Program-made: the position numbers and the translations under genes
The notes under the pieces: model-generated
Database searches by the model: none
Seen by the model: the letters and a program-made list of their open reading frames with translations, nothing else
Told to the model about the DNA's origin: nothing
In this document: positions 1 through 24,797 of the stretch, piece by piece
How positions within the stretch are numbered: position 1 is the first letter of the stretch
How the letters are laid out: each line of letters opens with the position of its first letter
Virus record (IMG/VR): IMGVR_UViG_3300002835_001028
Location: 1-24,797 of that record
Origin: a virus
Length of the DNA: 24,797 nucleotides
Reading direction: 5' to 3' (one strand)

Positions 1-1400
1 TTGTCATTAGTATTATCAGTGATATCAAAGATAATGAATGAGTAAGAAGATAATGGGAAACCATCAATGATTGGATTCTCAATATCATTAGTGTGAACAT
101 TGTCAAATGCTGGATTCAATACAAATTTCACGTTAGCCAAGAATGGGATAACATATGAAGTGTATGCAAATCCAAAGTTCAAGTCCATACCTTTACCAGT
201 GATAGCACCTATATCAGCAGCTTGAATCAATAAACCAGAAGATACTGCTTCACGTTTGATAGCCTCATTTACCATTCTCATACCACCCATACCAGTTTGT
301 ACAACTAATGAGCGTTTTGGATCTGGACCTTGGAATTCAACTTTACCATTAAAGAAGTTGTAGATCTCACCACGGAATAAATCCAATGTGAAGTTATTCT
401 TGTTGTAGATTCTTTTGAAAGAGTTATCTAACTGTTTCCAAAGACCCACTGACAATCTTAAATCATCTGGACCATCTTGTTTGATTCTACCACCTTGTCC
501 CCACATCAAGTATGTCTCAATATCTTGAGCAATCTTAGATAAGTGAGCAGATTCCATTGTAGTTAAGAAAGTTCTAGATAAATCACCATTGTCAAAAGCT
601 TTTTTAACTTTGTCTTTACCTAATGTCTTAACCATATCATCTAAGCTATTGATTGAAGGATCATTTAAGTTTGTATCAAATGTTCTCCAGATCTCAGTTA
701 CAGGAACTGTACCATCTGCATTCATACCACCTTTGATCATTAAATCTGCTCTAGAAGAAATAGAGTAATGAACGTGAGCTTCAGCACCTCCTACAAAGTT
801 GTAGAATTCACGGAAACCAGCTCTAGTTTGGATGTCAGAGAATCTCTCACCATACTCACCACGAGCAGAACCTTTACGGAATACTTTAGTACCATTAGCT
901 AAGTACTTGTTATCCAAGAACTTGAAGTTATCATTATTTACTAACTGTACGGTATAGATAAATCCATCACCTACAGGTAAAATATCTTCAGCTGTTACAT
1001 AAAGTTCAACACCGTTATATTTGTCATATGTGAACATATCACCATGTCCAAACTCACGTCTGTTTAACTTTACTCTGAAGGTTGATCCTTCAATTCCTTT
1101 GAACTCATTATCTGGTTCAATGTCCTCAATAATGTAAGGAAGATCAATAGACACAGGAGTCTGCCATCTATATTCACCTCTTGCATTATCAACCATAATT
1201 ACATTTTTTCCGCCAAAAGAAGACATTTGGTATAGGGGCATTTCAACTTTTTGAGCCATAGCCCATAAGTCTACTGGACCTAAATCCATTGGTTGTGCAT
1301 CTTTCAACATGTTTACTAAGTGGTAAGAATCCACATGTGAACTTGCATTGTATGCAGTATCACGCAGAAATATACCATTGTTTAAAACTGGAGTTGCCAT
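1..1400 (-). CDS. Major capsid protein (partial, C-terminus beyond window)
   Basis: An open frame of 466 complete codons starts at the ATG at 1398-1400 and runs off the left edge without a stop, so only the C-terminal end is missing. The N-terminus begins MATPVLNNGIFLRDTAYN. The protein is a soluble mix of strand and helix with no membrane segment or low complexity, as expected for an HK97-fold capsid subunit of roughly 500 residues. It lies 25 bases downstream of a scaffold-like gene, with portal and terminase genes before that. The leader is A/T-only with no Shine-Dalgarno. The GC is slightly higher and the codons more regular than in neighbouring genes, which suits a highly expressed structural protein. 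The name comes from position, size and general resemblance to crAss-like capsid proteins, not from a catalytic motif. Confidence 0.82.
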   Translation of the reverse strand, partial: MATPVLNNGIFLRDTAYNASSHVDSYHLVNMLKDAQPMDLGPVDLWAMAQKVEMPLYQMSSFGGKNVIMVDNARGEYRWQTPVSIDLPYIIEDIEPDNEFKGIEGSTFRVKLNRREFGHGDMFTYDKYNGVELYVTAEDILPVGDGFIYTVQLVNNDNFKFLDNKYLANGTKVFRKGSARGEYGERFSDIQTRAGFREFYNFVGGAEAHVHYSISSRADLMIKGGMNADGTVPVTEIWRTFDTNLNDPSINSLDDMVKTLGKDKVKKAFDNGDLSRTFLTTMESAHLSKIAQDIETYLMWGQGGRIKQDGPDDLRLSVGLWKQLDNSFKRIYNKNNFTLDLFRGEIYNFFNGKVEFQGPDPKRSLVVQTGMGGMRMVNEAIKREAVSSGLLIQAADIGAITGKGMDLNFGFAYTSYVIPFLANVKFVLNPAFDNVHTNDIENPIIDGFPLSSYSFIIFDITDNTND

Positions 1401-1425
1401 TTATATTTATTTATTAGTTACTTAT

Positions 1426-2697
1426 TTAAAATGTACGTCTGAATATATTAGTATTCTGACGCTGTATTGTTTTTTGTGAAGATCCAGGTTTTTTAGTATC
1501 TGTTGCTCCAGTATTAGTTGAAGAACTTGAAAGTTTTCTTGACTCTTCAGTCTTCAATGCTCTCACAGTTTTTTCAACTGATTCTTTATTACCTACTTCT
1601 TTTACTCTATTTCTGTATCCTTCTGGATCTTGTAATAACCAAAGTGCTTCAGCAATTAACCCATGATTAGGTTCAACAAACTGATACTTCTCTAACAAGT
1701 GTCCTAACAAGTTTGTATTCTTACCTGATATAGATGGGTAGTTAGGTTGCACCAATCCAGAATAAAGTAAGCTTTGTACTTTCTTATCCAATTTAAGTCC
1801 AGCAAGTTCACCCGCTGCAAGTGTATTATACACACTATCAGTATAAGCTTTAGCTTGTTTTTGTTGTTGTTCTTTTTTGTGCTCTTGTTCTGCTAACTGT
1901 CTTGCAACAATTTCTTCTTGCATTCTGTCTAACTTAGGTTTAAACTGATTAGCTTTTTGTTCAAGCTTATTCATGTCAGCCCAATCTTGAATCTCTGATT
2001 CAATTTCTTCAGCATTTCCAAAGTTAGTAGCCCAAAGATATTGTCTAGCAATTTCTTCTTGGTCACCTTCATTAGAAGGATCTAAGTCAATGATCTCTTC
2101 TACATGCGCCAGAGTTCTAAAAAGACCCTTTAAATCTTGTCCGCCATCAGCTACATATTTAGCAGCAATTTGAAGTTCTTCAGGAAGAGCATTAAAAAAT
2201 TCTTTAGGAACTTTTGCCTTTACAGCATTTTCTCTTTCTTGAAAATTTGCTTCAAACAATTCTCTAAAATCTTTAGTACTGTACTCTTCTAAAGCTTTAT
2301 CATCATCAAAAGGAATTAGAGTTCCTTCCTCAATCATTTTTTGTGCTAGATCATAAAGACCTTCTTTATCTACTTTAGGTCTTCCTTTTGTCCCAGCTGT
2401 TTCTTCTTGAGAAATTAAATTATCTAACTCAGCAATAGTTTCTTCAACTTCTGCTTTATCCTCTACTGCTTGAGCTTTTTCTTTTGCAGTACTTGTTGTA
2501 TTGTCAAGGAACGTAGTGTCAATGTTTTCTTTGGAGAACATGGTTTTAGGCTTACTTTCTTCAGCTGTCTTACCATCTTCTGGTGTCATGATGTTTGCTG
2601 CACCAGGATTACCAAATAATTCATCAATGTTTACATCAACTTGCTCTACCGTTGTAGAATCTTGAATGTCATCAAGATTAGTTGCATCTTTGTTCAT
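1426..2697 (-). CDS. Probable capsid scaffolding / capsid-assembly protein
   Basis: This 423-residue protein lies between portal and major capsid genes, the usual place for a scaffold or assembly protein. The first ~100 residues are acidic and low in complexity. The middle is predicted helical, and a Gln/Lys/Glu-rich coiled coil lies around residues 250-285. The C-terminus is Ser/Thr-rich and then basic, ending in NTNIFRRTF. An acidic N-terminus, helical core and basic C-terminal capsid-binding tail is the general architecture of phage scaffolds. No prohead protease motif (Ser/His/Asp triad) was seen here or in the rest of the window. A 90-base A/T-rich gap separates it from the portal gene and could hold a promoter. 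The function is inferred from position and composition; it could instead be a minor head protein. Confidence 0.5.
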   Translation of the reverse strand: MNKDATNLDDIQDSTTVEQVDVNIDELFGNPGAANIMTPEDGKTAEESKPKTMFSKENIDTTFLDNTTSTAKEKAQAVEDKAEVEETIAELDNLISQEETAGTKGRPKVDKEGLYDLAQKMIEEGTLIPFDDDKALEEYSTKDFRELFEANFQERENAVKAKVPKEFFNALPEELQIAAKYVADGGQDLKGLFRTLAHVEEIIDLDPSNEGDQEEIARQYLWATNFGNAEEIESEIQDWADMNKLEQKANQFKPKLDRMQEEIVARQLAEQEHKKEQQQKQAKAYTDSVYNTLAAGELAGLKLDKKVQSLLYSGLVQPNYPSISGKNTNLLGHLLEKYQFVEPNHGLIAEALWLLQDPEGYRNRVKEVGNKESVEKTVRALKTEESRKLSSSSTNTGATDTKKPGSSQKTIQRQNTNIFRRTF

Positions 2698-2787
2698 GTT
2701 GTTGGTTTTGGTTTATAATTTAATATAATAAATAAACTTGATAAATTTAAAAGTCTTAAAAACATTTTTTGCATTATATAGCTAAGC

Positions 2788-5517
2788 TTATTCTTTTTCA
2801 TCAAATTTGTTTTTGTTCTCTCTGGCAATTTCTAGTTGTTTATTAGCAATTTCTTTTTGAGCTTGTATTTTTTCTCTTTCAATTTGATTCTTTTGAGAGT
2901 CATTATTTTGTCTATTAGTTTCTTTTTCTCTCTGAAGATTCATTTGATCTTGAAACTGTTCACTATCTTTAATATCTTTCATAGCATCAATATAATCAGA
3001 TTGCATGTTTTGGTTTATATCTACCATAGAGCCCATACCAGCAGCTCTGATTTCTGCAATTAAAATATCTTTCTGTCTATTTTTTTCATCCCTCATTTCT
3101 TCAGCATCAATCTCCATTTTCTTTTGTTTTTCTTGAGACTCTATTTGCTGTTGTTGCATTTCTTGTTGATGTTGTTGTTCTTCTTGTTTTTGTTTTTGTT
3201 GTTTCTCTTCAGCAGCTTTAAGTGTATTATTAACTTCAGAGACAGTATCTGCTTGCACAAGTTTTCCTAAATCATAAATAGTTGCACCAGTAGTATTATT
3301 AGTCATAGCCATTTGTTTCAATTGCTCTAACACAGCTCTATGATTTGCTGTAGTGGTACAGAATATATTAAGATCTCTCATTAATAAGTCTGTCCCATTT
3401 ATTTCAAAGTTTACTTTTTCATCTGTGGATGTGACATAGGAAAGTCTAGCTGACGGTTTTGTTGAATGATAATATTGTGCAAGATCTGTTCTCATTGTAT
3501 GTACTCTAGGCATTAAGTAATCACAGTGTTGTATAAAGTATACTTCTGTTTGTGCATATGATGCTGATGCAGCTTGCTCTACCCCTGTAGCAGTCATTTG
3601 AGATAACTGTTGTCCCAATCTTTGAGGATTAATCCCAATTACATCATATGCTTGTTGCTTAAAATGTTCTGATAATTTAATCCTTGACATTAACCTGTTA
3701 GTCTGTTCTAGATCTAATTTCTGGAAATGTTGGAAGCTTAATGGGTTTTCTGTATTTGTAATAGATGTATCAAGCGGTAACATCTGGAAATTTTTCATAG
3801 CAACATAAGCTTTTGCTAAGTTGTTTTTTCCCCAGTCTTCTCCAGCAGAGTGTCTCGGTAATGCATTTTGATCAAGTAATATTACAGTACCTAACTCATC
3901 AACTAGTATGTCAGCTATTTGATTGTTTACAATATTGTATCCGATCTGATATGGTTTCATTAAATCCAACAAAGATGTTGACTTAGTATTTCTATCAGAA
4001 AACACAGCTCCTTCTACAGGAAGCTTACAACCATACAAACTATTGTCACCTTTAAATTGAAATCTTAATGGTCCAATATGGTTTTTATCTATACCAATGT
4101 ATAGTGGAGAAAATCCTCCAGGATTATTCATACCCCAGAATGAAGGAATATTAGGACCAATTTTTACACCACCCCAAACTTCATTAATCCATATCCAGTC
4201 AATGTGCTCTCCATATACAAGAGTCTCTTTATTTTTATTCTTAAATAGTCTTGTATCATAAATTGGATTATCTGTTATTTTATAATCTTCAGTTATAATC
4301 TCATTAACAACTTCTCCGTTTTCTTTTATTTTTGTTAAGTGACCAACTTTTCTTTGAGATTTCCAATAGCAGGTTGTAACTCTTAATAAATATGCTGTAC
4401 CTTGATCATAGTAATCTTCTCCTTCAGAAAGAATTTGATTGACTATATCTCCACCATCATATACAGAACCAGCCATCATTGTGGTATATTGTCTATATGC
4501 TAATGAAGGCATATTAGTATTCCATTCATGAGACTTAGTAGCATCATAAAATGTACCATCATTTTGACCACCTATTGCATAACCCGCAGATCTAATTGGG
4601 TAGACTGCTTCTAATGCTTCATGTTGTTCTTCTGTAAGTATATAACCATACTTATCAATTACATCAGCTACAGTCATCATGTCTACTTTACCTACCCAGT
4701 TACCTTGAGAAATATACCTTGCATCAGGAGACTTGTGATAGAAAGTAACAGGAGGATTCCATAGTTCTACTTCATAGTCATCTTCCATCATTCTAAAATG
4801 CCAAAACTCTCTGTCTGTAATAAGCATATCTCTGAACCCTCTTTCTTCTAGCTCATCCATATGGAATCTTTCAACATCTACTTTATGTTGGTGAGAAGCC
4901 CATTGTTCTACAAGAGATCTGTAATTTTTTTTAAAGAAGCCTTCTATTTCAGGTAATGATTTAATACTTTCTGGAGCCGTTTGTTGTTGTGCTTCAGGAG
5001 AGTTGGGATCCAACCCTTGTTCTAATAAAGCAGCTTGTATTTTATTAGTTGCATCTGACATTAGAGTATCTTCTACCATCTTTCTTTTTTGCTCCATCAT
5101 CTCATTATATGAGAAATCATCAATGGCTCTGTAAGTAAGTTTGGTAGATCTTTTAGCAAATTCAGCTACAAGAACATTAATAACATTTGGGATAATAGGA
5201 TAAAACTTTAACTCTAAAGCAGACCAGTCTTCTCTAGTTAATACATCAACAATTTCTTTCATTTCATTGTTTTCTTCAACTATATAGTCTGACTTGTCTA
5301 TAATACCTTTAGCAAGCTTATAGTTTTTCATCAGCCTCCGTGCATTTCTACGGATTTGTTTTAACCCATTCCACTCTAACCAGTCAAGATTCCAAGCTGC
5401 CCACTCTTCATCTTTTTCCTTTTTAGGAACAAATTGTAAAGGTTGAGTAATACTACCCATTCTGTTATGAGATGCCTTTGCTCCTTTTTTGAGCTGCATA
5501 GCGTTAAATACTTGCAT
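2788..5517 (-). CDS. Portal protein
   Basis: This 909-residue protein is encoded two bases after the terminase large subunit stop, the classic terminase-portal order. Residues ~1-765 form a mixed alpha/beta body without membrane segments. Residues ~769-909 are an extended Gln/Glu/Lys-rich coiled coil with runs such as QQHQQEMQQQQ, similar to the long helical C-terminal tails of large portals. Portals of crAss-like phages are also unusually long (around 800 residues). Twelve copies would form the DNA channel at one capsid vertex and dock the terminase motor. No enzymatic motif is visible. The call rests on size, position between terminase and scaffold/capsid genes, and the coiled-coil tail. 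Confidence 0.82.
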   Translation of the reverse strand: MQVFNAMQLKKGAKASHNRMGSITQPLQFVPKKEKDEEWAAWNLDWLEWNGLKQIRRNARRLMKNYKLAKGIIDKSDYIVEENNEMKEIVDVLTREDWSALELKFYPIIPNVINVLVAEFAKRSTKLTYRAIDDFSYNEMMEQKRKMVEDTLMSDATNKIQAALLEQGLDPNSPEAQQQTAPESIKSLPEIEGFFKKNYRSLVEQWASHQHKVDVERFHMDELEERGFRDMLITDREFWHFRMMEDDYEVELWNPPVTFYHKSPDARYISQGNWVGKVDMMTVADVIDKYGYILTEEQHEALEAVYPIRSAGYAIGGQNDGTFYDATKSHEWNTNMPSLAYRQYTTMMAGSVYDGGDIVNQILSEGEDYYDQGTAYLLRVTTCYWKSQRKVGHLTKIKENGEVVNEIITEDYKITDNPIYDTRLFKNKNKETLVYGEHIDWIWINEVWGGVKIGPNIPSFWGMNNPGGFSPLYIGIDKNHIGPLRFQFKGDNSLYGCKLPVEGAVFSDRNTKSTSLLDLMKPYQIGYNIVNNQIADILVDELGTVILLDQNALPRHSAGEDWGKNNLAKAYVAMKNFQMLPLDTSITNTENPLSFQHFQKLDLEQTNRLMSRIKLSEHFKQQAYDVIGINPQRLGQQLSQMTATGVEQAASASYAQTEVYFIQHCDYLMPRVHTMRTDLAQYYHSTKPSARLSYVTSTDEKVNFEINGTDLLMRDLNIFCTTTANHRAVLEQLKQMAMTNNTTGATIYDLGKLVQADTVSEVNNTLKAAEEKQQKQKQEEQQHQQEMQQQQIESQEKQKKMEIDAEEMRDEKNRQKDILIAEIRAAGMGSMVDINQNMQSDYIDAMKDIKDSEQFQDQMNLQREKETNRQNNDSQKNQIEREKIQAQKEIANKQLEIARENKNKFDEKE

Positions 5518-5519
5518 AA

Positions 5520-7733
5520 CTATTTTATATTTTTAAATGGAGATCTTTTTACATTTTGTCCTCCTGATGAACTACCTGAAGTCCTCCCCATATGACGGAA
5601 AGGACTACTGTTTAATTTAAACAAATTTTCTGACTTCTGCAAGTTTTTGGCTGCATCATCCATGATGACTCTCTTAGCATAACCTCTGTTTGCTTGCTGT
5701 ATTCTCATGAATGCAACCAGTGCACAAAATGCTACAAGCCTATCCACATTGACTCCATCTGAGTATGCACCCATTTCTTTTAGCAACATAATATCTGGTA
5801 TCCTTTCAATACCATATTTAGTTCTTACAATAGTACCATCAGATTTAGTTTCAACATCTAATTCTTCTTTAGTATATTCTATAGCATAACTTAATAAGTG
5901 AGCTTTGAATAATGTTCCTGTATTCTTCCAACCATACTCTTGATATACTGAATTATTAGAACCAAGATCTTTTAAGAACATTATTTGACTTTTTGGTACT
6001 AAGTACTTCTGCTTCTTTCTAGAGATCATGTACTGGATAAATAATGAGATGTTATTCTCAATTACTGTCCAGGCATTATACCATTCTATTATTGTCTCAA
6101 GTCTTTGGTGAGTTTTATTAATATCATCAAACCTTCCGCACCAAGCTGCTACAATTTTATCTGGTTCTATATATGTTTCAGTTTCTATACCTGTAACCTT
6201 TGTTACTTCTACAGGAGCTTTCATTATATATATAGAACACAAAGATTCAGATGTAGTTGTTTTACCTTCAGCTACGGGGTCAATAGAAGCATAGTACATT
6301 CCAAAGTTAGGATTCTCAACGGGTCTTTCCCATACTACAAGAACTCCTGTTTTATCTTCAGTATTTTTTGTAATTGGAAATTCTGTAATTGGTCTTTTAT
6401 TACTATGCTCAGGAAGTATCTTTCCATTGGCATCTCTACCTAAATCTAAGAACTCATATGGGTAATCTTTATCTTCAATTCTTCTTTGTTGTGCTGTTAC
6501 CAAATGCATTGGAAACTTAGATACTGTTCTGTTAGCAAAAGCTTCTTCAATATTTCTTGGATGCTGAGAAATCCTTAACTGATATGTTTCCGGATCAAGT
6601 TCTTTTTTCCATTTTTCAAACTGATCATCTAATGCTTCTAATGCTTCTTGTACTTTAGAATTTCCAAAGTTATCAATATAGGGAGGCATAGACCATTGCT
6701 CAGGTATAAATAACCCAGATTTTCCTACAGAACCTTTATTATCTAGCAAATCAGTTTCTACAGAGTATATATCATTTTCAGTTGGATACAGAATCATTTT
6801 TCTTAATGGTTCACATTGAGATAAATCCCCCACTGATCCTGCTGCAATAAACATACCTGTAGTAGTTAAACCAGATCTCATTGCAGGACGCATATACTCA
6901 TATGTATTATTCATTCTTGGAGCAATACCAGCCTCCTCATGGAAGAAGTACTTAACCGGACCCCCTACACCATTTGTTGGATCTTTCTCAAATGACATAC
7001 CTTGAATAGTACCTTTAAGACCTACTTCTGTTTTTCTGTCCCCTCTCCTTACCTCAATCTTCTGTTGCCACATCATCACTTTGTCTGGAGACATAGGTCT
7101 ATACCATGCTGTATGTTCATTAAGAAAAGCCGCGTACTCTTGTAAAAACTTCCAGGAACCTTTCTCATTAATGTAGTCTTTAAGGCTGGCACCAATCTTT
7201 AGAGTAACCCCTTCTTCAAACCATTGCTGGTTAAGAAGTTTAGCCATGTGATAATAAGAAGAAGCTATCTGTCTTTTCTTTAGAATAGCTACATGGTTAT
7301 AATTTAATTCTGATAGTATTTCATAAAGAGCCATGTGATATTGAGCATCTCTAATATCAGCAAAACCAAACTTTTGTATTTCTTTGTTGAAGATGGGTAA
7401 GAAGTTTAACCACATATAGTAGTCTCTAGTCATATACCAGACTTTACCTTTTTCTTTAATCAAGAGTCCTCTTCTGCATTTTGCTTTCTGATCATCCCAG
7501 TATGTTATAAAATCTTTAGATTTAAAAGGAGCTGTACAATAAACTTTGTCTTTATTAAACTTTGCAGATTCTTGTGTAAATAAATTTGCGGTAGTATCAT
7601 TAAACTCATACTTACCAGGTTCTTTAAAAACATTGGTTAATAAGTATTCATAGAATTCTTCTCTTGAGTTAAAGTCAGTAGAAGCCCATGTACCATTATC
7701 CCATGTAGGTATGTCTTGATATATTTCTCTCAT
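5520..7733 (-). CDS. terL: Terminase large subunit (ATPase-nuclease)
   Basis: This 737-residue DNA-packaging motor has an N-terminal ATPase and a C-terminal RNase H-fold nuclease. The Walker A region is at about residues 152-161 (KKRQIASSYY) and is degenerate, lacking the canonical GK[ST]. Walker B is at 262-267 (YFFHEE), and a coupling-type AAGS segment is at 297-300. The nuclease triad candidates are Asp485 (in ASIDP), Glu559 (in VIEN) and Asp664 (in VNVDRL). The length is at the upper end for large terminases but fits crAss-like phages. The gene starts two bases after the stop of the preceding 171-residue gene and is followed two bases later by the portal, so the three are probably translated from one transcript. 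It should act at the portal vertex, cutting and pumping concatemeric DNA into proheads. Confidence 0.93.
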   Translation of the reverse strand: MREIYQDIPTWDNGTWASTDFNSREEFYEYLLTNVFKEPGKYEFNDTTANLFTQESAKFNKDKVYCTAPFKSKDFITYWDDQKAKCRRGLLIKEKGKVWYMTRDYYMWLNFLPIFNKEIQKFGFADIRDAQYHMALYEILSELNYNHVAILKKRQIASSYYHMAKLLNQQWFEEGVTLKIGASLKDYINEKGSWKFLQEYAAFLNEHTAWYRPMSPDKVMMWQQKIEVRRGDRKTEVGLKGTIQGMSFEKDPTNGVGGPVKYFFHEEAGIAPRMNNTYEYMRPAMRSGLTTTGMFIAAGSVGDLSQCEPLRKMILYPTENDIYSVETDLLDNKGSVGKSGLFIPEQWSMPPYIDNFGNSKVQEALEALDDQFEKWKKELDPETYQLRISQHPRNIEEAFANRTVSKFPMHLVTAQQRRIEDKDYPYEFLDLGRDANGKILPEHSNKRPITEFPITKNTEDKTGVLVVWERPVENPNFGMYYASIDPVAEGKTTTSESLCSIYIMKAPVEVTKVTGIETETYIEPDKIVAAWCGRFDDINKTHQRLETIIEWYNAWTVIENNISLFIQYMISRKKQKYLVPKSQIMFLKDLGSNNSVYQEYGWKNTGTLFKAHLLSYAIEYTKEELDVETKSDGTIVRTKYGIERIPDIMLLKEMGAYSDGVNVDRLVAFCALVAFMRIQQANRGYAKRVIMDDAAKNLQKSENLFKLNSSPFRHMGRTSGSSSGGQNVKRSPFKNIK

Positions 7734-7735
7734 AA

Positions 7736-8251
7736 TTATTGATCATATCCTAAACCAATTCCTCCGCGCACTTTGCTGGATTGTTCTTCTTGCAAATCTT
7801 TGTAGACTCCTTTAAAAGAAGCTCTGATATCATTAAAACTTTTAGCAGCTGCAATTAGAGAGTTAAAGTTTCCATCTCTACCAGTTGTAAACTGACTTGT
7901 TTCCATATATTTACCTAATCTATCTAGCATAGATGCAATACCTTTATATGCTCTTGATGTTGGTGTTTCATACATTCTTTGACAGAATAGTAAACCAATA
8001 GCAATGTCATCATCTTCTGTAGAAAACTCTGCTTCTATTTCTTGAAGTATAATAGATTCTTTATCTATTTCAGGTGTATTAAAAAAAGGATTCATATCTG
8101 GATTAGGACATGTCATGTAAAACAAGTACTGGTAAATCTTTAAGTGTTCATCTGGATAATTATCCATAATATCTTTTAAAGCTTTCAGTGTATAACAATG
8201 TTCTGTTGGTATCACAGTACCATTCTGAACATCAAACAATCTTACTATCAT
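7736..8251 (-). CDS. Protein of unknown function directly upstream of terL (small-terminase candidate by position)
   Basis: This 171-residue soluble protein is mostly helical. Its acidic centre (around EIEAEFSTEDDDIAIG) is followed by helices rich in Arg and Lys and a Gly-rich C-terminus. Its ATG overlaps the TGA of the upstream gene (ATGA), and its stop is two bases from the terL start, so it is tightly coupled to the packaging genes. Small terminase subunits often occupy this place and have similar size, but no DNA-binding helix-turn-helix can be identified with confidence. The small-terminase idea is therefore positional only. It could equally be another head-assembly or connector protein. 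Confidence 0.6.
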   Translation of the reverse strand: MIVRLFDVQNGTVIPTEHCYTLKALKDIMDNYPDEHLKIYQYLFYMTCPNPDMNPFFNTPEIDKESIILQEIEAEFSTEDDDIAIGLLFCQRMYETPTSRAYKGIASMLDRLGKYMETSQFTTGRDGNFNSLIAAAKSFNDIRASFKGVYKDLQEEQSSKVRGGIGLGYDQ

Positions 8252-8544
8252 TTTCTTTTAAATATATTAGTATTAGACTTTTTTTTGGTTTTAACTATTG
8301 TATTTTTATAAATAAAAACAAGAGCATTTATTAATGAAGTTGCTTTATATTCCTCATAATATATATGATGTTTTAAAAGAACTGACCACTTTGATTTTTT
8401 TGAAATATCATAATTAGTAAACTCAGCATCTTGACCTGTAGAAGGAATTTTATATAAATTTTTTACTAAAATATATTTAGAAAATTTCCATTTTACATTA
8501 CCTACAAGAATTATATCTTTATAAAAATTAAAAAATTGTATCAT
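8248..8544 (-). CDS. Hypothetical small basic protein
   Basis: The product is 98 residues, unusually rich in Lys, Ile, Tyr and Phe, with a strongly basic C-terminus (KTKKKSNTNIFKRK). It sits between the PD-(D/E)XK nuclease gene (two-base gap) and the gene before terL (four-base ATGA overlap), so expression is very likely coupled. The DNA is more A/T-rich than its neighbours. I recognise no family. The tight spacing on both sides, rather than the sequence itself, is the reason for accepting it as a gene. Confidence 0.6.
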   Translation of the reverse strand: MIQFFNFYKDIILVGNVKWKFSKYILVKNLYKIPSTGQDAEFTNYDISKKSKWSVLLKHHIYYEEYKATSLINALVFIYKNTIVKTKKKSNTNIFKRK

Positions 8545-8546
8545 AA

Positions 8547-9386
8547 TTATTTCTTTTTAATTACTATTTTGTTGTCTTTGATATAATGCATTAAAGCATT
8601 AACCTCATCTACAAGATACGGAATTACCATGGGGATTACTTCTTTTATTACAGGATCTCCATTGTGATTTAGTTTAATTACTGGATATCCATATTCATCT
8701 TCTGAATCAACTTCAAACACAACATGATGAATAAACATTTTTCCTGGTTTTAATTTTGGATTATGTTTAAGCATAATGTACATGTAGATGCTTAATTGGA
8801 TTGCATAATGATTAAAGTTACAATCATCTAAACTATCTAATGGAAATTGTAATTTGTCTGAAGCTCCTTCCCAGTTTACAAAAGATTCTTTCTTAATCTC
8901 TTTGTTTGTCTTGTAGTCAATGATATTTATTTTACCATTCACTACCTCAACTAAATCTGACTGACCACATATACCTGCAGATTTAAGATAAACCATATGT
9001 TCAGGATACACTCCTTCTTCCAGCTTCTGATTAGGTGCAAGTTTTATACCGCTTTCTGTTGTTTCATTAGGAATAAATATTGGTATATTCTTCCCATCAA
9101 CTTCAAGAGATGATAATGCACAAAGATCTGCTTCTCTTTGATTATGGTAATATGTTCCCATAGTAACAGCTCTTTCAGATTCAGTTTCCCAAATCTCTTG
9201 TATTTTCTTTGGATCAATACCAAACCATTTAGATCTTTTATTCTTAGAAACTTTTGCAGCAATAGACTTAGCATCAAAAGGTTTTTTAAAGTGAGCAACT
9301 AATGTTGTTACACTTATCCAATTGAGTTTATCTTCAGCTGTTAAGCTTTTATAAGTATGATCTGTTGCACTAAAGTATATACTCAT
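8547..9386 (-). CDS. PD-(D/E)XK family nuclease
   Basis: This 279-residue protein carries a RecB/Cas4-like PD-(D/E)XK nuclease core. The visible motifs are Glu129 (in YPEHMVY), Asp144 (in GQSDLV), the Asp157-Tyr158-Lys159 core (IIDYKTNK) and the later helix with Gln197 and Tyr201 (HYAIQLSIYMYIM), matching the usual E...D...DYK...QxxxY pattern. A His in TYYHNQRE (residue 81) could be the upstream motif. Phage members process DNA ends, branched intermediates or recombination substrates. A nuclease of this superfamily next to the terminase block is a known feature of crAss-like genomes. The gene starts one base after the stop of the Cys-rich gene. The exact substrate is not predictable from sequence. 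Confidence 0.85.
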   Translation of the reverse strand: MSIYFSATDHTYKSLTAEDKLNWISVTTLVAHFKKPFDAKSIAAKVSKNKRSKWFGIDPKKIQEIWETESERAVTMGTYYHNQREADLCALSSLEVDGKNIPIFIPNETTESGIKLAPNQKLEEGVYPEHMVYLKSAGICGQSDLVEVVNGKINIIDYKTNKEIKKESFVNWEGASDKLQFPLDSLDDCNFNHYAIQLSIYMYIMLKHNPKLKPGKMFIHHVVFEVDSEDEYGYPVIKLNHNGDPVIKEVIPMVIPYLVDEVNALMHYIKDNKIVIKKK

Positions 9387-9387
9387 C

Positions 9388-9690
9388 TTATTTAAGATTA
9401 TCTAGTTTATCCTCATCTTCTTCTGATATTAATGCTTTCCATCTCAAGTCTGGACAACTTGATGATAAAGATCTTGTTTTAAAAGAAAGTGAGCAACCAC
9501 ATAAATTACAACAAGGTTGTGTACCAGGCATAATACATGATTTGCCTTCATCATCTCTTTTTACACAAATATTGCATTCAGCCATTCTTGCTGCTGCTAT
9601 CTCTTCAACAAACTGATCTCTAATGATGGTATTTTTAATCCCCTCCATTATTTCTTTCCGGTGTTTCCAGATGTTTTGAAATGTACTCAT
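9388..9690 (-). CDS. Cys-rich putative zinc-binding protein
   Basis: This 100-residue protein has a helical N-terminus (~1-35) followed by a cluster of eight cysteines between about residues 39 and 79 (CNIC, C, CCNLCGC, C), which suggests one or two zinc sites. The C-terminus is acidic. The annotated start overlaps the end of the upstream IHF-like gene by 56 bases. A second in-frame ATG (residue 15, at 9648) would cut the overlap to 14 bases. I keep the longer form because the N-terminal STFQNIWKHRKEI segment looks like part of the helix. Small Cys-rich proteins of this kind occur in the packaging-proximal gene cluster of related phages. The role is unknown. Confidence 0.7.
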   Translation of the reverse strand: MSTFQNIWKHRKEIMEGIKNTIIRDQFVEEIAAARMAECNICVKRDDEGKSCIMPGTQPCCNLCGCSLSFKTRSLSSSCPDLRWKALISEEDEDKLDNLK

Positions 9691-10045
9691 TTTTAATAGT
9701 TTTAAAATTATTCTTTTTTTCTTCTTCTTTTAAAATGATAATGTCTAGTTCTTTTAATAATTCAATTTTAGACTCTAATTTCTTTTTATTAAAGTAAGCA
9801 TTAAATGTAGATGTATCATGGCTTTTAAGTTTTCTTTCTGCTTCACTTATACCTCTTCTTACATTATAGGCTTTACATACAAATTGACCTAACCCATCTA
9901 CATTAATTCTAGGATGTACAAGATTTGATAATTTTTGTCTTAAATTCTTGTACATGAACTCTACAAGATCCTCAATTAAATATTCACTAATACTTAACTC
10001 TTCTGAAAGAGTTTTATACAGGTTGTTTGTTTTCTTCGGATTCAT
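9635..10045 (-). CDS. IHF/HU-like DNA-bending protein
   Basis: This 136-residue protein has an HU/IHF-like N-terminal half: two helices (LYKTLSEELSISEYLIEDLVEFMYKNL, residues ~9-36) are followed by the beta segment RINVDGLGQFVCKAYNVRRG (~46-65), which matches the family's conserved glycine-phenylalanine turn (normally IxGFGxF) and start of the DNA-binding arm. The C-terminal half (~70-136) is a charged helical extension not typical of cellular HU. HU/IHF-like subunits are a recognised component of the crAss-like capsid block. Its start overlaps the preceding gene by 32 bases in another frame, and its end overlaps the next by 56, so the three genes are compactly coupled. It may assist packaging or replication complexes by bending DNA. 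Confidence 0.65.
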   Translation of the reverse strand: MNPKKTNNLYKTLSEELSISEYLIEDLVEFMYKNLRQKLSNLVHPRINVDGLGQFVCKAYNVRRGISEAERKLKSHDTSTFNAYFNKKKLESKIELLKELDIIILKEEEKKNNFKTIKNEYISKHLETPERNNGGD

Positions 10046-10403
10046 AACCTAATAATTTATAATCAAGAAGTATTGTCCCTGTTGTTTGAATTTTTAAATT
10101 TGGATTAAGCATAACTTGTTTTTTATTATTTGGATCTTTAATTACCAATCCAATTTTTTCAGATTTGTTAATACAGTTTCTTACTGTCTGTGGGGATTTA
10201 AAAATCCAATCTTCTTCAGAAGATGCATCATAACAAAAATGAGTTAATTCTACTGGTTGATTAAAACTTAATAATGTCAAACAATTTAAATCAGAATCAC
10301 TCATTACTACACGGTTAATGTAGCAATGAGTTAATATCTGAAACTTAACCACATCCCATTTAGGCATCTTCACCTTTTTCTGAACTTGGTTAACTGTTGC
10401 CAT
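10014..10403 (-). CDS. Putative winged-helix-like protein
   Basis: The product is 129 residues. The section around residues 63-95 (DWIFKSPQTVRNCINKSEKIGLVIKD) reads like the recognition helix and wing of a winged helix-turn-helix: a helix with SPQTVRN followed by EKIGLVIKD, the common 'LGLI' turn, then a basic strand. It lies just before the IHF-like gene, overlapping it by 32 bases, and two bases after the 96-residue coiled-coil gene. A DNA-binding role in packaging or late regulation is plausible. The family is not recognised with certainty and no ligand site is visible. Confidence 0.6.
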   Translation of the reverse strand: MATVNQVQKKVKMPKWDVVKFQILTHCYINRVVMSDSDLNCLTLLSFNQPVELTHFCYDASSEEDWIFKSPQTVRNCINKSEKIGLVIKDPNNKKQVMLNPNLKIQTTGTILLDYKLLGYESEENKQPV

Positions 10404-10405
10404 AC

Positions 10406-10696
10406 TTATGATTTTTTAAGTTTTCTCTCTGCTGTAGGAGTAGGTTCTTCTGACGGTAATCCTTCTTCTTCACCATCACCTGTTTCTTGCTCTTGTTGAG
10501 CAGCCATAATGTTAGCCCACTGAATTTGAATAGTAGCTCTCTTAAATCTTGCTTCCTCAATTTCAGTTAACAGCTTTTCATACTTAGCTTGTGCTTCTAA
10601 ATAAGGATGTGACTCTGTGTAGAACTGCTTCATTTCTTCCTTTCTTGCAGCTAACTCTTCTTGAGTCAATTCTCTTTCTTCTGTTACATTTTCCAT
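10406..10696 (-). CDS. Small acidic coiled-coil protein
   Basis: This 96-residue protein starts MENVTEERELTQEEL at the ATG at 10694-10696. The frame stays open further upstream to 10783, but that extension runs through an intrinsic terminator and is dominated by Phe, Tyr and Lys, so the downstream ATG with its A/T-only leader is chosen. Residues 1-70 are a continuous amphipathic helix (coiled-coil prone); residues 71-96 are an acidic, Pro-rich low-complexity tail ending in lysines. It is the first gene after a terminator and probably the first cistron of the unit that continues into the packaging genes. The function is unknown; a scaffold or connector chaperone would fit its composition. Confidence 0.7.
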   Translation of the reverse strand: MENVTEERELTQEELAARKEEMKQFYTESHPYLEAQAKYEKLLTEIEEARFKRATIQIQWANIMAAQQEQETGDGEEEGLPSEEPTPTAERKLKKS

Positions 10697-10758
10697 TTTT
10701 ATATTTTTTAAGTTTAAACAAAAATACAAATAAAGTTTAAATCTAAAATATTTAAAAT

Positions 10759-10789
10759 AAAAAAAATCCAGATGTACAAACACCTGGAT
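10759..10789 (-). terminator. Intrinsic terminator after the lysis cassette
   Basis: On the minus strand a stem ATCCAG/CTGGAT is extended by a G-T wobble and TGT/ACA around a TTGT loop, and is followed immediately by eight Ts and more T-rich sequence. It lies downstream of the 52-residue gene and upstream of the gene starting at 10696, so it separates lysis-type genes from the packaging unit. Confidence 0.85.
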
Positions 10790-10816
10790 TATTGTAAATT
10801 CATTATGTAATATGAA

Positions 10817-10975
10817 TTACCTATTTTTAATTGTAAAATTTAATATGGTTAAACAATAAAACATTCTAGTTTTATCAATTTCAATACTGAATACATCAAT
10901 GCTAGATATTCTTAATTTAATTATTAATTTATCCCATTGTTTATTTGGTGACTTCCAATTATTTCTAAATTTCAT
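10817..10975 (-). CDS. Small hypothetical protein, translationally coupled to the YkuD-like gene
   Basis: This 52-residue frame (MKFRNNWKSPNKQWDK... ending FTIKNR) starts at the ATG at 10973-10975, which overlaps the TGA stop of the YkuD-like gene in an ATGA arrangement. It ends with TAA at 10817, just before the terminator at 10759-10789. The product is basic and Ile-rich with no clear membrane segment. Perfect stop-start coupling and a terminator directly after it support a real gene filling what would otherwise be an empty 190-base gap. I recognise no family. Confidence 0.5.
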   Translation of the reverse strand: MKFRNNWKSPNKQWDKLIIKLRISSIDVFSIEIDKTRMFYCLTILNFTIKNR

Positions 10976-11565
10976 ATTTCAAATTCATTTAATAAAACAT
11001 AAGTAACTTTCTTTTGTGGTTTCACAAGTTTAATTATTTCTAAATGTTTTTGTTTATTATTTACCACCTGACAACCTGCAGACCAAGTTTCAATATTTTC
11101 TTGAATACCTTTAAAATTACTATCATAAGTAGCAGCATGGAAGTTAATACCAAAACCAGAACCTTTAGTAGGAATTCCATACTCTTCTGATTTTTTATTT
11201 TTGTTTCCATCTCGGAATACAATAAAGTTACCTACTTGTTTTAAAGCTGGCATTTTTCCTAAATGTAAACCATAAGCCCATACATCATAATACCACTCAT
11301 CAGATTTAACTAAAGCAGCACCTGCTTTATTGTATTTAAGAAAACCACCTTCCAGAATTGGTGTACCAGGATTAGTTGTACCAGATACAACCATTATAAA
11401 AAGTTCACCATTAAATAAATAAAATTTATCATCAAATTTATTTGGAGCATCTTCATTAGATCTTATTCCAAGTATCCAATAACCTTGTGGAATATTTTTA
11501 AATGATGGTAAAGATTTTACTTTAGCAATTAATTGCTGATCATTATAAGTTCTTACGTTTGTCAT
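10972..11565 (-). CDS. YkuD-like (L,D-transpeptidase fold) cell-wall protein, lysis candidate
   Basis: This 197-residue protein has a C-terminal signature of the YkuD catalytic pocket: His143 in GINFHAAT, then ETWSAGCQVV with Ser162 and Cys165, about 18 residues later. This resembles the family pattern of a His followed by S/T-x-G-C. The first ~35 residues form a separate small helical unit (LIAKVKSLPSFKNIPQGYWILGIRS) that might bind cell wall. There is no signal peptide, so export would need a holin. Two small membrane proteins lie immediately upstream, which makes a lysis cassette likely. Whether it cuts, cross-links or only binds peptidoglycan cannot be told. A tail-associated wall-modifying role is an alternative. 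Confidence 0.65.
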   Translation of the reverse strand: MTNVRTYNDQQLIAKVKSLPSFKNIPQGYWILGIRSNEDAPNKFDDKFYLFNGELFIMVVSGTTNPGTPILEGGFLKYNKAGAALVKSDEWYYDVWAYGLHLGKMPALKQVGNFIVFRDGNKNKKSEEYGIPTKGSGFGINFHAATYDSNFKGIQENIETWSAGCQVVNNKQKHLEIIKLVKPQKKVTYVLLNEFEI

Positions 11566-11575
11566 ACTTTAATTT

Positions 11576-11803
11576 TTAATGAGCAACTTGAGAATCATCA
11601 ACTGTTAGTTGAGACATAGCGGCAATTAAACTACCACCAAATGCAGCGTAGCCACCTGCTGTAATAATTGCTATTGGCAAACCTACCGGAGCTGTTATTA
11701 ACACTGTTCCTACAGCAGACAACACTAAACCTATACTTTGTACTTTTTTCCAAAACTTAGGTGTAGGTGCTAAAAATCTTTCTTTGATTGTTAATTTTTT
11801 CAT
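11576..11803 (-). CDS. Small membrane protein, holin candidate
   Basis: The 75-residue product has a basic N-terminus (MKKLTIKERFLAPTPKFWKKVQ) followed by two hydrophobic segments at about 22-40 and 43-63, separated by a Pro/Gly turn, and a short polar tail. This is the layout of a class II holin with both ends on the same side. It sits ten bases upstream of the YkuD-like gene and five bases after a second membrane protein gene. Small proteins with this 'FLAPTPKFWKKVQ' start are familiar next to lysis genes in Bacteroidota phages. Holin activity is inferred from topology and neighbours. Confidence 0.6.
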   Translation of the reverse strand: MKKLTIKERFLAPTPKFWKKVQSIGLVLSAVGTVLITAPVGLPIAIITAGGYAAFGGSLIAAMSQLTVDDSQVAH

Positions 11804-11808
11804 AATGT

Positions 11809-12108
11809 TTATTTTTTAATTATCAGTGCTTTTACAGCATCTGAAAGTTCACTAACATTTTTTGCAAGATTTTTAATTTCAAGCTGAGTCAGTTCTTGTA
11901 TAGCTTGATACTTTAACTGATTTTCTTGTTGTACTAACTCAATTTTTCCTTTAAGTTTTCCAAGTTCTTCACTTGTTTTAGTGTGATGATTTAATAACAA
12001 TTCAATGTCTTTTCTTGTATCATTATAAGCATTCCTTAAAAAGAAACTAAACAGAGTAATAACAGTACCTGCTATAAATAATATTAAGGTTAATGTTGAA
12101 GCATCCAT
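11809..12108 (-). CDS. Membrane-anchored coiled-coil protein
   Basis: The product is 99 residues from the ATG at 12106-12108 (MDASTLTLILFIAG). An ATG at 12147 is in frame, but that extension lies inside the promoter-like motif at 12134-12155, so the shorter form is preferred. One transmembrane helix spans residues ~4-24, followed by a charged helical region (~30-97) with heptad-like hydrophobics: a coiled coil on one side of the membrane. It begins the lysis cassette and could be a holin partner, a spanin-like or antiholin protein, or a membrane protein used during assembly. No lipobox is present. Confidence 0.65.
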   Translation of the reverse strand: MDASTLTLILFIAGTVITLFSFFLRNAYNDTRKDIELLLNHHTKTSEELGKLKGKIELVQQENQLKYQAIQELTQLEIKNLAKNVSELSDAVKALIIKK

Positions 12109-12133
12109 GTACAATAAGTTTATAAAAATATAT

Positions 12134-12155
12134 ATAATAATATACAAAAAATTTT
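12134..12155 (-). promoter_or_regulatory. Promoter-like motif upstream of the lysis cassette
   Basis: Twenty-two bases are identical, base for base, to 21593-21614. On the minus strand the core reads TTTTTTGTATATTATTAT. The motif ends 26 bases before the ATG at 12108, a normal distance for a promoter core. The upstream gene stops ten bases before it, with no terminator seen between. Confidence 0.6.
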
Positions 12156-12164
12156 AAAATAAAC

Positions 12165-12407
12165 CTATAAAAAATACTGTTCTCTAACCTCTATAGGAAC
12201 ATTATCCATCTCCTGAAACTTCTCAAATAAGATAGGTCTTTGAGTAATAGCTAATTCATAAATTTCATCTAATGCGGCTTGTTCATTTGGGTATGTGAAA
12301 AAACTTGCAATGTAGTCTGATATCTCTGGATCAGATGGTCTTAAACAAACATTAGCCTCTAAATCGGGCTCTATGTAATAACTTGTTGATAATGTAAACT
12401 GTTTCAT
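12165..12407 (-). CDS. Hypothetical protein of the fibre region
   Basis: This 80-residue acidic protein has two predicted helices (around PEISDYIASFFTYPN and EQAALDEIYELAITQ) and a C-terminal acidic helix ending VREQYFL. It starts two bases after the stop of the 424-residue fibre gene, so it is expressed with it. It may be a small fibre chaperone or accessory protein, a common companion of trimeric fibres, but this rests on position alone. No known family is recognised. Confidence 0.6.
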   Translation of the reverse strand: MKQFTLSTSYYIEPDLEANVCLRPSDPEISDYIASFFTYPNEQAALDEIYELAITQRPILFEKFQEMDNVPIEVREQYFL

Positions 12408-12409
12408 AA

Positions 12410-13684
12410 TTATAAAGAATAAACACCTAATCTATAAACATCAAATTGTCCTGAATTGGTAACACCACCTGCTGATGTACCCATAGTTCTTGCACCATAA
12501 AAATTTAAAGCTGGTGCTGGTAAATTATCATATATTGTTCCTTGTGCAATAGCTCCTGTTTGTTTATTTATTATTCTATAGTTAACTTCACTTGAATTTG
12601 GGGCATTATATAAGTAACAACTATAGATTGCTGTGATATCAGCATCTACTGTTCTATTTGAAGGAAATGAAGAACCTAAATCAACTTTTGTTGCTATACC
12701 TGATGCGTTATTGTGCATTATTTGTAAGTTGGCATCTCCTGAATCATTTGCAAATGCAATAATATTTACCAATGAAGAAGGTTGGTCATTTGCTGCACCA
12801 CCTATAACCAAGTCAGATGCTGATGAAGCAAGACCCCAAAAGTTGTGTGTACCTGTAGCAAATGCTGAATCTTTAATATTAAATTCACCTGTAAATAAAA
12901 ATCCTCCTGAAACATACCATAATAAAGCAGACCCTCTTAGTCCAGAATATCTACCTGTTGCTACTATGCTTGCTGTTACACCCAGTCTAATACTTCTTGT
13001 TGCAAATGAAACAGCTGAAATTGCTCTAGCAACGGTAGTACCACTTGTAGCTAATGTTACACCTGCTACAGTATCAACTGTTGTAGAATTATTTCTAAAT
13101 GTACTACCTCTCCAAATTCCATTAGAACTAACTTTGTAATTAAATGTATTCCAATCTTCTAAACTTAACCAACCATCAAATGTAGAAGTTGATTGTCCAA
13201 GCTTATATTTAATACTTTCTAAAGTTTCATCACCTGTATTTGTACTACTTAAATTAGCAGCATAGATATCCCCTATAAAAGTATCACCATTTATGCTTGC
13301 CGGAGTAAATCCAAGTGCAGCTTGTTTATTATTAAAAGTAGTCCAATCAGTTGAAGTTAAATATCCATCTGTAGAAGTGGTTGCAATACCTAACTTAGTT
13401 TTAATTGTTGCTGTAGTCTCATCACCAGTATTTGTACCTGATAGGTTTGTTGCAAAGATGGGACCAGTAAAAGTATCACCAGCTTTATTTGCCGGAGTAT
13501 ATCCTAAAGCAGTAAATATATTCCAAGATGTTCCATCTGAATAATAGTAACTCCCATTATGATACACTATTCTTTTAGTATTTGCACTTGCTAAATTAGT
13601 TGTAATATCTAATGTATCAGCTCTTAAATTATTGATGTTATTACCTTGCATGTTAACATCAACAAAAAACTTCTTGTCCGCCAT
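12410..13684 (-). CDS. Modular tail fibre / receptor-binding protein
   Basis: The 424-residue product starts at the ATG at 13682-13684 (MADKKFFVDVNMQGNN). An in-frame upstream extension exists, but the chosen start aligns exactly with the N-terminus of the next fibre (MAEKKFFVDINLQGS). Residues ~60-120 and ~124-184 are two copies of a module (GYTPA...GDTFTG...NLSGTNTGDET...KLG...STDWTTFNNK) common in phage fibres. Residues ~190-424 form a beta-rich domain ending in GQFDVYRLGVYSL, probably the receptor-binding head. The conserved N-terminal tag likely docks the trimer to the virion. It is preceded by a strong terminator, so the gene has its own promoter or depends on antitermination. Confidence 0.8.
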   Translation of the reverse strand: MADKKFFVDVNMQGNNINNLRADTLDITTNLASANTKRIVYHNGSYYYSDGTSWNIFTALGYTPANKAGDTFTGPIFATNLSGTNTGDETTATIKTKLGIATTSTDGYLTSTDWTTFNNKQAALGFTPASINGDTFIGDIYAANLSSTNTGDETLESIKYKLGQSTSTFDGWLSLEDWNTFNYKVSSNGIWRGSTFRNNSTTVDTVAGVTLATSGTTVARAISAVSFATRSIRLGVTASIVATGRYSGLRGSALLWYVSGGFLFTGEFNIKDSAFATGTHNFWGLASSASDLVIGGAANDQPSSLVNIIAFANDSGDANLQIMHNNASGIATKVDLGSSFPSNRTVDADITAIYSCYLYNAPNSSEVNYRIINKQTGAIAQGTIYDNLPAPALNFYGARTMGTSAGGVTNSGQFDVYRLGVYSL

Positions 13685-13713
13685 ATTATTATTTTTTACA
13701 AATATAGTGTATT

Positions 13714-13746
13714 TAAAAAAACCCACCCCTATTATGGAGTGGGTTT
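13714..13746 (-). terminator. Intrinsic terminator between two fibre genes
   Basis: On the minus strand, AAACCCAC pairs with GTGGGTTT, with inner TCC/GGG pairing and an A/T loop, followed by seven Ts. It lies 24 bases after the stop of the 494-residue fibre and before the 424-residue fibre. The following 30 bases are A/T-rich and include TATATTTG, a match to the Bacteroidota -7 element TAnnTTTG. Confidence 0.88.
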
Positions 13747-13769
13747 AGTTTATTATTTTTTATAGTTAA

Positions 13770-15254
13770 TTATCTAGAAACACCAACTACTGTTTCAGAA
13801 GTAGGAATAAAATTAGAAATAATAGCTATTTCATTAGTGTCATTCACCGCCCAGAAAAATTCTACACTACCTAAACTCTGAACTATTGTAGTAACTTTAG
13901 GTGCATTTGTACCTATATTGTGTAATACAGTAAGTTTATAACCAAAACCAGGAATAAGTTCCCAATCTGCTGTACTAAAGGTTGCCTCATAAAATTGTGC
14001 ATCAGTATAATCATTAGCATTAGATTCAGCTGTTGCAGCAGTAGTATCAACATACTCTTTGTTAGCTGCATCTCCGTCATTGGTTGGAGCTGGTAAGTTG
14101 GTAATAGAATGTGAATCTGCATTTAAAGTTTTAAGTACTTTAATTTCTGAAAAACCTGCTTTTGCATCTAAGTTTTCCGTATAAATAGTATCAACATTAT
14201 GAAGTTTATTGCCATTCAAATCAATAGCACCAGACATAGTACCACCAGCTAAATCTAATTTAGCAGCAAGTCCAGTATCAGTGTAAGCATTAGCATCAGT
14301 TAATGCTTGAGCAGCAGATCCAGCAGCATCATAGTTAGGAGCTAATGAATCAGCGTAAGCTTCAGCAGCAGCTTGTGCAGCATCTGCTTTTGTAGTAGCG
14401 TCAGCAGAAGCAGTAGCTTCAGCGTTAGCTTGTGCAGTTGAAGCAGCATCATCAACATAAGTCTTATTAGTAGCATCACCATCATTTGTTGGTGCTGGTA
14501 AGTTGATAATTTTTTGCGTGTTTAGTGCATTAATATCACTAGATAATTTTACATCAGGACCATAATATTGACCTATATGGTCTGTGTTTAAGTAAGGAGA
14601 ATTTAATGAACCTCCATCTTCCGTAAATAAATTTGTTATATTTGTAATATTATTATTACCCATATCAATACTACCACTCATAGTACCACCTGACTTGCTT
14701 AACTTATCGTTAATAAGAGGAACAACATGGTCATCAATTTTACCTTGTAATGTAGCTGGAGTAATAACAACTGCACCACCTTCTGTACCTTCATTAGCTT
14801 CTGCTTGTGTAGCTAAACGAGAAATACCATCAACTGAATCAGTAGCAACAACTATGTTACCTTGTAAAATCAACCAATCAGAAAGAGTAGTACCAGCATT
14901 ATCAACTTTAGCAACAATTGAATCACCAACTTGTACAGACTCTCCTAAGAAAGTACCTGCAGCAGTTACTGCCCAAAAGAAACCTTTTAATGCTGATCCA
15001 TCAGTAATATCAGGAGTGTTTGTTGTTGGATCATATCCACCTTGGAAGATCAAACCACCTGTTACTGCTGAAATATCAGATAAGTTAGCAACTTCTTTAG
15101 TAGCTGTACCATCAAAATATTGTAATCTATGTGCTGCTGAATCATATCCAAAAGCACCTTCTGTAGAACCAATACCCGTGTTAGTTCCAATTTTTGCGTT
15201 AGTTAACGCACTACCTTGTAGATTAATGTCTACAAAAAACTTTTTTTCTGCCAT
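13770..15254 (-). CDS. Modular tail fibre protein with coiled-coil shaft
   Basis: The 494-residue product begins with the same docking-type tag as the neighbouring fibre (MAEKKFFVDINLQGS). Residues ~65-150 form a domain seen in many fibres (GGLIFQGGYDP, FFWAVTAAGTFLGE, VQVGDSIVAK, LILQGN), then a segment resembling pyocin/T4-type fibre repeats (ISRLATQAEANEGTEGG, VITPATLQ). Two GGTMSG-x-IDxxxNxIxN repeats (~189 and ~337) are each followed by a NLPAPTNDGDAxNKxYVD repeat (~250-268 and ~386-403). An Ala-rich coiled coil spans ~268-305. The C-terminus (~420-494) is a small beta domain. It would act as a trimer at the host surface. A promoter-like motif lies 34 bases upstream. Confidence 0.82.
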   Translation of the reverse strand: MAEKKFFVDINLQGSALTNAKIGTNTGIGSTEGAFGYDSAAHRLQYFDGTATKEVANLSDISAVTGGLIFQGGYDPTTNTPDITDGSALKGFFWAVTAAGTFLGESVQVGDSIVAKVDNAGTTLSDWLILQGNIVVATDSVDGISRLATQAEANEGTEGGAVVITPATLQGKIDDHVVPLINDKLSKSGGTMSGSIDMGNNNITNITNLFTEDGGSLNSPYLNTDHIGQYYGPDVKLSSDINALNTQKIINLPAPTNDGDATNKTYVDDAASTAQANAEATASADATTKADAAQAAAEAYADSLAPNYDAAGSAAQALTDANAYTDTGLAAKLDLAGGTMSGAIDLNGNKLHNVDTIYTENLDAKAGFSEIKVLKTLNADSHSITNLPAPTNDGDAANKEYVDTTAATAESNANDYTDAQFYEATFSTADWELIPGFGYKLTVLHNIGTNAPKVTTIVQSLGSVEFFWAVNDTNEIAIISNFIPTSETVVGVSR

Positions 15255-15287
15255 TTTGTTTTGTTTTTAGTTTAATTAGGTTATAAT

Positions 15288-15298
15288 ATAATATACAA
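15288..15298 (-). promoter_or_regulatory. Promoter-like motif upstream of the 494-residue fibre
   Basis: The minus strand carries TTGTATATTATATTAT, sharing the TTGTATATTAT core with the 22-base motif found at 12134-12155 and 21593-21614, in an A/T-only gap 34 bases before the ATG at 15254. No terminator is seen upstream, so it may add to read-through transcription. Confidence 0.4.
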
Positions 15299-15308
15299 TT
15301 TAATTTTA

Positions 15309-15581
15309 TTAATTACAATAAACATACCCAGAAACTGGAATATTTAATGTTATGTTTACAGTATTATTATCTATCCAGTCAATCTGAGCAATGATTTCAT
15401 TCTTATCTTCATCAACTACTTGTACAGAACATTTAGTATTTAGATTATGATTAACAATCCATAGAGTTTCTGGAACAGATTGAGTATGTACATAACTTAT
15501 ATCTGGAAGTGAATTTACAAGATCAAATTCACCAGATACAGGATTGTATTTATTTTTCATACCGTTATTTCTATTTTGCAT
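15309..15581 (-). CDS. Small virion/adhesin-associated beta protein
   Basis: The 90-residue product carries a compact beta motif: SYVHTQSVPETLWIVNHNL, SVQVVDEDKNEIIAQIDWIDNNTVNI, then PVSGYVYCN at the end. This 'HTQ..P...W.I.HNL....SV.VVD' pattern recurs as a C-terminal domain in phage tail and baseplate proteins. The first seven residues may not be translated: a second ATG at 15560 (MKNKYNPVSGEFDLV) is equally good. The gene follows the 121-residue gene by two bases, and the coupled pair probably contributes a small structural or decorating protein to the fibre complex. Confidence 0.7.
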   Translation of the reverse strand: MQNRNNGMKNKYNPVSGEFDLVNSLPDISYVHTQSVPETLWIVNHNLNTKCSVQVVDEDKNEIIAQIDWIDNNTVNITLNIPVSGYVYCN

Positions 15582-15583
15582 AA

Positions 15584-15949
15584 CTATGAATATTGAATTT
15601 GTGTTACATTTCCATTTACATCATAGGTGAAAGTTTCAATAATAGTTTCTACACCATATTCGGTAGTTCCTGTATGGGTAACACTTGTAATATCATTATC
15701 ACCATTGTAAGCTAAAACTCTATTATAATTTGATGCTCCTTGAATCCTACCTATTTTAGATATTGAATTCTTTTTAATTATTTCTACAAATGCCTCAACT
15801 ATTAAGAGAGTTGTTTCTGTAGCAGCCCCACCTGGAGGTGCAATACTGGAAATACCATCTACTATTTGTTGAAGGCCTAGTAAGGTTTTCATTTGATACG
15901 GATAATTATTTCCTTGATTTCCGGTATCTTTTAAGTTTCCTATTGACAT
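15584..15949 (-). CDS. Small tail-associated protein with a MSIGNLKDTGN docking-type N-terminus
   Basis: The 121-residue product begins MSIGNLKDTGNQGNNYPYQM, nearly identical to the start of the 143-residue protein at 18491-18922. The shared part covers about 30 residues (to the GLQ-x-I-x-D segment). The remainder differs: here a helix (TTLLIVEAFVEIIKKNS) and a beta segment resembling a YD-type repeat (FTYDVNGNVTQIQYS). The gene ends with TAG, which shows that TAG is a stop in this genome. The shared N-terminus suggests both proteins attach to the same virion component. Confidence 0.75.
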   Translation of the reverse strand: MSIGNLKDTGNQGNNYPYQMKTLLGLQQIVDGISSIAPPGGAATETTLLIVEAFVEIIKKNSISKIGRIQGASNYNRVLAYNGDNDITSVTHTGTTEYGVETIIETFTYDVNGNVTQIQYS

Positions 15950-16008
15950 TATTTCTATTTTTTAATTAAACTGATTTCTGATTTCTATAAGAACATTATT
16001 TAATTGCT

Positions 16009-18489
16009 TTATGAATATAATGTACAAGCAAATCTAATTGCCGTAGCAGTACCTGTTGGTGATGCGGGCATAGTTGTTATGTTTGCTGTATTACTTATTC
16101 CAAATATAGCATCAGAAATTCCTACATCATATATTGTTCGCCAGCTAGTTCCATCTGCATAGTAACCTACAACAAGATTTTCACCAACTACTAAGTTTAA
16201 TGTCTGTCCTACTTCTGCTGTAAGAGATATTTCATTTGGACCAAGGCTGCAGGTTAAAGATCCTTGACCTATTAATGTCATTGACCCACCCAAAGTTCCT
16301 CTATAAATTCCAAATCTAACTAAGTCTGTTCCGGAAAAACCCCACATTTTTACTTTAGATATAGTTCCTGTAACAGTACTTATTGTTTGATAATAATACT
16401 GAGTAGATGCTGCAGTTGGCGCAGTGTCAGCAGAAGATACATCTTGAGGTGAAAAGGCAACAGGTATTGCCGCCCAGTTAGCATACCCAGTGCTTCCATC
16501 TACACATTTTAAATACTTACCTGTTCCTTCTGTTCCATCAATTATTTGAATTCCATAATTTGCTGTTGCTCCAGTTGCAGTAAACTTACCACCTATATTT
16601 AAACCAGGTGTACCAAAGCCATCAGCAGTTGCTTGACCTTCAACACCAACATTATTATAACCACCCGAAGAAGAAATACCAAAAACACCTCTTCCACCAT
16701 TAGTAATTCCATAAACACCGTATGTAATTCTTGTTGCTGAACCAGCTACTAAATTAGAATCTCCGTATAAACCATGATAAGTACCATTTGCTAATGTAAA
16801 GTTTATATCACCATAAACACCAACACTCAATCCGGAAACACTTAATCCACGGCTTTTATTACTTTGTATTAGAAATTGTATTGTTGCACTAGGAGTTGTA
16901 CCAATAGATAGTGTAGTCCCATCATCTTGAATTAAAGAATTACCAAGTGCTGTTCCTGTAGGTGTCCATTTAGTTAAATAATTATTTGTTCCTGAACCAG
17001 TAATTGATCCAGATACATCTGCTGTTGTAATATTTGCCCAGTTAGCTTGTCCTGTTGCTGTTACTGATTTGAGAAATTTACCAGAAGCTTCTGAACCATC
17101 TACTAACTGTACAGAATAGTTTGCTGCTCCACCATATGCTTCAAATTTACCACCTGTGTTTGTAGCCAATGCAGGAAGTTCAGTTTGAAAAGCTTTACCA
17201 TACACACCTGTATTACCACCAAAACTATCATTACTAGATTCACCATAAACACCTGTACCTCTTGCTGCATAAGCTGCAATAGCAGTACTAAAATCACTAA
17301 ATGTACTTGCAACAACAGCATTAGAAGAAGATGTAACATTTATACCATAAAGATTGCTAAGACCTGATTGTATTGAAAGGATTGTATCTGCAACATATGT
17401 ACCACCTATATTAGCTCTAGTTCCATTATCTTCAAACAAACTATCACCAAGTGTTGATCCACCAGTCCATTTTGAAAGTTTATTGATTGTACCTGAACCA
17501 TCTACTTTATTATTAAAAGTTGTCCAATTAGCTGAACTTAAAGCACCTCTATTAGTAGCTGATGCTGTTGGTAAGTTAAACGTGTGTGTAGTTCCACTTG
17601 ATACTATTGCAAAATCTGTACCTGTAGTACCTACTCCTAAATTTTGAACTTGAGCTGTTAAGCCGTTTAATGCAGTTAAACCAGTTGAAAATGTAGTTAT
17701 TATCTGACAAAGATGGCTATCCTCTGTATGCAATTTTATAGTCCTACCACTATGTGTTACATAGATACGGACAGCTAATCTATCAGTAGCTAATAATGTT
17801 GTTTGCGGCACAGCTAATGCACTGATGTATAAATCTATTACTGTTCCACCTGTTATTCCTTCAGGATTTGCTGAATTACTTGCAATTAAAGATAAGGTAG
17901 CCCCATCCCATTTATATAATTCAACATAAAATGAAGGTGTACCACCGCTACTTGAAGCACTAAAATAAGTTTCAAAATTCCAATTTCCTCCCGGTATTTC
18001 TAATAAACCTGGTACACCAATATCTGTAATAAATGATTGAATATAACCATTGGCATTTATTGTAAAATCTGTTCCAGCACCTAACACTGGTGTTCTATCT
18101 ACTTGTTTAAATGCAACACCACCAAGTGTACCTTGTGAAACTGAACCGTTTAAATATAATGATAATGATGCCCCACCACCTGTTGATCCTGGAAAATTAG
18201 CAAGTGTACCATCTCCTCTAATATATTGACCAACAGTTCCAGCTCCTGTTACACCTATTATACCAGATGAAATAATTGGTGAATTAGTTACTGTAAATGC
18301 AGACGGCATTGATAAACCAACACTAGATACACCCATAGGTGCTCCATTAATAGTGACTGTTACATCATTACCTATAGTTGATGCAGTAACACCAGCACCA
18401 ACAAAATCAATACTAGAGACATCTGTAGTGAGTATTGTTGATTCTTCTGAAATAGCAATTTTTTTCTTTATATTTATTTCTGTACTCAT
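16009..18489 (-). CDS. Large tail fibre / receptor-binding protein
   Basis: This 826-residue Gly/Ser/Thr/Asn-rich fibre includes a beta domain at ~105-268 (LYLNGSVSQGTLGG, CQIITTFSTG), a LTALNGLTAQVQNLGVGTTG linker, and an ALSSANWTTFNNK motif (~316-328) shared with the 424-residue fibre. There are two long repeats: GSGTINKLSKWTGGSTLGDSL (~331) and GSGTNNYLTKWTPTGTALGNSL (~499). Each is followed by a beta-helical stretch with GVYG-type turns and a GGKF...NYxxQxxDGxExxGKxLK...ANWA segment (~446-487, ~633-673). The C-terminus (~680-826) is a beta-sandwich-like head. It starts one base after the stop of the 143-residue gene. The enzyme-free repeat architecture indicates adsorption rather than depolymerase activity. 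Confidence 0.82.
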   Translation of the reverse strand: MSTEINIKKKIAISEESTILTTDVSSIDFVGAGVTASTIGNDVTVTINGAPMGVSSVGLSMPSAFTVTNSPIISSGIIGVTGAGTVGQYIRGDGTLANFPGSTGGGASLSLYLNGSVSQGTLGGVAFKQVDRTPVLGAGTDFTINANGYIQSFITDIGVPGLLEIPGGNWNFETYFSASSSGGTPSFYVELYKWDGATLSLIASNSANPEGITGGTVIDLYISALAVPQTTLLATDRLAVRIYVTHSGRTIKLHTEDSHLCQIITTFSTGLTALNGLTAQVQNLGVGTTGTDFAIVSSGTTHTFNLPTASATNRGALSSANWTTFNNKVDGSGTINKLSKWTGGSTLGDSLFEDNGTRANIGGTYVADTILSIQSGLSNLYGINVTSSSNAVVASTFSDFSTAIAAYAARGTGVYGESSNDSFGGNTGVYGKAFQTELPALATNTGGKFEAYGGAANYSVQLVDGSEASGKFLKSVTATGQANWANITTADVSGSITGSGTNNYLTKWTPTGTALGNSLIQDDGTTLSIGTTPSATIQFLIQSNKSRGLSVSGLSVGVYGDINFTLANGTYHGLYGDSNLVAGSATRITYGVYGITNGGRGVFGISSSGGYNNVGVEGQATADGFGTPGLNIGGKFTATGATANYGIQIIDGTEGTGKYLKCVDGSTGYANWAAIPVAFSPQDVSSADTAPTAASTQYYYQTISTVTGTISKVKMWGFSGTDLVRFGIYRGTLGGSMTLIGQGSLTCSLGPNEISLTAEVGQTLNLVVGENLVVGYYADGTSWRTIYDVGISDAIFGISNTANITTMPASPTGTATAIRFACTLYS

Positions 18490-18490
18490 A

Positions 18491-18922
18491 CTATGAATTA
18501 TAAATTATTATCAACTCTGTTCCTGTACCATTATAAGTAAAGGTACCAGTTGTATAATAATTATTTATTGCATCTGCACTAAAACTAAAACTTTCTCCTG
18601 GCTTAATTGTACTACCTAAGAATGTACCATTTGCTGCTCCTACATTAGAAACTGAAAGGCTGTAAGTTTTTACAGCAACAGTACCTGATCCAGTAACTCT
18701 AAGAAAACCTGGAGTTCTTGCTACACCAGCTTGATCAGAAGCAAGAACAACAGCCAAACTATTAGACATAGTATCTTGACCAAGAGGATTAACAATAGTT
18801 ACATTTCCACTTCCACCACCAGCAACAGTATCAATAATACCCTGTAAACCTTGTAATACTTTATATTGGTATGGAAAGTTATTACCTAAATTCCCAGTAT
18901 CTTTTAAATTTCCAATTGACAT
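18491..18922 (-). CDS. Small tail-associated protein with a MSIGNLKDTGN docking-type N-terminus
   Basis: The 143-residue product starts at the ATG at 18920-18922. The open frame extends to 18976, but that part enters the upstream promoter/terminator, and this start matches the paralogue at 15949 (MSIGNLKDTGNLGNNFPYQY). After a ~30-residue N-terminal motif and a Gly-rich linker comes a beta-rich domain: TPGFLRVTGSGTVAVKTYSL, NVGAANGTFLGSTIKPGES and TFTYNGTGTELIIIYNS. Similar domains are frequent in structural proteins of Bacteroidota phages. It is first in its transcription unit, with a terminator and a promoter-like motif directly upstream, and it is followed closely by the 826-residue fibre. 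Confidence 0.75.
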   Translation of the reverse strand: MSIGNLKDTGNLGNNFPYQYKVLQGLQGIIDTVAGGGSGNVTIVNPLGQDTMSNSLAVVLASDQAGVARTPGFLRVTGSGTVAVKTYSLSVSNVGAANGTFLGSTIKPGESFSFSADAINNYYTTGTFTYNGTGTELIIIYNS

Positions 18923-18943
18923 GATATAAAAATTTAGACTATG

Positions 18944-18956
18944 TATTAATATACTT
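18944..18956 (-). promoter_or_regulatory. Promoter-like motif downstream of a terminator
   Basis: The minus strand carries a T-run then AAGTATATTAATA, related to the GTATATTATTAT core at 12134-12155 and 21593-21614. It lies 22 bases before the ATG at 18922 and just after the terminator at 18971-19002, so it is well placed to restart transcription for the 143- and 826-residue genes. Confidence 0.45.
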
Positions 18957-18970
18957 AAAAAAATTAACAA

Positions 18971-19002
18971 AAACAAAAAACCCCAGAAGTTAATCCAGGG
19001 TT
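18971..19002 (-). terminator. Intrinsic terminator in the fibre region
   Basis: On the minus strand, AACCC pairs with GGGTT and the stem continues inward through T-G and G-T wobbles and GA/TC around a TTAACT-type loop. It is followed by TTTTTTGTTTTTG. It closes the unit that ends with the 53-residue gene. Confidence 0.78.
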
Positions 19003-19021
19003 TGTATAAGTCAAGTTAAAT

Positions 19022-19183
19022 TTATTCAGCTACTTCTAATTTTAATTCCTCAACAGGAACTAAATTGTGAACTACATTTAATGCTACTAATATTTGATTA
19101 GTATCTGCTAATGTATAAACTCCTTTTAATGTAGCTGCGTTTAATGCTTGCTCAATTGTTTTAACTGCTTCAGTTGGTGTCAT
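19022..19183 (-). CDS. Small helical hypothetical protein
   Basis: This 53-residue frame (MTPTEAVKTIEQALNAATLK, then GVYTLADTNQILVALNVVHNL, ending EELKLEVAE) starts at the ATG at 19181-19183 and stops at 19022, 20 bases before a terminator. It is a tidy amphipathic-helix protein with Ala- and Glu-rich composition, like the 78-residue protein encoded just upstream. Such short helical proteins between fibre genes could act as fibre-assembly chaperones or minor caps. No family is recognised. Its position as last gene before a terminator and its normal amino-acid composition support it. Confidence 0.6.
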   Translation of the reverse strand: MTPTEAVKTIEQALNAATLKGVYTLADTNQILVALNVVHNLVPVEELKLEVAE

Positions 19184-19235
19184 AGTAAATTTATTTAGTT
19201 TATGGTTTAGATTGTAAATATATAAAATTTATTAT

Positions 19236-19472
19236 TTATATTAAACCTTCCAACTCAGTTTTTTGTGCCGGAGTTAATGCAGTTGCAAACCATTCTTTAC
19301 CTAACATAATAGCAATGTGATCCACATTACGTGTTACAGTTGCTGTTTCTTCTTCAGATAGTTCTGCTTTTGCTTTTAACTCAGTAATTAATGCTACACT
19401 ATCATAAGCTGCTAATACAGACTTTGCCGCTTGTTCAGCTGTTACTTCTTCTTTAAATTGTTCTACTGACAT
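19236..19472 (-). CDS. Small helical hypothetical protein
   Basis: This 78-residue protein is almost wholly helical (VEQFKEEVTAEQAAKSVLAAY, LITELKAKAELSEEETATVTR, VDHIAIMLGKEW) and ends in LTPAQKTELEGLI. It starts 19 bases after the stop of the 301-residue repeat fibre. With the following 53-residue gene it forms a pair of short helical proteins inside the fibre cluster. A chaperone or accessory role for the fibre is possible but unproven. Confidence 0.65.
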   Translation of the reverse strand: MSVEQFKEEVTAEQAAKSVLAAYDSVALITELKAKAELSEEETATVTRNVDHIAIMLGKEWFATALTPAQKTELEGLI

Positions 19473-19491
19473 TTTATTTTTATTTAAATTA

Positions 19492-20397
19492 TTAAAGTCT
19501 TACACCTTCTATTGCAAATGTTGTTTGATTGTAATATAAATATGTATTTCCTGCTATAGCTCCGTTAGGTACAGTAATTGCTGTTGTTGCTGCGGATCTA
19601 TTTGCATAAGAAGGTAATGTAACATTAGCAAATACAGTTTGTCCATCCAATGTTCCATTTTTATGAGCTGCTTTACCAAATGCATTTACATTATTTGCGG
19701 ATGCTCCCATTCCTGCTTCTTCACCAAAGAAATTTGAATTACTTGAATTAGTGGCTTGGTATCCAGCATTGGTACCAAAGAAGTTTGAATGTTGTGTAAA
19801 CCATGCGCGTGTACCTGCATTTTTACCTAAAAAATTTGAATGAGAAATCTCATCACCTTGTTTTCCTGCTTCAAAACCAAGAAAATTGGAATAAGCTCCA
19901 CCTGTTGAACTATGACCAGCCAAGTTACCTATCATTACTGCGTGTGCTGCATTAGGTGCCCCACTACCAGCAGATTGACCTGCAAAAAAAGAGTGTATTG
20001 CATTTCTTGCATTTGTTCCTGCATTATAACCTAAAAAGGTAGAATAATTTGGAGAACTATTTGGTTGAGATTGCGCTCCAGCTCCATTTCCAATACAAAT
20101 TAAACCTTCAGTGTTTGTATTTGCTCCAGCATTAGCACCAAATAAAGTATTATGCTGAGAAGTATTAAATGGCCCTGCAGCAGGAGTAACAGAGTATAAA
20201 CTTGTACCCACACTGTTTATTACAGTTGGTGGTGTTGGAACTAATGTTAAAAAATCAGTTACTGATATAGCACCAGCTAAGTATCCATCATCTCTCTTAG
20301 GATCTTTAAGACCCACAGGTACTAATGTATTTGCACTATCAACAGTAGAAACTGTTCTACCATTTCTAGTCCATGATATGAAATTAAGTATGTCCAT
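19492..20397 (-). CDS. Tail fibre-like protein with YadA-head-like repeats
   Basis: This 301-residue protein has an N-terminal segment (MDILNFISWTRNGRTVSTVD, then VGLKDPKRDDGYLAGAISVTDF) that looks like an anchoring module. Residues ~80-240 are a series of short repeats around NxxFGxxAG and HSNFLGKNAG, with spacings of roughly 20-25 residues. This resembles the left-handed parallel beta-roll of YadA/Hia trimeric adhesin heads (xxAIGxxA). The C-terminus (AITVPNGAIAGNTYLYYNQTTFAIEGVRL) is a small cap. It is probably a trimeric host-binding spike or collar fibre. Gene order makes it the partner of the 313-residue repeat protein. Confidence 0.75.
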   Translation of the reverse strand: MDILNFISWTRNGRTVSTVDSANTLVPVGLKDPKRDDGYLAGAISVTDFLTLVPTPPTVINSVGTSLYSVTPAAGPFNTSQHNTLFGANAGANTNTEGLICIGNGAGAQSQPNSSPNYSTFLGYNAGTNARNAIHSFFAGQSAGSGAPNAAHAVMIGNLAGHSSTGGAYSNFLGFEAGKQGDEISHSNFLGKNAGTRAWFTQHSNFFGTNAGYQATNSSNSNFFGEEAGMGASANNVNAFGKAAHKNGTLDGQTVFANVTLPSYANRSAATTAITVPNGAIAGNTYLYYNQTTFAIEGVRL

Positions 20398-20418
20398 GAT
20401 TTATATATATATTTTTTA

Positions 20419-21360
20419 TTAAGCTAATAAAATTTTTCTTGCTACACCATTAATTCTAACATTCCATACTCTAGATGAAGTATTTACTTCAGTTGCTACA
20501 GAACCTGCATTATAAGTTGTACTACCTATTACAAATTGATTATTTGCAGTAGCTGTTGCCTCTGCTCCTAAAATAACACTTCCTGAAAAATTTTGAGAAT
20601 CTGCATAATAACCTACTGCTACATTATAAGCACCTGTTTGACAAAAAGACATTGCAAATTTACCAATACCAATATTATTATTACCAGTAGTTAATCTGTA
20701 AAATGAATCATTTCCTATAGCAATATTGTTACTTGCTGCTGAAAAACCAGGTTGTAAGGCACTATAACCAATTGCTATATTTCCAGTTCCTTCATTAAAC
20801 TGAGCTGCTGAATAACCTATTGCTGTATTACCATTACCTGTACAACGTTCTAAAGCATTATAACCAATAGCCGTATTAAGAGAACTAACTGTACTATTAG
20901 TCATTGCACTATAACCAACAGCTATATTACCACTACCAGTAGTATTTCTATCTAATGCTGTACTACCAATAGCTACATTATTAGTACCGGTTGTATTAGA
21001 TCTTAATGCATTAACACCAAATCCAATATTATCAAAGCCTGTAACATTAGAATTTAAAGCATTATATCCAATTGCAATATTGTCATTACCTGTAGTATTG
21101 TTTTCAAGAGAATTGCAACCAATTCCTACATTACTTTCTCCAGTTGTAACACTAGATAAAGCATCTTCACCAAATGCAATATTACAATTTGTATATGTTG
21201 GGGTTATTTGAGATTTTAAATCTCCAAAAGTTACACCTAGTATATTACCTTGTAAGCTGCTACCTATTGATAAAGGTAACACAGCATTATCTGGTATTGT
21301 CGCTATAATATTTTGAGTAGTTATAGGATACCCAAAATTTAATTGTCCTAAGAAGCTCAT
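20419..21360 (-). CDS. Tail fibre-like protein with YadA-head-like repeats
   Basis: This 313-residue protein has residues ~55-260 made of about nine to ten repeats of the type TGxxNIAIGYxAL-x-xxT (examples: TGNDNIAIGYNAL, TGTNNVAIGSTAL, TGSGNIAVGYSAM). The NxAIGxxA consensus is the defining signature of the YadA/Hia-head beta-roll, which trimerises. After the repeats come AEATATANNQFVIGS and a short C-terminal cap (VNTSSRVWNVRINGVARKILLA). The N-terminus (~1-50) is non-repetitive and likely anchors the protein. No autotransporter membrane anchor is present, so this is a virion protein rather than a bacterial adhesin. Confidence 0.8.
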   Translation of the reverse strand: MSFLGQLNFGYPITTQNIIATIPDNAVLPLSIGSSLQGNILGVTFGDLKSQITPTYTNCNIAFGEDALSSVTTGESNVGIGCNSLENNTTGNDNIAIGYNALNSNVTGFDNIGFGVNALRSNTTGTNNVAIGSTALDRNTTGSGNIAVGYSAMTNSTVSSLNTAIGYNALERCTGNGNTAIGYSAAQFNEGTGNIAIGYSALQPGFSAASNNIAIGNDSFYRLTTGNNNIGIGKFAMSFCQTGAYNVAVGYYADSQNFSGSVILGAEATATANNQFVIGSTTYNAGSVATEVNTSSRVWNVRINGVARKILLA

Positions 21361-21362
21361 AA

Positions 21363-21569
21363 TTAATAAACTATAAATAATTGGCCTGTTGAAGTTCTGT
21401 AAAAATCTCCTTTTTTTAAACCACCTGCTAATGCTGCTGTATTATTAGCATAAACATTATTGTTTACTTGATTTAGTAAAAAATTAATATGTCCAAATTT
21501 TATTAAAGACATTTGACTTTCTGAAGTTAAAAACTCATCTGGAGATTGAGGTATAAATTGTTGTGGCAT
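21363..21569 (-). CDS. Small virion-associated protein
   Basis: The 68-residue product ends in NNTAALAGGLKKGDFYRTSTGQLFIVY, a motif (AxxAGLxxGDxYRTxxGxLxIVY) that recurs at the C-terminus of phage tail and baseplate proteins. It starts at the ATG at 21567-21569, is two bases upstream of the YadA-repeat gene, and is first in its unit, behind a strong terminator and a promoter-like motif. It is probably a short structural or fibre-linked protein. Confidence 0.7.
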   Translation of the reverse strand: MPQQFIPQSPDEFLTSESQMSLIKFGHINFLLNQVNNNVYANNTAALAGGLKKGDFYRTSTGQLFIVY

Positions 21570-21592
21570 AATTTCTAAATTTTAAAGGTTAC

Positions 21593-21614
21593 ATAATAAT
21601 ATACAAAAAATTTT
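21593..21614 (-). promoter_or_regulatory. Promoter-like motif opening the fibre unit
   Basis: Twenty-two bases are identical to 12134-12155. The minus-strand core is TTTTTTGTATATTATTAT. It starts four bases after the terminator's T-run and ends 24 bases before the ATG at 21569. Exact recurrence 9.5 kb apart, each time just upstream of a start codon, argues for a promoter. Confidence 0.65.
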
Positions 21615-21618
21615 GCAC

Positions 21619-21650
21619 AAAAAAAAGCCTTTGGAATAATTACCAAAGGC
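21619..21650 (-). terminator. Intrinsic terminator closing the accessory operon
   Basis: On the minus strand a perfect 8-bp stem GCCTTTGG/CCAAAGGC with an 8-base A/T loop is followed by eight Ts. It lies 22 bases after the stop of the 63-residue membrane protein and separates the accessory genes from the fibre unit. Confidence 0.93.
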
Positions 21651-21672
21651 TCAATATAAACAAATAATATTA

Positions 21673-21864
21673 TTACATAAATAATCCTAACAGAAATGCA
21701 ATAGCTAACATCAACACTAATATACCATTTGCATTTTTAATAGATTCTTCATCTTCTTGCCAAACATTATACATTCGGTTAAACTTAGGTTTCCTTATCT
21801 TATCTTGTACTTGAAACATTACAAATAATAAAAGTAATGTTAATGTGTAGATTGCATATTTCAT
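21673..21864 (-). CDS. Small membrane protein
   Basis: The 63-residue product has two transmembrane segments, residues ~3-18 (AIYTLTLLLLFVMFQV) and ~46-62 (NGILVLMLAIAFLLGLF), joined by a charged cytoplasmic-type loop (QDKIRKPKFNRMYNVWQEDEES). Its ATG overlaps the TGA of the DUF3310 gene (ATGA). It could be a second holin, an inner-membrane protein of infected cells or a superinfection-exclusion factor. The sequence does not decide between these. Confidence 0.7.
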   Translation of the reverse strand: MKYAIYTLTLLLLFVMFQVQDKIRKPKFNRMYNVWQEDEESIKNANGILVLMLAIAFLLGLFM

Positions 21865-22202
21865 AAACTATCAATTCTTCTTCGCAAATATACTAAAGCT
21901 TTTTCTAAATCTTCTTTTGTTTTTGCAGGATCTTTTTTACCAGCACGAGCAATATACTTAATAACATTACCAAGATAAAAGTCTTTGTCCAGATTCCAAG
22001 CTTCCAATACATTAAATACCTCATACGCATTCCCAGCTCCACCATAATGTATAGGTCTCACAGCATGTAACTTATCACATAGTAAGTTTTTTCCTGTTTG
22101 ATTTGGTTCATATACGGCACCTACTGTAGGAGTGTTTGCTTCTTTCATTCTTTCCTTTAGTATTTGGTTTCTTGTATTAATCTTATATTCTTCGTAGTCC
22201 AT
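21861..22202 (-). CDS. DUF3310 family protein
   Basis: The 113-residue product has its C-terminal ~65 residues carrying the DUF3310 (SaV-like) pattern: PIHYGG, YEVFNVLEAWNL, YLGNVIKYIARAGKK, then EDLEKALVYLRRRI. This small helical domain is very common in phages, often near nucleotide-metabolism or replication genes; its biochemical role is unclear. The N-terminal ~45 residues (MDYEEYKINTRNQILKERMKEA...) are charged and helical, not part of the domain. The gene follows the GroES-like gene by two bases and overlaps the membrane protein gene by four, so all three are coupled. Confidence 0.88.
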   Translation of the reverse strand: MDYEEYKINTRNQILKERMKEANTPTVGAVYEPNQTGKNLLCDKLHAVRPIHYGGAGNAYEVFNVLEAWNLDKDFYLGNVIKYIARAGKKDPAKTKEDLEKALVYLRRRIDSL

Positions 22203-22204
22203 AC

Positions 22205-22483
22205 TTAGTATTTAAAAGCAATGTCAAACTCTTTTACTAACAACTTCATCTCTTCACCTACTATGATTTTCTCAGCAGATTCTAATCCAAAAGCTTGTAC
22301 ATACACTTTGTCACCCACTTGAACTTTTTCTACTTCATCACCCACGGCAAATACTTCAAGTTCTGTCCATTTTTTAACAGCATCTTTTTCGCGTTCTGCT
22401 TCTTGTGCTGGGCTTAATTCAATGATTGCTTTTTCAATAACCGGTACATTGATTAAGATTCTTTTTCCAAATAATTGTTTCAT
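22205..22483 (-). CDS. GroES-like co-chaperonin
   Basis: This 92-residue protein has the layout of Cpn10/GroES. A first strand (KQLFGKRILINVPVIEKA, compare PLGDRVLI) is followed by a charged loop (~22-40) where the mobile GroEL-binding loop would be. Then come a strand-turn-strand with VFAVGDEVEKVQVGDKVYVQ (~44-63, compare VVAVGxGxx...VKVGDxVLF) and the closing strand EEMKLLVKEFDIAFKY (compare YLLVRExDILA). Known phage co-chaperonins such as T4 gp31 redirect host GroEL to fold capsid proteins. The mobile loop is rich in Glu/Ala/Lys and lacks the usual hydrophobic tripeptide I would expect, so GroEL binding is not certain. Confidence 0.62.
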   Translation of the reverse strand: MKQLFGKRILINVPVIEKAIIELSPAQEAEREKDAVKKWTELEVFAVGDEVEKVQVGDKVYVQAFGLESAEKIIVGEEMKLLVKEFDIAFKY

Positions 22484-22490
22484 GGTTTTT

Positions 22491-22769
22491 TTATTTAAAC
22501 GTGATTACTTTTACTACTGCCATTTGTGCACTTACTAATTCTCCTACAGCATGATCAAATAGTAAACTTTTAATTGGGTTACCCGTACTAGATGTATAAC
22601 TGTCTTTAAGAATGTTTGCAATCTCAGCATATAATTCTTTTACTTTAGCTACACCAGCATCATTACTTGGGTTGAATTCTATTCCTACTAATTGCTCACC
22701 AAATGAAAGCAGCTTAGCTTCATTAACATTAATAATTCCTTCTGGAATACTTACTACTGTTTCACTCAT
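22491..22769 (-). CDS. Acb2/Tad1-hairpin-like protein (possible anti-CBASS cyclic-nucleotide sponge)
   Basis: This 92-residue all-helical protein has the conserved layout I associate with the Acb2/Tad1 hairpin family: VGIEFNPSNDAGVAKVKELYAEIANIL (~28-54, compare FNPSGxxxVxxIKxxxAxxID), a short polar turn, then FDHAVGELVSAQMAVVKVITF (~71-91, compare AxxxxExAxMWAVKxxT). Acb2 forms hexamers that bind cyclic di- and trinucleotides, blocking CBASS and related defences. The central Trp of the MWAVK motif is replaced (MAVVK). The ATG overlaps the TAA of a possible 27-codon leader ORF (TAATG). The family call is from remembered motif patterns only; the activity is inference. Confidence 0.5.
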   Translation of the reverse strand: MSETVVSIPEGIINVNEAKLLSFGEQLVGIEFNPSNDAGVAKVKELYAEIANILKDSYTSSTGNPIKSLLFDHAVGELVSAQMAVVKVITFK

Positions 22770-22852
22770 TACTTTTTAGATTTGATTATTACTAAATGAT
22801 GAAGCCATCCCTTTAAGACTTCAATTTTTGCTTTGTTACTTGTTTTGCTCAT
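22769..22852 (-). CDS. Possible 27-residue leader ORF coupled to the Acb2-like gene
   Basis: A frame of 27 codons (MSKTSNKAKIEVLKGWLHHL, then VIIKSKK) starts at the ATG at 22850-22852 inside the end of the 84-residue gene, overlapping it by 17 bases. It stops with a TAA that shares its last base with the ATG of the Acb2-like gene. It exactly bridges the only sizeable gap in this operon. It is too short to judge by composition; it could be a real small protein, a translational-coupling leader, or chance. Confidence 0.3.
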   Translation of the reverse strand: MSKTSNKAKIEVLKGWLHHLVIIKSKK

Positions 22853-23090
22853 CTGCTTTACTATATGTTAATTTAAATATGTCCGGTTTACATGGATAGA
22901 ATTCATCATTGATTCCTTTAATAATAAAGTCACTTATGCTTGCTCTCATGTTACCTTCAAGCGTAAATATAAATAAAAATTCATTATGTAAAAATTCACA
23001 GTGTTCTCCTACAAACTCTTGGATCTCTTCATTGTTAGAACCATTCCATTGTATAGCCTCAATAACTACAGGTTTTTTTATATACCTCAT
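22836..23090 (-). CDS. Small conserved phage protein (KKPVxIEAIQW / IIKGxxxEFYPCKPDIF family)
   Basis: The 84-residue product has the standard features of a widespread small phage family of unknown function. It starts MRYIKKPVVIEAIQWNG, continues with a helical NNEEIQEFVG and a beta section, and ends with SDFIIKGINDEFYPCKPDIFKLTY. This pattern (usually GDYIIKGxxGEFYPCKPDIFxxTY) is familiar from many tailed phages of diverse hosts. Its ATG overlaps the TGA of a related upstream gene (ATGA). Its role is unknown. Confidence 0.8.
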   Translation of the reverse strand: MRYIKKPVVIEAIQWNGSNNEEIQEFVGEHCEFLHNEFLFIFTLEGNMRASISDFIIKGINDEFYPCKPDIFKLTYSKADEQNK

Positions 23091-23356
23091 TTCAACTCAA
23101 CTCTTTTTACATTTACAAAAGACTCTTCATATTCATCTTGAGTATATACAGATATTTCTCCAGAGCTTGATTTCAATATATAATTACCTGGCAACACTTT
23201 TTTAGGACCCTGTTTAGCAGCAACAAATAAAGTTAAAACCTTGTTGCTTATTACAAACTCAGCACTATGTGCAAACTTAAATACTTCTTCTCTGTCACCT
23301 TCAGTATATCTTAAAGCATCATAATACTCAGGTTTCTTCATACATCTTTGAATCAT
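23087..23356 (-). CDS. Divergent paralogue of the adjacent small conserved phage protein
   Basis: The product is 89 residues from the ATG at 23354-23356, whose A is shared with the TGA of the upstream gene (TGATG). A GTG one codon earlier is possible but less likely. It aligns with the next gene: KKPEYYDALRYTEGDREEVFKFAHSAEF (compare IKKPVVIEAIQWNGSNNEEIQEFVGEHCEF) and LPGNYILKSSSGEISVYTQDEYEESFVNV (compare [25 protein letters not shown]). The conserved FYPCKPDIF block is replaced by a degenerate SVYTQDEYEE, so this copy has diverged. A tandem duplication is the simplest explanation. Confidence 0.75.
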   Translation of the reverse strand: MIQRCMKKPEYYDALRYTEGDREEVFKFAHSAEFVISNKVLTLFVAAKQGPKKVLPGNYILKSSSGEISVYTQDEYEESFVNVKRVELK

Positions 23357-23571
23357 CACGCATCAAATTTATTGTTCATAAAATTTATTGGTAGCTTTTC
23401 TTCAGGTTCTATGTCATCATACTCACGTATGAGTAATTCAAACTTAACCTTTTCTAATAAACCTACTAAAACTGGAATAGCTGCACTATCAACATTTCCA
23501 ACTTTAACTTCAAAATTATTATTACTAGTTATTACTACTTCAATAATTGTTACAGGTTCTCGCTTCTTCAT
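23356..23571 (-). CDS. Hypothetical protein
   Basis: The 71-residue product begins with a beta strand (VTIIEVVITSNNNFEVKVGN), then has a helix (AAIPVLVGLLEKVKFELLIREYD) and an acidic-to-polar tail ending PINFMNNKFDA. It contains no Cys and no membrane segment. The gene lies between the HExxH protein gene (21-base A/T-rich gap) and the first of the tandem paralogues (one-base TGATG overlap). The gap carries minus-strand TATATTTG, a match to the Bacteroidota -7 element, so a weak internal promoter is possible. No family is recognised. Confidence 0.65.
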   Translation of the reverse strand: MKKREPVTIIEVVITSNNNFEVKVGNVDSAAIPVLVGLLEKVKFELLIREYDDIEPEEKLPINFMNNKFDA

Positions 23572-23592
23572 ATACCAACAAATATATAAAAA

Positions 23593-24036
23593 TTATTTAC
23601 TAAAGAAACCTTTTTTAGGTTGTTCTTTTTTATCAAACCCTAACTTTGCAATAATCTTGTTAGCCTCTTCTTCAGCAAAGGTTACAGCTTCCTCTTCTTT
23701 ATCCTTGATATTATAGTTATCTAAAAGTATAGCCATGTGCATAGTTTCATGCATAACAGCTGTACATTTTTCTGTAAGAGAGTATCTACTAAACGTACCA
23801 AGATTAATAAACAAGAAAGGTTTGTATGGAGCTTTAGCAGTTAGTTTCTTATCCCGCGGATCATAATTATTCCACCCATAGATATATACACCGTTACCAA
23901 CAGTCTTATCTACTTCTTCTGCCTGAGCATCTTTACGGTTTAACCCGTGCATTTCTTCTACTCCATAATAATCAAAAGGTTCTGTTGCATCTTTACCAAC
24001 AAGGAGAACATATTTCCCCATATCTATCTTTTTCAT
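23593..24036 (-). CDS. HExxH zinc metallopeptidase-like protein
   Basis: The 147-residue product has a HETMH motif (HExxH, residues 96-100) in the helix TEKCTAVMHETMHMAILL, and downstream acidic residues (KDKEEEAVTFAEEEANKII, ~111-129) that could give the third zinc ligand of a gluzincin-type site. A beta-rich N-terminal half (~1-85) precedes it, ending in PFLFINLGTFSRYS, the edge-strand position typical of zincins. There is no signal peptide; the C-terminus is Lys-rich. It is the first gene of the minus-strand block, with the structured leader directly upstream. It might cut a host regulator (as ImmA-like peptidases do) or a phage protein; the substrate is unknown. Confidence 0.7.
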   Translation of the reverse strand: MKKIDMGKYVLLVGKDATEPFDYYGVEEMHGLNRKDAQAEEVDKTVGNGVYIYGWNNYDPRDKKLTAKAPYKPFLFINLGTFSRYSLTEKCTAVMHETMHMAILLDNYNIKDKEEEAVTFAEEEANKIIAKLGFDKKEQPKKGFFSK

Positions 24037-24065
24037 GTAAATAATTTTTGATACACAAATTTAAA

Positions 24066-24112
24066 ACAAAAAACCCAGATAGTAATCTCTGGCCAAGAGA
24101 ACTTTTCTGGGT
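24066..24112 (-). terminator. Intrinsic terminator or attenuator upstream of the minus-strand block
   Basis: On the minus strand, ACCCAGA (24106-24112) pairs with TCTGGGT (24073-24079), enclosing an inner hairpin TCTCT/AGAGA (24096-24100 with 24086-24090), followed by TTTTTTGTTTT. It stands only 30 bases before the first gene of the block, so it could act as an attenuator rather than a simple terminator. Confidence 0.65.
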
Positions 24113-24235
24113 GTTGCTAACAGTTATACTTTACAGCTTTCCTGCGCAGAGAAGGCCAGAGAGTAAGCGAGCAGATCTTACGGTATGCCCTCCTGGCACT
24201 GAGCCTATAGATACTATCTACAGGGGAGGTATGAT

Positions 24236-24260
24236 AAAGAAAAACCCTGGCGAACCAGGG
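24236..24260 (-). terminator. Intrinsic terminator with UUCG loop at the upstream edge of the structured region
   Basis: On the minus strand, CCCTGG-TTCG-CCAGGG is a perfect 6-bp stem with the extra-stable UUCG tetraloop, followed by TTTTTCTTT. It would stop a leftward transcript started in 24261-24612. On the plus strand the hairpin has no T-run after it. Confidence 0.82.
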
Positions 24261-24315
24261 CTTGACATTTTAGGCAAATTTGGAAACAGGCCTATAAGCA
24301 AAAACACATACAAAT

Positions 24316-24414
24316 GTAACAACTTTTCCTACACCACATAATTTTTTTAATAAATTTTTTGAGTTGCTTATTTAACCCCCCATGTTACCAAGTAGTAACT
24401 TACCCCCTGGTAAC
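24316..24414. repeat. Cluster of GTTAC/GTAAC repeats
   Basis: GTAAC occurs at 24316-24320 and 24395-24399, GTTACCA at 24384-24390 and its complement TGGTAAC at 24408-24414, so four copies lie within 100 bases in both orientations. The last two form a 7-bp inverted repeat with a 17-base spacer. Such short clustered repeats could be binding sites for a replication initiator or regulator at the divergence point. No function is shown by sequence alone. Confidence 0.4.
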
Positions 24415-24508
24415 TTGATTTGGGTATTGGGAAATGTTGTATGTAGGAGATGGTGGTGACCCCCCTATTCCAAGCCCCCCGGCCTGCGCCACTAGCCTCC
24501 CACCCCCC
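24376..24508. other. Cluster of C-tracts (G-tracts on the minus strand)
   Basis: Within 133 bases there are runs C6 (24376-24381), C5 (24403-24407), C6 (24460-24465), C6 (24475-24480), C3 (24499-24501) and C6 (24503-24508). The surrounding genome is A/T-rich and has almost no such runs. The minus strand could form a G-quadruplex, although one loop of 18 bases is long. No gene can be supported here. Origin, packaging or regulatory roles are all open. Confidence 0.5.
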
Positions 24509-24522
24509 ATGCTTTGAGAGAG

Positions 24523-24582
24523 CTAACCCTTGAATCAAGAAATATAATAAACTTTTTCTTGACAGAAAAAGAACTAACCCTT
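24523..24582 (+). repeat. Operator-like repeats around the rightward promoter
   Basis: The 9-base direct repeat CTAACCCTT lies at 24523-24531 and 24574-24582, 51 bases apart (close to five helical turns), with the second copy inside the promoter spacer. Between them is the inverted repeat TCAAGAAA (24535-24542) and TTTCTTGA (24555-24562), whose right arm overlaps the -35 box. The layout suggests binding sites for one or two regulators. Confidence 0.4.
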
Positions 24583-24587
24583 ATCTA
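24559..24587 (+). promoter_or_regulatory. Sigma70-like promoter for the rightward gene
   Basis: TTGACA at 24559-24564 is followed after exactly 17 bases by TATCTA at 24582-24587, 25 bases before the ATG at 24613. The match to the general bacterial consensus is strong. It is not the usual Bacteroidota form (TTTG/TAnnTTTG), so use by the host's main sigma factor is not certain. Confidence 0.6.
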
Positions 24588-24612
24588 GAACTAAATATAA
24601 AATTTAGAAATC

Positions 24613-24797
24613 ATGGATAAAAAAGACAGGTTGTATACTTTCAGATGCAAAGTGTGCAAATCACAGCAAGATTGGGGATTCTTATTGATTGTTGTAGGCT
24701 TTGAAAATAAAGCCTTTACAATCAACAAGAACTATGCTACAAAGTGTGGTATGGTTCTTAATAGAATATATGATGTTACTGCAACCTTGAAAGAGGT
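24613..24797 (+). CDS. Hypothetical protein, rightward arm (partial, N-terminus only)
   Basis: An open frame of 61 codons starts at the ATG at 24613 and runs off the window. The N-terminus (MDKKDRLYTFRCKVCKSQQD) has a CxxC pair (Cys12, Cys15) and a further Cys around residue 45 (ATKCGMV), which may be part of a zinc site. The rest looks like small beta strands (WGFLLIVVGFENKAFTINKN, MVLNRIYDVTATLKEV). It is the first gene of the opposite-strand block, expected to carry early or replication functions, and has its own promoter. No family is recognised from this fragment. Confidence 0.6.
   Translation, partial: MDKKDRLYTFRCKVCKSQQDWGFLLIVVGFENKAFTINKNYATKCGMVLNRIYDVTATLKE

Follow-up and report, generated by a model that had tools for sequence, protein, structure and literature searches.

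A candidate family of structured RNAs with exchangeable head hairpins in crAss-like and gp23-bearing phages

Comparison of a virus record of 24,797 bases, analysed over its whole length and referred to below as the window, with related viral sequences points to a structured noncoding RNA on the minus strand at approximately 24068–24228, where compensatory base changes exceed those of shuffled controls. Its relatives occur in crAss-like and T4-like phages, frequently beside tRNA genes, and the same scaffold is also found with a second head. The element is best explained as a phage gene for a small RNA in its own right, and not as part of a gene. It very probably acts in trans, and the reading we consider somewhat probable overall is that of an accessory small RNA whose recognition hairpin is offered to a host factor.

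Fold, strand and position of the RNA in the window

The window is a portion of a crAss-like phage, because an ORF at 3–1400 (−) matches the Crass_capsid family (E = 6e−21) and another at 5520–7733 (−) matches a PHROG of terminase large subunits (E = 3e−56). The first-pass annotation had singled out 24066–24262 as a GC-rich region without a supported gene at the divergence point of the genome. In agreement with this, minus-strand genes extend up to 24036 and the next supported plus-strand ORF starts at 24613; GC content is 46.7% versus 32.6% for the whole window, and the plus-strand ORF at 24048–24341 (97 aa) is purely mechanical. The region does contain a structured RNA but is not a single block: a terminator-like site, T1 (24263–24242), ends a separate leader unit, and the RNA proper spans about 24228–24068. 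With a second terminator-like site at 24092–24075, the minus-strand terminators proposed to flank the region were both recovered in a scan of 23500–24797, which yielded four such sites on the two strands against a shuffled mean of 0.9. The next gene (23593–24036, −) encodes a protein of 147 aa with an HExxH motif (MHETMH, by eye) that matched no Pfam or PHROG family at E ≤ 0.001; 144 relatives of it were found among pattern-matched viral stretches. A tRNA search of the window found none.

The RNA of the window (L001) represents type A of the family and was delimited by covariation and by a covariance model built from relatives plus the window (R1), which scores it at 149.8 bits, the window copy being in the model by construction. 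From the 5′ end, the minus strand forms hairpin P1 (24204–24224, CCUGUAGAU-AGU-AUCUAUAGG), which, as had been claimed, is complete on this strand only, with one G-U pair. Among 53 relatives, six of its seven modelled pairs show two-sided changes and 97.5% of cells are paired. P2 (24155–24197), with arms at 24190–24197 and 24155–24163, likewise covaries (98.9% of cells paired, two-sided changes in two of five modelled pairs) and encloses the head, a hairpin conserved in relatives (GCAUACCGUAAGAUCUGC, 24171–24188) with a 3-bp GCA/UGC stem and a 12-nt loop UACCGUAAGAUC. P3 (24115–24148) has a conserved internal loop of GGAAA (24138–24142) and UAUAAC (24123–24128). It was missed by RNAalifold and revealed by an arm-swap test on the 26 distinct arm pairs out of 53 copies, in which own arms paired with a mean of −7.13 kcal/mol versus −3.87 kcal/mol for permuted arms (reached in 0/2000 permutations). 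The 3′ end is formed by P4 (24068–24112), the terminator hairpin T2, supported by the terminator scan and by covariation, with an inner helix (two-sided changes in 4/4 pairs), an outer helix (5/8 pairs) and a U run. Just behind T2 lies TAAATTTG (24056–24063, −), a promoter-like motif match belonging to the next gene.

Covariation was quantified on 53 aligned type A copies from IMG/VR, using 28 counted consensus pairs and 500 shuffles. The earlier inference of a functional RNA gained support here: 98.6% of cells were paired (shuffled, 85.4%), 17/28 pairs showed two-sided changes (11.1), 197 cells were changed on both sides (52.5) and the covariation score reached 0.426 (0.172), each unequalled in all 500 shuffles. 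The fifth measure, further pair types, was not above shuffles (36 versus 34.1; 94/500). Sliding partner columns by 1 to 3 lowered pairing to 30–46%. Compensatory changes had been named beforehand as the test, and they are present in P1, P2, P3 and the terminator stem on the minus strand claimed. One P1 pair is G-U in 29 and G-C in 21 of the 53 copies; since the G-U pairs of P1 would read A-C on the opposite strand, the minus strand is the RNA strand. By itself, folding energy proves little and leaves the strand open, being only modestly better than in shuffles and comparable for the minus (z = −2.41, 4/200 shuffles equally good) and plus strands (z = −2.29, 2/200); the comparison of relatives settles both. 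A pseudoknot suggested between CTCC at 24190–24193 and GGAG at 24225–24228 did not hold up, as GGAG is found there in 9 of 43 distinct relatives' contexts and any 4-nt complement in 15 of 43.

Relatives, heads and genomic company

With the neighbour gene at 23593–24036 as bait, we inspected the best 80 of the 144 stretches encoding its relatives, and R1 found the RNA in 21 of these 80, namely 20 whole or variant copies and one relic. In this relic (L043:4418-4543(+)), directly behind the HExxH gene, the 5′ half is lost and only P3 and the terminator are left. The exact core GCATACCNTNAGANCTGCTCNCT is present in at least 120 stretches; among the loci listed, it occurs 139 times, in 55 distinct type A (window-like) and 35 distinct other copies. 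Because these loci were chosen by exact core, the constancy of the head in them is partly a matter of choice and its conservation is inflated by selection. Finds made independently of the core include variant heads, namely GCAUCCC in L053, CUGCGC in L031 and CUGCCU in L299. At the same time, the head is conserved in relatives reached via the neighbour gene and via scaffold patterns. A head-blind scaffold pattern returned 36 stretches with 22 new loci, of which 11 were marked as duplicates; full inspection of the other 11 gave eight family members with GCAUCCCGUAAGA and three chance matches. The pair flanking GCA/UGC is A-U or G-U in the 53 copies and C-G in L031 and L319 (by eye), a replacement that supports the small head stem.

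The part common to the heads, GCAUMCCRUWAGAWCUGC, was found on at least two scaffolds. Type B, analysed in 27 distinct copies, is framed differently and has no terminator: it combines a 5′ hairpin and an H-type pseudoknot with a P2 that carries the same head and a P3 hairpin whose loop reads AUCGU. Its P2 and P3 covary (92.2% paired versus 70.0% in shuffles, score 0.547 versus 0.148, 0/500), with two-sided changes in 7 pairs versus 4.5 (18/500), and in the swap test its two pseudoknot stems gave −3.63 and −7.18 against −1.48 and −3.92 for permuted partners (0/2000 each; 24 distinct copies). Members of a third group (L163, L219, L256, L259 and others) match R1 at E = 4e−17 to 1e−6. A second scaffold pattern yielded 25 stretches and 19 new loci, comprising three copies with the usual head, one variant, four chance matches in other sequence and 11 copies that we termed class D. 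These have a window-type scaffold with another head, GAGACUGUUCUGCYACAGC..., and score 42–52 bits under R1 (E = 4e−9 to 5e−7) despite this difference. L293, L304 and L308 each have a usual copy next to a class D copy in tandem; neighbouring copies that differ in their heads suggest that specificity resides in the head. On the contig of L304 (also L290), a promoter-like TATCTTTG precedes both the usual and the class D copy (by eye). The class D copies of L293 and L308 show an internal duplication of the head.

Many copies lie close to tRNA genes: of 99 dereplicated loci, 42 have a tRNA no more than 300 nt away and 51 have one no more than 1 kb away, on the same strand throughout the cases listed. 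Type A often directly follows tRNA-Asn(GUU), and type B is often placed between tRNA-Met and tRNA-Ser or -Thr, with the preceding tRNA ending at about −37 and the following one starting at about +88. Phage contigs with type B copies also carry their own tmRNA (ARAGORN; L204:8672-9115(-) and L246:192-578(-)), and Rfam tmRNA was additionally found in L190. Crass_capsid was detected on 9 of 34 RNA-bearing contigs tested, and gp23, the major capsid protein of T4-type phages, on 4 of 23 further ones, the contigs often being fragments. The RNA therefore occurs in both crAss-like and gp23-bearing (T4-like) phages, from which it follows that it moves between lineages or is kept across them. It is also accessory, since neither R1 nor R2, a second covariance model of the family, finds it on 12 of the 17 contigs of relatives, five of these 12 being longer than 110 kb. 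Where present, R1 detected a single RNA per contig, weak opposite-strand overlaps aside, with two in G045. No protein neighbour within 3 kb is constant, the commonest protein cluster being found in 42/99 loci and following crAss-type synteny.

The TerL-anchored loci L095–L161, which stop short of the divergence point, gave no R1 match; the contig of L130, one of them, carries the RNA. Four blastn queries against isolate phages returned chance matches only (best E 1 to 9), including a 642-kb phage in which inspection found the RNA absent, and blastn against plasmids gave no convincing match. The exact core is absent from 84,980 prokaryote genomes, and scanning prokaryote genomes with DUF3310 as anchor recovered no relative. 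A literature search, with most subscription papers outside its reach, found no paper on this RNA.

Known RNAs and possible functions

The RNA had been noted as matching no known class, and in keeping with this no Rfam family reached its gathering score at the RNA in the loci of 12 relatives, where all 31 matches were tRNA, tmRNA or one group I intron. In the window, none of the Rfam 15 families (ROOL, GOLLD, 6S, Y RNA, ribozymes and riboswitches among them) reached its gathering score, and lax thresholds gave seven sub-threshold, chance-like matches, the best at 19 bits against 55. We place the RNA, as a new family, among the already known structured RNAs of phage tRNA regions, its exchangeable head being the new feature. 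PMC12286853 presents ROOL and GOLLD as RNAs of phages and prophages that frequently lie close to tRNA islands, with function unknown. Both are much longer than the RNA described here, and their Rfam models do not match it.

Ever since T4, phage tRNA clusters have been recognised as sites of small stable RNAs to which no function is assigned; those of T4, RNAC and RNAD (species 1 and 2 RNA), have gone unexplained for decades. Both lie inside the T4 tRNA cluster, and members of the new family are likewise often found among tRNAs (42/99 loci, though not in the window), also in gp23-bearing phages. RNAD contains GCUACCGGUAAG and RNAC UUUGCC(G/A)UAAG, near the GCAUACC(G/A)UAAG of the family, with the likeness centred on CC(G/A)UAAG. 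In a post hoc profile test, made after this likeness was seen, RNAD reached p = 0.03, T4 RNAC 0.21 (18 nt) and 0.12 (10 nt), and other relatives 0.04 to 0.98. Neither R1 on T4 nor R2 on T4 and seven T4-like relatives, eight loci in all, gave a match at rnaC/rnaD, and the ends of T4 RNAC resemble those of a tRNA and include a T-arm (by eye), features that the family here lacks. The resemblance is one of place and kind; these tests did not support homology, and a distant homologue of RNAC/RNAD sharing their function is distinctly unlikely. PMC9697503 describes the two as late RNAs of yet unknown function.

A cis-acting leader, in which the RNA and its terminator would sense a signal and gate transcription into the late genes (as an attenuator, riboswitch or antitermination RNA), would account for the terminator at the 3′ end, an arrangement shared with intrinsic attenuators and riboswitches, and for the placement ahead of a minus-strand gene run in the window. 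It would also suit the read-through of T1 that probably takes place in L015-like phages, because in these tRNA-Asn starts directly behind T1. Unlike in attenuators and riboswitches, however, the place relative to the gene is not kept: the RNA is upstream of the HExxH gene in the window and downstream of it in L031, L053 and the relic L043, and this shift from before to behind disfavours a cis switch. Moreover, type B has tRNAs after it in place of a terminator, T2 of the window is closely followed by a promoter-like TAnnTTTG, and a conserved antiterminator strand was not seen by eye, all of which makes a cis role rather unlikely. Patchy, accessory presence, spread over unrelated phages, exchangeable heads and one-sided relics such as L043 would be compatible with a counter-defence role, in which the RNA, retained in the accessory tRNA region, would block a host defence or toxin by serving as its decoy or mimic; but the head is far more constant than expected for an arms-race decoy, and we regard this role as unlikely. 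The position bordering the window's late gene block could hint at a packaging or virion RNA, which is nonetheless very improbable given the many near-relatives without the RNA, its presence in two phage groups that are unrelated and differ in their packaging proteins, and its tRNA context. Equally improbable is a self-cleaving ribozyme or processing element that trims adjacent tRNAs: the tight spacing of type B to tRNAs and the loop conserved across different scaffolds would fit, but Rfam ribozymes do not match, the window has no tRNA, and a constant cutting junction was not found.

Under the trans-acting reading that we prefer, the RNA would be transcribed from the phage's own small RNA gene or, where it abuts tRNAs, cut out of tRNA-bearing precursors. 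A point against this reading is that no TAnnTTTG is found in the window between T1 and the RNA, so that expression there would need either read-through of T1 or an unrecognised promoter. The transcript would fold into P1, P2 with the conserved head, P3 with the GGAAA/UAUAAC internal loop and the terminator hairpin, with the scaffold serving as a stable holder. We lean towards the head docking on a host factor; it would engage one conserved host macromolecule through protein binding or short base pairing, and docking would shift host gene expression in the phage's favour. When the head was compared with 113 phage tRNAs and tmRNAs, its complementarity to them did not exceed what shuffled heads showed (means −15.17 versus −14.84, sd 0.95, and −12.56 versus −11.68, sd 0.97). 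In a wider and more speculative version, which we think unlikely to be right, these RNAs would be modular riboregulators, with a common scaffold in the tRNA and late regions of unrelated phages, exchanged heads, sometimes two side by side, addressing different host factors, and T4 RNAC/RNAD as the enterobacterial branch. The family, which covaries strongly and occurs in crAss-like and T4-like environmental phages, comes with a well-delimited hairpin, with heads that vary in nature and with phages that have lost the RNA; these make the binding partners of such RNAs directly testable.

The leader unit and other conserved elements nearby

The leader unit upstream of the RNA consists, on the minus strand of the window, of a promoter-like TAnnTTTG (TACATTTG, 24311–24318), a hairpin UAGGC-CUGUUUCCAAAUUU-GCCUA with loop CUGUUUCC (24271–24294) identified by eye among relatives, and T1 (24242–24263). 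It stands 101 to 189 nt upstream of the core in 20 distinct sequences of relatives, in which the stem of the hairpin varies and its loop is constant (by eye, the loop motif having served as the search key). All 21 distinct upstream segments contain TAnnTTTG, which begins 23–30 nt ahead of the CUGUUUCC motif (in shuffles, 2.2 segments on average and at most 7); across the whole window the motif occurs at chance level (41 versus 40.45). The same motif stands immediately before RNA copies such as L025, L291 and L304 (by eye). We take TAnnTTTG to be a Bacteroidota promoter motif, which would suggest a Bacteroidota host.

Further conserved stretches were seen in the vicinity. A second GC-rich element, GCATGGGGGGTGGG...GGCCGGGGGG...GGGGGGTCACCACC, lies at 24380–24512 on the minus strand of the window, and elements with similar G runs were found in relatives L014, L027, L054, L061 and L069. 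Just upstream of the RNA in L237, L267, L310, L313 and L316 there is a GC-rich conserved stretch, GCGTACCAGGGTAGGTCTTTTGC or similar. Just downstream of it in L290, L304, L305, L306, L309 and L162, the short conserved stretch GGTCAGAGGCAAG(TCCTTGCAA) possibly represents a third small RNA.
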